Below, piece after piece: positions 1 through 64,000 of a DNA stretch of 64,000 nt. The stretch is from Methanospirillum hungatei (GTDB lineage: Archaea; Halobacteriota; Methanomicrobia; Methanomicrobiales; Methanospirillaceae). The notes beneath the pieces are model-generated. The model was not told where the DNA came from, ran no database searches, and saw nothing but the letters and a program-made list of their open reading frames with translations. The translations under genes were made by a program, and so were the position numbers. Numbering within the stretch: the stretch's first letter is position 1; each line of letters starts with the position of its first letter. The DNA is taken from NCBI RefSeq assembly GCF_019263745.1, contig NZ_CP077107.1, positions 2,108,001-2,172,000 on the forward strand. The letters run 5' to 3'.

Positions 1-183
1 TTCCGTATCAAAATATACAACCGTTTCATCTTTTTTCAAGGCAGAAACTGCAGCAAGAAGGCACAATGTGGATTTTCCGGTTCCAGGTTCTCCATAAATC
101 TGGGTGATCATCTTCCTTGGATAACCAGTCCCAATCAGATCATCAAGAGCCTCATTCCCTGAGTATAACCCGGTCAGTTTCAC
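1..183 (-). CDS. radB: RadB recombinase-like ATPase, N-terminal part (runs off the window)
   Basis: Read on the minus strand from a GTG at 183, the frame is open to the window edge (61 codons). It shows a RecA-family N-terminus: a helix ending in LDDLIGTGYPR, then TQIYGEPGTGKSTLCLL with a Walker A P-loop (GEPGTGKS). The short leader before the P-loop, with no helix-hairpin-helix domain, fits RadB rather than RadA; RadB is a recombination accessory ATPase of euryarchaea. The GTG overlaps the TGA of the upstream larC gene by 4 nt (GTGA), so the two are probably translated together. The C-terminal part is outside the window, so Walker B cannot be checked. Another RecA-like ATPase of the KaiC type is the main alternative. 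Confidence 0.8.
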   Translation of the reverse strand, partial: MKLTGLYSGNEALDDLIGTGYPRKMITQIYGEPGTGKSTLCLLAAVSALKKDETVVYFDTE

Positions 184-1367
184 GCATCTTCTCCTTGTTT
201 AAGATACTCTCGGCCTGCCTCTTCCACAATGTGGAGTACATCACGTACTGGCATCGCATGCTCCCGTGCAAAACTTTCGGCGAAATCATATTCTGGTTTG
301 ACAAGATAACATACACCGCCGATATATCCGAATTTTACAGGAAAAATGGTACTGCTTCCCTCTATTACAACCGGAATATTCTGAATAATCCTCTCTGCTA
401 TGAACCGGTGAACAGCCGGAGAAACTCGAACGCCCAGTGTTCCCAGTTCCCGTGCGAGGAGTTCTGCCAGGGCAGATGTTCGATCTGGTGGTGATATAAC
501 CCTGACAAGAGATCCTGGTCTTCCTTTTTTCATCAGGACTGGAATTACACTTGCATCTCGTGCACCTGCCTCCATTACTTTTCCAAGGACGGTTCCAATA
601 CATTCACCAGATATATCATCCACATTTGTCTCAAGAATATCAACGGTATCAGTGGAAAAGCCCTGAAACTCCATAAGCATAGCCCTGAGCACATTTGGAG
701 ACTTGGGATCATCTCTTGTTCCTGCTCCATACCCTATCTCTAGTATTTTTCCAATAGGAAGAGACGGGAGTGACTGATGCGTAATTTCAGCAAGGATCGC
801 TGCTCCGGTCGGGGTGAGTTGTTCACCGACATGGTTCCCTGATAGTACGAGAAGATTTCCGGCTTTCAATATTGCTGCTGTTGCAGGTGCAGGCACCGGT
901 AGAGTGCCATGAGCACAGGTAATAGTCCCGGTCCCGAGTGCGATAGGCAGGGTGATGATCCTCTCAGGGGCAAGCAGGTACAGGGCCATACAGGATCCAA
1001 TCACATCTGCAATGGCATCATCTGCACCGACTTCATGAAAATGGACATGATGATCCCCGTGAACAGACTCTTCTGCCTTTGCAATATGAGTGAATATTCT
1101 TTCTGCACGAGTGATAACCACCCTTGGTGCATCAGCGGCTTTTACAATATCAAGCACTTCTTCAAGGGTCCGGTGAGCAGGACCGGCATGAGTATGAACC
1201 TTGATTGCAGAAATGCCGGTTCGTGAGACTTTTTCAATCTCAGGTACCTGAACTACCGAACCCATTGCTCGCATGACCGGCTCATGTGGTATCCCAAGTC
1301 CAAGCAGAGCTCCACATATCATGTCACCTGCAGCGCCGTGAAAAGGGTCAAATGCGAGAAGACGCAT
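180..1367 (-). CDS. larC: LarC-family protein (nickel-pincer cofactor synthesis, TIGR00299)
   Basis: A 395-aa protein of full family length. It opens with MRLLAFDPFHGAAGDM, the typical LarC start, and has the His-rich segment HGDHHVHFHEVGADD at about residues 104-117. LarC inserts nickel into the pyridinium-3,5-bisthiocarboxylic acid mononucleotide cofactor of lactate racemase in bacteria. Many methanogens carry LarC, and the client enzyme in this organism is not evident from the window (inference: nickel cofactor work or an unknown Ni enzyme). The gene is divergent from the Cdc48 gene with only 43 bp between starts, so both promoters must lie in that gap. Its stop overlaps the radB start. 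Confidence 0.88.
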   Translation of the reverse strand: MRLLAFDPFHGAAGDMICGALLGLGIPHEPVMRAMGSVVQVPEIEKVSRTGISAIKVHTHAGPAHRTLEEVLDIVKAADAPRVVITRAERIFTHIAKAEESVHGDHHVHFHEVGADDAIADVIGSCMALYLLAPERIITLPIALGTGTITCAHGTLPVPAPATAAILKAGNLLVLSGNHVGEQLTPTGAAILAEITHQSLPSLPIGKILEIGYGAGTRDDPKSPNVLRAMLMEFQGFSTDTVDILETNVDDISGECIGTVLGKVMEAGARDASVIPVLMKKGRPGSLVRVISPPDRTSALAELLARELGTLGVRVSPAVHRFIAERIIQNIPVVIEGSSTIFPVKFGYIGGVCYLVKPEYDFAESFAREHAMPVRDVLHIVEEAGREYLKQGEDA

Positions 1368-1410
1368 GGTTCCTATACTTTTAAGTCCCGGCGTATATGA
1401 TGGTTAGGTA

Positions 1411-3825
1411 ATGGAATTGTATCTCAGGGTTGATAGTGCATATCCCGGAGACCAGGGGGGAGGAAAAGCTCGCCTGGATCCTGAAACTATGAACCAGATG
1501 CGGCTTTCACCGGGCGATATAATACGGATCTCCGGCAGGTCGACAACAGTTGCTAAGGTCTGGCGAGCCCAACTTGCTGACTGGAATCAACAGAAGATCC
1601 GGATTGATAACTTCACCCGGATGAATGCAAATGTATCGATTGGTGACACAGTAAAGATCACAAAGGTCGATGAAACCATATCAGCAGCAACGGTAGTTCT
1701 GGCTCCCCCGGAGGATCTTCCAAAAAATATTCCAATGGCCGAACCACCAGCAATTCTCCATAATCTCATTGATTTTCCGGTTGCAATTGGGGACTCTGTT
1801 CCGATATCAATAGGCATGCCCTTTGTCCAGCCCCAGATGGTGGCATACAAGGTCATCGAACTGGATCCTCCGGAAGCAGTTATCATCACCCAGCGAACAG
1901 AAGTGATTGTATCAGACAGCCCTATTAGCGGGTTTGAAGGGATCAGTCAGATCACCTATGAAGATATTGGAGGTCTTCGTGATGAGTTACAGAGACTTCG
2001 TGAAACCATAGAACTTCCTATGCGTCATCCTGAACTCTTCCGCCGTCTTGGGATTGAGCCACCAAAAGGAGTGCTATTATTCGGACCCCCGGGAACCGGA
2101 AAGACACTTATTGCAAAAGCAGTTGCAAATGAGTCTGGCGCACATTTTATACCTATTGCAGGGCCGGAGGTAATTTCGAAATATTATGGTGAGAGTGAGC
2201 AGCGTCTCCGTGAGGTTTTTGAAGAGGCGGCTGACAATGCCCCATCTATTATCTTCATCGATGAACTTGATTCCATCACCCCGAAACGTGAGGAAGTAAC
2301 TGGTGAAGTAGAGCGACGTGTGGTTGCCCAACTCCTGACTATGATGGATGGTCTTGAGGAACGTGGCCAGGTTGTTGTTATTGGAGCAACAAACCGCCTT
2401 GATGCGATTGATCCTGCTCTGCGTCGTCCAGGACGTTTTGACCGTGAGATTGAGATTGGGGTGCCTTCAAATCCCGACCGAATTGAGATATTAAAGATCC
2501 ATACCCGTGGTATGCCGCTCTATGACGACGTCAGTCTTGAAGAGCTGGCTGAGAGGACGCACGGATACACAGGAGCTGATATTGCTGCTCTTTCCCGGGA
2601 AGCTGCAATCAGGGCTCTTCGTCGGTATCTCCCTCACATCAATCTGGATGAAGATGAAATTCCGGAAGAGGTTCTTGAGACAATGGTGGTTACCGGTAAA
2701 GACTTCCACCAGGCACTTCGGGAGATTACTCCCTCTGGAATGCGCGAAGTGATGCTTGAGGTATCTCACCTGAGATGGCGAGATGTTGGGGGATTATCTG
2801 AGGCGATTGAAGAGATCAGGGAAGCAGTTGAATACCCGCTTACCAGGAGAGAAAAGTATGATGACCTTGGGATTCAGTCTCCCCGTGGTGTTCTTCTTTA
2901 TGGGCCACCAGGTACCGGAAAGACGCTTCTGGCAAAAGCAGTAGCAAATGAGTCAGGAGCAAATTTCATCGCTGTCCGGGGCCCACAGCTCCTCTCAAAA
3001 TGGGTGGGAGAATCTGAGCGGGCTGTCCGGGAAATATTTAAAAAAGCCCGCCAGGTATCTCCTGCAATCATCTTCTTTGATGAGCTTGATGCACTTACTC
3101 CTGCTCGGGGAACAGCTGGTGACAGCCATACCATGGAAAGCGTGTTAAATCAGTTTTTGACTGAGATGGACGGTCTGGTTGACCTGCGGGATGTTGTTGT
3201 AATGGGTGCAACAAACCGACCTGATATTGTAGATCCTGCCCTTCTCCGGTCAGGAAGATTTGACCGGCTGATTTACATTGGTGAGCCTGGCGTATCTGAT
3301 CGGATTGATATATTAAAGATACATTCACGGCTGATTCCGATTGAAGGCACGACACTTGAATCACTCGTTGACCTTACCCAGAACTTTACTGAGGAAGATT
3401 TTGAGATTCTTGCCGGTACCTTCCCGCAAGAAGTTCGCTGTTCAGGTCCTGAACTGGAAGAGAAGATTCGGTCCGTTGCACCTTCACAAGGAACCATCAG
3501 TAGATCGGTCAGGCGTCGGATGCTTGTTGAAATTCTGGAAAAGAATCGGATAATCATAGAAGATCCGACTCTGGAGACATTGTTTTCCGGTATTGCATCC
3601 AGGACAGAAGGGTATGTTGGTGCTGATCTAGAAGGTCTTTGCCGGGAAGCAGCAATATTTGCCATGAGGGATCAACTGCATACTGTCAGAAAAGAACATT
3701 TTGAACGTGCTTTAGAGAAAGTCCATCCAACCATGAACCAGCGTCTTCGTGAGGCATACGATCGGGTTAAAACTCATTTCAAAGGCGGAATGCCGAAAAA
3801 AGCTGAACCACCTGAGTACCAGTAA
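1411..3825 (+). CDS. Cdc48/VAT-type double AAA+ ATPase with an insertion in D2
   Basis: An 804-aa protein with an N-terminal double-psi-barrel/Cdc48 N domain (about residues 1-170) and two AAA+ modules. Walker A GPPGTGKT is at about 225-232 and again near 500. Walker B is FIDELD near 282 and FFDELD near 555, and each module has arginine-finger-type RRPGRFD or RSGRFD. Archaeal Cdc48/VAT hexamers unfold proteins for the proteasome and other cytosolic targets. The second module departs from the family: between the strand after HSRLIPIEG and the expected helix [18 protein letters not shown] there are about 75 extra residues (about nt 3376-3570), including a charged helix-like stretch. There is no C-terminal HbYX tail. 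A T-rich stretch just after the stop probably ends transcription. Confidence 0.95.
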
Positions 3826-3837
3826 GCAAAAACTATT

Positions 3838-3853
3838 CTTTTTTCTTTTTTTT
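3838..3853 (+). terminator. T-rich archaeal terminator after the Cdc48 gene
   Basis: A run of 14 T among 16 bases starts 12 nt after the Cdc48 stop codon. Oligo-T tracts without a hairpin are the usual archaeal termination signal. The next gene starts 67 nt further on. Confidence 0.55.
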
Positions 3854-3920
3854 GTGTAAGAGGTTATGGGTATCAGGAACACATATGTACAATACAGTAC
3901 AGGAGTGACAGTTTCAGGTT

Positions 3921-5453
3921 ATGTTTAATATTGCTACCTTTCTTGACTCTCATATGATGCGATATCCGGATAAAATCGCTCTCATTCACCCGACATCCAA
4001 AAGATCTTACTCTTACACAGACCTTTCCCGGATGAGTGGGTCTCTTGCTGTAGCTTTCAATACACGTGGGCTTTCTCCTGGAGATCGGGTAGTGTTGTAC
4101 CTTGATAGCTCACCTGAATATCTCATCAGTTATTTTGCAGCATGGCGTGCGGGATTAGTGGTCGTTCCGACAAATATTGTATATCGAAAGGACGAACTAG
4201 CCTATGCAATCCGTGATTCCGGGGCAAAAATTCTCATTTCTTCTATAAATTCCCGAAATATCACCGGCTCAATAAAGGATCTATGCCCGGATCTTGTCCA
4301 TATACTCGAGGTTGGAGGAGATGGAGCGAGTTCCTGGGAAACTCTTACAACTTCGTATGAATCAATCAGGCCGATTCCCTGTCGGAGTGATGATGTCTGT
4401 CAGATTCAGTATACATCCGGCACAACAGGCAGGCCGAAAGGTGCCATGTTGACCCACGGGGGATGGCTCGCTGCTCTTCAGGCCGAAGGGGAAGCCCTTG
4501 ATCTTACCTCACAGGATGTCTATCTTGGTATTTATCCGATGGCTCATGTTGGTATATCATGGGGGCTTTCTGTTCTTCGGGCTGGGGGTACCTATGTCAT
4601 CATGGAACGGTATCACCCGGATGAGTACATCCGGCTTGTCAGGGACTATAAGATAACTGTTCTTGCAGGTATGCCACCGGTTATACATGCATTAAGTGAA
4701 ACTCCTCAAGGGACTGAAGAGAGTTTTTCATCTGTCCGCAGGATTATCAGTGGTGGTGGACCAATGCATTCCCCGACCTGGAAAAAGTTTTTTGAGCGGT
4801 TTCATATTCCTGTCATCAATGCATATGGACTATCTGAGACGATCGTCCTTGGATGTGGCACTGTCATCCGACCTGAAGATTATCCAACCGCTGATGAATA
4901 TAACAGTGTAGGAAAACCGGTTGGATTTGCTGAAGTGAAGATTGTTGACGTCGCTAATCCGGAAAAAGAACTGACTTCTCCGAATGCTGGTGAGATTGCA
5001 CTGAGGGGACCTGGTGTTGCGATAGGGTACTGGAACCAACCTGATGAGACGAAAGAAGTATTCCTTGATGATGGCTGGTTTCTGACTGGGGATATCGGAT
5101 ATATCGATAGCAAGGGTATGCTGGTTATCACTGACCGGAAAAAAGACATGATCATCATGTCAGGGTGGAAGGTATACCCGACAGAAGTGGAAAATGTTCT
5201 TATCCTGCATCCGAAAATCGCTGATGTTGCAATATTCGGATGCCCTGACGAAGAAAAAGGAGAAATTCCGGCTGCTGCAGTTGTTCTTCGAAGCAGTGAT
5301 GAACCGCTGACTTTGGAAGAATTACATGCATGGTCTCAGGATCATCTTGCCGGATATAAAATTCCAAGACGCCTAATGGTGCTTGATCAGTTACCGCGTG
5401 TAGGCGGTTGGAAACTATTGCGAAGAGAACTCAGGGACTCACTATGTTCGTAA
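3921..5453 (+). CDS. AMP-forming acyl-CoA ligase (ANL superfamily)
   Basis: A 510-aa adenylate-forming enzyme of normal length. The P-loop-like motif YTSGTTGRPKGAMLTH sits at about residues 164-179, YGLSE (A5 motif) near 300, TGDIGYID near 393, and the C-terminal KDMIIMSGWKVYPTEVE with the hinge region near 410. This family activates a carboxylate to acyl-AMP and then the CoA thioester, in the cytosol. The substrate cannot be read from the sequence: medium-chain, aryl or branched acids are all possible. The near-C-terminal catalytic Lys is unclear; the tail reads LPRVGGWKLLRREL rather than the usual GKxxR motif, which may affect the adenylation step. The last 23 nt overlap a convergent small gene. 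Confidence 0.87.
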   Translation: MFNIATFLDSHMMRYPDKIALIHPTSKRSYSYTDLSRMSGSLAVAFNTRGLSPGDRVVLYLDSSPEYLISYFAAWRAGLVVVPTNIVYRKDELAYAIRDSGAKILISSINSRNITGSIKDLCPDLVHILEVGGDGASSWETLTTSYESIRPIPCRSDDVCQIQYTSGTTGRPKGAMLTHGGWLAALQAEGEALDLTSQDVYLGIYPMAHVGISWGLSVLRAGGTYVIMERYHPDEYIRLVRDYKITVLAGMPPVIHALSETPQGTEESFSSVRRIISGGGPMHSPTWKKFFERFHIPVINAYGLSETIVLGCGTVIRPEDYPTADEYNSVGKPVGFAEVKIVDVANPEKELTSPNAGEIALRGPGVAIGYWNQPDETKEVFLDDGWFLTGDIGYIDSKGMLVITDRKKDMIIMSGWKVYPTEVENVLILHPKIADVAIFGCPDEEKGEIPAAAVVLRSSDEPLTLEELHAWSQDHLAGYKIPRRLMVLDQLPRVGGWKLLRRELRDSLCS

Positions 5454-5760
5454 ACCCACTTTTTGGCAGGGTTAATGGCGAAGTAGCGTTTAGTACCCCT
5501 TTTGTCTCATGAGCCGGACTGTCTCGGATGTTGAGAATATCATTAAAACTCACAACGATACCCGTATCTCCAATCATATATGTCTGATTTGCATACGATG
5601 CATTTTTTCCGGCCATTGACTGCATAATCAGATAATTTTCTAATAGAGAGCTCTGTTCTCTGACTGGTGCCCTGATTCCCATCAGATAATTACCCGTGAC
5701 TGAAAGGAATATCCCACAGATCAGGAGAATAGCGAGAAAAATCATCCGGTTTTTATCCAT
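5431..5760 (-). CDS. Small single-pass membrane protein, unknown
   Basis: A 109-aa protein with one N-terminal hydrophobic segment (ILLICGIFLSVTGNYLMG) preceded by MDKNR, predicting an outward-facing C-terminal part of about 80 residues with several NxT/NxS glycosylation-type sites. No family is recognised. It starts 4 nt after the stop of the membrane-anchored winged-helix protein and is almost certainly co-transcribed with it, so the two may work together at the membrane (inference). Its 3' end overlaps the 3' end of the convergent acyl-CoA ligase gene by 23 nt. Confidence 0.65.
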   Translation of the reverse strand: MDKNRMIFLAILLICGIFLSVTGNYLMGIRAPVREQSSLLENYLIMQSMAGKNASYANQTYMIGDTGIVVSFNDILNIRDSPAHETKGVLNATSPLTLPKSGFTNIVSP

Positions 5761-5764
5761 ATTT

Positions 5765-6349
5765 TCACTTTAAAAGGATGAGATTACCCATTCCCCGACG
5801 TCTTTTTTCGATAAGTCCCATACTCTCGAGCATGTCTAGTGATCTGCTCACATTAGATTTTGAAAGCCCGGTCTTTTCAACAATATCACTTTGAGGAATG
5901 ATACCGTCAGCATCAAGGATAGTCTGATAAATTTGCTGTTGATCTTCTTTCAGTGTGGGCAAAACTGTTTCCCATTTCCTTTTTCGCTCTTCTAATGGCG
6001 AAAAAACCGCAGTCGGTTCCTGGATGGGCAATGGTGGGGGACCCTGTGGAACCGGCATGGTATGGATCTGCTCGTATAATAGGAGATACAGGCCACTGCC
6101 ACAGATGATGAGTGATGCCAGAATGAGGATGATAACATCAGTTGTCGAATAAATATCCCCGATTCTTTCTGTCTGGATGATATAATCCTCGCCAGTATAC
6201 CAGATAACCAGCGGGGTAGGATTCATAAGTTTCAGGCCGAGAATAAAGACTGAAGATATGAACAGAACAGCTGCAAAAAGCTCTTTTCCGTTCAATGAAG
6301 GGATACCAAATGCCATCAGGTTACCTATATGGTTTGCGTTCTGAGACAA
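5765..6349 (-). CDS. Membrane-anchored winged-helix transcriptional regulator
   Basis: A 194-aa protein with two hydrophobic segments in the first half (FAAVLFISSVFILGLKLM and VIILILASLIICGSGLYLLL), a Pro-rich linker (PVPQGPPPLPIQEP), and a C-terminal MarR/IclR-like winged helix (about residues 135-194). In the winged helix, the recognition helix TGLSKSNVSRSLDML and the wing IEKRRRGMGN are visible. A DNA-binding domain tied to the membrane suggests signal sensing at the membrane (inference). The start shown is a TTG directly after the metE stop; an ATG at 6316 is an alternative that would remove 11 residues. The gene belongs to the aspS-metE-wHTH-5431 operon. Confidence 0.78.
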   Translation of the reverse strand: MSQNANHIGNLMAFGIPSLNGKELFAAVLFISSVFILGLKLMNPTPLVIWYTGEDYIIQTERIGDIYSTTDVIILILASLIICGSGLYLLLYEQIHTMPVPQGPPPLPIQEPTAVFSPLEERKRKWETVLPTLKEDQQQIYQTILDADGIIPQSDIVEKTGLSKSNVSRSLDMLESMGLIEKRRRGMGNLILLK

Positions 6350-7267
6350 TCATATTTTTCCCAGATTCAAGTCGTGCCGTACCTCTGATACTGCTGTGGT
6401 TAGCCTGCTCAGTTTTGCATAAGCACTATCAGGTGTGTGCATCCGAAGACCACAATCCGGGTCGGGTAGGATCCGTTCTGGACCAAGAATGTCAATTCCA
6501 GCCCATAATCTTTTTTTCACATCCTCCAGCGACTCAAGTACTGGTGAAGACGAATCAACAATTCCATACCCTATATATCTGTTTTGTAGTTCTTTTCCAG
6601 AAAATGATGCCAGGTTTGCAGCGTTGACACTTCCTTCAAAATCCAGGATCTGTACTGGCATTTTAAGGAATTCATCTATAATGTGCGAAATATTGCCGCA
6701 TGCATGCAGACATACTGGTATTGATACTGCCTGAGCAATAGTTGAGATAGCTTTTTTCGCGAGATCTAGTGATGCTGCCCCGGTGGAGAGAATCGGCTCA
6801 TCAATCTGGAGCATGACTGCTCCTGTCCTTGCGAGTCCCTGGGCTTCTACAACGAGCGATGATGCAATATCAGGAATGAGTTCATCTCTGTTCCGATATT
6901 GTTTTGTACTGAGGTGAAGGCCATGGGCAAGCGTGGATGGCCCGGTTATGATTCCCTTTACGTACGGGTGCTGTTTTACTGCAAAGGCGGTATCTTTTAC
7001 GGTAATTGCCTGGTCCGGGGGCATAATCCTTCCGATAACATCATTGCCCCTTATTCCCGGAAGCTTTGAGGCAAATGTTCCGATCATATCTCCCCGAACC
7101 TGCCCATCAGAAATAATGGTAATTCCTGCCCTTTTCTGACAGGCGATTGCGTTTACTACTGCTGCGTGGAATGGATCAAACAGACTGTTGAGCGTTCGCT
7201 TCGGCTGGGCCGGATAGCTTCCGACAACGGTTGTCGGAAGAATGGTGTCAGGGATAAATGACTGCAT
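6350..7267 (-). CDS. metE: Archaeal core methionine synthase (MetE-type methyltransferase)
   Basis: A 305-aa protein corresponding to only the C-terminal catalytic half of bacterial MetE, as is normal in methanogens. Seen: VVGSYPAQPKRT at the start, DGQVRGDM, MLQIDEPILSTG, and the zinc-site motifs VCLHACGN and DPDCGLRM that carry the His/Cys ligands activating homocysteine thiol. In archaea these short enzymes take the methyl group from a corrinoid donor rather than from methyl-tetrahydrofolate polyglutamate (family knowledge). The gene begins 2 nt after the aspS stop and is followed immediately by the winged-helix gene, so it is the middle of an operon. Confidence 0.86.
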   Translation of the reverse strand: MQSFIPDTILPTTVVGSYPAQPKRTLNSLFDPFHAAVVNAIACQKRAGITIISDGQVRGDMIGTFASKLPGIRGNDVIGRIMPPDQAITVKDTAFAVKQHPYVKGIITGPSTLAHGLHLSTKQYRNRDELIPDIASSLVVEAQGLARTGAVMLQIDEPILSTGAASLDLAKKAISTIAQAVSIPVCLHACGNISHIIDEFLKMPVQILDFEGSVNAANLASFSGKELQNRYIGYGIVDSSSPVLESLEDVKKRLWAGIDILGPERILPDPDCGLRMHTPDSAYAKLSRLTTAVSEVRHDLNLGKI

Positions 7268-7269
7268 GA

Positions 7270-8562
7270 TCAGGGAACAACCCGATGACGGTCACGGGGG
7301 AACAGCACTGCTTCCCGGACATTTGGAAGACCAAGCATGGTTGTGACCATACGTTCTGCCCCAAGTCCCCATCCTGCGTGTGGGGGCATACCAAACCTGA
7401 ACGGGTTAAGATAGAACTCAAAGTTCTCAGGATTTAATCCTTTCTTTGCGATCTGTTCGACCAGGAGGTCATGCTGATGTACACGCTGTGCACCTGACGA
7501 GAGTTCCATACGAGGGTGCATCATATCAAATGCCTTGCAGATTTCCGGATCGTTTTCATAGGGCATGGCGTAATAAGGGCGGATGGATGACGGCCAGTCG
7601 ACAATAAAGTACAACTGTCCCATCTCTTCTCCGATTGCACGCTCTGCTGCCGTTCCGATATCATCCCCGTATGAGATCTCTTCCTCACATTTTGAAGAAG
7701 CAATCTCGATAGCTTCTGCATAGGGAAGTCGTGGAAATCCTTTATCTGGTACGGCAAAGGAATCCAATCCCATATCTGCAATAGCATCGCTACAGGTATT
7801 GTCCACGAATTGGTAGATATTCCTGACAAGGTCTTCCAGGGTCTGCATAACACCGAGATGGTCTGTAAATGATACCTCAATATCGATGGATGTTGCTTCG
7901 TTGAGATGCTTTGTCGTGTTGTGTTCTTCTGCCCGGAATATTGGACCAATTTCATAGACTTTTTCAAATCCGGCTGCCATCATCATCTGCTTATATAGCT
8001 GAGGACTCTGATTCAGAAATGCCTCTTTTTCAAAGTAAGCAATTGGAAAGAGCTCAGTTCCTCCTTCTGTTGCTGCAGCAACAATCTTTGATGTATTTAT
8101 CTCGATAAATCCGTTATCGAAAAAGAAATTCCGGGTTGCGTGCTGAACAGCATTGCGTATTTTAAAGATGGCACTGACACGTGGTCTGCGTGCATCCAAA
8201 AACCGGTTATCAAGTCTCGTATCAAGTTCTGCGGGAACTTTTTCGGCTACATCAAGGGGAAGCGGACTTGCAGAAAGGCTGACAATTTCAATCTTGTCCG
8301 GTATAAGTTCTCTTCCGCCCGGAGCCTTTCCTTCTGGTTTTATGGTGCCTGAAACCCGCACAACAGATTCACGGGAAATTGCCCGAATTGTCTCAGCAAT
8401 CTCCGGAGCTACTTTTTTCTTCGGGATTGTTACCTGAAGTATACCTGTTCTGTCCCTGATTAATAGAAAAGCAAGACCTCCAAGGTCACGAATTTCATGA
8501 GCCCATCCGATAACTTCGGCTGAAGGCATATCTGGAGTAATGGTATTGATCGAAACTCGCAT
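7270..8562 (-). CDS. aspS: Aspartyl-tRNA synthetase, archaeal type
   Basis: A 430-aa class II synthetase with an N-terminal OB-fold anticodon-binding domain (about residues 1-100, [22 protein letters not shown]) and the class II core. Motif 2 lies around [17 protein letters not shown], and motif 3 around [20 protein letters not shown] near the C-terminus. The length fits the archaeal/eukaryotic type, which lacks the bacterial insertion domain. It charges tRNA-Asp, and in many methanogens also tRNA-Asn followed by amidation; which applies here depends on whether asnS exists elsewhere. It heads the operon with metE (2-nt gap) and is divergent from dadD with a 70-bp shared promoter region. Confidence 0.95.
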
Positions 8563-8636
8563 ATTATACCCTTACTCAATGAGCGGGAACTCTCAAAACT
8601 CTTTGTGGACCTGGGGAGAACCCTCAGGTTTTATTG

Positions 8637-10013
8637 ATGATACCAGATACTGTACCTAATAGCATGATACAGCCACACGGGATATCATCCATTCAAGATA
8701 AGGAATTGTTTTTAAAAAACCGGTCAACACTGATTACCGATGTTCTTCTCCCAAATAAAAAGCAGGTGGATATCTGGTATGATGATACTGGAATCATACA
8801 GGCGGTTGGTCCTGAGGTGGCAAAGGAGCACCGGAGTGAAGCAGATATAACTCTGGATGGATCAGGTACCCTCGCAATCCCTGGTCTCGTTAATACTCAT
8901 ACCCATGGAGCTATGACACTCCTTCGGGGGTATGCTGATGACATGCACCTACAGCAATGGCTTTCTGAAAAAATATGGCCCCTGGAAGCACACCTTACCG
9001 GGGATCATGTCTATTGGGGAACAAAACTTGCCTGTCTTGAGATGATAAAATCCGGAACGGTGGCATTTAATGACATGTACTTTTTTATGAAAGATGCTGC
9101 CAGGGCGGTTGATGAATCTAAAATCCGCGCAGTTCTCAGTCATGGAATAATTACTTTTGGAAATGAAGAAAAATTTGAAACTGAGCTAAAAGCAACCGAT
9201 GATGTCGTTCATTATGTCAGGTCTTTACATTCACCACTTATCACTTCTGCCATCGGTCCACATGCTCCATATACCGTTCCACCAGATCATCTCTCAATAT
9301 GTGCTGAATATGGTCACAAAGAAAAGATTCTTCTTCATACTCATCTTGCAGAGACGAAACAGGAGGTTGATGATTGTCAGAAAACGTATGGAATGACTCC
9401 AACGGCCCTCCTTGATAAGGCAGGGTGTTTATCAGACCGGACTGTTGCAGCTCATGGTTGTTGGCTGAGCGAGGATGACTGCAGGCTTCTTGGTGAACGC
9501 GGCTCTCATATCGCTCATAATCCGGTGAGCAACATGAAACTTGCTACAGGACGTGCGATGCCCTATCATTGGCTTTCTGATAAGGGAGTAAATGTCAGTC
9601 TTGGAACTGATGGGTGTTCATCCAATAACAATCTGGATATGTTAGAAGAGATGAAGACTGCAGCCATTTGTCAGAAATTTTTCTGGAATCTTGATACACT
9701 TCTGCCGGCAGCAGAGGTACTTTCCATGGCAACATCATGTGGAGCAAAAGCACTTGGATATGCAGGGGGGGAGATCAAAGAGGGAATGCCTGCTGATATA
9801 CTTCTGGTATCACTTCACTGTCCATCTATGATCCCGCTTCACAACCCGGTATCAAATATTGCCTATTCAGCAGATGGTGGTGCAGTAGACACAACTATTT
9901 GTAATGGGAGAATTCTGATGCGAAACCGGTATGTTCCTGATGAAAATGAGATAATAAAAGGAGCATCATCCAGTGCTGATGACCTTCTGAACCGTGCTGG
10001 AATCATGGCATGA
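8637..10013 (+). CDS. dadD: 5'-deoxyadenosine/SAH/MTA deaminase, amidohydrolase family
   Basis: A 458-aa metal-dependent amidohydrolase. Seen in order: NTHTHGAMTLLRGYADDMHL (first HxH metal site), HTHLAET, AHGCWLSEDD, AHNPVSNMKLATG, and GTDGCSSNNNLDML with the catalytic Asp. This is the MtaD/DadD signature. In methanogens the enzyme deaminates 5'-deoxyadenosine, S-adenosylhomocysteine and methylthioadenosine to inosine forms, recycling products of radical-SAM and methylation reactions; this suits an organism rich in such enzymes. I chose the ATG at 8637 over the adjacent TTG at 8634; the ATG at 8664 is also possible because the conserved domain begins near residue 30. Confidence 0.87.
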   Translation: MIPDTVPNSMIQPHGISSIQDKELFLKNRSTLITDVLLPNKKQVDIWYDDTGIIQAVGPEVAKEHRSEADITLDGSGTLAIPGLVNTHTHGAMTLLRGYADDMHLQQWLSEKIWPLEAHLTGDHVYWGTKLACLEMIKSGTVAFNDMYFFMKDAARAVDESKIRAVLSHGIITFGNEEKFETELKATDDVVHYVRSLHSPLITSAIGPHAPYTVPPDHLSICAEYGHKEKILLHTHLAETKQEVDDCQKTYGMTPTALLDKAGCLSDRTVAAHGCWLSEDDCRLLGERGSHIAHNPVSNMKLATGRAMPYHWLSDKGVNVSLGTDGCSSNNNLDMLEEMKTAAICQKFFWNLDTLLPAAEVLSMATSCGAKALGYAGGEIKEGMPADILLVSLHCPSMIPLHNPVSNIAYSADGGAVDTTICNGRILMRNRYVPDENEIIKGASSSADDLLNRAGIMA

Positions 10014-10046
10014 TAAGATAAAGTAGTACGAGCCCTACATATCTGT

Positions 10047-10307
10047 ATGCGACTACTCCATGGCATTACAGCCATTATTCTTTGTTTTATTTTCCTGTGT
10101 CTGGTTCCATGTGCTGGAGCTGTTGAAACAGGAGATGTGGGAAGTGTTGATAATGACCTGCAGAGTGAAGACTGGGATGATATCTTCTCAGAAGCACAGT
10201 CGAGCTCATTTAGTATGGATCAAATATTCAGTGAAGAACTTATTTCATCGATACTAGGATTTCTGATGGCATTATTCCTGTCGATATTTGGCGTATCATT
10301 ATCCTGA
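10047..10307 (+). CDS. Small secreted or membrane protein, unknown
   Basis: An 86-aa protein with a signal peptide or anchor (ITAIILCFIFLCLVPCAGA), a very acidic middle (ETGDVGSVDNDLQSEDWDD) and a second hydrophobic segment at the C-terminus (ILGFLMALFLSIFGVSLS). No family recognised. Its last 9 nt overlap the 3' end of the convergent cofD. The two-helix topology with an acidic exposed loop supports a real membrane peptide. Confidence 0.6.
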   Translation: MRLLHGITAIILCFIFLCLVPCAGAVETGDVGSVDNDLQSEDWDDIFSEAQSSSFSMDQIFSEELISSILGFLMALFLSIFGVSLS

Positions 10308-11198
10308 ACATAGAGAGAGGATCATCTTCATCAGATCCTCTGCTATCTCTGGTGATTTCATTAAGGTGTCGTGTCTGATAGATCCCGGTACAGACACAGT
10401 ATCCCGGGTGTCCTGAATAAATATCTGAATGAGTTCACCATACAGGGTCCGGACTCCTCCAGAATCAGCCTGATAGCCGATTGACTGCATAAGTTCTTTC
10501 GCCGGCCCTGATACCGGACTATCTCCAATAAATGGGCTGATTGCGATTACTTTTTTTCTTGCAAGTTCTTCCCGCACACCAGTGCAGGAAAGAATCGGGA
10601 GTATACTTGTCACCGGATTACTTGGCCCGATTACTATAGCTTCAGCATTGCGTATTGCTTTTAAAACCTCATCTGTTGCAGACGGCTGTTTTTCAGGTTT
10701 ATGAATGACTGATAGGATTGGGGTTTTTCCACGGTTTTTTACCCAATATTCCTGAAAATGAATCTCTCCCTCTTCTGTTCTGACATAGGTTGTAAAGGCA
10801 CTATCAGACATTGGGAGAATTGTACCGGTAATTCCAAAATGACAGCAGAGTTCTTTTGTTACCTGGGTAAGAGTCATTCCACTTTCAAGCAATTCCGCCC
10901 GGATGATATGAACAGCCCTGTCACGATCTCCGATGGACATGTATGCATCGGACAGGACTTTTCTGATGATTTCATGAGTGATAAAAGTATCACCATTCAC
11001 TCCCCACCATGTCGTTGTATTGAGCATCCCGGAGAAAAGATACATGACGGTGTCAACGTCTGGTGATATGTGACCACCCTGGTACCAGATATCCTCCCCG
11101 GTATTGACAATGACAGATATATCTGTATCTTTTAGTACCCTTCTGGCTCCCTGGAGGAGTTTGGGAGTTCCGGTTCCGCCGGACAGAAATGTGATCAT
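10299..11198 (-). CDS. cofD: 2-phospho-L-lactate transferase (F420 biosynthesis)
   Basis: A 299-aa protein with the hallmark N-terminus MITFLSGGTGTPKLLQG, followed by VIVNTGEDIWYQGGHISPDVDTVMY and later VIGPSNPVTSILPIL and KVIAISPFIGDSPVSGPA. CofD transfers 2-phospho-L-lactate from its GDP or GTP adduct onto the deazaflavin Fo, giving F420-0, the precursor of the main hydride carrier in methanogenesis. Full family length. It stands alone here with no other cof genes in the window. It is convergent with the small gene 10047-10307 and divergent from the HD-domain gene, whose start is 33 nt away. Confidence 0.95.
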   Translation of the reverse strand: MITFLSGGTGTPKLLQGARRVLKDTDISVIVNTGEDIWYQGGHISPDVDTVMYLFSGMLNTTTWWGVNGDTFITHEIIRKVLSDAYMSIGDRDRAVHIIRAELLESGMTLTQVTKELCCHFGITGTILPMSDSAFTTYVRTEEGEIHFQEYWVKNRGKTPILSVIHKPEKQPSATDEVLKAIRNAEAIVIGPSNPVTSILPILSCTGVREELARKKVIAISPFIGDSPVSGPAKELMQSIGYQADSGGVRTLYGELIQIFIQDTRDTVSVPGSIRHDTLMKSPEIAEDLMKMILSLCSG

Positions 11199-11230
11199 CC
11201 TTTTCTATTTTACCTTCCCGATCATAACTC

Positions 11231-12445
11231 ATGCGGGGACCGATGAAATCGATTAAGGATCCGGTCCATGGATATATTCAGGTAGAATCCTTCCTTCTTC
11301 CCCTTCTTGATTCACCACAGGTGCAGCGTCTCCGGTATATCAGGCAGCTGGGATTTTCATTTTTAGTTTATCCTGGCGCACATCATACCCGGTTTGAACA
11401 TTCCCTTGGCACAATGCATCTTGCTCATGCCCTTGGCTCCAGACTTTCTCTCCCTGAAGAGGAACACCGTCATGTTACTGCAGCCGGTCTTCTTCATGAT
11501 ATTGGTCATGGACCCTTTTCTCATGCCATAGAAGACCTTACACAGGAGGTTCTGGGAAAAAAGCATACGGACATTAATGATATGCTCCTCGAAGGACACC
11601 TGGGAGAAACGCTTTCTGATGCTGACCTTGATCCTGGGGTAATTTTTAAATTGATCGGAGGGAATCATCCATGTTCAGGGATCATTCATGGCGATCTTGA
11701 TGTTGATCGGATGGATTACCTTCTTCGAGATGCCCACTACACCGGAGTCCCATATGGAACTGTGGATGCAATGCGGTTAATCCGGGCGATGAGATTATCT
11801 GATTCAGGTATCATACTTGATATATCCGGAGTCCAGGCTGCAGAATCATTGCTTATTGCCCGGACCCTCATGCGACCGGCAGTGTATTACCATCATGTCA
11901 GCAGGATTGCAGAGAAGATGTTTACCCTGGCCGTGTATGAGTATATTAAAGAAGATCCTCAAATTATCCTCTCCTCTCTTGTCCAGGCGGATGATGCGGC
12001 ATGTATGCAGCATTTGCTTCATGCAAAAAACGGTTTTGTATCAGGTCTGGCGAAGAATCTTTACGAACGTCAGCTTTTTAAGCGGGCATTATATGTTGGC
12101 AAGGATGACGTCCGCGATGTTCACCAAATCACCTCTGAATCATTTATCAGGGAACGGAACCTGGCAGAAAAAATTGCTGCTGAAGCGAATATTCATCCCG
12201 GACAAGTTCTTGTTGATATCCCGTCATTTCCCCGTGATATCTGGATGGATGTTCAGGTACAGGATAAAAGTTCGATCTATCATCTGGAAGAAGTATCTCC
12301 CCTTGTTACTACCCTGAATGAAACGAGAAGAAGTCAGTGGCGACTTGGAGTATATGCTCCGGAAGCTCTGACTGAGGTCGTATCAGAGGCAGCCCGATCA
12401 GTTCTGAGTATCAAACCATCAACAATACAGGAACGGCTTCTTTAA
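11231..12445 (+). CDS. HD-domain phosphohydrolase (SAMHD1/dGTPase-like)
   Basis: A 404-aa protein. Seen: IKDPVHGYIQV, HTRFEHSLGTMHLA (first His of the HD site), LLHDIGHGPFSHAIED (the HD pair), and DVDRMDYLLRDAHYTGVPYG (the final metal Asp and substrate-side residues). These are the motifs of the archaeal and bacterial relatives of SAMHD1, which hydrolyse dNTPs or other nucleotides. The biological substrate here is not known. The ATG at 11243 is a possible alternative start that would begin right at KSIKDPVHG. It is convergent with the first giant surface gene, with 8 nt between stops. Confidence 0.88.
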   Translation: MRGPMKSIKDPVHGYIQVESFLLPLLDSPQVQRLRYIRQLGFSFLVYPGAHHTRFEHSLGTMHLAHALGSRLSLPEEEHRHVTAAGLLHDIGHGPFSHAIEDLTQEVLGKKHTDINDMLLEGHLGETLSDADLDPGVIFKLIGGNHPCSGIIHGDLDVDRMDYLLRDAHYTGVPYGTVDAMRLIRAMRLSDSGIILDISGVQAAESLLIARTLMRPAVYYHHVSRIAEKMFTLAVYEYIKEDPQIILSSLVQADDAACMQHLLHAKNGFVSGLAKNLYERQLFKRALYVGKDDVRDVHQITSESFIRERNLAEKIAAEANIHPGQVLVDIPSFPRDIWMDVQVQDKSSIYHLEEVSPLVTTLNETRRSQWRLGVYAPEALTEVVSEAARSVLSIKPSTIQERLL

Positions 12446-12453
12446 AAAAAAGG

Positions 12454-15400
12454 TTATGCAGCGTTTGCTGCCAGAACACCATCCGCAGTCATGTATAACC
12501 AATAACCGCGGAATGGATACATCAAGTTTCCATCATTGCTGCCTTTGATGATCATTGGATCATACTGCTGGATCTGGGCATTGAATCCGGCACAGTTTAC
12601 CCACTTATCCTGAACGGAAAGGAGTGTAAACTTGGCTTCCATTGGTGTATTACCTGTAAAACCGATTCCATTCCATCCCTTCTTCAGATAACCGGTCGGG
12701 GGCGTCTGAACCGGATTGGTATCATACCGGATTGGAACAGATGAGGTTCCCTTTGAATATATCCAGAATCCTTCCAGTGGTTTAACCGGCGTAGATGGAT
12801 CCATGGTATTCCAGAGGTGTTTTCCGGTATCATACTGGAACATGCTGTGACCTCCAGAGTCTACAACACTGAAGATAGATGCTGTGTCATATCCGGGAGC
12901 AAGTTTTTTCGGAACGGAAATAAAGTTCCAACCACCTGATATCGGAATGTTGTCATCATATGGAGTTGACACAGAAATAAATTCAGATTTTGAAACTGTG
13001 TCAGATCCGTATTTGCTTGATGCAGTCAGGGTAACGGTGTATTTCCCTTCTTTGGTATAGGTGTGGATTGGGTTTGCAATCATATCTGTTGCCCCGTCTC
13101 CAAAGTCCCATGCCCACATAGTCGGGTTTCCAGTTGATTTGTCAGTAAAGGTGACCGATAAAGGTGGAACTCCGGTTCGCGGGTTCCCGTCAAAATCTGC
13201 CTTCACCGGTGGACAACTTTCAACAGTGATAAATGCCTGTTTTGTTGCTGTCCCGGTTGCCCCGTACTGATTCGATGCAGTCAGGGTTACCGCATATGTT
13301 CCTGGCACTCTGTATACATGAACCGGGTTTTTGACGTTGTTTTGTGGTGGCGGACATCTTCCTCCCTCACATGCAACGTCTTCCGATTCATTTTCAGCTG
13401 CCGGAATAATGTTTCCGTCTCCAAAGTCCCAGTTCCACATGGTCGGAGAATCAGATGATTTGTCTGTGAACTGGACCGTCAGTGGTGCACACCCGGATCT
13501 TGGATTGCCATCGAAATCAGCCACAATTGCATTTGCTGTAACAGTGATGTATCCTTGTTTAACTTCTGTATCCGATGATCCATACTGGCTGGAAGCGGTG
13601 AGTGTCACGGTGTACACTCCTGGCTGTGTGTAGGTGTGGACCGGGTTTCCAACCATATCTGTTGTTCCATCCCCGAAATCCCATGCCCACATAGTAGGCT
13701 TACCTGTTGATGTGTCAGTAAAGGTGACCGTCAATGGTGCATACCCGTTTGTAGGGGTACCTACAAAATCAGCATTGATAGAAACATCGTTTACCGTTAC
13801 AAACTGTGTTTTTGTGACCGTGTCTGAGGTATACTGATTGGATGCAGTGAGGGTTACCGCATATGTTCCTGGGATTCTATAGGTATGAACCGGGTTTTTG
13901 ACATTGTTTTGTGGTGGCGGACATCTTCCTCCCTCACATGCAACGTCTTCCGATTCATTTTCGGCTGCCGGAATAATGTTTCCGTCTCCAAAGTCCCAGT
14001 TCCACATGGTCGGGTTTCCGGTTGAGAGATCTGTGAACTGGACTCTCAGTGGTGCATCCCCTGATCTTGGATCTGCAGAGAAATCTGCCTTTATAACTTT
14101 TGGTGATACCGTTACAAACTGTGTTTTTGTAACGGTGTCAGAGGTATACTGGTTGGATGCAGTAAGCGTTACAGCATAGGTCCCTGGTACTCTGTAAACA
14201 TGAACTGGATTTTTGACATTGTTTTGTGGTGGTGGACATCTTCCTCCCTCACATGCAACATCTTCCGATTCATTTTCAGCTGCTGGAATAATGTTTCCGT
14301 CTCCAAAGTCCCAGTTCCACATGGTCGGGTTTCCTGTTGAGAGATCAGTAAACTGTACTCTCAGTGGAGCCTCCCCTGATCTTGGATCTGCAGAGAAATC
14401 TGCTTTGATAACTTTTGGAGATACTGTTACAAACTGTGTTTTCGTAACGGTGTCTGAAGTATACTGATTGGATGCGGTGAGTGTTACTGCGTAGGTTCCT
14501 GGGATTCTATAGGTATGAACCGGATTTTGTATGTTGTTTTGTGGTGGCGGACATCTTCCTCCCTCACATGCAACGTCTTCCGATTCATTTTCGGCTGCCG
14601 GAATAATGTTTCCGTCTCCAAAGTCCCAGTTCCACATGGTCGGATTTCCGGTTGAGAGATCAGTGAACTGGACTGTTAACGGAGCCTCTCCTGTTCTTGG
14701 ATTTGCTGAAAAATCCGCTTTGATAACTTTTGGAGATACTGTTACAAACTGTGTTTTCGTAATGGTGTCTGAAGTATACTGATTGGATGCAGTGAGCGTT
14801 ACTGCATAGGTTCCAGGTGTATTGTACGTGTGGACAGGATGTGCAATCATATCTGTCGCACCATCTCCAAAGTCCCATGCCCACATAGTCGGGTTTCCGA
14901 TTGAGAGATCGGTAAACTGGACTGTCAATGGAACCTCACCAGATCTTGGGTTTGCAGAGAAATCTGCCTTGATAGCTTTTGGTGATACGGTAACAAACTG
15001 TGTTTTTGTAATAGTATCTGAACTGTATTTGTTGGATGCAGTCAGTGTTACTGCGTAGGTTCCTGGGATTCTATAGGTATGAACCGGATTTTGTATGTTG
15101 TTTTGTGGTGGCGGACATCTTCCACCCTCACAAGCGACATCCTCTGATTCATTTTCTGCTGCCGGAATAATATTTCCGTCACCAAAGTCCCAGTTCCACA
15201 TGGTTGGATTACCAGTTGAAAGGTCAGTAAACTGAACCGTTAACGGGGCTTCACCTGTTGTTGGATTTGCAGAGAAATCTGCTTTAATCGGTGGAGAAGA
15301 TACCGTTATCGTGGTCTCACTTACTCCAGCCTCACATGTCTGACTTGAAGCGGTAAGACGGACCTGGTATGTGCCTGGATTTTTGAAGATATGTGTCGGG

Positions 15401-16185
15401 TTTGCAACCATATCGGTGGAACCATCCCCAAAGTCCCACGCCCACATAGTTGGTCCACCCACCGAGAGATCAGTAAATTTGACCGTCAATGGTGCAGATC
15501 CAGAGGTAGGTTCGGCTTTGAACCGTGCTTCAATGATACAGGAAGGTTCAACGATGATGTACTTCTCTTTTACTTTCGTACTGGATCCTGCAGTTGGACT
15601 ACTAACAGTCAGGGTAACGGTATACTTACCTGGTCTCTGGTAGGTATGACTTGGATTTTGTTCATATGCAGTTTCCCCATCACCAAAATCCCATTTCCAT
15701 TCCTGAACTGCTCCTTTGGAACAGTCGGTGAACTGCACAAATAGAGGTGCTTTTCCATATGTTGGATTTGCCAGAAAATCTGCTTCAAGCGGATTTTTAT
15801 CCCGGACAATAATATACCGTTGTCTGACCTTTGTACTGGTTGCACCAGTAATACTTGTTGCAGTCAGGCTTACGGTGTAGATACCTGGTTCACTATAGAT
15901 ATGAACCGGATTCGCTGTTCCTGATGCAGTGTTCCCATCCCCAAAGTCCCATGCCCACATGGATGGATATCCAGTGGAAGAGTCAAGGAATTGAACTCGA
16001 AGAGGAACTGTACCATCAGTCGGACTTCCGATAAAATCAGCTATAATACAAGCGCCGCCGGGTCCATCACATATGGCACTCCCAGCCCCTTCTGAATTTT
16101 TCTGCCCACTTGCGGCTGATACCACTCCCGATGCCGCAAGACCGAGCACCAGGAAAAGAGTGAGCACATATAGTATTTTTGTCAT
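12454..16185 (-). CDS. Giant secreted protein with 11 PKD domains and conserved C-terminal module
   Basis: From the ATG at 16185 (GGTGG Shine-Dalgarno just upstream; an in-frame earlier ATG at 16227 would put 14 residues before the signal peptide) this is 1243 aa. It has a signal peptide ending near VVSAASG, then 11 PKD domains, each with a WxWDFGDG core. Five of them carry an insertion of about 26 residues containing NESEDVACEGGRCPPP, an acidic loop with two cysteines. The last ~165 residues form a module (from GGWNFISVPKKL to the C-terminus DGVLAANAA) also found at the ends of the two upstream genes. There is no C-terminal membrane helix or PGF-CTERM motif. PKD domains occur in archaeal surface layers and adhesins; a sheath or cell-surface role is inferred. 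Confidence 0.9.
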   Translation of the reverse strand: MTKILYVLTLFLVLGLAASGVVSAASGQKNSEGAGSAICDGPGGACIIADFIGSPTDGTVPLRVQFLDSSTGYPSMWAWDFGDGNTASGTANPVHIYSEPGIYTVSLTATSITGATSTKVRQRYIIVRDKNPLEADFLANPTYGKAPLFVQFTDCSKGAVQEWKWDFGDGETAYEQNPSHTYQRPGKYTVTLTVSSPTAGSSTKVKEKYIIVEPSCIIEARFKAEPTSGSAPLTVKFTDLSVGGPTMWAWDFGDGSTDMVANPTHIFKNPGTYQVRLTASSQTCEAGVSETTITVSSPPIKADFSANPTTGEAPLTVQFTDLSTGNPTMWNWDFGDGNIIPAAENESEDVACEGGRCPPPQNNIQNPVHTYRIPGTYAVTLTASNKYSSDTITKTQFVTVSPKAIKADFSANPRSGEVPLTVQFTDLSIGNPTMWAWDFGDGATDMIAHPVHTYNTPGTYAVTLTASNQYTSDTITKTQFVTVSPKVIKADFSANPRTGEAPLTVQFTDLSTGNPTMWNWDFGDGNIIPAAENESEDVACEGGRCPPPQNNIQNPVHTYRIPGTYAVTLTASNQYTSDTVTKTQFVTVSPKVIKADFSADPRSGEAPLRVQFTDLSTGNPTMWNWDFGDGNIIPAAENESEDVACEGGRCPPPQNNVKNPVHVYRVPGTYAVTLTASNQYTSDTVTKTQFVTVSPKVIKADFSADPRSGDAPLRVQFTDLSTGNPTMWNWDFGDGNIIPAAENESEDVACEGGRCPPPQNNVKNPVHTYRIPGTYAVTLTASNQYTSDTVTKTQFVTVNDVSINADFVGTPTNGYAPLTVTFTDTSTGKPTMWAWDFGDGTTDMVGNPVHTYTQPGVYTVTLTASSQYGSSDTEVKQGYITVTANAIVADFDGNPRSGCAPLTVQFTDKSSDSPTMWNWDFGDGNIIPAAENESEDVACEGGRCPPPQNNVKNPVHVYRVPGTYAVTLTASNQYGATGTATKQAFITVESCPPVKADFDGNPRTGVPPLSVTFTDKSTGNPTMWAWDFGDGATDMIANPIHTYTKEGKYTVTLTASSKYGSDTVSKSEFISVSTPYDDNIPISGGWNFISVPKKLAPGYDTASIFSVVDSGGHSMFQYDTGKHLWNTMDPSTPVKPLEGFWIYSKGTSSVPIRYDTNPVQTPPTGYLKKGWNGIGFTGNTPMEAKFTLLSVQDKWVNCAGFNAQIQQYDPMIIKGSNDGNLMYPFRGYWLYMTADGVLAANAA
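13337..15207 (-). repeat. Five near-identical 110-bp copies inside the 11-PKD gene
   Basis: Copies lie at 13337-13446, 13904-14013, 14219-14328, 14534-14643 and 15098-15207. They encode the Cys-containing PKD loop plus the WNWDFGDG core. Copies two and four are almost identical to copy one at the nucleotide level; the fifth has more synonymous changes. Three successive copies are 315 bp apart (105 codons), so whole PKD units were duplicated. This points to recent unequal recombination or gene conversion and makes copy number likely to vary between strains. Confidence 0.85.
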
Positions 16186-16333
16186 TCTTCCCACCACCAG
16201 CAGTTGTGAAATGTGCCATTGACACACCCACCTAAACCGTACCTTACCTCATACCAACTTAATGGTATCCATCTGGATCTTGCCTTTGTTTGCATATTAC
16301 ATCCCCCCACATTTTTATCATCCAAAAAAAATA

Positions 16334-19300
16334 TCAGGCTGAAATAGCGGCAAGAGTGCCGTTATCTGACATGAACAACCAGTATCCGCTATATGGGTAC
16401 AGCCGTGCATCGTCATTTCTGCCCTTAATGATCATCGCATCATACTGCTGTTTTTCCTCGTTAAATCCAAGACAATTGACCCACTTATCCTGAACTGAAA
16501 GGAACGTGAATTTTGCTTCCAGAGGTTCAAGTCCGGTAAATCCGATTGCATTCCAACCCTTTCGAAGTTCTTTCGTTGGTGGAGTCTGAAGTGGATCTGA
16601 GTCATATGTCAGTGAGACCCGTTCAGACGTCCTTGAATAAATCCAGACTGCATCAAGGGGTTTTACCTGACTTGAGGCTGTCAGAGTAATCCACTGACCG
16701 GTCACTGCATTATACTGGAAGATACTGTGTCCATCTACCTCAATATGACTGAAAATTGCCGCAGTGTCTTTTCCTGGTGCAAGTTTCTTTGGAACTGAGA
16801 CAAAATTCCAGCCAGGATAAATTGGCATTGAATCTGTTGGATGCGGGCTGCCCCCTGCACTGATATATCCAGGTTTCACTTCAGTATCTGACGCCCCAAA
16901 CTGGTTTGAAGCGGTCAGAGTAACGGTGTATGTTCCCTCTTTGGTGTATGTGTGGACCGGGTTTGCAATGGTATTGCAGTCAGTTCCTGAGCATGTTACA
17001 TTTGCAGGAATAATTCCCTCTCCAAAGTCCCAGAACCACATGGTCGGTCCACCTGTAGAGAGATCGGTGAACTGGACAGTGAGTGGGGTATTTCCACTTC
17101 TTGGTGAAGCGGTAAAGTCAGCGTTGATTCCTGGTGTTACCTGCCCAACGGTGATAAATGCCTGTTTCACTTCAGTATCTGACGCCCCAAACTGGTTTGA
17201 AGCAGTCAGAGTAACTGTGTATGTCCCCTCTCTGGTGTATGTGTGGATTGGGTTTGCAATATTATGACAGTCAGTTCCCGAGCATGTTGCATTTGCAGGG
17301 ATAATTCCATCTCCAAAGTCCCAGAACCACATGGTTGGTCCACCCGTAGAGAGATCGGTGAACTGAACAGTGAGTGGGGTATTTCCACTTCTTGGTGAAG
17401 CGGTAAAGTCAGCGTTGATTCCTGGTGTTACCTGCCCAACGGTGATAAATGCCTGTTTCACCTCAGTATCTGATGCCCCAAACTGGTTTGAAGCAGTCAG
17501 AGTAATTGTGTATGTTCCCTCTCTGGTGTATGTGTGGATTGGGTTTGCAATATTATGACAGTCAGTTCCTGAGCATGTTGCATTTGCAGGGATAATTCCA
17601 TCTCCAAAGTCCCAGAACCACATGGTCGGTCCGCCTGTAGAGAGATCGGTGAACTGTACAGTGAGCGGGGCATTTCCATTTCTTGGTGAAGCGGTAAAGT
17701 CTGCATTGATACCTGGATATGGAGAACCTCCAAAGTCAAGATCTTTCCGGATAATCCGCTCACCACCACGGGTGATAACCTGTGATGCTCCAGCTCTGAT
17801 GGTTCCAATCCAGAATGAAATGGTTCTTCCGGCATCGGCTTCAGTTACCGGAACAATCAGTCGTGGGTCGTCAGGAGTCTGACCTGGTGCTCCATAGGAA
17901 CCAGCATATCTGGTCACATAGGTGGTTACTACCTTGTCATCGATCTTGGCTTCTATTTTGGTTCCCGCAGGGGCAGATTTCCCATCAATCTGGACATAAC
18001 CATAAAACTCGTATGAGCTCATTGGTGGAACGGTTGTGAACGTAAGATCCTGTCTGAATCTGCCTCCACTCGTTATCTGGTAGGTCTGAGCAGCTCCATA
18101 TTCCCCTTCCATGAAGGTGATATGCTTCCCGACGTCTGCAATAGTAATTGGAACCCGTAAGGCTGGATCGGTGTCATACTGACCGCCATACTGGCCACTC
18201 TGGGTGATCTCGTAGCTTCCTCTCACAACCCCATCGATCATTGCTTTCAGGACAGTCCCTTTTGCAGCCGGCTGGCCGTCAATTGTAACTGAGCCATAAA
18301 AGAGAAGGTCCGGGAGAGGCTGAGCATATACAAAGTTTAATGGCTGCTCCATCATGGAGCCGTCGCCTGAAACGGTGATTGCTGGTGCTCCCTGTATTCC
18401 TCCACTCCAGAAAGTAATCTGGCGGCCAATATCAGCCTGTAGGATATCTACTGTCAGTTGTTCTCCAAAACTGCCAGAGCTGCCGTAGTATCCTTCCTCT
18501 GTTGTTACAATAGAGTCCTTTGTTACCCCGTCAATTTTTGCAATAATTTCAGTTCCTACCGGAGCAGGGAGGTAATTAAACGTAACTGGGCCGTAGAACT
18601 GGTATGGGGTGTATGGAGTCTGTGGCTGGAGGGTATACATGAAAATGTCCCATCCTCCAAACCGATCATCCTGCCAAACTACCTTATCAACACAGATATC
18701 AGGTCTGATCTGGTTTCCAGGTCCAACACATACTGCATATGTCTTTGGAATCTGGAGATCGACCATGTAAATGTCGCTGGTACCATCCTGGTCGTACCTG
18801 GTCCAAACAATCTTGGAACCAGATACAGAAGGTTCGACATCATCATAGTCATCAAAGGTTACAGCAGTGGTCATGTCCTTTTTGATATTGTACATGAAAA
18901 TGTCCCACTTGCCGTTCCTGTTATCCTCCCAGACGACATAATCACCGGAAATTCTTGGGTTTTGCTGAATTTTTGTATCCCGGGTTACCTGAACTGTTTT
19001 GTCAGTTTTGTAATTGAACAGGTAAATGTTCCAGTCGTTCTTATTATCATCAAGTTGCTGGTAAGCAATCCAGTCTCCGTCAATGTCAGGATTTCCCTTA
19101 TCCTTACCATTAACGTTGATGTACACCGGACGGGCACTGGTTCCGACCTTTACCATTCCGATGTCTCTGAGATCATCATTCCCAAAGTCTTCAAAAACTA
19201 CCATGTCCTGCGAGATTGCAGGTCTGAACTGATTCGTCGTGTCAACATAAACCGGGGTTTCCTTATGCATGGGGATGTTATACGAGTAAATATTTGAGTT

Positions 19301-19648
19301 TCCGTGTCGGTTATCATCCCAGACAATAATTCCTCCGGAAATATCGGGATTATTCTGGTCACTCATAATATTTGCAACCATTTCCCGTTTTCCTGATTTC
19401 ATATCATAGAACCAGATCTTCCCTTGTCCCTCATATTGGGTCCAGGTGACATATTGTTCGTCTACCCGTGGATCCCAGTCAAATACAGAGTCAAAGGTCA
19501 TCTGTTCTTCAATACCCGGTGCCTGGGCGATGAGTTCTTCTGCTGAAAAACTCACCACCGGTTCAAAATCTACTATCTCCTCATCTGCAATGCAGGGTGC
19601 CAGCAGCAGGAGCATCAGAACCATTGTCAGCAGTGATGCAATTTTCAT
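16334..19648 (-). CDS. Secreted propeller + beta-domain + PKD surface protein with conserved C-terminal module
   Basis: A 1104-aa protein with a signal peptide (KIASLLTMVLMLLLLAPCIA). Seven propeller repeats with cores such as YVVWEDNRNGKWDIFMYNI and KVVWQDDRFGGWDIFMYTL cover about residues 50-345. Three repeats of about 95 residues follow, with the pattern FYG.V..DG..AP.GT.I.AKID and a terminal ADxGxxIxFW. Then come three PKD domains (97-residue period), and finally the ~165-residue C-terminal module shared with its neighbours (WNFISVPKKLAPG to NGTLAAISA). The repeat cores resemble PD40/TolB blades. A cell-surface or sheath protein is inferred. It lies 30 nt downstream of gene 19679-22807 and 148 nt upstream of the 11-PKD gene start, so at least the first two may share a transcript. 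Confidence 0.9.
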   Translation of the reverse strand: MKIASLLTMVLMLLLLAPCIADEEIVDFEPVVSFSAEELIAQAPGIEEQMTFDSVFDWDPRVDEQYVTWTQYEGQGKIWFYDMKSGKREMVANIMSDQNNPDISGGIIVWDDNRHGNSNIYSYNIPMHKETPVYVDTTNQFRPAISQDMVVFEDFGNDDLRDIGMVKVGTSARPVYINVNGKDKGNPDIDGDWIAYQQLDDNKNDWNIYLFNYKTDKTVQVTRDTKIQQNPRISGDYVVWEDNRNGKWDIFMYNIKKDMTTAVTFDDYDDVEPSVSGSKIVWTRYDQDGTSDIYMVDLQIPKTYAVCVGPGNQIRPDICVDKVVWQDDRFGGWDIFMYTLQPQTPYTPYQFYGPVTFNYLPAPVGTEIIAKIDGVTKDSIVTTEEGYYGSSGSFGEQLTVDILQADIGRQITFWSGGIQGAPAITVSGDGSMMEQPLNFVYAQPLPDLLFYGSVTIDGQPAAKGTVLKAMIDGVVRGSYEITQSGQYGGQYDTDPALRVPITIADVGKHITFMEGEYGAAQTYQITSGGRFRQDLTFTTVPPMSSYEFYGYVQIDGKSAPAGTKIEAKIDDKVVTTYVTRYAGSYGAPGQTPDDPRLIVPVTEADAGRTISFWIGTIRAGASQVITRGGERIIRKDLDFGGSPYPGINADFTASPRNGNAPLTVQFTDLSTGGPTMWFWDFGDGIIPANATCSGTDCHNIANPIHTYTREGTYTITLTASNQFGASDTEVKQAFITVGQVTPGINADFTASPRSGNTPLTVQFTDLSTGGPTMWFWDFGDGIIPANATCSGTDCHNIANPIHTYTREGTYTVTLTASNQFGASDTEVKQAFITVGQVTPGINADFTASPRSGNTPLTVQFTDLSTGGPTMWFWDFGEGIIPANVTCSGTDCNTIANPVHTYTKEGTYTVTLTASNQFGASDTEVKPGYISAGGSPHPTDSMPIYPGWNFVSVPKKLAPGKDTAAIFSHIEVDGHSIFQYNAVTGQWITLTASSQVKPLDAVWIYSRTSERVSLTYDSDPLQTPPTKELRKGWNAIGFTGLEPLEAKFTFLSVQDKWVNCLGFNEEKQQYDAMIIKGRNDDARLYPYSGYWLFMSDNGTLAAISA
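16860..17735 (-). repeat. Three tandem PKD-unit repeats, 291-bp period
   Basis: The PKD-coding section repeats with a 291-bp period (97 codons); for example the GINADFTASPR segment is encoded at about 17110, 17401 and 17692. Adjacent copies differ at only a few positions, including a G/D change in the third DFGEG/DFGDG core, so the duplication is recent. Confidence 0.8.
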
Positions 19649-19678
19649 GTTTTTTCAACCTCTCTGTATGGTTTTTCC

Positions 19679-22600
19679 TTATATTCCGATAGCCGCGAGA
19701 TCTCCTTCTTCATTCATGTAAATCCAATATCCATATCCAGGATACAGAACATTCGCATTACTCTCTGGAACGTTCATTATCGTGCTCTGGTACCGTTGTG
19801 TAGAGGAATCAAACCCTATCACATATACCCACTGATCCTTTACAGAAAGGAGTGCGTTCTGTGCTGGTACGGTGTTCAAGCTGGTCACACCAAAGGTATT
19901 CCATCCTTTCACAAGTTTCCTGGTTGGTGGGATCTGCAGAGCATCACCGGCAAAGTAGAGGTATACTGCATCTTTCTTGGTTGAATAAATCCAGACTGCA
20001 TCAAGCGGATTGATAACTGTCGTAGCACTGACTGTATTCCAGGATTTTGTCCGTGGATTGTAGGCGAATATACTATGTCCACCGACATCGACATGTCCAA
20101 AGAGGGTTTTTGCGTTATTTTGACCGTCAGCGAGCATCTTGGGAACCGAGATAAAGTTCCATCCCTGGTTCAGACTGACCTGTGCCTCAGGCGGGCTGAT
20201 AATTCCTGCGGTAATCAGATTTTGTTTCACAGCAGTCTTGGTCTGTCCGTTCCACAGGGTGGTCATAAGTCCTACTGAGTAGACTCCGTTTTGGGAATAG
20301 ACATGGCTTGGATTCCTCTCAGTAGAGGTTGTTCCGTCACCAAAATCCCAATACCATGATTTCGGACTTCCTGATGACTTATCTGTAAATTTAACCGTGA
20401 GTGGAATTGTCCCCTGGGTCGGGGTTGCAGTAAAGTCTGCTGCACTGGAGGGTTTTGAAATGAAATTGATATTTTTCAGAACTTTTAATCCACTTACAAC
20501 CAATTGCGTCTGATCCCCTTCTGCACCGGACGCTGTCTGGAACCGAATGGTCTTCCCAATATCTGCATTGGTTATAGGAACTTCAAGGAATGGACCGTAT
20601 TCAGAGCCATATGATCCTACTGTAAGAGTTGTAATCTGGCCCCTGATCTGATTATCAATGAGAGCATAGATGGTGTTTCCTGCAGCCATTGGACGGCTAT
20701 CAAGGTTTGCTCGTCCCCAGAATGAGTATTTTGTCTGGGCTGATACCGTGAAGGTAAGGTCCAGTTTTTTCTGGATTTTCTGGGCACTTGCAGCAGAAAC
20801 ATCTGCAGATGCGATGATCAGATCACCCTGCTGGACTGAAAGTGTAACCTGCTGGGCTGCATTATAGGTTGCACCATTATACAGAGCGGTAAATGAGAGA
20901 TATTTCCCATTATCGGTCTGGTACACAGGTACATTCAGAGAATTATACTGACCGGATGATGTGATTGTTATCTGACTTCTGACCTGGTTATCAATGACTG
21001 CAGAAATCACTGTTCCTGCCGGAGCATATTGACCGTCGAGCAGAACAGATCCACTAAAACTATAAATTGTCTGAGCTGGTGACGTTCCGAATGTCAGATC
21101 AAACCATCCACCAACCTGTTGGCCGACACTGATACTCTGAGCAGCCTGAAGAGTTGTTCCTCCTGAATTTGCTGTAAATATTATTGTTTTTCCGATGTCG
21201 TTCTGGTTAACCGGGATGGAAAGGCTGGTGTATGATCCTGCATTCGTAACAGTTACCTGTCCTCTGATTTGAGAATCTATTGATGCCGTAATTACCGTTC
21301 CAATAGGTGCAGGAGCACTATTCATCATAAGATTCCCGGATAGGGTGTAAGTCTGAACAGGCGGGACACTGGACGCGGTAAGGTCTAGTCTCATGACCCC
21401 GCCTGATCCCACAGTCAGGGTCTGATCAGCCTGATAATCATTCAATCTGAATGAGATTGTTTTTCCGGTATCTGCATTGGTTACTGGAATTTCAAGGAAC
21501 GGCCCATAGGATGAGCCATACTGGCCAGTCTGCTGCACGGTAGTTGTTGCCCTGACAACTCCGTCAATAAGAGCACTTACTACGGTTCCGGCCGGAGCTC
21601 CGGAGCCACTCATTGAAGCTGATCCATAGAGTTGGTATTTACCTGTTCCAACAGATTGAGAAAAGGTATACAGGAAGATATTCGAGTTACCTGTACGGTA
21701 ATCCTGCCAGACAAGATGATTTCCATAGATTGACGGACTCTTCTGATCTCCCTGGTTTGTTGTAATCTGGTAAATGTATCCGGTAATCAGGTCAAGCAGG
21801 TAGATGTCTGCATTTCCATTCCGGTAATCCTCCCACACGACCAGTGGTCCTGAAACATCCGGATTTACCGCCTTATACTTCGCTTCGGTTAATTGATACT
21901 CCTGGAATGTATCCAGAGTCATTGCAAAAACGTCAGAGATACCATTCCGATCATCTTCCCATACAACAATCTTTCCACTTATACGCGGGTTTCTCTGATT
22001 ATATGGATTATTAGTCAGCTGGTACTCTTTCCCTGCTGCGATATCGTACAGGTAAATATCTGCATTTCCATTTCTCCAGTCTTCCCAGATGATGTAAGAA
22101 CCAGAGATATCCGGCTTTTTCTGTTCTGCTAGATCCTTTGTTACAGCCTGACTTGTTCCCGAGTTGAGATCAGCCATGTAAATGTCTGAATTCCCCTTTC
22201 TCCAGTCTTGCCAGGCGATATATCTTCCAGATACAACTGGCTGATTCTGATTTGCTGTAGAGGATGATATCGGGGCAGCAGTGTCAGTCTGCAGGTCGTA
22301 CCCGTTAATGTTTGTGACCTGGTTTGTTCCTGCTCCTGCCTGTTCATACACTACAATTCTGCCAGATATATCAGGGTAACTCTGGTGAAGTTTGCCAGGA
22401 TAAACCGGGTATAATCCACCTGACTGAATGTCATACAGGCTGATACTGGATACTCCTGAGCTCCACTCCTCAAATACAACCCTTCCATCGGCAACCCGAG
22501 GATTTACATGATTCAGGTTACCGAATGTGATCTGCTTCTCAGATCCCCCACACGATTCTGAGGAGAGATCAAATCTGGTGGTATCTACCGTTACTTCATT

Positions 22601-22807
22601 TGCAACGGTATATTCATCTGGATTTTCTGAAACTGCAAGAATTGCAATTCCACTTGAAGCACTCACCGGGGTACTAAATGATATATTCCCCGCTTGAATT
22701 TCTTCTCCTGATCCTCCAGAAGGAGAAAACACAACCTCTTGTGCAGTGACCCCACCACAAAGAAGAATGAGCAGAATAATTGGTACATATGTCCATATCT
22801 TCATCAT
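19679..22807 (-). CDS. Secreted propeller + four beta-domain + PKD surface protein with conserved C-terminal module
   Basis: About 1042 aa from the ATG at 22807, which follows a GGGAGGCG Shine-Dalgarno; an ATG 12 nt upstream is unlikely. Signal peptide WTYVPIILLILLCGGVTAQ. Seven propeller repeats follow (for example YIIWEDWRNGNADIYLYDI, IVVWEDDRNGISDVFAMTL). Four repeats come next with the pattern APAGTVI.A.IDNQ.R.Q.T...G.Y and ADIGKTIRF, then one PKD domain (WYWDFGDG), and the ~165-residue C-terminal module (WNFISVPKMLADG to EGDLAAIGI). It has the same architecture as the following gene with one more beta-domain and two fewer PKDs. It is probably the first gene of the three-gene surface block. 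Confidence 0.9.
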   Translation of the reverse strand: MMKIWTYVPIILLILLCGGVTAQEVVFSPSGGSGEEIQAGNISFSTPVSASSGIAILAVSENPDEYTVANEVTVDTTRFDLSSESCGGSEKQITFGNLNHVNPRVADGRVVFEEWSSGVSSISLYDIQSGGLYPVYPGKLHQSYPDISGRIVVYEQAGAGTNQVTNINGYDLQTDTAAPISSSTANQNQPVVSGRYIAWQDWRKGNSDIYMADLNSGTSQAVTKDLAEQKKPDISGSYIIWEDWRNGNADIYLYDIAAGKEYQLTNNPYNQRNPRISGKIVVWEDDRNGISDVFAMTLDTFQEYQLTEAKYKAVNPDVSGPLVVWEDYRNGNADIYLLDLITGYIYQITTNQGDQKSPSIYGNHLVWQDYRTGNSNIFLYTFSQSVGTGKYQLYGSASMSGSGAPAGTVVSALIDGVVRATTTVQQTGQYGSSYGPFLEIPVTNADTGKTISFRLNDYQADQTLTVGSGGVMRLDLTASSVPPVQTYTLSGNLMMNSAPAPIGTVITASIDSQIRGQVTVTNAGSYTSLSIPVNQNDIGKTIIFTANSGGTTLQAAQSISVGQQVGGWFDLTFGTSPAQTIYSFSGSVLLDGQYAPAGTVISAVIDNQVRSQITITSSGQYNSLNVPVYQTDNGKYLSFTALYNGATYNAAQQVTLSVQQGDLIIASADVSAASAQKIQKKLDLTFTVSAQTKYSFWGRANLDSRPMAAGNTIYALIDNQIRGQITTLTVGSYGSEYGPFLEVPITNADIGKTIRFQTASGAEGDQTQLVVSGLKVLKNINFISKPSSAADFTATPTQGTIPLTVKFTDKSSGSPKSWYWDFGDGTTSTERNPSHVYSQNGVYSVGLMTTLWNGQTKTAVKQNLITAGIISPPEAQVSLNQGWNFISVPKMLADGQNNAKTLFGHVDVGGHSIFAYNPRTKSWNTVSATTVINPLDAVWIYSTKKDAVYLYFAGDALQIPPTRKLVKGWNTFGVTSLNTVPAQNALLSVKDQWVYVIGFDSSTQRYQSTIMNVPESNANVLYPGYGYWIYMNEEGDLAAIGI

Positions 22808-23191
22808 TACGCCTCCCATCCGCAGGTCCGCCTGATTGTTCAGGTGATCCCTCTCACATGATATATGTGCTAATCTGTACGCTTAGCCCTATTAAATACT
22901 ATCATTTTCAAACCAGGCTTTGATTATGCCCCTGACCGGAAAACAAGGCATAATTTTCTTATTAATGAATTGTATCAATATATTGTATTCGATAAATCCT
23001 TAGCGCGCCGGATTTCTCTGAGTCGGTCTTAATTATCTTTTATGCGCGAAATGTGATCACCTGGGAGAAGTCATTTCATCCGGATGATACCATCATTATG
23101 GTTTAGAGAAAGATAGCTGTACAGACTGGTGTGACTACCGGTACATTTCCTGATGGTTTAGGAAATCCTGGTCTTTCATATGGAGTGATAC
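22808..23191. other. Intergenic region between divergent surface gene and ubiX
   Basis: 384 bp without a credible gene. It must hold the promoters of both divergent transcripts. An AT-rich stretch at 22888-22905 is a possible TATA box for the minus-strand surface gene. A short inverted repeat CACAT-GATAT-ATGTG lies at 22855-22869. The ubiX start is preceded by GGAG at a normal spacing. Confidence 0.45.
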
Positions 23192-23743
23192 ATGAATCCA
23201 AGGATAGTAGTTGGAGTTTCGGGGGCATCCGGAATGCTCTATGCCAGGCGGTTGCTTGATCATCTGGCTGGAAAAGCTGAGGTACATGTCATTATATCTC
23301 CAGTTGCCCAGGAGATTGCTCATCATGAGCAGATCGTTTTTGACGATCCGGATATTATTATTCATGCTCCTGAAAACCTGGCTTCACAGGTTGCCAGTGG
23401 ATCATTTATTCACCATGGTATGGTGATTGCACCATGTAGTATGAAGACATTGTCTGCAGTGGCCCATGGTTTTACTCCAAACCTGCTTACGCGGGCAGCT
23501 GATGTAACCCTGAAAGAGCGGCGGCCATGCATTCTCCTTCTTCGGGAAAATCCCCTCTCAAGGATTCATATAGAAAATATGCTCCGTGCCCACGATGCAG
23601 GAGCCCTCATTATGACTGCAAGTCCCCCATTTTATCACCGACCGGATACCATCACCAGTCTTGTAGATGCAGTAGTTGCACGAATACTTGACCACCTGGA
23701 GATTGCCCACTCAATTGGTGGCCGATGGAGTGGTTACGAATGA
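23192..23743 (+). CDS. ubiX: UbiX-type flavin prenyltransferase
   Basis: A 183-aa flavoprotein of normal UbiX length. It starts IVVGVSGASGMLYARRLLDHL (flavin phosphate-binding loop) and contains IAPCSMKTLSAVAHGF and later RAHDAGALIMTASPPFYHRP, both diagnostic. UbiX joins a dimethylallyl group to FMN to make prenyl-FMN, the cofactor of UbiD-type decarboxylases. The next gene is exactly such a decarboxylase and overlaps it by 4 nt, so enzyme and cofactor supply are translationally coupled. Confidence 0.94.
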   Translation: MNPRIVVGVSGASGMLYARRLLDHLAGKAEVHVIISPVAQEIAHHEQIVFDDPDIIIHAPENLASQVASGSFIHHGMVIAPCSMKTLSAVAHGFTPNLLTRAADVTLKERRPCILLLRENPLSRIHIENMLRAHDAGALIMTASPPFYHRPDTITSLVDAVVARILDHLEIAHSIGGRWSGYE

Positions 23744-24981
23744 GGAATTTTATTGAACAGATGAGAAGTCAGGGTCTTGTGACTGATGTGCATGAACCTG
23801 TCTCCTCCCGCTTTGATGCTCCGAAACGAGCATTTAGTACTGATAAATTGTTATTTTTTCATAATCTGGACGGAAAAAAAGCAGTAATGAACCTTGTTGC
23901 ATCCAGAGAAGCCCTGGCAGTAGCACTCGGGGTACCCTCTGGGGAACTGGTTCCAAAACTAGCAAAATGCCGGTATAATGGCACCTTAAAAGATGCCGGA
24001 ACACTCCCTCTCCGGCCGGTAAATCTTGATGAAATCCCAATAATGGAAAATTATCCAAAGGAGGGGGGCAGGTACCTGAACTCAGGAGTTGTATTTTCCC
24101 GCTATGAAGGGATTGAGAATGCTTCGGTTCACCGGATGCTTAAAGCAGGAAAAGATCGTCTTGTGGCACGATTGGTTGAGGGCAGGCATACACACACCCT
24201 TCATAAAAAAGCCCTCGCTCAGGGAGAGCGACTGCCGGTTGCAGTCGTAATAGGAATGCACCCGCTTGTCCTCTTTGCCAGCTGCAGCAGGGTTCCCGAG
24301 AGTATGGAACTCCCCTTTGCAGCTGAATTGCTCGGAGGAGAAATTCCGGTATACACACTCCCGAATGGTGTCAGGGTTCCAGATGCAGAGATTATTCTTG
24401 AAGGGTATATTGGAAGTGAAACTGCTGTTGAGGGACCGTATGTAGATATTACCAGAACCTATGATCCTGAACGGATTCAACCGGTTATAGAACTTACTGG
24501 CATGTATACCAAGCCGGATTTTATTTACCACGGCCTGGTAAATGCCGGTGATGAACACAAACTTCTGATGGGAGCTCCATACGAACCACTCATTTACCGT
24601 TCAGTAGCCCAGGTAACCGGGGTTACTGATGTTGTTCTGACAAAAGGAGGATGTGGGTATCTCCATGGGGTAGTCCAGATACGAAAACGGACCGAAGGAG
24701 ATGGTAAAAATGCCATTATGGCCGCATTCGCTGCTCACACCTCATTAAAACACGTTGTCATCGTTGACGAAGATATTGATCCGGCGAATCTTTCTGATGT
24801 TGAATTTGCAATTGCAACCAGGGTTCGGGCAGACCGGGATACCCTCATCATCCCTGGTGTCAGAGGTTCATCTCTTGATCCATCCCGGATTGGCGACGGT
24901 CTGAATGTCAAGATGGGTATAGACGCAACAATGGAGCTTGGAAAGGAAGGAGAATTCGTCCGGGCAGTCTGGGAGGACTGA
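23740..24981 (+). CDS. UbiD-family decarboxylase, probable anhydromevalonate-phosphate decarboxylase
   Basis: 413 aa from the ATG at 23740, which overlaps the ubiX stop as ATGA; a start at 23725 is less likely. UbiD features seen: ENYPKEGGRYLNSGVVFSR, VVIGMHPLVLFASCSRVP, GPYVDITRTYDPERIQPV (Arg/Glu catalytic region) and the C-terminal VGxDAT-like MGIDATMELGKEG. UbiD enzymes use prenyl-FMN for reversible decarboxylation. In most archaea one UbiD homologue decarboxylates trans-anhydromevalonate 5-phosphate to isopentenyl phosphate in the modified mevalonate pathway, following an aconitase-X dehydratase. The neighbouring aconitase-X gene makes that role the best inference; sequence alone does not fix the substrate. 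Confidence 0.88.
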   Translation: MRNFIEQMRSQGLVTDVHEPVSSRFDAPKRAFSTDKLLFFHNLDGKKAVMNLVASREALAVALGVPSGELVPKLAKCRYNGTLKDAGTLPLRPVNLDEIPIMENYPKEGGRYLNSGVVFSRYEGIENASVHRMLKAGKDRLVARLVEGRHTHTLHKKALAQGERLPVAVVIGMHPLVLFASCSRVPESMELPFAAELLGGEIPVYTLPNGVRVPDAEIILEGYIGSETAVEGPYVDITRTYDPERIQPVIELTGMYTKPDFIYHGLVNAGDEHKLLMGAPYEPLIYRSVAQVTGVTDVVLTKGGCGYLHGVVQIRKRTEGDGKNAIMAAFAAHTSLKHVVIVDEDIDPANLSDVEFAIATRVRADRDTLIIPGVRGSSLDPSRIGDGLNVKMGIDATMELGKEGEFVRAVWED

Positions 24982-24986
24982 GATCT

Positions 24987-26180
24987 GTGCATCTAACACA
25001 CGAGGAAGAAGCAGTTCTGAATGGGGAAGAAGGCGAGACAAAACAGCAGCTCATGGAGATCCTGGTCGGTGTCGGGAAGGTATTCGGTGCCGATGAAATG
25101 GTTCAAATCAGAAGTGCCCAGGTTTCAGGTGCTTCGTATAAAACAATTGGTGAATGGGGACTTAAGTGGCTTTTAAGTCTGGATGCCAGGGCATGTGTGC
25201 CGTCTGTTCTCAATCCTGTTGGAATGGACCGGATACGATGGGAAGAGATGGACATTGATCCTGAGTTTGCAAAAAAACAGCTTGCCGTTATCTCTGCATA
25301 TGAACGACTCGGGATCAGCCTTGAATGCACCTGTACTCCTTATTACCTGAATATTACTGAATATGGGGATCATCTTGCCTGGTCTGAATCATCAGCGGTC
25401 AGTTATGCAAATTCTGTTATCGGAGCCAGAACAAACCGTGAAGGTGGACCTTCAGCCCTTGCAGCGGCGATAATTGGAAAAACTCCAAGATATGGTTTAC
25501 ACCTCGTGGAGAACCGGAAACCAGAACTATACTTCAGGGTTGAAGGCGAGCCCCAACAGGCTGATGCATCATGGTATGGGGCTCTCGGGTACATTGCAGG
25601 AAAAATTTCGGGCAACCGTATACCTCTCTTTTCCGGCATTCGGCCTGGAAGAGACCAGTTGAAAAACCTTGGAGCAGCAATGGCAGCGACCGGAGCGGTT
25701 GCCTTGTACCACGTTCAGGGAATTACTCCTGAAGCCCGCGTGTTCTCATTTGATACATCCGGCCTGGAAGAAGTGGTTATTGAAGCAAATGAAGTATCAG
25801 ATCTGTTTACTGATGAAATTCCGGATGCAGTAGCCATTGGATGCCCTCATTGTTCTCCGGAAGAACTAAGCTTTCTGGCATCACTCCTTGAAGGTCAGAA
25901 GATTACCATACCAGTGTACATATTTGCAGCACGAAATATCATAAACCGGGAACAGGAGTCTGTCAGAATCATCGAGCGGTCTGGAGCCCGGGTATTTGCA
26001 GATACCTGTATGGTGGTATCACCAGCCCTTGAACAATATTCCCGGATCATGGTCAATAGCGGAAAAGCACTCTCATATGTTCCAACAATGTGTGGAGCAG
26101 AGGCGATGATCGGCTCAACCAGGGATTGTATTGAGAAAGCCTGTAATCCTCAGAACATGAGGCAGGATAGTTTAACGTAG
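24987..26180 (+). CDS. Aconitase-X large subunit, probable phosphomevalonate dehydratase
   Basis: A 397-aa protein of the aconitase-X catalytic family (former DUF521). The start is a GTG 10 nt after GGGAGG, located in the end of the UbiD gene. Likely Fe-S cysteines are seen in LECTCTPYYLN, IGCPHCSPEEL and FADTCMVVSPALE, with the nearby GARTNREGGPSALAAAIIGKTPRYG signature. In archaea this subunit and a small DUF126 subunit dehydrate mevalonate 5-phosphate to trans-anhydromevalonate 5-phosphate. The small subunit is not in the window, so it must be encoded elsewhere. It lies 5 nt after the decarboxylase that would act on its product, which strongly supports a role in isoprenoid lipid precursor synthesis. 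Confidence 0.88.
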   Translation: MHLTHEEEAVLNGEEGETKQQLMEILVGVGKVFGADEMVQIRSAQVSGASYKTIGEWGLKWLLSLDARACVPSVLNPVGMDRIRWEEMDIDPEFAKKQLAVISAYERLGISLECTCTPYYLNITEYGDHLAWSESSAVSYANSVIGARTNREGGPSALAAAIIGKTPRYGLHLVENRKPELYFRVEGEPQQADASWYGALGYIAGKISGNRIPLFSGIRPGRDQLKNLGAAMAATGAVALYHVQGITPEARVFSFDTSGLEEVVIEANEVSDLFTDEIPDAVAIGCPHCSPEELSFLASLLEGQKITIPVYIFAARNIINREQESVRIIERSGARVFADTCMVVSPALEQYSRIMVNSGKALSYVPTMCGAEAMIGSTRDCIEKACNPQNMRQDSLT

Positions 26181-26206
26181 TAGTATCCTGATACTGAATA
26201 ATATCG

Positions 26207-27106
26207 ATGCCGAATCCTGGTGAGTCATATTACGAGGTTTTAAATGTCAGACGGGATGCCTCTCCCGAAGAAATTACGGCATCGTATAGAAAACTGGCGA
26301 AAGTTCTTCATCCTGATGTTTGTGGAAGCCCTGAAGCTGAGGAACTATTTAAAGTGGTTAATGAAGCCTATCAGGTCTTAAAAGATCCAAAAAAACGGGA
26401 AGATTATGATGTTTCTCTGATGGCCGCTGATGAATCTGATTATGGTAGATATTACAGCGGGGGGAGACGGTATCGTGATCCCAGGACCTGGTATTATACT
26501 CATCTTCATCAGTCATATCGTCCCCCGAAAACTTCACCAGAAATGGCAGCAGAAAAAGCAAAACGATCATCGATTCCCAGAATACTTCAGGTTCTCATAT
26601 TCTATACAACTCTTTTTATGGCAATTGTCATCCTTGTCCAACTCTTTCTTCTTCCGTGGATGAATGGAATGGCTGCAGCAGATGCCCGTAATCTCTTTGA
26701 AGAAGGAAACCGGTGGATGAATGAAGAGGAGTATCAAAAGGCTATTGAAAGTTATGAACAGGCAGTTGTGAAACTCCCCGGTTTTAATGAAGGATGGCGG
26801 GCAAAGGGTCTTGCTGAATTGAAAAAAGCTGATGAATTGTCTGAAAAAGGGCTGAAGGCTCAGGCTGAACCATATTACCGTTCAGGAGCCCAATCGCTTC
26901 TTCAGGCCTACCCTTCATTTCCTGAAGACGTTCAGGTGTTATCAGGCCTTGGTTTTTCGTTATACTCTACTGGTAAAAGTGAAGAAGCAGTCCCATATCT
27001 GAAGAAAAGTCTTGAGATACATCCAGGTAATCCAGAATTACGGACTCTCCTAACAAATGCTCTCCATGAGACCGGAATGCAGGAATCATATCTGAATCTA
27101 TCCTGA
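26207..27106 (+). CDS. Membrane-anchored J-domain protein with TPR repeats
   Basis: A 299-aa protein. The J domain occupies residues 7-67 with the essential HPD tripeptide (VLHPDVCGS) and the helix IV region YDVSLM. A Tyr/Arg-rich linker follows (about 80-110), then one membrane segment ([21 protein letters not shown], about 127-147), and then TPR-like helices ([13 protein letters not shown]-type repeats, about 160-295). Known: J domains stimulate DnaK/Hsp70 ATPase. Inferred: the TPRs lie on the opposite side of the membrane and bind an unknown partner. Between AcnX and polC, 26 and 31 nt from each, so it may be co-transcribed with them. Confidence 0.85.
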
Positions 27107-27137
27107 ATTCTGACTAAAAATTTATTATCATAATATC

Positions 27138-30100
27138 ATGACCGAAATTTCTCCCCACATGCAGGCATATTATGACCGGCTGAATGCAGGTCTTGCAAAA
27201 GCCATGGAAGTTGCACAGGCGGCAAGAAAGACCGGAATTGATCCAGAAACCCATGTGGAAATTCCAATAGCAAATGATCTTGCTGATCGGGTTGAAGCAC
27301 AGGTGGGTATCACCGGTGTTGCTACTAGAATCCGTGAGCTTGAAGCAGAAATGTCCCGAGAAGAAGCTGCTTTACATATTGGAGATGATTTCGCAGCGAA
27401 AAAGTTTGGAGAAACCAATAAGGAAGAGATTTTAGATCACGCCATCCGGACATCCATGGCACTTCTGACTGAAGGTGTTGTGTCAGCTCCTATAGAGGGA
27501 ATTGCCAAGGTTGCTATTAAAAAGAACGATGATGGCTCTGAATACCTTTCAATATACTATGCTGGGCCAATACGGAGTGCAGGAGGAACTGCTCAGGCTC
27601 TGTCAGTGCTTGTGGGCGATTATGTCAGAAACATTCTTGGTATTTCCAAATATAAGCCGCGGGAAGAGGAAATTGAACGATACATCGAAGAGATACGTCA
27701 ATATAACTCCATCATGAGTCTGCAGTATCTCCCATCCGAACGGGAGATGCGACTTATTATCAGCAACTGTCCGGTCTGTATCGATGGAGAACCTACCGAA
27801 AAAGAAGAGGTATCTGGTCACCGGAATCTGGAGCGAGTGGAAACCAACACGGTCAGGGGGGGTATGGCTCTCGTTATCGCAGAGGGTCTGGCATTAAAAG
27901 CTCCAAAAGTTCTGAAAAATGTTCGGAAGATGAAGATGGACGGATGGGACTGGCTGGAAGAGATGATTCAGCAGACTGCTGGAAGTTCATCATCCGACGA
28001 AAAAGAAGTTGGAATTCACCCGAAGGATAAATTCCTCAGAGATCTTATCGGAGGTAGACCGGTTTTTTCATATCCGATGAGAGAGGGCGGATTCAGACTG
28101 GTATATGGCCGATCCAGGAATACTGGTCTTGCTGCAGCCGGACTCCATCCAGCCACCCTTCATATTCTTGGTGATTTTCTGGCTGTCGGGACCCAGATGA
28201 AGATTGAACGACCAGGAAAAGCTGCGGGGATCTCTCCGGTTGACAGTATTCAGGGCCCTACGGTCAGACTCATTAATGGTGATGTCGTCAGGGTCCGGAA
28301 TGCAAAACTAGCAAGAGAACTCCAAAACCAGGTGAGTTCAATCATTGATGTTGGTGAAATCCTCATAAGTTACGGGGAGTTCATGGAAAATAACCATGTA
28401 CTTGTCCCTTCAGCATATTGTGAATCCTGGTGGCGATTAGAAGGAGGGACTACCCGTCCGGTAGATGAGGATGAGGCAATAGCACAATGCGAGTCCGGAC
28501 TTTATCTTCATCCTGACTTTTTATATCTCTGGGATGATCTCTCTTCATCAGAGATAAAAAGACTTGCAGAATATATTCATCAGGATGGGGCAATACAGGA
28601 TGATATCCTCTCTTTCCCTTTTGATCCGGAAATAAAGGAATTTCTTGAACGAGTTTTGTGTGAACATACCGTAAGGGAGTCTGTCATCCAAATCCATCCG
28701 AATCATATCTTTTGTCGGTGTCTTGGTCTTGATGCCACCCTCTCTCTGTCCTCTGCATGGGAGGGTAATCTTCCTGAATCAAGTCTGGATCTCGTTCAGT
28801 TTCTCTCTGGGATGAAGATGAGATCAAAAGCCGGAACCAGAATCGGGGGAAGGATGGGCAGACCGGGTAAGTCAAAACCACGTGAAATGAAACCTGCTCC
28901 ACATGTCCTTTTTCCGGTTGGAGAGGCAGGAGGGTCCCGACGGTCTGTGCAGGAAGCGTCAAAGTATGCGTACCAGGCTAATACCGAAGGAGGGAGCCTT
29001 CAACTTGAAATGGGTGTCCGTAGATGTCCGGCATGTAGAACTGAGACATGGCTGAACCGATGTTCTTGTGGGTCACATACTGAACCGGTTTTATCCTGTT
29101 CACGCTGTAACATAGAAATCCAGGGGACGGTTTGTCCCCAGTGTGGTATGGAACCGGTTTCAGTGAGACAGTATACGGTAAATGTCCGACAATTGTTTCA
29201 GCAGGCACTTGGAAATCTTGGAATCCGGGATCGGGATCTCGACCTGGTCAAAGGGGTTAAAGGACTTGTCTCCCGGAATAAACCCGTCGAATTGATTGAG
29301 AAAGGAATCCTCAGATCTTCTCATAACTTGTTTGTGTTCAAGGATGGTACGGTCAGGTTTGACATTATTGATATGCCCCTGACCCATTTCAGGCCGCGGG
29401 AAGTCGGGGTTTCTGTCGAACGATTGCGTGATCTGGGGTATGAAACCGATATCTATGGGGTCCCTCTTCAAAATCCTGACCAGGTTCTTGAGCTTCCGCC
29501 ACAGGATATCCTGGTTCCTGAAGGGTGTGGTGATTATCTCTATTCCTGTGCCTGTTTTATTGACGACCTTCTCTCCAAAGTATATGGGTTGCCTCCCTTT
29601 TATAATCTGGAAAAACGTCAGGATCTTGTTGGTCATCTCGTAATCGGACTTGCTCCCCATACCAGTGCCGGAGTCCTTGCTAGAATTGTTGGTTTTTCAA
29701 AGGCAAATGTGGGGTATGGGCATCCTTTTTTCCATGCAGCAAAACGGAGAAACTGCTTTCATGGAGATACACTTATTGAAGTCTATGAAGAGGGGATGCT
29801 CAAAGAGATACCCATCCGACGGTTTGTACTCGAACACCTTGATCTCTCACAGGCCGGGATTGACTGTATCGGAACCTTCTATGCCGATCCCTGCCGGCTT
29901 TCGTATGCCAGGAGTGTAGATACCGGAGGTATCCCCCATCTTCGAAAAGTAACATCAGTCTCGGTTCATAAATCTCCTGCGAATCTTATCCAGTTCACTA
30001 CTTCACGGGGAAAAAACCTGTTGGTCACCCCTGATCATGCAATGCTGGTCTGGGATGTTTCATACCTCAGGAAGATCCGGGCATTAGAGGTATCAATTGG

Positions 30101-30998
30101 AGATGCAGTTCCTCTGTGGGAAGGGGGAATTGTAATCAGTGATAGGATCATTGCGATTGATTATGTTCCCTGTGAGGATGAACGGGTGTATTGCCTGACG
30201 GTTGATACGGATCATAATGTGGTTGCAAACGGTATTTTCACCGGACAGTGTGACGGCGACGAAGATTGCGTTATGATGCTCCTCGATGGTCTCATGAACT
30301 TTTCCCGCTCGTTTCTTCCGGTTACGAGGGGAGGCTCGATGGATGCACCCCTTGTTCTGACAAGCAGAATCACTCCTACTGAGATAGACAAGGAGAGCCA
30401 TAATCTGGATGTCTGCCCCACGTATCCGATAGAGGTGTATGAGACAGCACTCAGGTATGGTAATGCTAAAGATGTGGAAAACCTGGTTGACAGAGTGGAA
30501 CGGAGACTGAACACTCCGGCACAAATCGAGGGATTCTTTTTTACCCATGACACATCTGATATCTCTGGCGGTCCGCTCGAGACGATGTACACCCAGCTCC
30601 AGTCGATGCTTGACAAACTGGATTGTGAATTATCCCTTGCCAAACGAATCAGGGCGGTTGATGAACATGATGTCGCAGAACGTGTGCTGAAGACCCATTT
30701 TATCCGGGATCTCCAAGGAAATCTTTCGGCCTTTGCAAAACAAAAATTCAGATGCACCAAGTGTAATACCAGTTATCGCCGGATGCCTCTTGCTGGAAAA
30801 TGCCGGTGTGGTGGCAATATTATTCCAACCGTCCATGAAGGGTCCGTGAAAAAGTATCTGGAAATGTCAAAAAAGATCTGTGAAGAGTACAATATTTCTG
30901 AATATACCCGTCAGCGGATTGAAGTTATCGATATGAACATCGAGTCAACCTTTGGTGAAGAAAAGATAGAACAGATGGGTCTTGCAGATTTTATGTAA
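27138..30998 (+). CDS. polC: DNA polymerase D large subunit (DP2), intein-containing precursor
   Basis: A 1286-aa precursor. The N-terminal DP2 region (for example [19 protein letters not shown]) and the long core typical of the archaeal replicative polymerase D are present. A zinc-binding cluster [16 protein letters not shown]...CSRC...CPQC lies at about residues 630-675 and a C-terminal zinc site CTKC...CRCGG at about 1205-1225. The catalytic acidic motif DGDED (1039-1043) is split from its upstream sequence by a 165-residue intein (873-1037), so the spliced product is about 1121 aa, the usual DP2 size. DP2 is the catalytic subunit and pairs with DP1 (exonuclease), which is not in this window. 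Confidence 0.96.
29754..30248 (+). other. Mini-intein in PolD large subunit, Gln-terminated
   Basis: Codons 873-1037 of polC. Block A is [11 protein letters not shown] at the N-terminus with Cys1. Block B is [12 protein letters not shown], containing TxxH. Block F is [18 protein letters not shown], and the last residues are TGQ, followed by Cys1038 of the extein. At 165 aa there is no room for a homing endonuclease. The C-terminal residue is Gln instead of Asn and the penultimate residue is Gly instead of His; a terminal Gln has been described for pyrococcal PolII inteins inserted in the same gene. Removal would restore RRN-CDGDED, the catalytic motif. Confidence 0.93.
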
Positions 30999-31009
30999 CC
31001 ATTCAATAT

Positions 31010-33529
31010 TTATTTCTCAAAACGGTATCCGCCCTTTGGAATCCTCATTACAAATCGTGAACCTTTTCCATATTCTCCGGTTTCCGTGATGGAAATCCCT
31101 GTTATAGCTAGAATTTCCCTGACCAGAATCAGCCCTATCCCTGATTTTCCTTCAAGACTGAACGATAAAATCTGTTCTTTATTTTCAGGTGAAATCCCGA
31201 CTCCATCATCTTCATATATTAAATGCAGGTCATCTCCATCCTGTTCTGTCCTGATACGAATTATTTGAACATTACCTCCATGGAGTCGTGAATTCTCAAC
31301 AAGATGCATGAACACTTTCTCAAGAAATGGATCAGCATAAATGAAAAGGCCAGGAACTGCGAGTTCTCTTGTTATTCCTGCCATGCTCACATGAGAGATG
31401 GCGTAGATAAACACCTCTTCCACATTTTGCCAGACCGCTGGTTTTAATCCGAGATCCTGGTAATATTTCATAAATATAACCAGACGATCAATAGCACGTA
31501 CAGCATTTCTACTTCGTTCCAGGTATTTTTCAGCATCGGCATTTTGAACAACATCTATTGCAAAATCCAGGTATCCACGAAGGATAAAGAGTTGGTTGTT
31601 GATAGTTGTCCGGGTGAGATAATTGAAAAGGTTGATCTTTTCAGTAGCTTTTTGTAATGCTTTTTGATCCCGTATTCGTTCAGTAATATCCCTGATTGCC
31701 GCTACGAAAACCCATTTCCCATTCCATTCAAAAAATCTTCCCAGGATTTCAACCGGAAAAGAGCTTTTATCCCTTCTGATATGATAGGTAACCGGTATAG
31801 AGAAGACTTCACTAGGTTTTTTGTTGTTAATCTTTTCGATGATATCCTGTGTCATGGAGAGTTCCTGGTATCTCATCTTCAGGAGTTCATCATGAGAGTA
31901 CCCATACATTTCAGAAGCTGCAGAGTTTGCTTCTAGAATGTTTCCTGAACCTTTCTCAATCAGAAAGATAGCTTCCCAGCCAAGTTCAAAAAGATTGTAA
32001 TATTTTCTGCTACTCTCCTCCAATGCATGATGGGCTTTTTTTAGTTCTGATATGTCAACAGATAAACCGATAAGACCAATTACCTGACCATGTTCATCCA
32101 GGAATGGCACTTTTCTTGTGGAATGTGGAATCCTGATACCAGGAGTTATTTCAACATCTTCTTCTATGTACAAGGGCTTTTTTGAGGTGATAACAGTCCT
32201 ATCATTCTTTTGGTATTCTTCTGCAAGTTGATGGGGAAAAATGTCCTCATCTGTTGATCCGATGAGTTCCTGTGAATCATGTTTGAAAGAATCAAGCAAT
32301 CGCTGGTTTGCTATCTGGTACCTGCCTTTTATATCTTTGAAAAATACGTAGCCTGGGAGCGTATTTATGAAAGTCTGCATCAGATGCTCTGTTTTTCTTC
32401 GTTGATGCATGAGATAGAGGAGGACAACCAATAAACAAGCAAGGATTATGATGATGACAATTGCTGTTACCAACTCTCTGAAATATACATCAATTACTTC
32501 AGGTTTTTTATTTATGAGAATACTATCCGGAGGAATACGGTTTTCAGAAATTCCATATTTTTTCAAAACTTCAGCATCGAAAACATATGATGTTGAATCG
32601 TTGAGGTTCATCGGGATCTCATTCACATTTCTTCCGTTGAGAATCTCACGAGCCATTTCTCCTGCAAGTGTTCCCTGGTGCTTAGCAGAAATAATGCTCC
32701 CCCCAAGAGTCCCTTTGCCACTATGGAAGTCATAAAGTATGAAAATGGGAACAGAACTGTGCTTCGCGATATTTTCCGCAAACAGACTTATATCTGTGAC
32801 CTTTCCTGCTGTATCCCGTGAAAAATTTCCCAGGATAATGAGGGAATGTGGGGGAAGTCTTTCCATCTGATTGTAAATTTCTTCAACTGTCCCATTTCCT
32901 ACATCATGATACACAATGTCAGCAGACAGGGTTTTTGTTGCCTCATGGATAGTTCGTCTAATCTCATTTCCGCTCTCTGTTTCCTCAGAGACTATCCAGA
33001 TATCTGTCGTGTCTGGGAATAGTGAGATCATTGTCTCCAGGGTCTCTTTTGGATTAATTGCTGTAACAATGCCGGTTACCTTGTCATAGGTATCTGGATG
33101 GAGTTCCTCATATCCGTTCAGACCAGTGAAGACGATCGGCACATCTGGGAACAAAGTTTCCCGGTTATTAAGAATAAATTGCAAAGCAGTGTCGTCAGCA
33201 GTAATGATGAGCCTGACAGATTCTTTGCCATATTTATATGAGAGAATTTCTTTCTGTAGTTGTAACGATTCATCAGACTGGTAATTTTTCCAGTCTAAGT
33301 ATTCTATAGCGATACGGCTGTCTGGCCCGATATCCCCAACAGCCTCTAAAAATCCTGTTGTGATGTCACTAGTCCAACGATATGTCGGATGGTAGGAATG
33401 AAGAAAAAGGATTACTGATGGTTTTTCAGAATTTTCAGTGATTATACCAAGAGCTGGAGAAAGCAATATGAGGATTAGGATGAAACCGATAAAAAAGCCA
33501 TACCAGGACCATCCCCTGCCCATATACAT
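31010..33529 (-). CDS. Membrane sensor kinase-like protein: ABC-substrate-binding-type sensor, two PAS, ATPase, no phosphoacceptor His
   Basis: An 839-aa protein. There is an N-terminal membrane segment, then an external region of about 330 residues resembling ABC-type substrate-binding sensors (SVILFLHSYHPTYRWTSD, VPIVFTGLNGYEELHP). A second membrane helix follows (IVIIIILACLLVVLLYLM), then PAS1 (LPGYVFFKDIKGRYQIANQ), PAS2 (IEKGSGNILEANSAASEMYG), and a C-terminal HATPase with VENSRLHGG (N box), EDDGVGIS (G1) and GKSGIGLILV (G2). Where related methanogen kinases have an RHDI.NQL H-box, this protein reads RTTINNQL at about 640-647, so His and Asp are both Thr. It is probably either a pseudokinase or phosphorylates another site. 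It is convergent with polC. Confidence 0.85.
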   Translation of the reverse strand: MYMGRGWSWYGFFIGFILILILLSPALGIITENSEKPSVILFLHSYHPTYRWTSDITTGFLEAVGDIGPDSRIAIEYLDWKNYQSDESLQLQKEILSYKYGKESVRLIITADDTALQFILNNRETLFPDVPIVFTGLNGYEELHPDTYDKVTGIVTAINPKETLETMISLFPDTTDIWIVSEETESGNEIRRTIHEATKTLSADIVYHDVGNGTVEEIYNQMERLPPHSLIILGNFSRDTAGKVTDISLFAENIAKHSSVPIFILYDFHSGKGTLGGSIISAKHQGTLAGEMAREILNGRNVNEIPMNLNDSTSYVFDAEVLKKYGISENRIPPDSILINKKPEVIDVYFRELVTAIVIIIILACLLVVLLYLMHQRRKTEHLMQTFINTLPGYVFFKDIKGRYQIANQRLLDSFKHDSQELIGSTDEDIFPHQLAEEYQKNDRTVITSKKPLYIEEDVEITPGIRIPHSTRKVPFLDEHGQVIGLIGLSVDISELKKAHHALEESSRKYYNLFELGWEAIFLIEKGSGNILEANSAASEMYGYSHDELLKMRYQELSMTQDIIEKINNKKPSEVFSIPVTYHIRRDKSSFPVEILGRFFEWNGKWVFVAAIRDITERIRDQKALQKATEKINLFNYLTRTTINNQLFILRGYLDFAIDVVQNADAEKYLERSRNAVRAIDRLVIFMKYYQDLGLKPAVWQNVEEVFIYAISHVSMAGITRELAVPGLFIYADPFLEKVFMHLVENSRLHGGNVQIIRIRTEQDGDDLHLIYEDDGVGISPENKEQILSFSLEGKSGIGLILVREILAITGISITETGEYGKGSRFVMRIPKGGYRFEK

Positions 33530-33759
33530 GGGGTATTACTTGCTGGTTTAAAGAACCTTTTATTCAGAATTATAGTATTTTATTGTTCCGGTCTTTTTTA
33601 TTATGTGGGAATGAGTAGGATGTGATTCAATATTTGAATATTCCGGTAATTCTGGGTTAATTAACAACTCAAATGAGGAACCTAGAAATAGGATCCAGTA
33701 TAACCTGTAAGTGTCAGCTTGGTGTGGATATCTTCCATACCATCTCTTCTTCTTATTGT

Positions 33760-33842
33760 GCGGGGATAGCCAAGTGGTCAAAGGCGAACGCCTCAAGAGC
33801 GTTTCTCGTAGGAGTTCAAGGGTTCGACTCCCTTTCCCCGCA
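33760..33842 (+). tRNA. tRNA-Leu (anticodon CAA)
   Basis: An 83-nt cloverleaf: acceptor stem GCGGGGA pairs with TCCCCGC, discriminator A. The D arm GCC/GGC encloses GTGG. The anticodon stem AACGC/GCGTT has the loop CTCAAGA, giving anticodon CAA. There is a class II variable arm with CTC/GAG pairing, and the T arm AAGGG-TTCGACT-CCCTT. CCA is not encoded. It reads the UUG leucine codon. It stands alone at the left edge of an accessory region. Confidence 0.95.
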
Positions 33843-34128
33843 TCAGGATAACGTGTTCTAACCGTTACAATTTTTAATAGTTGAACTGCTCATACATATT
33901 TATGCCCTTAACGGCCACATGTCTTTCTAATAACGATAGATTTCACAGTTTTAAGGATGAGTATGCTGAGCGGTAGATGTATTGTTATTTGAAGATTGAT
34001 TCCTTTTATAGGTTATTGATACTTATCTCGGTCCATTCATAGGATGCCCTGGCTACATTTGTCTATGATTTATAAAAATCAGAAGTAAGGACAGATCTTT
34101 GAATGGCGGATCTGAACCAAAGTATTAA

Positions 34129-34581
34129 ATGGTGCGTATGAGATGGTTCAGTATGAAGATTGCATGGGCTATCCTCGTGATCGTTCTTGGGGTTCTTGGT
34201 TGTTCGATCCTGACAACCGCTGCAGAAACGGTGGTAACTAATCCTGATTCCATTCCAAATTTAACCGGAATTTGGAAAGGGACATCCTCGGGGTACATGG
34301 TAGGTTTGGGATTTACTGAAGATTCAATGATCTACAATATTACTGAACAAAAGGGGCAGTCATTTATTGGTTATAAAGAATACCAATTCGAGGGAGATGA
34401 ACCTGGTAGAGAAGATTTTGCAGGAATCATTACCGTTGACGGAACGATCTATATTGTAGATTATCCTGGAGGCACGGTAATAGGTACAATGATCGGATCC
34501 GATGAGATGAATCTCAATAGTTTCAATGATGGAGATGAAACATATGTCTTCATCTCGACATTGAAGCGTGAAGACAATTAA
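34129..34581 (+). CDS. Secreted or anchored hypothetical protein
   Basis: A 150-aa protein. An N-terminal hydrophobic segment (IAWAILVIVLGVLGCSILTTAAE) could be a signal peptide; the in-frame ATG at 34153 gives a more typical length. The mature part has two related strand-turn stretches (GIWKGTSSGYMVG and GIITVDGTIYIVDYPGGTVIGTM) that suggest a small beta barrel, and several N-glycosylation-type NxT/NxS motifs. No family is recognised with certainty. No close neighbour is on the same strand. Confidence 0.65.
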   Translation: MVRMRWFSMKIAWAILVIVLGVLGCSILTTAAETVVTNPDSIPNLTGIWKGTSSGYMVGLGFTEDSMIYNITEQKGQSFIGYKEYQFEGDEPGREDFAGIITVDGTIYIVDYPGGTVIGTMIGSDEMNLNSFNDGDETYVFISTLKREDN

Positions 34582-34997
34582 ATCTCTTTTCCTCGATTCA
34601 TCTTTTTTCTTTGACATACTCCAGATTAGAAATGATATAGTTATCGGTAAAGAATCTCTAGGAATACTTCACAGGGTGCTTCTGACATGGTACAATATTT
34701 CTGTTCATGGATTATATGGTAAATTATTGTGTGATTATTACATGCCCGATTTATCCTTGTGCTCACCCTTACATTCGCGAATGTTAACAGTGGTATGATT
34801 GATAGTAAAAACCATTTTTCGTATATAATGAGGATTGTTCTACCCTTTCGTTGCATTTTTGGGAATTTTCAGTTGTAGTAGATATGAGCTGGGACGAGTG
34901 ATTCGATTATTGTATGATCCTCTCATTACTATCTGGAATAAGAGATCACAGAAATGAAGTTAGTAGAATCCAGAACAAACGAGGAGGAAAAGAGGGA
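34582..34997. other. Gene-free stretch with palindromic element
   Basis: 416 bp in which I see no credible gene. It contains a perfect 14-bp palindrome at 34771-34784, part of a ~37-bp element repeated at 37862-37897, and at 34887-34908 a segment repeated at 36391-36412 with one mismatch. Confidence 0.5.
34751..34787. repeat. Diverged palindromic repeat element, copy A
   Basis: The core ACATTCGCGAATGT (34771-34784) is perfectly self-complementary. Together with about 20 bp on its left it aligns to 37862-37897 with one gap, and most of the substitutions are C/T or A/G transitions. One arm pair is A-T here and G-C in the other copy, so pairing is conserved. Confidence 0.6.
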
Positions 34998-35249
34998 TTA
35001 TGCCTGGGGTGATGTCACCAACCAGGTGGTACTGTTTGAATAACTGTACCGCTCAATTTTAAAATCGGGACAGATCTCTGACAGTAAGGCCATATTGGTC
35101 CCTACTTCTTTTGAGGATAATCCGGTATCCTTGGCTATATACTTCGACTTGAAGAAGTTTGACCCAGGTTTCATCTGGTTCTTCAGGTAGTCTATTAAAC
35201 AGATCTGGTTTTCATTGTATGTTGTGGCAAATTTACTTTGTAAAAGCAT
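34998..35249 (-). CDS. Small winged-helix-type protein (DUF7123-like)
   Basis: 83 aa from the ATG at 35249, which has GGAG six nt upstream; an ATG 12 nt earlier lacks this signal. The pattern FKSKYIAKDTGLSSKEVGTN, then a middle helix, then IERYSYSNSTTWLVT, matches a small archaeal family common in haloarchaea and methanogens, with a winged-helix look (helix, recognition helix GLSSKEVGTNMALL, beta wing). Function unknown; DNA binding is inferred from the fold. It is isolated in a gene-poor stretch yet intact, which argues for selection. Confidence 0.68.
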   Translation of the reverse strand: MLLQSKFATTYNENQICLIDYLKNQMKPGSNFFKSKYIAKDTGLSSKEVGTNMALLSEICPDFKIERYSYSNSTTWLVTSPQA

Positions 35250-35290
35250 GTCTATCTCCATAAGTACTGAATTTTGCTGAATGAATTGTA

Positions 35291-35430
35291 GGAGGAAATC
35301 CGGTCTGGTATAGACCGGGGAAGTTCGTTCAGGTCAGGAGAGGAGAATCGGAGGACATGAAACCCCCTCCTGACCGGGGGAGTTCCTTTTCGGGATGAGC
35401 TGGATACAACAGATGTAGGAGGACATGTTG
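35291..35430 (+). repeat. Imperfect ~60-bp tandem repeat with strong hairpin potential
   Basis: GGAGGA(A/C)AT occurs at 35291, 35350 and 35418. GACCGGGG(A/G)AGTTC occurs at 35313 and 35372, so a unit of about 59 bp is duplicated, with a partial third copy. A perfect 7-bp hairpin (CCGGTCT/AGACCGG, loop of 5) is at 35300-35318. GGTCAGGAG (35332-35340) pairs perfectly with CTCCTGACC (35367-35375). This could be a structured RNA or a decayed coding repeat. Confidence 0.5.
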
Positions 35431-35609
35431 AACGCTACTCACCGACAGAGATCCTGTCAGACATCCAGGAGTTGCTTCCTGGATTTTTCACAGGTCTCTG
35501 TGTGACATACAAGTGTTGTTTGAAACAGGTTAAAAGACAAATAGCCAAAACCGATGGAAAACAGTCTGAAACTATTTTAGAGTCAATTGATACTTTTTTT
35601 ATTGAATAA
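35361..35609 (+). pseudogene. Possible coding remnant without a start codon
   Basis: An open frame of 82 codons begins after a TGA and ends at TAA 35607-35609. The translated middle, DTTDVGGHVERYSPTEILSD, followed by IQELLPGFFTGL, looks protein-like. There is no ATG, GTG or TTG at its start, and out-of-frame ATGs behind GGAGG sequences lead only to short peptides. Best read as the 3' end of a decayed gene. Family not recognised. Confidence 0.35.
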
Positions 35610-35840
35610 CTTCTGCTGATCATTATGAGCGGAAAATGAGCGGTCAATTATCAGTTGCACCTGGTTCTGAGACGATCTCAGGTTTTGAAAAAAATCAGAT
35701 AGGACGGATTAAAAAATTGAAATCTACATGGTTTCAGGAGTTGCAACCAGTTTCAAGACCTCTAATAAGAAGAAATTTCATGAGGATTTCCTTGGAGGAT
35801 GACGTGTTTGATGGTATCTCTCGCGGGAGGGGGAGAGGTG

Positions 35841-36062
35841 CTATCCCTCCTCATGTGCCATCCTCATTTTACTCAGGTGCCTCGAAGCTGTCTGGCGGGT
35901 TATCCCAAAGCTGCGGGCTATGTCAGCTGCTGTTACATCCGGATGCAGCTCTATGTAACTCCTGATCCGCTCTCCCCTATCCTCTTTGTCAGCTAGCTGC
36001 GGTGAAGCTGTCACACCCGCTGTCACCTCAGCTGTCAGGTCTGACCTGATGATGTTCATCAA
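35841..36062 (-). pseudogene. Winged-helix fragment, probably a decayed regulator
   Basis: From the ATG at 36062 a 73-aa product carries a clear helix-turn-helix, ADIARSFGITRQTASRHLSKM, preceded by GERIRSYIELHPDVT, and stops a few residues later. The frame is open further upstream to 36119, where it overlaps a frameshifted membrane-protein remnant. A stand-alone HTH of this size could work, but the surrounding decay suggests a fragment of a larger regulator, for example the C-terminal HTH of an AlbA_2-type protein like that at 37949. Confidence 0.45.
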
Positions 36063-36447
36063 TACCTCTACGGAAATACACAGTGAAATCGGAGGGATTG
36101 CATGGGAAGCCTGATACAAAAACCCACCTGGAGAGTGGGCGATGGTAAACCAAGGTAGCGATCCCGGTGAAGGTGATGAGGACCCCCCACCCGAAAGCCG
36201 AGGATGCCCCCTGGACTATTTCCCCGGAGGATCATGAGTGACCCGGAGATGAGGAGGGCATCGATATAGATCGGCCAGCTACCCGAGCGAGAATAGGATC
36301 AAATCCGGCTTCGACTGCCGATGAGCGGAGGTTAGAAAAGGAGAGGACGAAGGAGCAGAGGTCGACGACAAGGGTGAGGACTCCGGTTGCAGCCGGGACG
36401 AGTGATTCGATTTTTTTGATTGATGGTGTTGTGGGGATGGGATCACC
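36063..36447 (-). pseudogene. Frameshifted small membrane-protein gene
   Basis: On the minus strand, consecutive frames give protein-like hydrophobic sequence: SLVPAATGVLTLVVDL and following, ending ...DPILARVAG; then after a shift WPIYIDALLISGSLMILRGN and GGILGFRVG; then after another shift GVLITFTGIATLVYHRPLSR. Read together these make three membrane segments of one protein of about 130 aa, broken by two frameshifts near 36265 and 36185. No start codon is seen. A 22-bp stretch of its 5' part (36391-36412) recurs at 34887-34908 with one mismatch. Confidence 0.45.
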
Positions 36448-36632
36448 TCAGGTTTGGATGATCCCAGATTTGGAGTAGAGAGTATTGGTAAAGGTTGGTG
36501 GGGGGGATAAAAATCAAAGTGCTTTAGTTTGTAAATGTCAGAATGGTGTAATTGATCGAACTATAAATAAACGAGAATATGAGTAATAAGGTCTTACCAA
36601 AGATAAAATAAAATGATAATGGAGTATATCCA

Positions 36633-37712
36633 GTGACAGATAATCCCCCATCCACCACACCTGACCAAAGCATCCTCATGTACCAGACCGAGGACGGAAA
36701 AACTAAACTCTCTATTCTTATTGAAGGTGAGACCATCTGGATGACCCAGACCCAGATTGCTGACCTCTATCAGACCTCAATTCCTAATATCAACATACAC
36801 ATCAGCAATATCCTCAAAGAAGGAGAATTAGACCTGGAACGAACTATTAAGGATTACTTAATAGTTCAAAAAGAAGGAAATCGTGAAATTTCACGGAAAG
36901 TAGCCCATTATAATCTTGAGATGATCATCGCCATCGGGTACCGGGTCAGAAGTCATCGGGGAACACAGTTCCGAAGATGGGCAACAGATCGGCTCCATGA
37001 ATACCTGGTCAAAGGGTTTACCTTAGACGATGAACGTCTCAAGGAAGGGAAAACCCTTGGGACTGATTACTTCGATGAACTCCTTGAACGAATCCGGGAT
37101 ATCCGGGCATCTGAAAAGCGGTTTTATCAGAAAATTAAGGAGATATATACCCTTTCCATAGATTACGATCCCAGAGCTCCAACTACCAAGGAGTTCTTCC
37201 AGATCGTTCAGAATAAAATCCACTATGCAATATCCGGGCATACTGCTGCAGAACTCATTGCAGATAGAGCAGACGCAACAAAGCCTAATATGGGACTTAC
37301 TAGTTTTAAAGGGGCGATTGTCAGGCAGGGAGATGTAACGGTTGCAAAAAATTACATGAACTCTGATGAAATTGAGCAACTAAACCGGCTTGTAGTTATG
37401 TGGCTGGATTATGCTGAAGATCAGGCGAAACGAAAAACTCCTGTGTATATGAAAGACTGGCGGGAAAAACTGGATCGGTTTCTCACCTTTAATGAACGGG
37501 CAATCCTGGAACATGCGGGGAAGATCAGCATGGAACAGGCCCGTGAATATGCACGGGAACAATATCAGATATATAATGCTCACCGGGTGGAACTCTCTGA
37601 TAAGGATGCGGAAAATGAATTTGAGGAAGTTGTGAAACAATTAGAGGATGGAAAGAGGAAGGAAATAGGGAATTCCCTGGGGACAGAGAATCATTCTGAC
37701 GATACATCGTGA
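36633..37712 (+). CDS. RhuM-family protein
   Basis: A 359-aa protein with the RhuM signatures: KLSILIEGETIWMTQTQIADLYQ near residues 25-47, IPNINIHISNILKEGEL, HYNLEMIIAIGYRVRSHRGTQFRRWA near 90-115, and the long helical C-terminal part with FFQIVQNKIHYAISGHTAAEL. RhuM proteins were named from a Salmonella pathogenicity island; they are widespread in prokaryotic accessory and defence regions and their biochemical function is unknown. The N-terminal part resembles phage Bro/ANT DNA-binding helices (inference). It is intact, plus-strand, and convergent with the AlbA_2 gene, with remnants on both sides. Horizontal acquisition is likely. Confidence 0.88.
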   Translation: MTDNPPSTTPDQSILMYQTEDGKTKLSILIEGETIWMTQTQIADLYQTSIPNINIHISNILKEGELDLERTIKDYLIVQKEGNREISRKVAHYNLEMIIAIGYRVRSHRGTQFRRWATDRLHEYLVKGFTLDDERLKEGKTLGTDYFDELLERIRDIRASEKRFYQKIKEIYTLSIDYDPRAPTTKEFFQIVQNKIHYAISGHTAAELIADRADATKPNMGLTSFKGAIVRQGDVTVAKNYMNSDEIEQLNRLVVMWLDYAEDQAKRKTPVYMKDWREKLDRFLTFNERAILEHAGKISMEQAREYAREQYQIYNAHRVELSDKDAENEFEEVVKQLEDGKRKEIGNSLGTENHSDDTS

Positions 37713-37861
37713 TGTAAATGGTTACTGGTGGACGGTTAGGGAACAATCATACCTATGATGAGTTGTATCAGGTTGCAATTGATATCACTCTATTAAACCT
37801 TCTATTCTGAATAGTATCATCGATATTGACGTCTATCTCTCTCACATCTTGTCTGTCCGAA

Positions 37862-37926
37862 TTATCTTGCGTTCACTCTTACGTTTGCGAACGTAAGTTG
37901 AAAAATAAAATACGTTTGTAAACGTA
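37862..37926. repeat. Palindromic repeat elements, copies B and C, between convergent genes
   Basis: Copy B has arms TTACGTT/AACGTAA around TGCG (37879-37896) and a left flank matching the element at 34751. Copy C has arms TACGTTT/AAACGTA around GT (37911-37926). A half-site AACGTAA follows at 37931. The position between two 3' ends argues against a simple operator for either flanking gene. Confidence 0.6.
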
Positions 37927-37948
37927 AATCAACGTAACCCTAGATTCA

Positions 37949-39646
37949 TCATAGATCCTTCCAACTGTAATATGTCCCTTTTCCGACCCCTTCCCGTTGC
38001 ATCTCCGAATATTTTTCAGTCATTGAAAGAAGAAGTCTTGTTGCCTGATTTTTTGAGAGAAAGCAGAGTTTCATAACATCAGACCTGGTTATCCGTGGGT
38101 GAACTTTGAACCAGGAGATCACCATCTGTTCCAGCTGAATGGGATCGTATCCTTTCGCCCGGACATATTCGGATGACTCGTTCAATCGCTTGTACACCTG
38201 GGATGAGAGCATATAATGCCGGCCACCTTTTTCCCCGACTCCCTGAATAAGTCCTCGTTCAACAAGCCGCTCAAGCGTTGATTTTGCTGCATTCGTTCCT
38301 TTCTGTGTAAGGAAACCTGCTTCATGGGTCGTGATCCGACGTTCTGAATGGAGTGCATTCAGGATGAGGAGTTCATCCAGAGTCAGGGACTTTCCGTTTC
38401 GGTCCTGTTCAAAGATTAAGGCTGCAAATTCCAGGGAGGATTCACCTCCCGGAAGAACCACCCTGACCGAATCAGCATCTGTCCTGGAATAATCCGGAGC
38501 CGGCCGGCCATAGGTAATCTGCCCCATAAAGATCTTGTCCACACCCCGTCCGGTTGTCTCAACAAGTCCGATCCTCCTGAAAATCTCCGCAAGTTTGGGA
38601 TTCCGGGGCTTGGGTTCATGAACCAGGAGGTTATCAAGAGTGACACCTTCCGGAAATCCTCCCGGGTTGGTAATGAGGAGGTGGTCAGCCTGCCATTGAA
38701 TAAATACTGATCCCTGCTTAGAATAATCCCGGTGAAGGATTGCATTCATCATCGCTTCTCTGAATCCTTCAGCAGAATAATCAGGAATAGGAACCCGGAA
38801 CAATCCGACCGTTACCTCCCGTTCAGTATTCCGGGCAGAGAACCGGTCCTCAATCTCCTGAAGGACGATCGCAAGAGGGCCATGAAACACATCATTCACC
38901 CGGACATTGCCACTCCCATCAATCACCTGGAAATATATTTCATGGTGGGGAAGATTTTTCCGGATAATTTCCTCTTTTCCAAGAAGCAAAAGCCCGGAAT
39001 AATTGGGGACAAGTACGCCCTCTTTTGTCTCAACGAGAGTAAGAGCTTTTGCGAGTTCTTCATCAGAGAGTTCAAGAAGGATCTGGTCACCTTTTCGGGC
39101 CTGAATAATCCGACGAATCCAAGCAAATGCAATCGGATCAAAGGCATCAAATGAGAGGGTATCAACGAGTTCGTTTGTCAGATCCAAGGTCTGAATGTGG
39201 ATTCGTCGTGAGATATGATCACGAGGGTAAAAGGGAACCGATTGTGGCTTGCCTTTGGTATCGATAATCCGGTGAAGTGCTTTTCCCTGACTGGTTGAAC
39301 AGATTTCAGGGTAGGGTTCTACCTCGATAGCAAGAACCTGTGCATCATCAAGGATCTGTTTGGTGACCCGTGTATTGATATTCGGAACTGTTTTGGTGTA
39401 TATGGTGGCCTTGATCTTAACCGGATCGATATCTGCCCCTTTTCGATCGGGAGTGCCGGTAATTGTCCCATCATCTTCAACCCCGAGAAGTAACACACCC
39501 CCTTCTGTGTTAGCCATTGCAACAATATCAGATACAATATCGTCATCAGTCTGGAGACGGTGAAGTTCTGATTTGAATTCCCTGCCTAATCCTTCTCCCT
39601 CCGCTACGATCGTACGAATCTGATCTTCATCCATGGAATTTCTCAT
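37949..39646 (-). CDS. AlbA_2 (Schlafen-type) ATP-binding transcriptional regulator-like protein
   Basis: A 565-aa protein. The N-terminal AlbA_2 domain shows EGLGREFKSELHRL and MANTEGGVLLLGVEDDG (about residues 14-65). The middle has HATPase_c_4-type features FREAMMNAILHRDYS and RNPKLAEIFRRIGLVETTGRG. C-terminal winged helices lie at about 420-560 (LDELLILNALHSERRIT, GTNAAKSTLERLVERG). Family members are annotated as putative transcriptional regulators or ATP-dependent helicase-like proteins and are frequent in accessory islands; the function is not established. The start at 39646 is shown; an ATG at 39634 would remove four residues. Convergent with the RhuM gene. Confidence 0.85.
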   Translation of the reverse strand: MRNSMDEDQIRTIVAEGEGLGREFKSELHRLQTDDDIVSDIVAMANTEGGVLLLGVEDDGTITGTPDRKGADIDPVKIKATIYTKTVPNINTRVTKQILDDAQVLAIEVEPYPEICSTSQGKALHRIIDTKGKPQSVPFYPRDHISRRIHIQTLDLTNELVDTLSFDAFDPIAFAWIRRIIQARKGDQILLELSDEELAKALTLVETKEGVLVPNYSGLLLLGKEEIIRKNLPHHEIYFQVIDGSGNVRVNDVFHGPLAIVLQEIEDRFSARNTEREVTVGLFRVPIPDYSAEGFREAMMNAILHRDYSKQGSVFIQWQADHLLITNPGGFPEGVTLDNLLVHEPKPRNPKLAEIFRRIGLVETTGRGVDKIFMGQITYGRPAPDYSRTDADSVRVVLPGGESSLEFAALIFEQDRNGKSLTLDELLILNALHSERRITTHEAGFLTQKGTNAAKSTLERLVERGLIQGVGEKGGRHYMLSSQVYKRLNESSEYVRAKGYDPIQLEQMVISWFKVHPRITRSDVMKLCFLSKNQATRLLLSMTEKYSEMQREGVGKGTYYSWKDL

Positions 39647-39945
39647 CTGAACAATACGGAAATATCTCTAACCAGTCAGGCATTTACTTGATCTCGATAT
39701 GGCTTGAATATCTCTCGGGCGAATACTAGAGTAAATATCAGAAAGAACGCGTTTATGTCTTTCTACAAAAAATCTCTTTCTCTCTACAGAAAAAGGTGAT
39801 TTACTGATTGCATCATGAAACGAGATTCCCTCTAGGTGAGATGAATAAAAATTCAAATTTATTTTCCTTTTACCCTCTCCGCACGAGCAGCCTCCCTAAT
39901 TTCTAATCCCTCCTCTCTCCTCCATCCATCTTCTCCCTCTTTTCA

Positions 39946-39957
39946 ACCATATATATA
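39946..39957 (+). promoter_or_regulatory. TATA box for gene 40008
   Basis: ACCATATATATA lies about 50-60 nt before the ATG at 40008. Archaeal transcription would then begin about 25 nt downstream of the box, near 39977, inside the palindrome described next. Confidence 0.6.
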
Positions 39958-39976
39958 CTGACATCCGATTTTTTAT

Positions 39977-39993
39977 TGTCACATTTTGTGACA
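39977..39993. promoter_or_regulatory. Operator-like palindrome at the predicted transcription start
   Basis: TGTCACA-TTT-TGTGACA has perfect 7-bp arms. It lies 20-36 nt downstream of the TATA box, overlapping the expected start site, where a bound repressor would block transcription (inference). It could instead form a 5'-leader hairpin. No binding protein can be assigned. Confidence 0.55.
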
Positions 39994-40007
39994 GGGGCTC
40001 ATCGAAC

Positions 40008-40511
40008 ATGGCAGATTTTGTACAAAAGTCAACTGTCAAGAGTGCAGGACGGAAGCTCTCCACTCCTCTTGCATCAAAGACAGTCCTGAACACGATCATC
40101 GGGAACATTCTCGTAGACAATCCGTGGAGTTGTACGTCATACGTATCCGGTGGAGAAACCCTTCCAGCTGTACAGAAGACCTCTGAAGCCTACAGTGGAA
40201 AGGTCATCTACGAGAACACCCAAGGAAAGGCGGTCGGAACAATCACGGTTAAGGCACCGACCTCCGGAGCATTCGACACCGACATGACCACCATCCTGGC
40301 AAACACCGCTTTCGAAACCGCCATGGGTGGGACTGCTTCCCATGACAGTTCAGAGGACAGCTTTACTGTTACCCTCAAGGGGCACACCGCCAGCGGAGAA
40401 CTCTTCAACGTCCGGTTCACCCGGGAAGCGATAACCGTCTCCAGCTACGAAGCAGACGCCATCCTCACCACCATCGAGACCTGGGCGGACACCGTTCCCG
40501 ACCTTGCATAA
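40008..40511 (+). CDS. Unknown protein with highly expressed codon use
   Basis: A 167-aa protein, MADFVQKSTVKSAGRKL at the start, no signal peptide and no membrane helix. It is Thr/Ser/Ala-rich with alternating beta-type stretches (KAVGTITVKAPTSG, DSFTVTLKGHTASGEL, FNVRFTREAITVSSYE). Codon use differs sharply from the neighbours: ACC, ATC, GTC, AAC, GAC, TTC and TAC dominate, a pattern typical of abundant proteins. A TATA box and a palindrome precede it, and there are only remnants after it. No family is recognised. A structural, filament or sheath component, or a virus-like structural protein, are possibilities, not conclusions. Confidence 0.75.
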   Translation: MADFVQKSTVKSAGRKLSTPLASKTVLNTIIGNILVDNPWSCTSYVSGGETLPAVQKTSEAYSGKVIYENTQGKAVGTITVKAPTSGAFDTDMTTILANTAFETAMGGTASHDSSEDSFTVTLKGHTASGELFNVRFTREAITVSSYEADAILTTIETWADTVPDLA

Positions 40512-40660
40512 CCCGATTTTCTCATTTTTCCTAGGTGATGAGATGAATTGGGGATATGTATAATCAATCTAAAGCAATATCCTGTGATGGTGTTCTCTAT
40601 AACCTCTCAAAAATCGCAAGAGCCGGTAAAAACACTCTCAAAGATAGAAAATGAGGAAGA

Positions 40661-40907
40661 TTACGAATTCAGGGGAGCCCCGTAATTCTGAATTTTTTCC
40701 TGCATATCAGGATTTAATGGCTTGACTAATTTTGCATTATATGAACCACTCGGAGAGTACGGGAGTGTATTGTTGAATATCTCCATTGCTGCTATCCCGT
40801 ACGAACGTGATTTTGCTGCAATCGTTCCTTATACCTATAGTTTTCGTAGAAATCTGTTCGATATCACGGTCGGAAACAAGGTAGGTGTAAATCGTTATCC
40901 GTTATAA
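40661..40907 (-). pseudogene. Frameshifted gene fragment, unknown family
   Basis: Two overlapping minus-strand frames read as one protein: RITIYTYLVSDRDIEQISTK, then after a shift GTIAAKSRSYGIAAMEIFNN, TLPYSPSGSYNAKLVKPLNP and DMQEKIQNYGAPLNS, then TAA (40661-40663). No start codon is seen. The plus-strand ORF over the same bases is less protein-like. Confidence 0.4.
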
Positions 40908-41162
40908 GGTTCCGGTGGTACCCAGTGTCATCAGATCAAGAAATGGAATAGACAAGGTAACATCCACGCCATGTTTCACCATAATCACGTGGATCCCAGT
41001 AAGTCTGGCTTTTGTAAATCCATGGGAGAGAAAGGCATCTGCATCCAAACTGGAAGGACCAGACAACTGACAATGAATCATTGATAATCTCTTTGGCCGG
41101 AGTTCCCTCTCTATGTATGAAACAAGCCTTATCCAGGCATATATTTGGCAAATCAGATAAAA

Positions 41163-41333
41163 TCAGTCATATCTCTGAAAAAAGACCGATCCCAGAAACG
41201 AAAAAAGGAGGCTAAATCTCGGTTTCTTATCGGCTCGTAAAGCCTCGATCACCTCCTCACCCACCGTTTGTATAGGGAAGAATTTTCCGGCACCATAGCG
41301 GCCCTCTATATGTCCTCCATTTACGAGTATTTT
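41163..41333 (-). pseudogene. Short gene fragment, unknown family
   Basis: Open for 56 codons on the minus strand between a TAA and the TGA at 41163-41165. It reads LVNGGHIEGRYGAGKFFPIQ, then TVGEEVIEALRADKKPRF, then a hydrophobic tail. There is no start codon in frame. It looks like the 3' end of a lost gene. Confidence 0.35.
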
Positions 41334-41629
41334 TGATTTTTAAGCCGAATTTCCTGCCTGTTTATTGGGGGCCGAATTGAAGAGATCGATTTCGCCCAAT
41401 TATTATTTAAATTAAAAACAGGGCTCAATTTAACCAATTCATGTTTCATTATAAAGCCTGGATATAAAGGTCCGTGGGATGAATCCTATATCTCGATATA
41501 ATGGTTTAAATCCGGTTCTGATATCATTACGGTAAAAGGTGATCTACATTTTATAATGGTCATCAGATTAGAATGATATCATGAGGACATATCCTACTCT
41601 GGTTGCTATTATCCTGGAACAGGCTTTTA

Positions 41630-42388
41630 TCATGAAAGGGGGGTTTTGCATAATATACAATAAATTTCTCTGATTGATGATAATACTCTGAAACCCTTTT
41701 CCGTGATAACATAATCGCCACGTTCATGTCGTTGGATGATCATTCCTGCTTCCTGCAACTTTTTGATATGAAACAGGAGATTTCCTCCGCGGAGTTTTGT
41801 CAGGTGCGAGAGATCAGAGAATGTTCTGGTTTCAGAGGATACTGCCTGAAGAATCTGAAACCGGATTGGACTTGCAATTGGTTCTACAATCTCTGAGACG
41901 ATCTTTTCATCCGGGTAATCAGTGACCGGAACCGCACATTCTTGTCTATCCAGAATCCCAAGAGATTGCATCAGGTCAATCTGCTTTTCAAACAGTCGAT
42001 TGACTTCCTGGAAACAGGTGTCACATTTTTCATATGGACCCTTCTTTCTCATTTCTTTCAATTGAGTTTTATAGTCCTCTACGATCTCGTCAGTTATTTT
42101 TCCATCTTTGATATGGCTTGATGTGGCAGTGAGGAAATCAAGGAAGATCTTGAAACAGGTATCATGCATGACACAATCATAGATCATCCGGGATGAGAGA
42201 CAATCATGAGCCTGTTCAATATGGTTTTTTGAAATGAGGGCAGCGTAATCATTTTTCAACCCGGAGACTATTGACTGGATATGAACCTGGTTTGTACGTT
42301 CAATAAATCGTTGTAATTCACCTCTCATTTGTTGCATTTCATCCATGAGAGAATCCAAGGTAGGGGATTTATCTGCAGTTTTTTTCAT
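41630..42388 (-). CDS. ArsR-like winged-helix regulator with N-terminal Cys domain (paralogue 1)
   Basis: A 252-aa protein. The N-terminal half is helical with Cys63, Cys72, Cys78 and a CDTC pair (122/125). The C-terminal winged helix (about 165-245) has PIASPIRFQILQAVSSETRT, then FSDLSHLTKLRGGNLLFHIK and wing VITEKGFRVL. It is homologous to 50372-51166: same HTH, and both have a C..CFQ motif at the same place. The cysteines could bind a metal or Fe-S cluster or act as a thiol switch (inference). It is divergent from the Cys-rich 54-aa gene. A palindrome in the shared intergenic region overlaps its likely TATA box, suggesting autoregulation. Confidence 0.82.
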   Translation of the reverse strand: MKKTADKSPTLDSLMDEMQQMRGELQRFIERTNQVHIQSIVSGLKNDYAALISKNHIEQAHDCLSSRMIYDCVMHDTCFKIFLDFLTATSSHIKDGKITDEIVEDYKTQLKEMRKKGPYEKCDTCFQEVNRLFEKQIDLMQSLGILDRQECAVPVTDYPDEKIVSEIVEPIASPIRFQILQAVSSETRTFSDLSHLTKLRGGNLLFHIKKLQEAGMIIQRHERGDYVITEKGFRVLSSIREIYCILCKTPLS

Positions 42389-42424
42389 GAAAAATACTGA
42401 ACAGGTATTGTGTGGATGATAATA

Positions 42425-42439
42425 TAACTCTTTGAGTTA
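42425..42439. promoter_or_regulatory. Palindrome in divergent promoter region
   Basis: TAACTC-TTT-GAGTTA, perfect 6-bp arms, lies 36 nt upstream of the minus-strand regulator start and 86 nt upstream of the plus-strand 54-aa gene. It overlaps an AT-rich TATA-like sequence on the minus strand (42417-42427), so it is a candidate autoregulatory site for gene 41630-42388. Confidence 0.5.
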
Positions 42440-42525
42440 GTGGAATGTATCTGTTCACAATAAGGTAATTTTAATAACGATCAAGTATATTTATTCAACA
42501 GACGATAATCCTATAGGTGAGATGA

Positions 42526-42690
42526 ATGCCCACCTGGAAATGTACCGGAACTCATGTAACAAAAGAGAAAGCTGAGGAATCAATTTCTCATTTGAAAAAT
42601 GCCTGCTTTGGATGTAATACTCACAGCAACGAGTGTTCGATTGCAAAAGCCGTTGGAGATATTACTTCAATGATCAAGGAGAGTGAATGA
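42526..42690 (+). CDS. Small Cys-rich protein (54 aa)
   Basis: ATG 42526 to TGA 42690 with AGGTGAG just upstream. The product begins MPTWKCTGTHVTKEKAEES and continues with ACFGCNTHSNECSIAKAV. It has four Cys (residues 6, 28, 31 and 38 by my count) and nearby His, which is a plausible zinc or Fe-S binding pattern. The following MTH865-type gene starts 3 nt later, so they form an operon. A TATA-like AAGTATATTTAT lies about 35-45 nt before the ATG. Family not recognised. Confidence 0.7.
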   Translation: MPTWKCTGTHVTKEKAEESISHLKNACFGCNTHSNECSIAKAVGDITSMIKESE

Positions 42691-42693
42691 ACC

Positions 42694-42936
42694 ATGTCAT
42701 CAGTCAAAGAACAAATCCATGCCCAGATAACCGGAGCCCTGGCCGGAGCAACCTTTCCCATTGACACACCGGAACGATTAATTGATGCTTTTCCTGCTGG
42801 TGCAGATACCACTTGCCAGGTAGGGGAGCTGAAAATGACTGCCGGAGAGGCCGGAAAACTTCTGAAATCTACCGATTTTCCGTTTCAGAGTGCAAAACAG
42901 GTCGCAGACATAATTGTGGATCGTGCCGGCCTGTAG
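42694..42936 (+). CDS. MTH865-family protein
   Basis: An 80-aa protein matching the small euryarchaeal MTH865 family over its full length: QITGALAGATFPIDTPERLI, then GADTTCQVGELKMTAGEAG, then DFPFQSAKQVADIIVDRAGL at the C-terminus. The family is a small helical fold of unknown function. The single Cys is conserved (TTC). It is co-transcribed with the Cys-rich 54-aa protein, and both face the Cys-containing regulator, so the three may form one metal or redox response unit (inference). Confidence 0.9.
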   Translation: MSSVKEQIHAQITGALAGATFPIDTPERLIDAFPAGADTTCQVGELKMTAGEAGKLLKSTDFPFQSAKQVADIIVDRAGL

Positions 42937-42978
42937 AGTATCCTGTTCCTTTCTAATTTTTATTTCGACGATCGGGAT

Positions 42979-44022
42979 TCATGGTGGCTTTACCAGACAT
43001 GACTCTAATCTGGTAGTAATTTCACCTATCTGAATTGTTTTCCCAACTCCGATGAATGTGAGCTCAGTTGATGGATTTTTCCTGATCCAAGGCTGTCCTT
43101 TTGTTATTGAGACCCGTTTCCCCACTACTTGGATGATGACCTGTTGCATGGGAAATTCACTACTATTTGCTATACCCTTCGCCCGAATCACGGTGGATGG
43201 AAGATTTTTCATGAGAGCCTGAAGACAGGAAAGACGGATGGGTGAATTATGTGTCCAGGACAGGGTTGAAAATCCATGATCATCCCCTTCATGATGATGG
43301 TGATCGGCATGCTCTCCGTCTGAAGGTAGATCAGAGGTTCCGGTATGAGATATTCCCAGAATCAAGGATACCGGGATAGCAGCATATACGGTCTCAAGTA
43401 TTGGCATATCCAGGGGTATCCACTCTTTCCGTATGGCTGCCTTTTTGGATTCAGAAACACGATCGACCTTGTTAAGAAGGAGAAGGTCAGCTGACCGGAT
43501 CTGTTTTTTCACGAGATGGCTCATGATCCATGACACCGAGAATATTTCCTCTGCATCCACCAGGCATATGACGCCTGCAATCCGGACTCTCTTTTTTAAA
43601 TCTTCATTTTCGAAAAGGCTGATGATCCCGGCAGGATCAGCAACTCCGGATGCTTCGATCACCAGGATATCTGGTCCATAAGGAGAGTCGCCAAGGGTTG
43701 TGACGGCCTCGCTGAGGTTATTTCTCAGCGAGCAACAGATACACCCGTTTTCAAGTGCAATAACCTGATCCCCAGTCCCATTTATCAACTCTTTGTCAAT
43801 ACTGATAGATCCGAAATCATTGACAATCACGCCGAATCGTTCCCCTGATGTGGAATTGAGTATCTGGTTTATAAAGGTGGTTTTTCCGGATCCCAGAAAA
43901 CCGGTGATAATATAAACTGGTAATCTTCCGGGTTTTCGTTTTGCAGGATGAGATTCCCTGTTTTGTGATCGGGTAAATAATCCGGTAAAGGTTTTGAGAA
44001 GCGATCCTGCTTGTGTACCCAT
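42979..44022 (-). CDS. CobW/COG0523-family metal-chaperone GTPase
   Basis: A 347-aa protein. Walker A is GFLGSGKTT (41-49), the metal-binding CxCC motif is ENGCICCSLR (92-100), the switch region is DILVIEASGVADP, and the specificity motif is LLNKVDRVS. A His/Asp-rich loop (GEHADHHHHEGDDHG) separates the GTPase from the CobW C-terminal domain. COG0523 proteins insert or traffic Zn, Co or Ni; the exact metal cannot be set from sequence, and the His-rich loop fits Zn or Ni. A likely TATA box lies at about 44050 on the minus strand. It is convergent with the MTH865 gene. Confidence 0.88.
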   Translation of the reverse strand: MGTQAGSLLKTFTGLFTRSQNRESHPAKRKPGRLPVYIITGFLGSGKTTFINQILNSTSGERFGVIVNDFGSISIDKELINGTGDQVIALENGCICCSLRNNLSEAVTTLGDSPYGPDILVIEASGVADPAGIISLFENEDLKKRVRIAGVICLVDAEEIFSVSWIMSHLVKKQIRSADLLLLNKVDRVSESKKAAIRKEWIPLDMPILETVYAAIPVSLILGISHTGTSDLPSDGEHADHHHHEGDDHGFSTLSWTHNSPIRLSCLQALMKNLPSTVIRAKGIANSSEFPMQQVIIQVVGKRVSITKGQPWIRKNPSTELTFIGVGKTIQIGEITTRLESCLVKPP

Positions 44023-44334
44023 CTGTTAAGAGATTTTCATCCGGGATGTATAATATTTTATGAACCGGGTGAAAATACACGTATCTTCCGTTCTGATTCA
44101 ACTGGTATAAAGATGAATCAATATTTCCCTGAAAGCAAAAAAGCGTTTAATTTTGAATCTGGGTTCTTATTATTATTTTTTTATGAAGGGTGTTGGTTGC
44201 CAATAAAACACTTTCAAGAGCAACAAGGACCAAAATCCGGAGAGATATTTTTCCTATGACTGGATCGGGGGAACGTGAAGACGAAGGGCCGATGCTTTCA
44301 ATAGTGGATATTAACATAAAATCCATACCCTGAA
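44023..44334. other. Intergenic region with a duplicated gene fragment
   Basis: 312 bp without a credible gene. It holds the CobW promoter at its left side, and at 44195-44228 a 34-bp segment matching the inside of gene 46640-47320 at 32 of 34 positions. Confidence 0.5.
44195..44228. repeat. Stray copy of a segment of gene 46640-47320
   Basis: GGTTGCCAATAAAACACTTT and the next 14 bases match 46838-46871 with two mismatches; similarity continues weakly for about 20 bp (GGAGAGAT). Both are in the same orientation. It is most likely the remnant of an old duplication. Confidence 0.6.
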
Positions 44335-44676
44335 TTAACTCTCCTCCTTCAGGGCAGCTGCATCAAAGGGCTTTTCCAGTTGACTAAGAATTGGATCCGG
44401 GCTGGCAACTGAAGTATCAGGGATCACCTCACCGGTGGCATTGACATTCTGCATAGCACGTTGCTCGGCCTGGTTCACGGCTGCTTCAAGTCGTTCATTC
44501 TCAGTGATATCGCTCTTTTTTATTTCAACCGGAATTAATCCGAAGAAAATGAGGAAGATGAATAGCAGGATAAGCAATACCAGGATCCCTACGATGATTG
44601 GCATAGCCGGGTTACTCCGTGAAGAGACCGGCATCTGAGCACGGGTAATGGCATCAGGACGATTCTTCTGTGGCAT
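44335..44676 (-). CDS. Single-pass membrane protein, unknown
   Basis: A 113-aa protein with a basic N-terminus, one strong membrane segment (IIVGILVLLILLFIFLIFFGLI, about residues 27-48) and a charged C-terminal part with a possible short coiled coil (ERLEAAVNQAEQRAMQ). The start overlaps the 3' end of the truncated MFS gene by 23 nt and is preceded by a G-run Shine-Dalgarno, so translation is coupled to the MFS fragment. Family not recognised. Confidence 0.65.
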   Translation of the reverse strand: MPQKNRPDAITRAQMPVSSRSNPAMPIIVGILVLLILLFIFLIFFGLIPVEIKKSDITENERLEAAVNQAEQRAMQNVNATGEVIPDTSVASPDPILSQLEKPFDAAALKEES

Positions 44677-45211
44677 AAGCCCCCCCAGTTGAATCGTTTT
44701 CTTTTTTCTCCTTCACAGCCAGGATCAGGAGAAGACCAATGATCTGAATCCCTATACAGAAGATGAATGCAGCATCAAAGCCGCAAGCGAGCTCTGATGG
44801 TTTAATGGTGTGAGCAGCGACTTGTGTCATCACCGATCCTAACGCTGCAATAATTGCACCACCCACCGCCTGGATCATACGAAAGAAGATTAACAATTCC
44901 ACAGCCGGTGCCATTGCACAGAGAGCTGATCCGATGATAAAAATAGCAAACCCAATGATAAAAACCGGCTTATACCCCTTCATATCCCCAATTTTTGCTG
45001 CTGCGAGGAGAAGACAGACCAGGATGATTAGGTAGGCATTCAGTACCCATGAGGTGATAACGGTTGGCACATCGAATGATTTGGCAATACTAGGCAGGGC
45101 AATATTGACGATGGTGGCGTCAAGGCCGGCCATGAACGATCCCAGGGAGATAACCAGGACGATCAGCAGTTCTTTACTGCTCATTTTCGGAGGTGAATCA
45201 GGTTGCGACAT
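44654..45211 (-). pseudogene. MFS drug-transporter with large internal deletion
   Basis: 185 aa, against about 450-500 for DHA2-type MFS transporters. The first ~130 residues are a normal N-terminus: LGSFMAGLDATIVNIALPSI (motif C-like), ITSWVLNAYLIILVCLLL, a shortened motif A (KIGDMKGYKPVF), and FFRMIQAVGGAIIAALGSVM. The sequence then jumps to what looks like the last helix (FIFCIGIQIIGLLLILAV) and a charged tail. So about 300 residues, eight or so helices, are missing in frame. It may be a deleted pseudogene, or a five-helix product still expressed with the next gene. Confidence 0.7.
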
Positions 45212-45306
45212 CTCAATCAGATGCAGAGTTATTGGTTCAACCGGCGATAAATAGGTTGTATCCGTGTTTCCTCTGTAATATACTCAACTAAATATTATTT
45301 TTTGAA

Positions 45307-46071
45307 TTATCCTATTTTCCCTTCCTCAACGGTAATACTTTTACCTCCAAAATAAAACCCAACAACGGCTGCCAGAGTTGTTCCCATCATACTCATAATA
45401 GTGTTTGCCAATTGGGGATCCCCGTTGTTTGCAACAAAGATCAATACAACAGCAATGCTGAGGACAAATAGTATACCGAACGAGATCATCCCACGATTAA
45501 ACCCAGTAATTCCCTCTACTGGTTGTTTCATCAGATCTATTATGGACGTTGTCATTGAAAATGAAATTTCATGGCTATTAATCCATCTTTTAATCTCTAT
45601 CCTGAGTTCATCCATACTTCCGCTATTTTCTGTTTTTTTCACTTTTTCGGCAAGTTCATCGTTTTTTAGCTGTTCTCGAATCCATCGGGAAAAATCCTTA
45701 CGGAGTAAAAAATCTCGTAGGTTTCTATCTTCAATTGTATTCAGAAGATAAGAAAACTCAGTGATATTATGAGCGACATTTGTCTGGTTTTCTCGGCCAT
45801 CAAAGTGGAATCCTTTGCTAGTATCTACATTGATTTCAGAAGTGAGGGGTACTTGTTCGAGAAGCTGTGATAATATGTGATTTCTTACCTGAACAATGGA
45901 GTATGATTTATAGATTTGATACCCGAAGGGGAGCATAAAAAACAAGAAAATCAGAGAAATTATGATGATTGAAAAATTAATACCTGATTCTGTAAATTCC
46001 ATTGACGTTTGATTCGTTATCGCCTGAGTAATATTATTAAGCGGCATATTCCCAATTTGAGGAATACCCAT
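45307..46071 (-). CDS. Three-helix membrane protein, unknown
   Basis: A 254-aa protein. One membrane helix is near residues 30-50 (FSIIIISLIFLFFMLPFGY). A soluble charged domain of about 120 residues follows (RDFLLRKDFSRWIREQLKND and following), then two close C-terminal helices (MISFGILFVLSIAVVLIFVA and TTLAAVVGFYFGG), ending KSITVEEGKIG. The two-helix end resembles domains seen in many archaeal and bacterial membrane proteins of unknown role. It starts with ATG at 46071; the low-GC, isolated location fits an accessory gene. Confidence 0.68.
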   Translation of the reverse strand: MGIPQIGNMPLNNITQAITNQTSMEFTESGINFSIIIISLIFLFFMLPFGYQIYKSYSIVQVRNHILSQLLEQVPLTSEINVDTSKGFHFDGRENQTNVAHNITEFSYLLNTIEDRNLRDFLLRKDFSRWIREQLKNDELAEKVKKTENSGSMDELRIEIKRWINSHEISFSMTTSIIDLMKQPVEGITGFNRGMISFGILFVLSIAVVLIFVANNGDPQLANTIMSMMGTTLAAVVGFYFGGKSITVEEGKIG

Positions 46072-46639
46072 TATTGTATTTAAACTCTGTGTTGATTCTG
46101 GAAATATGACCCCCGGGATCCGATCTACTATTCAAGAAATATACCGGATTTTGGCGATCTGATCATGAATAATGAGAGATTTTATGGAATGAGGCCTTCT
46201 TTTTTATATTCTGACTTCACGCGTCATGATATTAGATAACGTTGTGATTTTCATCCATTCCATATCATATTGGACTGTATAATTGGTGTACCAATGAAAT
46301 CATGAATACATTTTCAATTCTGAATCCATTGAATGAAGAACAAGAAGTACCATCACCAGGATATTTATTGGTAACGGTTTCTTGTTCCCAGCAGATTGGA
46401 TACCAAAACCTCCTCAATCATTCCAATACTGGTGGTTTTATTTCATCAAGAATACCGAAAAGAGTAGTATTGAAATCAGAGAAGAGAGATCATTCCCGTT
46501 CTATCATGGGTTTTTACATTATTAACATGTATACTCAAACCGGATCGGATATACATGTCTGAATAATGTTCTGGAGTTTTGGCTCTTCAGCGTCCAATGA
46601 GAGAGCTATATGGCTCTCCTCTTCCTCATGCCATTGATT
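46072..46639. other. Intergenic stretch, no supported gene
   Basis: 568 bp. A plus-strand frame 46302-46562 (86 codons, ATG) has no recognisable motif and no clear ribosome-binding site; I leave it uncalled. A weak 6-bp hairpin GAGAGC/GCTCTC at 46601-46618 lies just downstream of gene 46640-47320 on the minus strand and could be a terminator. Confidence 0.4.
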
Positions 46640-47320
46640 TTACCTGAGATATTCTATCGAGATGTCAGGTGTTTCAGCGATCCCGGGTTTTGCGAGAAGT
46701 TCGATCAGCCTTGCACCACAGTCAGGGTGAAAAAGATTTGCTGATGATGCACTCCTGATGATCCAGCATGTATCAAGTCCCCGTTCAGTACCTGCACATG
46801 CCAGAACCCTGACTCCCTCAGGAATTACTCCTGCATCGGTTGCCATTAAAACACTTTCAAGAGCGACAAGGGTTCCAGGAGAGATGAGTTCGAGTGTTTT
46901 TGCGATGATGTCCAGTGAAGTTACCTGCCGTAAATGAAGTCGTATTGAAAAACTTGGTCCAAAGAACGGGATAGTACCTTTCACTACCGGGATCCCGGAT
47001 GCATCTAGTTTTACTTTATTATCAGCCGTGATCTCCATGGGAATCCGTGTTTTCCCTTCCTGTCTCCATTGATCGCGTATTGATCTCAGACCTGGATTCG
47101 ACTCAAAGAGATCCGTGTCCATTTTATCAACCTCCCAATACATTCCCTGCGGGCAGGTGACACAAACAATTGGTTTTCCTGGATCAGCTGCTGCAACCTG
47201 CAATGCACTTGATCCCGTTATTGATGCAATAACAATGTAATCACATCGGGATGCTTCTTTTTTGACAACACTCACAATTTCAGGAGTATTATCAGGTCCG
47301 GGAAGATCAAAGATAATCAT
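46640..47320 (-). CDS. Stand-alone pyruvate-kinase C-terminal-domain-like protein
   Basis: A 226-aa protein. It starts MIIFDLPGPDNTPEIVSVVK, then YIVIASITGSSALQVAAADP and KPIVCVTCPQG, which resembles the alpha/beta C-terminal domain of pyruvate kinase without the catalytic barrel; such stand-alone proteins occur in methanogens. The second half (IPFFGPSFSIRLHLRQV, LIALESVLMATDAGVIPEGV-type) is conserved in the family. The function is unknown; small-molecule binding is inferred. A short piece of this gene is repeated at 44195. Confidence 0.75.
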   Translation of the reverse strand: MIIFDLPGPDNTPEIVSVVKKEASRCDYIVIASITGSSALQVAAADPGKPIVCVTCPQGMYWEVDKMDTDLFESNPGLRSIRDQWRQEGKTRIPMEITADNKVKLDASGIPVVKGTIPFFGPSFSIRLHLRQVTSLDIIAKTLELISPGTLVALESVLMATDAGVIPEGVRVLACAGTERGLDTCWIIRSASSANLFHPDCGARLIELLAKPGIAETPDISIEYLR

Positions 47321-47386
47321 ATGCTATGAAAAAGATAGGTAAATTAAAAATCTTTCTTCTATCAAAACAAAAAATGAGGAATTATC

Positions 47387-47875
47387 TCATCTGACCGCCA
47401 TACAGATGTCGACGATATGATGTTTTTTGGGATGTTCTTCCGGATTATTCAGGTATACCTCATAACTCGCCCGGGAAATGTCAATCTCCAAACCATGGGA
47501 TGCTACCCATTCAACAATTTTTTCCCATGAAGCAGGGTATTCTTCCGGACCATCAAGTTCGAGACCTATTACTGCATATTTTCCTCCAGGAAGGTTTTTT
47601 GTTTTAATTTCTCCCTCTCCCTTTACATCTTTTGAAATACTCATACAGACATCAAGGGTGAGTTCCTCCGGAGGGGTTACTTCTGGATCATCATAATATG
47701 CAGCGATCATGACAGTATCAGGGCCCATTACCTGGTTCTGAAATCCCCACCCAAAGAGTTTCCCGAATAACTCTGCGAAAAGGGCAGGATTTCCAATGTA
47801 ATTTCCCTGATATGATACATAGGCAACATACCGTTCTTCGAGATCCTGAATTGTTGGTTCTTTTAATATCTTCAT
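47387..47875 (-). CDS. GyrI-like small-molecule-binding protein
   Basis: A 162-aa protein of the GyrI/SbmC (AraC effector-binding) fold: a first half YVAYVSYQGNYIGNPALFAE, a duplicated second half ending YASWEKIVEWV-like to ASYEVYLNNPEEHPKKHHIVDICMAV, and the typical LPGGKYAVIGLELDGP strand. No DNA-binding domain is attached, so it is a ligand-binding stand-alone version. Members bind drugs or cationic lipophiles, or protect gyrase; which applies is not known. It sits between the PK-C-like gene and katG on the same strand. Confidence 0.8.
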   Translation of the reverse strand: MKILKEPTIQDLEERYVAYVSYQGNYIGNPALFAELFGKLFGWGFQNQVMGPDTVMIAAYYDDPEVTPPEELTLDVCMSISKDVKGEGEIKTKNLPGGKYAVIGLELDGPEEYPASWEKIVEWVASHGLEIDISRASYEVYLNNPEEHPKKHHIVDICMAVR

Positions 47876-48043
47876 ACCAATTTCCTCTGGTATATCTCCA
47901 TCTGTTATTGACAGAGTATATAAAAATAGAAGGCCCCGGGGTGAAAGTGAAATAAAGTGATAATGGTGGCAAAATCCCCTTCAATCCATCTGGGTCTGGA
48001 GGAATTTAAAAAAAAGAGATGAAGGACCCCTCAAAAATCTCTC

Positions 48044-50257
<2,214 letters not shown>

Positions 50258-50343
50258 CTACGGATGTCTGACTTATCTCCTCTGGGGTGATAAACATTTC
50301 TTCGTAGGGAAATTCACTGTATTGGTATAATTTAGCCTGATCT

Positions 50344-50368
50344 CCTGTAATTCCATCAGAATTACGGG
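50344..50368 (-). terminator. Hairpin between regulator gene and katG
   Basis: An inverted repeat with arms GTAATTC/GAATTAC extended to 10 bp (one G-T pair) and a 5-nt loop lies 4 nt beyond the regulator stop. It may end the regulator transcript, or be a regulatory site upstream of the katG promoter. Confidence 0.5.
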
Positions 50369-50371
50369 ATA

Positions 50372-51166
50372 TCACAAACCGGAATACATCTTTTTAATCA
50401 TCTCCATCAGTCCAAATCCCTTTTCGGTGATGAGGTATTGGCCGGATGTTGCATCCTTGGCAACGAGTTCTGCTTCAATCAGCCGGGTTACATGAAAGAG
50501 AAGGTGTCCACCTTTGTACCCGGTGAGTGTACTAAGTTCCTTGTAACTCATTCCACCTCTTGATAATGCTTTGATCATACTGAACCGGACTGGGTGAGAT
50601 AGAGGTTCGATAATCCTGGATAAAACCATCTCATCTGGAAGATCTTTCATGTAAGAGATCTGTCCCTGTCGTTTCAATCCGGATCTGGTCAATGACAGTT
50701 CACCTATTGCCTTCATCAGTTGATCGCGTTCTGTTGTATACACCTGAAAACAGGAGATACAAGGCTTTTGTCTGAGTTCCGGATATTTATTCATCAGTTC
50801 GTCGTCGATCTGGATCTGGTTTTTTAAGAAATCATCTGCTTCATCCGGATCCATACGTTCGGCAGATTCTTTCAGACGGCACATGAAAAAATCAATACAG
50901 TCGGTTCGGTTATATAAAGAACATGGATTTGGGCAAACAGATTCAAATTCACGACGCATTGTGTTTAAAACTAAATCAAGAAGGAGTCTTTGATAGCCCT
51001 GAGTGATCTGTTTACGCATTACTTCGATCTTTTCCTCAATAAACAGGTTCTGGAATGACCGTAGTTCGGAGATGATCAATTCACCCTGCTCACGCTGGAT
51101 AGATCCCAAATCACGTATTTGTTTCTCGATCTGAATAATTCGCTCTTCTATCTCATCTTTACGCAT
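50372..51166 (-). CDS. ArsR-like winged-helix regulator with N-terminal Cys domain (paralogue 2), upstream of katG
   Basis: 264 aa from the ATG at 51166 (a TTG 21 nt upstream is possible). The N-terminal coiled-coil region (about residues 4-60) is followed by cysteines CPNPC (78/82), C90, C96 and CISC (136/139). The C-terminal winged helix is PLSHPVRFSMIKALSRGGMS, then YKELSTLTGYKGGHLLFHVT and LITEKGFGLM. It is a paralogue of 41630-42388 with more cysteines. It lies directly upstream of katG on the same strand (126 nt), so control of katG by redox or metal state is a reasonable inference. Confidence 0.82.
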   Translation of the reverse strand: MRKDEIEERIIQIEKQIRDLGSIQREQGELIISELRSFQNLFIEEKIEVMRKQITQGYQRLLLDLVLNTMRREFESVCPNPCSLYNRTDCIDFFMCRLKESAERMDPDEADDFLKNQIQIDDELMNKYPELRQKPCISCFQVYTTERDQLMKAIGELSLTRSGLKRQGQISYMKDLPDEMVLSRIIEPLSHPVRFSMIKALSRGGMSYKELSTLTGYKGGHLLFHVTRLIEAELVAKDATSGQYLITEKGFGLMEMIKKMYSGL

Positions 51167-51228
51167 GATGCACTCTGGTATATTCAAATTACCTTACATT
51201 ATATTTTCTTTACCTCACCAGTATCTGT

Positions 51229-51684
51229 ATGGACAAATCATACGAGAATGACATGCAGTATCCTGAATATATGGAAAATGGAGATGTTCGTGGGCGATGT
51301 GGATTTCATTGCCGGAAATGCCCTGCTTATAAAGAAAATATCCACAGCGATACCGATCGGAGTCGGGTTCATCTGACCTGGAACAAGATTTACGGACTTG
51401 ATGTTCCTCCAAGTGTCTTGAATTGTGATGGATGTCTGAAACCTGACGATGAGCACCCTGTCAGAATAGGTGGAGATTGTGAGATCCGAAATTGTGTTCT
51501 GGAGAAAAATCTCGCTCATTGTGGATTATGTGCTGATTTTCCCTGTGATCTCATGGAAAGACATCTTGCGAGTGTTGAGACCGTGGTCCCTGAGTGCCGG
51601 AGTTCATGTTCTCCTGAAGAGTTCAGAGATTTTATCGAGCCTTATTTATGCAGGGAATTTCTTGAATCAGAGAAAAATAAATGA
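51229..51684 (+). CDS. DUF3795-type Cys-rich protein
   Basis: A 151-aa protein with the DUF3795 cysteine pattern: RCGFHCRKCPAYKENI, then LNCDGCLKP, then GDCEIRNCVLEKNLAHCGLC, then FPCDLMERH, then a C-terminal CRSSCS and LCREF. The cysteines probably bind zinc or an Fe-S cluster; the function is unknown. An ATG at 51253 is an alternative start. It is divergent from the regulator of katG (62 nt between starts), so both may be controlled from one region. Confidence 0.82.
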   Translation: MDKSYENDMQYPEYMENGDVRGRCGFHCRKCPAYKENIHSDTDRSRVHLTWNKIYGLDVPPSVLNCDGCLKPDDEHPVRIGGDCEIRNCVLEKNLAHCGLCADFPCDLMERHLASVETVVPECRSSCSPEEFRDFIEPYLCREFLESEKNK

Positions 51685-51745
51685 GAATATATCGCGGTTC
51701 ATTCAAGATTCATATTGAACGATATTCTCGCCAGGAAAAATGGAT

Positions 51746-52948
51746 TCAGGGTTGTGATAGTTTCATCCGTATGCTCCCGGTTGGACACACCAGTGAGCAG
51801 AGTGAACAGGTATCACACCGATCAGGATCCAGGATTACCCCTTCCCTGGTAAGGATCAATGCCTGATATCCACCATCACGACATGAGATTACACATTGAC
51901 CACATATTTTACAGGTTTTCACATCGATGACAGGAATGAGCCTGTTTTTCCGGTCAAGGCTCTCATGACTGGTGAGATGTGGTAAGGCTTTTCCCCTTAT
52001 CTCATCCGGACTGCGGTACCCTTTTCTTTGCAGATATCCGGACAGACCGGCGAGCATTTCCCTGATGATCCCTGCTCCTCCCCACATGACTGCGGTACAG
52101 ACCTGAACTGCTGACGCTCCGACCAGGAGGTATTCCGTTGCATCCTCAAAAGAACTGACACCTCCTATTCCTATGACCGGAACATTAGTACTGCGGGCAA
52201 CTTGTGATACTACCCGAAGCCCAATCGGTTTTACTCCTGGTCCAGAATATCCTCCATAAGTAGAGTATCCGGCAACGGACGGTGCAGGCTCAAATGTCTC
52301 GATGTCAACACCCATAAGGCTCTGGACGGTGTTGATAGCTGATATCATATCTGCTCCACCTTCAACTGCAGCCTGTGCTATCGGGACAATATCAGTAACA
52401 TTCGGGGTGAGTTTTACTATGAGCGGAATTGAAATTGCATCCCTGACATATCCGGTCAGAGTTCTAACAAGATCTGCATCTCCTCCGATTGCAGCCCCAA
52501 GTCCCCGTTCCGGCATCCCATGAGGGCAGGAGAAATTAAGTTCGATGGCTTGGACTCCTGCAAATGCCACCTGTGAAGCAAGATGTTGCCATTCTTTCGG
52601 ATCCATTCCGGCCATGATACTGGCAATCAGGATTTTCTCTGGAAACTCTTTTCTTATCTGTGGGATCTCATCCAGCCAGTATGATACGCTCTTTTTGCTC
52701 AGGAGTTCGATATTTTCAAATCCGAGAAGATGTGACTCCTGATCTTTCCAGGCTGCAAACCGAGGGGATACATCCTCGATAACCATCCCGTCTGGTGTGA
52801 TTGTTTTAATGACCGCACCTCCCCAGCCAAGTGAGAAAGCATGCCGAATTTGATCTGCACTGGCAGTTGGTGGTCCGGATGCAAGAATAAACGGATTTTC
52901 AAGTGTTAAAGAGCCAAGGGTCGTCGGCAGGACTGGAACAGGTACCAT
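51746..52948 (-). CDS. Dihydroorotate/dihydropyrimidine dehydrogenase-like protein with ferredoxin tail
   Basis: A 400-aa protein. The FMN barrel (about residues 1-310) begins PTTLGSLTLENPFILASGPP and has the substrate-loop LNFSCPHGM, VKLTPNVTD, NTVQSLMGVDIETF and IGIGGVSSFEDATE. The C-terminal part (about 330-395) has two 4Fe-4S motifs, CKICGQCVISC and CDTCSLCSLVCP. This is the PreA-type layout, used for pyrimidine reduction with an NAD(P)-binding partner PreT or with ferredoxin. No partner is nearby. It could instead use dihydroorotate; the catalytic Cys (FSCPHG) fits class 1B/PreA. Confidence 0.85.
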   Translation of the reverse strand: MVPVPVLPTTLGSLTLENPFILASGPPTASADQIRHAFSLGWGGAVIKTITPDGMVIEDVSPRFAAWKDQESHLLGFENIELLSKKSVSYWLDEIPQIRKEFPEKILIASIMAGMDPKEWQHLASQVAFAGVQAIELNFSCPHGMPERGLGAAIGGDADLVRTLTGYVRDAISIPLIVKLTPNVTDIVPIAQAAVEGGADMISAINTVQSLMGVDIETFEPAPSVAGYSTYGGYSGPGVKPIGLRVVSQVARSTNVPVIGIGGVSSFEDATEYLLVGASAVQVCTAVMWGGAGIIREMLAGLSGYLQRKGYRSPDEIRGKALPHLTSHESLDRKNRLIPVIDVKTCKICGQCVISCRDGGYQALILTREGVILDPDRCDTCSLCSLVCPTGSIRMKLSQP

Positions 52949-52994
52949 ATCTGATGGTCACTGCGAATCCATAAAAAAGAAATAGGTTTGTTCG

Positions 52995-53537
52995 TCAGTA
53001 TGTGATGACCATCTCACCTTTTTTCATCATCAGACCGGCAATGATACTGATAATACCAAATACCAGACAATAAATGCCAAGTAGGATGATGAGAACCAAA
53101 GATCCGGCTGTCGGGATAGGTGCAAAGGCAATCAGGATACCAAAGAGTACACCAATGAAGCCGTTAACTCCTAAAAGTGCTCTGAATGGAAGTTCTTTAA
53201 AGGAATAGGCGACGAATAGTTCTGTAATACCGGTAATTATCGCCCAGGCAGCAATCAAAATTGTAATTGCAACGACCATTGAGAACGGAGATATAAATGT
53301 CAGAATGGCAATTATCACCCCGATGATTGCAAGGATCAGGATAGGCCATCTTCCTGGCTGTCTTGATGACAGGCTCATTCCCCCGGTCATGAGGGATATA
53401 ATAAGCAGGAATATTCCCACAATATAGGCAATGACTGCTTCCATCGCCATCGGAATGGTAAAACAGAGAATTCCGATAATTACAGCAAAAATACCTCGGG
53501 CTAGGAGACTCCCCTTGGTGAGGATTTCTTGTTCCAT
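52995..53537 (-). CDS. HdeD/DUF308 family membrane protein
   Basis: A 180-aa protein with six membrane helices, typical HdeD length and pattern: LLARGIFAVIIGILCFTIPM, YIVGIFLLIISLMTGG, ILILAIIGVIIAILTFISPF, ITGITELFVAY, and GVLFGILIAFAPIPTAGSL. HdeD proteins are linked to acid resistance in E. coli; their role in archaea is not known. It is monocistronic, with 46 nt to the PreA-like gene on the same strand. Confidence 0.85.
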   Translation of the reverse strand: MEQEILTKGSLLARGIFAVIIGILCFTIPMAMEAVIAYIVGIFLLIISLMTGGMSLSSRQPGRWPILILAIIGVIIAILTFISPFSMVVAITILIAAWAIITGITELFVAYSFKELPFRALLGVNGFIGVLFGILIAFAPIPTAGSLVLIILLGIYCLVFGIISIIAGLMMKKGEMVITY

Positions 53538-53615
53538 GAGTTATAATTCAGATAATTATTTATTAAAGATCGCCGGTTCATGGAACCCTTTTACCCAACG
53601 ATCAGAGGATAAAAT

Positions 53616-55796
53616 TCAGAGGGTAAATTCACCAAGGTCTGTTTTGAGTCGTGCAGACATCTCCTGAACTTCGGATGACTCAGCCATAACCTTTTCAAGT
53701 GATTCACTGGTTGTCTCTGCTATTGTGGCTAATCCAGATATCTTCTCTTCGTTATCCATGGCGATTTCACTGATGAGTGATACACCTCCGCTTATCCGTT
53801 CAATCTCAACCAGTTGATTCTCATTTGCCCTGGTGATCTCACCAATGCCTGTTGCAGCACTACCAATGTCCCCCACAATCTGTTCAAGGGCATCAACGGT
53901 CTGTTTTACACTTCCGATCCCGACAACGATCTCGTCAAATACATTTGTCATGAGTCCGGATGTCTTCTGACTCTGGGATATTATTTCAGATATCACTTGT
54001 TCAATATGTTCGGTCGCCCGACGTGATTCTCCTGCAAGGTTCTTGACTTCTCCAGCGACGACTGCAAATCCTCTTCCTGCATCTCCTGCCCTGGCAGCCT
54101 CAATTGCAGCATTAAGAGCAAGCAGATTTGTCTGATTTGCAATATCTGCAATAACCTTCACAACCTTTGAGATATCTGTAATTTTTATATTCAGATCTCC
54201 GATTTCCTCAACCGCTTTTCGTGAGATTGTCTCAACAGCTTCCATCTTTTTCGAGGCTTCATTCCCCTGCATGAGAGCTGACTGGCCTGACTGTGTGGCA
54301 GTATTGGCAAGTGTCATCACCTCCTGAGAAGTGCTGGCTATCTCTTCAAAAGAAGCTGAAAGGCCTTCGATGCTTTGCAGTAATTCAGTTATGGCGACGA
54401 CCTGTTCTTTCATCTTTGACGCTGTGGTTTCAGCAGTTGATGCTACTTTCTCTGCCCCTTTTGATATCTGAACAGTTTCATTTCCGATCGTCTCCATTGA
54501 TGATTCAAGCACCTGGACCTGGTCAGTTATGTCTGCAAGAGTTTTTCTGATATTGGATATTGCGTTGTCGAGGTCGGTCTTAACCTCACACAGTGGATCT
54601 GAATTATCACATGATACAGAGATCGCAAGATTTTTTCCGGCAATTGTCGCAAGAGTTCCGCCGAGCTCATGAATGCTCCGTTGCAGCATTCGATCTGTAT
54701 TCCGCTCATTGGTCATGTCTACCATGCAGATGAGAACATCACTCGTGTTGCCTTCTCCATCCACCAGGGGGATTGCAAATAGGGCGAGTTCTTTTTCTCC
54801 GGATGGAAACCGATAGATAACCTCCCCGGACTTATTCTTCTGACTTGAAAAGACACCGGCAATGTCCAGGGTACTCTTTGTCACCTGGGTAAAGTCACGG
54901 AACGATATGGATTTCAAAGCATCATTGGTATAATTGGTAAGTGACAGGAATGCATCGTTTGTCTGAACTATTTTATATGCTGGATCGATGATGAGCATTG
55001 GAATTGGATTTTCACGAACGATACGTTCTGCTCTTGTTTGAAGCTCGACTATCTTTGAGATGTTCTGGACTACTTCCACCTGTCCGATTACCTTACCTTC
55101 ACGATCATGAAGGAACGCAACATCAATTTTAAAGTGCATCCCATGGTCTTCAAAAAAGGTTTCAGTAATTCCTCTCCGGAGTTTTTCAATGCCTGCAACA
55201 TTCCCGCACTTTTTACCGACAAGTTTCTGCCGGGTGGTCCGTTTGAATTTTTCAACTGCTGTATTGACATAGGTCCAGATCATCTCTGGATCGGTAACAG
55301 ATATCGGGAATGGGATGGCGTCAAGAATTGCTTCATACCAGACAGATTTCTGTTTTAACTCCCGGGAAAGATCATCAGCCCGGTTTTTTTCTGCGACTTC
55401 TTTTGAGGTATCAATAATCGCGCATATGTGGGTAATTCCTTCGATGTCAGAAGAGGAGATCCTTACCTCTGCAGGAAATAATTCTCCATCACTCTTCTGC
55501 AGGTAAATGGTACAGATTTGAGGAGAATTTGGCGTCGTTCTCCATATTGCGTCAGTCCATCGTGAACTTGACGGAGTGCCATCCGGTTGTTTTTCCGGAA
55601 AAATTGACGTAATCTTTACTTTATTGAGTGTGTTGATTCCAAGGAGAGACTGGGCCGCAGGATTAGAGAAAGACACTACATCCCCGGAGAGAAGGAGGAA
55701 GGGCACCTGGACTGTAGAGAGCAGTGAATGCGTGTATGTCAGATTATTCGATATTTTTTCGGAATTCTGATCAGGGCGAAACTCCATAAAACTCAT
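53616..55796 (-). CDS. Soluble PAS-PAS-PAS methyl-accepting chemotaxis protein
   Basis: 726 aa from the ATG at 55796 (GGTGAG nine nt upstream; an earlier TTG at 55823 is possible). No membrane segment. Three PAS domains are visible in order: [40 protein letters not shown], and [20 protein letters not shown]. After a helical linker comes the MCP signalling domain with the hairpin-tip region [20 protein letters not shown] and E/Q-rich methylation helices. It would form a cytosolic trimer-of-dimers array with CheA/CheW. Archaeal motility by archaella is the natural output. PAS2 has a Cys in KKCGNVAG that may bind a ligand (inference). Confidence 0.9.
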
Positions 55797-55835
55797 GGAG
55801 GATTTCTCACCATTCCTTATCAATGGATAGGATTT

Positions 55836-56963
55836 GTGAAAGAATCAAAGAACAGATCTTTTCTCTCTGAAAAGCGACTGTCTCATATGGGTTTTGATGC
55901 TGCAAAGTGTGATTTTTCCCGGTGCAAAGGGGAATGCCTGACAAAGTGTCCCTATGTCTCATACAATGAAAAAGAGACAAAAGAGCAGATAAGTGCGTTA
56001 ATAAAAGGGGAAATGGCTCCAATTCTTAAGGAGTGTATCACCTGTGCTGCCTGTAATGAATACTGTCCACTTGGAGCAAATCCCTGGGACCTGATATTAT
56101 GGAGACAGGAGCAGACGCAGGTATTAGGGATTCCGAGCAATGCAAAACCCGCTTCTGACTGGCTGGTAAAACCAAAGATTGTCAGACCAGGAAAGCCTGG
56201 TGGTGCGTTAATTTCTCTGTGTGGTATCTATGAGGTTGTTCCACAGCAGGAATTTTTAACTGGCATTATGTTTGATGAGACCACACTCATCGGAGGAGGG
56301 GATTATTGTTGCGGGTTTACTGAGACTCATCTTGGACGGGGCTCCAGACCTTATGAATTTCTTCCAACCCTGGTCAAAAACCTGGCTGATGCAGCAAAAG
56401 AATACGGAGTTTCTGAAATTGTATTCACACATGATGCCTGTTATAATGTTCTGACAACCGTCGCAATCCAGGATCGCATTGAAGTTCCTTTCAAACCGGT
56501 TCACATCCTTGAGTATATCAGAAACTGGCTCCGTGATCACAAAGACAAAATTACTCCGCTAAACATGAAGATGGCATATCAGGGAGGGTGTACTACGCGT
56601 TATGCAGCAAAGGAGGGTGAGATCTGGAGAGACTGGCTTGAGGAAATACTCAGTCTGATTGGCGTTACCTGTGTTGAAGACAAAAGAAAGTACACCGGAG
56701 ACAATCGGCTTTGTTGTTGCTGCAGTATCTTTCACACCCAGCATGAACGGGCAATGAAATTCCAGCATATGAACATTCAGGATGCAATAGACGCCGGTGC
56801 TGAGGGGTACTGTTTCATCTGCCCTGCGTGTGTTTCAGTAATGCGGATGACCTGTAAAGAGATGAATCTGACACCATATTACATCACACAGCTCGTTAAA
56901 ATGGCTCTGAAAGAAGATTTAGGAAAAGCCGGAACTGCCGCATTTGGTTACCCGGTTAAGTAA
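55836..56963 (+). CDS. HdrD/GlpC-like Fe-S protein with CCG domains
   Basis: 375 aa from the GTG at 55836 (AGGA just upstream; an ATG at 55887 is possible). N-terminal cysteines are in [15 protein letters not shown], then [14 protein letters not shown], which together look like two 4Fe-4S sites. The C-terminal half has CCG-type motifs: YCCGFTETH with HDACYN, and QGGCTTRY with [11 protein letters not shown] and [11 protein letters not shown]. These resemble the active-site-proximal Fe-S region of HdrB/HdrD. It is the first gene of a four-gene plus-strand cluster with two flavin-fold proteins and a ferredoxin. A thiol/disulfide or electron-bifurcating-type reaction is inferred; the substrate is unknown. 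Confidence 0.8.
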
Positions 56964-57028
56964 GAGAATAAAATAGTAAACTATTATTCTCTGCATATCC
57001 TGTTTTCATATAGAAATGGAGATGGAAC

Positions 57029-57514
57029 ATGGTTACATTCACCAATGAGATGAAAGAAGCCTTACGGGTTCCAGGGAAGGGTGGAAGTCTTATTCATATG
57101 GCTACCTCCAGCCTTGACGGTAAACCAAATATCGCTGCCATGAGATTTGTTGCAACGCATGGTGATGATAAAATTCTGATTTCAGATATGTTTCTGCTCA
57201 AGACTAAGATGAACCTGAAGGAAAATCCTGAGTGTAGTATCGCAATCTGCCATCCGATGGATGCTGGGCGTGACTGGGTTTTCAAAGGGAAAGCAGTTGA
57301 TATTGAGTATGGGTTCCCCCCGGAATTTGACTGGTACGGAGTTAAGGCCAAGGAAATTTTAGACAAATGGGGAGACTGGGCAACACTTGAACCACCAAAA
57401 GAAGTCCCACCAGATATTGTATTTCCAAAACCTGCCCAGCGGGGTGTTGTCGTCCTGCATGTCGAAGAGATTTACTCTATTGAGAAAGGAAAAACCGGAG
57501 AGCGTATCCAGTGA
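57029..57514 (+). CDS. PNPOx-fold flavin-binding protein 1
   Basis: A 161-aa protein of the pyridoxamine 5'-phosphate oxidase-like split barrel: SLIHMATSSLDGKPNIAAMR, then KILISDMFLLKTKMNLKENP and CSIAICHPMDAGRDWVFKGK, ending with EEIYSIEKGKTGERIQ. The start has GGAGATGG upstream. The family binds FMN or F420 or haem. It is 65 nt after the HdrD-like gene and 10 nt before the second PNPOx-fold protein. Confidence 0.85.
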   Translation: MVTFTNEMKEALRVPGKGGSLIHMATSSLDGKPNIAAMRFVATHGDDKILISDMFLLKTKMNLKENPECSIAICHPMDAGRDWVFKGKAVDIEYGFPPEFDWYGVKAKEILDKWGDWATLEPPKEVPPDIVFPKPAQRGVVVLHVEEIYSIEKGKTGERIQ

Positions 57515-57524
57515 GGTGTAAAGG

Positions 57525-57989
57525 ATGTCAATAATTCTGACTGAGCGGATGAAAGGCTGGATTGAGCTGATGGGATGTCACCTGTGTGTTGCCACTCCGG
57601 AAGGGGTGCCACTGGTTACCGTTTCACGGTTCGCCAGAGTTACAAAGCCTGATCAGGTCGCGTTTGCGATGGAAAAAGGAGAGATTGGCCTCATTGAGGC
57701 TGCTGTTACCAAGAATCCATGGGTCGCGTTTGGGGTATCCAGGCAGGGAGGTATTCGTGCGGCTTACCAGTTTAAAGGAAAGGGGAAAATCCTGAAGTCA
57801 GGCCCGGAATTTGAATCACTCAAACAGATGGCCGAAGGAATCGCAACCGATGCAGTTCTGGTTGTAGATCTGGCCGAATTGTATTGTACAAAACCTGGTG
57901 CAGAGGCAGGTCAGCGTCTGGATGTCATGGCTCCTGATGCAGTTGATGCATGGGAGAAGGCACGCTGGACTGACATTCCTGGCAAATAG
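57525..57989 (+). CDS. PNPOx-fold flavin-binding protein 2
   Basis: A 154-aa protein, another split-barrel PNPOx relative: MGCHLCVATPEGVPLVTVSR, FAMEKGEIGLIEAAVTKNPW, AAYQFKGKGKILKSGPEFES and a C-terminal acidic stretch. Shine-Dalgarno GAGGTG is present. It is distantly related to its upstream neighbour and could pair with it as a heterodimer (inference). Cys18 and Cys21, in the MGCHLC stretch, are unusual for the fold and could be redox-active. Confidence 0.8.
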   Translation: MSIILTERMKGWIELMGCHLCVATPEGVPLVTVSRFARVTKPDQVAFAMEKGEIGLIEAAVTKNPWVAFGVSRQGGIRAAYQFKGKGKILKSGPEFESLKQMAEGIATDAVLVVDLAELYCTKPGAEAGQRLDVMAPDAVDAWEKARWTDIPGK

Positions 57990-58027
57990 ACAGATATAAT
58001 AATATCTTTTTTCAACCTTTTCCCGGA

Positions 58028-58306
58028 ATGGGAGAAGAAGATACCGGGAAGACACCAAAAAAATTCCCCTGGTTTGAACCCTTTGCTTGTGAGGGCTGCG
58101 GAGACTGTGTTTCAGTATGCCCTACCGGTTCAGTTGAACTTCTCGGGAAAGAGGATCAAAAAGTTCCAAAGGCGTGGGTTGTAAGCCCTGACACCTGCAT
58201 CGGGTGTGGGAAATGCGCCAAAGCCTGTATTGTCGGTGCCGTACAAATGACCAGTTATGTGGACATGGCAAAAAAGCGGTACAAGGAAGAACCCCGCCCT
58301 GTCTAA
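58028..58306 (+). CDS. 2[4Fe-4S] ferredoxin
   Basis: A 92-aa protein with two classical cluster motifs, CEGCGDCVSVCPTGS and CIGCGKCAKAC. It is the last gene of the cluster and likely supplies electrons to or from the HdrD-like protein. It overlaps the 3' end of convergent mch by 4 nt. Confidence 0.9.
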   Translation: MGEEDTGKTPKKFPWFEPFACEGCGDCVSVCPTGSVELLGKEDQKVPKAWVVSPDTCIGCGKCAKACIVGAVQMTSYVDMAKKRYKEEPRPV

Positions 58307-59259
58307 ATCTTATCGTATATAGCGTTAAAGGATTCGAGGAGAACCTCCTCGTTTAACCTGCCGAAATGGTATATTTTTCCGGTAGTACAGTCATTAACGG
58401 TTAGTTCGGCTGGTGAAAATCCGAGATAGGAACCTATATTGACAAAGTCATAGTTTGCATTTTTAAATAATTCGTAAAATGGTCTTCCGTACATCTCAGA
58501 GTTATCTGATGTGATCCTGGAAAACTCGTCAGAGTATAGTCGTGTGGATATCATGACTGATCCATAATAGATATTACAGTCATTAGTAACCCCCATCGCC
58601 TGCTCAAAGGTATTTTTTATTGGAGCAACAGGCGACCTTCCGGCAGCATTTACGATATTTGAGAGATCATATCCCATATCCTCGAGTTTATGCATTGCCA
58701 TCGTGACAATTCTTCCGGATATTTGAATAGATCCTACAATACTCCGGGTAGATGCAACAAGAGCATAGAGATTTTTGGGTTTTACTCCACACTTTTCTGC
58801 TATATATGAACATATGTCTTCATCTGGAAGAACACCCGCTTCAAGAGCAATTATTGCAATATCTGAAGTGTCGTGATACTGAATCGCCTGATACGTCCCT
58901 TTGGGTTTTAAGGCAAGTGCCCGTGCTGGTCCGGACCCCATCGCAAAAAAGTTATTTCTCCTGATTACCCAGCCTGCTTTCTGAGAACCAAGACAGGCAA
59001 TAATGGGGTGTTTTACCGTCAGATGAACGAAAGGAAACACCTGGCCGGAAATAGGCTGATGGACAATGGTTGGTTCAATTAATCCTCCGGCGCAGACTTT
59101 CAGGAACTGTAGGCCGGCTTCATGACACCCATTCTCTCTCACACCACAGTCGATCACAGTTGTCCCATTTTCAAGGGTGTGGACTTTAATACCCAAAATC
59201 TCAGCGTTGCGCATCATATCGAGCACAACGGGAAGGGCATATGTATTAACACTAATCAT
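58303..59259 (-). CDS. mch: Methenyltetrahydromethanopterin cyclohydrolase
   Basis: 318 aa from the ATG at 59259; an upstream GTG at 59289 would add 10 residues not seen in the family. It begins MISVNTYALPVVLDMMRNAE and has VIDCGVRENGCHEAGLQF, then CLGSQKAGWVIRRNNFFAMG with GSGPARAL and IVNAAGRSPVAPIKNTF. Mch converts N5-formyl-H4MPT to methenyl-H4MPT in the CO2-reduction branch of methanogenesis. Stand-alone placement is usual. Confidence 0.96.
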   Translation of the reverse strand: MISVNTYALPVVLDMMRNAEILGIKVHTLENGTTVIDCGVRENGCHEAGLQFLKVCAGGLIEPTIVHQPISGQVFPFVHLTVKHPIIACLGSQKAGWVIRRNNFFAMGSGPARALALKPKGTYQAIQYHDTSDIAIIALEAGVLPDEDICSYIAEKCGVKPKNLYALVASTRSIVGSIQISGRIVTMAMHKLEDMGYDLSNIVNAAGRSPVAPIKNTFEQAMGVTNDCNIYYGSVMISTRLYSDEFSRITSDNSEMYGRPFYELFKNANYDFVNIGSYLGFSPAELTVNDCTTGKIYHFGRLNEEVLLESFNAIYDKI

Positions 59260-59438
59260 ACAGATCAGGGATATTGTTCTTCCAATCACTGGTTTCTAAA
59301 AAATAAAATGGCATCGATTTTCCCTCATATGTATATCCTTCCATTTTCTCTCCTATCTGATCTGATAACCAGACTGAATCTGTCACTCTGTTGTGAAAAT
59401 TCCACAATTTCTTTATCGTCTCTGCACGATGTGTTGAT

Positions 59439-59819
59439 ATGATTCCCGGATTGTGGAGTGACCCTGACAGTCTTATTCTTTTATGCATCGATGCCGTCTC
59501 CCGGATCATTGAATTATGTGCCGTTTTAGTAATTTTTGGATCAATTATCGTCGGTTCTGTCAGATATTTTCTCATCAAAAAACCAGGTGTCCTGTCCGGA
59601 ATTGATCAGATGGTAGGATACCGGCAATACATCGGCCAATGGCTACTTTTAGGATTGGAACTGCTTGTTGCAGCAGACATCATCCGAACCGTGGCTCTTG
59701 ATCAGACGCTTGAACGGGTTGCAGGGCTTGGGCTTTTGGTATTGGTCCGGACATTTCTGAGTTGGGCCCTTGTAGTTGAGATGGAAGGAAGATGGCCATG
59801 GCAATCGGTGAGAGAATAA
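59439..59819 (+). CDS. DUF1622 membrane protein
   Basis: A 126-aa protein with three hydrophobic segments: IIELCAVLVIFGSIIVGSVR, YIGQWLLLGLELLVAADIIR and the following VAGLGLLVLVRTFLSWALVV. It matches the DUF1622 pattern including LELLVAADIIRT and the C-terminal VEMEGRWPWQ. The function is unknown. Confidence 0.86.
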   Translation: MIPGLWSDPDSLILLCIDAVSRIIELCAVLVIFGSIIVGSVRYFLIKKPGVLSGIDQMVGYRQYIGQWLLLGLELLVAADIIRTVALDQTLERVAGLGLLVLVRTFLSWALVVEMEGRWPWQSVRE

Positions 59820-59943
59820 ATGGGAAGTTTCAGATTGTGGTAACGATACATATTGGTTTTTGCATATCAGGGACCTTCAGGCTGAATATTCTGGATTTGA
59901 TCCCTTTTTCCGGGTGAAAAGAGGAAGAAGGATTTGAGTTCTT

Positions 59944-60909
59944 TTAATCCACCGTTTTATTCAATGTAATGAGCATCAGAATCTGTTCATATTCATCTGT
60001 GGTTATATGTCCGTTTTTCTGAAGTGAGTTGAGTTTTTGAATAAGCAACCTGATTTCTTCTTGTGAATACTCAAGAGATATCTTTTTTTTATGTCTCTCT
60101 CTCTCTTCCATGAATCCGGCTGCCATAATGGCTGATGGCAACGCAAGAACAAGGACACCGGTTATTGTTATGATTCCAGCTATCATCTTTCCTGCCGATG
60201 TAACCGGTACGATGTCCCCATATCCGACTGTGGTTACGGTCATAACTGCCCACCAGAGCGATGCCGGGATGCTGGAAAATTTATCAGGCTGGGCGGGATT
60301 TTCCACGACATACATGATTGTCGATGAAAAGAGGATGATGAACACCAGGAAAAAGAGCATAATCACGAAGATCTCTTTCTTCCTTCTCAAAACCCGTCGA
60401 AGTTGGACCAGTGAATCTGAGTACTGGGTAAATCGTCCAAGTTTGAATATTGATGCGAGTCGGAGAAGGCGAAAGAGCATGATGTCCTGGGGGAACAAAA
60501 ACGGAATAAATACTGGCAGAATAGAGATCAGATCAATGAAGAGGTACACATGAAACGCATATTTTATCCGGTCAGTTATCATATGCACCGGATTTTTCGT
60601 ATCGGTACATGACCATATCCGGAGGATATATTCACAGACAAATACGAACATGCAGATATTTATGACAATCTTCAAGAAATTGCCGTAATTTTCTGCAATC
60701 GGCCGGACGGTGTAAAGTATAATTGCGATGGTGTTCACGAGAATGATGAATCCAAGAGTCAGGTGGATACGTACCGATGCCCGGTCATGCCATGCCGGTT
60801 TATCCAGAATGATATGGATACGCTTCTTTACTTCCTTGTAACTCAAAATATCGTCCAAAAGATTAGATGGGTTCTCCCCAGGTTCCTTCGTTGAGTGTTG
60901 GGTTTCCAA
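59944..60909 (-). CDS. Voltage-gated K+ channel-like protein
   Basis: A 321-aa six-helix channel subunit. The voltage-sensor S4 is FRLLRLASIFKLGRF (146-160), with Arg/Lys at every third position. The pore helix and filter are SLWWAVMTVTTVGYGDIVP (218-235), with the K+ signature TVGYGD at 227-232. S6 ends near FMEERERHKKK, followed by a short coiled-coil-like tail (about 280-321). It probably forms K+-selective tetramers in the cytoplasmic membrane. The start overlaps the 3' end of the DUF6438 gene by 47 nt, so the two are translated from one transcript. Confidence 0.9.
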   Translation of the reverse strand: METQHSTKEPGENPSNLLDDILSYKEVKKRIHIILDKPAWHDRASVRIHLTLGFIILVNTIAIILYTVRPIAENYGNFLKIVINICMFVFVCEYILRIWSCTDTKNPVHMITDRIKYAFHVYLFIDLISILPVFIPFLFPQDIMLFRLLRLASIFKLGRFTQYSDSLVQLRRVLRRKKEIFVIMLFFLVFIILFSSTIMYVVENPAQPDKFSSIPASLWWAVMTVTTVGYGDIVPVTSAGKMIAGIITITGVLVLALPSAIMAAGFMEERERHKKKISLEYSQEEIRLLIQKLNSLQKNGHITTDEYEQILMLITLNKTVD

Positions 60910-61372
60910 TCCATCTGGTGGATTGTGCTACAATATCCACTTCATCTTCTATCATGGTAAGATTAAATGGTGCAGAGAGATCCCCGTGATAATGCTCAAT
61001 CTGTTTTGTGGTTGTATTATTTCGGACCGTAAGGATGACAGATGGCATATCCGTGATATCATACCCGATGTAGGTGTTATTCATTTCAAAAAAACCAGCG
61101 GCGGTTATGGTATCGGAAAGATTCATGACCAGGGCTGGATCAATATGATCTGTCGCCTCTCCGGTAACTTCAACAAATTGTTTCCCTACCCATTGTACGG
61201 TTCCATTTTCGGTAAGAGTTACTGAATATACCGGACATGACCCAAAACACATCCCTCTCTCCAGGGTTATCTCAATTCCCCGGTTCATATCAACAGAAGT
61301 CTGATTTGCTGAACAAATTATGCAAATAGTACAAAAGAACAGTATTGGCGCCCAAAATATCCTGTGTTTCAT
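60863..61372 (-). CDS. Secreted DUF6438-domain protein
   Basis: 169 aa from the ATG at 61372 (an ATG at 61396 is possible). Signal peptide (IFWAPILFFCTICIICSA), then the DUF6438 pattern EITLERGMCFGSCPVYSVTL, TITAAGFFEMNNTYIGYDIT, and a C-terminal edge near IAQSTRWIG-like sequence. The two Cys of CFGSC may form a disulfide outside the cell. The function is unknown. Operon with the K+ channel gene, as its 3' end overlaps the channel start. Confidence 0.82.
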   Translation of the reverse strand: MKHRIFWAPILFFCTICIICSANQTSVDMNRGIEITLERGMCFGSCPVYSVTLTENGTVQWVGKQFVEVTGEATDHIDPALVMNLSDTITAAGFFEMNNTYIGYDITDMPSVILTVRNNTTTKQIEHYHGDLSAPFNLTMIEDEVDIVAQSTRWIGNPTLNEGTWGEPI

Positions 61373-61423
61373 CATACAGAAACATGGGTATGCCAAGTAA
61401 AAAAGGAGAGGTATCAGGAGATG

Positions 61424-62122
61424 TTATGCTGAAGAAGGGACATATGCCGACGATGGAATTACTGTTTCACTGGGTCCGGTTTTTCCAGTTATCTCCTCAA
61501 GAAGACGGTATATCTCCTCAAGTTCTTCAGGCTCATTTACACCACCATTCTCATACTGGGAGATTGCCATTTCAAGGGCAGTCTGAGCTTCACTAAACCG
61601 GTTTAAATTATACAATACCCTTCCTTTTCCTGCATATGAAGCCCAGTTAGATGATGCGCCTTTTGCATAGGTGATAGCTTTTGCATATGCCTCAAGGGCA
61701 GAGAGATATCGTTTCTGACTTTCAAGTGCAATACCTGCTCCATACCAGGCATCAGATGATGTAGATTCAAGTTCAATCGCTTTTTTGAATGAATTGTATG
61801 CAGCACGATAGTTCCCACCTTCAAGACCTGCGTACCCTTCTGCAATATATCCTTCAAAGGTCTCTGGGACTTCAGTTGGAATTGGAGTTACTCCCTGGTC
61901 AAGCACGGTACTCATGAGGTTTTGATCTATCTGTGCAAGCAGCCAGTTCGGGGCAGATAGAAGACTACCATGTGACCATCCGTCATCGTACTCGCTATCC
62001 CCGTATGCTGGATTAAAAGGGTACACCGGATAGTCACTGGATGATGTATCACTGACAAATAATGCACCTGATGGCGTTAATGCAGTGATAAATAGTATTG
62101 GTATGAAAGCTGCAGCTGACAT
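61424..62122 (-). CDS. Secreted TPR protein (paralogue 1)
   Basis: A 232-aa protein with a signal peptide (FIPILFITALTPSGALF), a motif DDGWSHGSLLSAPNWLLAQI near residue 45, then a TPR region from about residue 88 (FEGYIAEGYAGLEGGNYRAA, AWYGAGIALESQKRYLSALE) and an ending rich in Ser/Thr/Pro. The N-terminal motif and TPR order are the same in the gene at 62187-62831, so the two arose by duplication. TPRs bind peptides or partner proteins; an extracytoplasmic scaffold is inferred. Confidence 0.82.
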   Translation of the reverse strand: MSAAAFIPILFITALTPSGALFVSDTSSSDYPVYPFNPAYGDSEYDDGWSHGSLLSAPNWLLAQIDQNLMSTVLDQGVTPIPTEVPETFEGYIAEGYAGLEGGNYRAAYNSFKKAIELESTSSDAWYGAGIALESQKRYLSALEAYAKAITYAKGASSNWASYAGKGRVLYNLNRFSEAQTALEMAISQYENGGVNEPEELEEIYRLLEEITGKTGPSETVIPSSAYVPSSA

Positions 62123-62186
62123 ACATACATGATCTGATACGAGAAATAAATACGTTCTCTTGATTCAATAAAAAGGGAAAAAATGA

Positions 62187-62831
62187 TTATAATGCTTTTT
62201 CAAGAGTATTCTGTGCCGCGTCAATCTCACCAAGCATCTCAAGTGCTTTGGCCAGGTCCTGGTTCATTGATGCGAGTTCATCAGGGAGTTCTTCTCCGGC
62301 CTGTTCATACTGACTGATTGCAATTGTCAGAGATTCTTTTGCGTTTTTATACTGCTGAATTGCAATGTATGCTCTTCCCTTTCCTGCATTCGGTCCCCAG
62401 CTGGAATCGGGATTTTTGGCATATGAGACGGCCTTGGTATATGCATCAATGGCTGAGAGGTACCGTTTCTGGTTTTCAAGAGCAAGTCCCCTGCCGTACC
62501 ATGCCTCAGGTGCGGTCCCATTCAGGTTGATTGCCTTTTCAAAGGAGTTCAGTGCATCTTTAAAACTTCCCCCTTCAAGATAACTCCACCCTTCTTTTAC
62601 ATAATCCTCATATGTGGGTGGTTTCGGGGTTGGTGTCTGGAGGTCAGTTCCAAAATAGTCAAGTTTGCTCATCTCTTTTGATTCATCATCAAACTGTGCA
62701 AGCAGCCAGTTTGGAGCTGCCAGAAGATTCCCACGCGACCATCCGTCATCAGAGGTATCAAGCCCGAGAACTCCGGCAGGTAGAATCAGCCCAGCCAGTA
62801 AGATGGCTGAATACAGGAAATTATAATTCAT
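62187..62831 (-). CDS. Secreted TPR protein (paralogue 2)
   Basis: A 214-aa protein. A signal peptide (LYSAILLAGLILPAGVLG) is followed by DDGWSRGNLLAAPNWLLAQF, then TPRs (YVKEGWSYLEGGSFKDALNS, AWYGRGLALENQKRYLSAID and on), and it ends at LEKAL without the Ser/Pro tail of the next gene. The 64-nt gap between the two paralogues and the shared strand suggest one transcript. Confidence 0.83.
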   Translation of the reverse strand: MNYNFLYSAILLAGLILPAGVLGLDTSDDGWSRGNLLAAPNWLLAQFDDESKEMSKLDYFGTDLQTPTPKPPTYEDYVKEGWSYLEGGSFKDALNSFEKAINLNGTAPEAWYGRGLALENQKRYLSAIDAYTKAVSYAKNPDSSWGPNAGKGRAYIAIQQYKNAKESLTIAISQYEQAGEELPDELASMNQDLAKALEMLGEIDAAQNTLEKAL

Positions 62832-62893
62832 TCCTCAGAGGTTTAAAAAAATAGAATAAAAACATGTCAGGTGGTTCAGCTCACCAGACAAAA

Positions 62894-64000
62894 TTATACG
62901 GATTTTCCGGTTCCGTTCTTCTGCTCTTCTTCAAACCGCTTCATCTCAATCTCACGAAGGTCTTTTCTTTTAATCTTCCCTGAGATGGTTTTTGGCAGTT
63001 CTTTTACAAATTCAATCTTCCGGGGATATTTATAGGGGGCTGTAACTGACTTGACATATTCCTGAATATCACGGGCCAGTTTATCAGACGGTTCAAATCC
63101 TGCCTTGAGAACTATGAACGCCTTTACAACAAATCCACGAATTATATCCGGAGACCCGATAACTGCTGCTTCCTGGACTGCCTGGTGCTCTATGATTGCA
63201 CTCTCAACTTCAAATGGGCCGATACGATATCCGGAGGCTTTTATGACATCATCATCACGGCCAACAAACCAGAAGTAACCGTCATTGTCCATCATTGCCC
63301 GATCGCCGGTATAGTAAAAACCTCCTCTGAATGAATTCGTGTTTGCTTCTTCATTGCCCCAGTATTCCATGAAAAATCCGATCGGACGGGGATCGGTTTT
63401 TATGGCAATTGATCCTTCCTCTCCTGGTTTTACCGGTTTTCCATCCTCATCATGCAGTTCAATGACCCAGCCAGGGGAGGGTTTTCCCATCGATCCATAC
63501 TTTGGCTCCATGCAGGGGAAGGTACCAACACACAGGACAGTTTCGGTCTGACCATACCCTTCGTATATCTCAAGACCGGTTGCATCCTTCCATGCTTTAA
63601 TGACCTCCGGATTGATGAGCTCCCCGGCACTGACACAATGACGGAGTTCAGAAAAGTCATACTTCCGAAGGTCGGCCATGATCAGCATCCGGTAGATGGT
63701 CGGTGGTGCACAAAATGTTGTAATCCCGTATTTTTCGATGAGAGGGAGGAGCTCAGTGGCATTAAACTTGCTCCGGTAATCATACACAAAGATTGCTGCC
63801 CCTTCGACCCATTGACCAAACAGTTTTCCCCATGCAGACTTCGCCCATCCGGTGTCTGATACGGTAAAATGCAGGTCATTGTTTCTGACATCATGCCAGA
63901 ACCGTGCCGTTACTATATGACCAAGCGGGTATGCCTGTGAATGCAGGACCATCTTGGGATCACCCGTGGTTCCGGATGAAAAGAAAATGACCATGGGATC
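62894..64000 (-). CDS. AMP-forming acyl-CoA synthetase, C-terminal part (partial)
   Basis: At least 366 residues are encoded, and the frame continues past the window edge (the codons before the in-frame ATG at 63994 read DP, directly preceding the conserved IFFSSGTTGDPKMVLH motif, so the true start is outside). Seen: TVSDTGWAKSAWGKLFGQW, YEGYGQTETVLCVGTFPCME, FYYTGDRAMMDNDGYFWFVG, DDVIKASGYRIGPFEVESAI, and the catalytic-Lys end KELPKTISGKIKRKDLREIE. This is an acetyl/medium-chain acyl-CoA synthetase of the Acs/ACSM type; the substrate is uncertain. Complete C-terminus. Confidence 0.92.
   Translation of the reverse strand, partial: DPMVIFFSSGTTGDPKMVLHSQAYPLGHIVTARFWHDVRNNDLHFTVSDTGWAKSAWGKLFGQWVEGAAIFVYDYRSKFNATELLPLIEKYGITTFCAPPTIYRMLIMADLRKYDFSELRHCVSAGELINPEVIKAWKDATGLEIYEGYGQTETVLCVGTFPCMEPKYGSMGKPSPGWVIELHDEDGKPVKPGEEGSIAIKTDPRPIGFFMEYWGNEEANTNSFRGGFYYTGDRAMMDNDGYFWFVGRDDDVIKASGYRIGPFEVESAIIEHQAVQEAAVIGSPDIIRGFVVKAFIVLKAGFEPSDKLARDIQEYVKSVTAPYKYPRKIEFVKELPKTISGKIKRKDLREIEMKRFEEEQKNGTGKSV

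Follow-up and report, generated by a model that had tools for sequence, protein, structure and literature searches.

A conserved and mobile five-gene unit was found in Methanospirillum hungatei and other Methanomicrobiales, and this result is well supported. Four genes on one strand encode an iron-sulfur protein of the HdrB/CCG type, a pair of split-barrel proteins and a 2[4Fe-4S] ferredoxin, and a convergent fifth gene, mch2, encodes a second homologue of methenyl-tetrahydromethanopterin (methenyl-H4MPT) cyclohydrolase (Mch) in which the glutamate at position 186 is replaced by threonine. Our tentative interpretation, to which we give somewhat less than an even chance, is that the five genes form one unit and specify an undescribed oxidoreductase acting on H4MPT or on its one-carbon or oxidised forms. 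The features lie in the window, which is the whole stretch of 64,000 nucleotides that was analysed, taken from a host genome consisting of a single contig of 3,393,136 bp:

55887..56963, + strand: gene 1, HdrB/CCG-fold Fe-S protein, 358 aa (open reading frame list, profile, ortholog starts and fold match)
57029..57514, + strand: gene 2, split-barrel (PNPOx) protein, 161 aa (profile match; K-T-x2-N...NP motif kept, with K58, T59 and N62)
57525..57989, + strand: gene 3, divergent split-barrel protein, 154 aa (AlphaFold model and weak profile match; flavin-phosphate motif lost)
58028..58306, + strand: gene 4, 2[4Fe-4S] ferredoxin, 92 aa (two [4Fe-4S] motifs in the profile search)
58303..59289, - strand: mch2, second methenyl-H4MPT cyclohydrolase homologue (TIGR03120 match; convergent with the cluster; Glu186 replaced by Thr)

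The four open reading frames listed in the first-pass annotation (for a CCG Fe-S protein, a 2[4Fe-4S] ferredoxin and, between them, two split-barrel proteins, closely spaced on the + strand) were all present, with intergenic gaps of 65, 10 and 38 bp in the window and comparable closeness in relatives. Two details of that listing were revised. The start of gene 1, given as 55836, lies 51 bp downstream at 55887, which is the start in every ortholog, and the list was one gene short, as mch2, which shares 4 bp with the end of gene 4, is also part of the unit. The true start of mch2 is probably at 59265 or 59259. A gene for a dihydroorotate/dihydropyrimidine dehydrogenase-like protein with two [4Fe-4S] motifs at its C-terminus is also located near the cluster (51746-52948, - strand), and it was absent beside the cluster at the other loci examined.

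Among 185 Methanomicrobiales genomes that were 80% complete or better, the cluster was detected in 27, and it was found nowhere outside these Methanomicrobiales genomes. Besides Methanospirillum and Methanoculleus, a few other genera are represented among the 27. A scan of named genomes for gene 1, using search patterns derived from close relatives, likewise returned Methanomicrobiales only, and a plasmid collection gave no match. Gene 1 was present in 25 of the 185 genomes and was accompanied by a second Mch in 23 of these; the remaining two (G444 and G428) have their cluster at the end of a contig. In a further two genomes (G435 and G437) the start of a contig holds genes 2-4 or 3-4 together with mch2, which brings the number to 27. 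The same gene order was observed in three GTDB families with gene 1 proteins 66-93% identical, which excludes chance. At every locus with enough sequence, genes 1-2-3-4 were followed by convergent mch2 at a spacing of -4 to approximately 1,075 bp; the genes are therefore not scattered in relatives, and the proposed check of looking for the cluster in other genomes gave a conserved order. No intact Mch2 without the cluster was found among the 185 genomes, and the cluster without Mch2 was found only at contig ends. In cluster-free genomes, second Mch matches other than one weak match (G442) turned out to be ordinary Mch in split or duplicate form (G035, G477 and G455), a divergent other paralogue (G039, G044 and G059) or, in G434, a broken relic.

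On a tree of Mch1, well-supported branches require at least 10 changes in the presence of the cluster and parsimony gives 15, these counts being approximate for a single-gene tree of 69 hand-picked genomes. The block was thus gained or lost approximately 10-15 times at least. Between two Methanoculleus genomes (G171 and G040), dS was 0.15 for gene 1 and 0.10 for mch2 vs 1.0 for mch1, and the block was exchanged horizontally as one piece in this genus. In a further Methanoculleus genome (G434, a fragmented metagenome bin), the interval between thiM and mrp lacks the four genes and retains a broken mch2 relic (contig C115, L216:5060-5739) with threonine still encoded at position 186. Loss of the four genes together with breakage of mch2 is what would be expected if mch2 were useless without the cluster.

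The mrp gene, whose product is an Fe-S carrier ATPase of the Mrp/ApbC type, lies next to the cluster in Methanoculleus (L216:5974-6816, L230). M. marisnigri (G171) has it besides another Mrp copy. An empty-site comparison based on this flanking gene found that the cluster-free Methanoculleus tested carry only the other Mrp copy (70-72% vs 82% identity). In one genome of the Methanospirillum family (G016, family f1; L014/L219), Mch2 groups with Methanoculleus, as a result of either horizontal transfer or a contaminating contig.

The product of mch2 is a full-length homologue of Mch (PDB 4gvq, 1qlm; 441.7 bits against TIGR03120, cut-off 228.8), 52% identical to the Archaeoglobus fulgidus enzyme, and mch2 is the second mch of the host genome, the first being located at G000:C1:865949-866881. 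At position 186 (A. fulgidus numbering) all 24 full-length Mch2 proteins have Thr, whereas all 70 other Mch have Glu, as do three further Mch from other families. Six positions that are near-invariant in other Mch are changed in Mch2, and 186 alone shows one uniform replacement; Arg183 and most residues conserved in other Mch are retained. Of the pair Glu186 and Arg183, Mch2 thus keeps only the arginine. From structural work on the A. fulgidus enzyme, we take Glu186 to be catalytic in Mch. This role is supported by the deposited proteins 4gvr and 4gvs, in which the PDB sequences show Gln at the same site, a variant made by the depositors. Mch2 is therefore probably no longer a normal cyclohydrolase, although Thr186 together with Arg183 might still allow slow cyclohydrolase activity. 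The gene is under strong purifying selection and is not decaying (dN/dS = 0.036 between Methanospirillum species, with dS near saturation). The 24 full-length Mch2 sequences formed one clade (SH-aLRT 99), apart from the Mch1 of their hosts and sister to the Mch of a different family (f12) within the phylum (support 90), indicating that Mch2 was probably acquired from outside rather than duplicated locally.

The genome paper of M. hungatei JF-1 counts three mch genes (Mhun_0022, 0444 and 2384) as pathway enzymes (PMC4704411). Judging from its map position, Mhun_2384 should be mch2. Its place in that list and the retention of R183 and most other conserved residues would agree with Mch2 being an ordinary isoenzyme, with Arg183 and Thr186, for other growth conditions, with the cluster unrelated to it. 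The strict co-occurrence of Mch2 with the cluster, and the single replacement in all Mch2 of a residue invariant in the other Mch sampled, make this very unlikely. Enzyme-dead paralogues often turn into regulators. Mch2 might accordingly sense the pool of one-carbon-H4MPT, or respond to it as an allosteric subunit, and so gate the electron-transfer module, and mch2 is indeed a separate transcription unit; however, no DNA-binding or signalling domain is encoded, and we rate such a function as highly improbable, lowest of the alternatives considered.

Gene 1 matched the CCG profile PF02754 just above threshold (21.9 bits, cut-off 20.6), and in a structure search its predicted fold matched HdrB (E 4e-9) and LutA (model 9a6l); the AlphaFold model used had a mean pLDDT of 67.8 and was poor over the N-terminal cluster region. 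The N-terminus carries two [4Fe-4S] motifs (C8, C13, C17, C21 and C50, C53, C56, C60) with all eight cysteines invariant, and this two-cubane segment resembles HdrC. The second CCG domain has the full set of five cysteines (C235, C276-C277, C312-x2-C315), in common with HdrB/HdrD (PDB 5odc, 8rvu). The first domain, in contrast to HdrB/HdrD, is degenerate: in nearly all relatives CC is replaced by A/F-C and CxxC by HxxC, while in Methanospirillum the CC is retained and CxxC is still replaced by HxxC. The protein thus combines an HdrB fold and CCG domains with one complete five-cysteine motif in place of two. The conserved block contains neither an HdrA (FAD) nor an HdrE (cytochrome b) partner gene, the partners being instead the split-barrel proteins and the Mch paralogue. 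Gene 1 was rejected as a heterodisulfide reductase on account of its degenerate first site.

A disulfide might nevertheless be reduced by gene 1, with electrons supplied by ferredoxin via flavin, so that the module would be a thiol/disulfide reductase or serve general electron transfer and mch2 would be a linked passenger. The HdrB/LutA fold, the one complete non-cubane cluster site and the position of mch2, convergent and outside the operon, are in favour of this. On the other hand, HdrB uses two CCG sites where gene 1 has one intact, and mch2 has kept its linkage in three families and is decayed where the cluster has been lost, and we consider this explanation unlikely. The first-pass annotation had described an undescribed redox enzyme with a substrate not evident from the window and had suggested HdrD-like thiol/disulfide chemistry or electron bifurcation. 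An undescribed redox module is supported by the conserved order, the restricted distribution and the lack of any description in the open-access papers searched. The suggested chemistry gained no support: gene 1 retains a single intact CCG cluster site out of two, and the block encodes no bifurcating flavoprotein of the HdrA, EtfAB or NfnAB type. As for the substrate, a lineage-specific second Mch that is tied to the cluster and has lost the catalytic Glu points to a tetrahydromethanopterin compound.

LutA/GlcF-type CCG subunits of lactate and glycolate oxidation have the same fold as gene 1, but the cluster encodes no FAD-oxidase partner. Distant homologues of gene 1 (26-39% identity) were found in relatives of Archaeoglobus (26-36% identity) and in two other families, and several of them adjoin GlcD-like FAD-oxidase genes, named here from sequence starts. 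At the loci inspected, these homologues were never beside split-barrel or mch genes; genes 2, 3 and mch2 were absent beside those of the Archaeoglobus relatives.

Gene 2 matched PNPOx_N (30.4 bits, cut-off 28.1), and K58, T59 and N62 of the basic K-T/S-x2-N...NP motif, presumably the flavin-phosphate holder of the PNPOx family, are invariant. Gene 3 of the window remained below the cut-off for PNPOx_N, and 11 of 15 orthologs matched at E<=0.1; its AlphaFold model (pLDDT 86.7) is a split barrel by Foldseek, nearest to HupZ, Desulfovibrio FMN-bp and F420-binding proteins, the last including mycobacterial ones. In the alignment rows inspected, the motif was kept by gene 2 and the other relatives shown but was absent from gene 3, which instead has conserved cysteines at C18xxC21 (C18 near-invariant) and C121. 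Although they share the fold of these FMN/F420 proteins, genes 2 and 3 form subfamilies of their own that are restricted to the cluster: gene 3 scored 276-311 bits inside the cluster and at most 60 elsewhere in the phylum, and gene 2 orthologs are likewise far apart from the phylum's other split-barrel proteins.

From these sequence features, we infer that the products would form a complex acting on a pterin, and the cofactor as well as the route and direction of the electrons are proposed on the same basis. Because Mch2 keeps the Mch fold and lacks Glu186, it most likely serves to bind the pterin and does not add water to it. Gene 2 would hold a flavin, perhaps as a heterodimer with gene 3, whose own flavin-phosphate site is lost. 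Electrons would most likely move between the gene 4 ferredoxin, the clusters of gene 1 (cubanes and a single non-cubane), the gene 2 flavin and the pterin on Mch2. The likeliest reaction would be interconversion of methenyl-H4MPT+ and methylene-H4MPT outside F420, or re-reduction of dihydromethanopterin. It is possible, though doubtful, that methenyl-H4MPT, or H4MPT in another form, is held by the Glu-stripped cyclohydrolase while electrons are exchanged with ferredoxin through flavin and the non-cubane cluster, as an F420-independent redox entry to or exit from the central C1 pathway.

Several observations weigh against a single unit. Lying on the opposite strand, mch2 does not share a transcript with the four genes, and genes that are linked may be lost or transferred jointly even if they have no common function. 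The closest gene 1 homologues in Archaeoglobus relatives lie beside FAD-oxidase-like genes and not beside Mch. M. hungatei has the core Mch, Mtd and Mer (PMC4704411), and the module is thus not needed to fill a gap in the pathway.

The model for the known archaeal dihydromethanopterin reductase, DmrX (TIGR02700), gave no match over cut-off in any of 44 Methanomicrobiales genomes, indicating that in these genomes the last step of H4MPT synthesis is carried out by an enzyme that this model misses. DmrX performs iron-sulfur and flavin chemistry on a methanopterin, as is proposed for the module, but its architecture differs and its close sequence relation to the cluster is limited to ferredoxin motifs. 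As a special case of the oxidoreductase that we favour, the module might repair methanopterin by re-reducing oxidised or damaged forms such as dihydromethanopterin, with Mch2 as the binding subunit. The lack of TIGR02700 matches in the 44 genomes agrees with such a function, but cluster-free genomes are without them too, so that the cluster is no general substitute, and we regard repair as distinctly unlikely. The cluster was rejected as a replacement for the known reductase, TIGR02700 being missing with or without it and no correlation being seen.

Hydrogenotrophic methanogens are regarded as having a complete C1 pathway, with Mch among its simplest steps. The existence of a mobile five-gene module in which a strongly selected, Glu-less Mch is paired with dedicated Fe-S and flavin-type carriers suggests a methanopterin redox step missing from current pathway maps. 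In JF-1 the extra mch is annotated as one of several pathway enzymes, and among open-access papers nothing beyond the genome paper was found on the JF-1 locus tags or this gene set. The module is present in the model strains M. hungatei JF-1 (G002) and M. marisnigri JR1 (G171), so the idea is directly testable. A link to 2-propanol use was discarded, as JF-1 has the cluster yet does not use 2-propanol (PMC11346949).

A different and very divergent Mch paralogue was observed in genus g20 (family f4, Methanomicrobiales; L226:5350-6288 and L227:5258-6301). Its neighbours are unlike those of the cluster, it lacks both Arg183 and Glu186 (GTVHLAGL.AATAL), and it is approximately 33% identical to A. 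fulgidus Mch over 249 residues.
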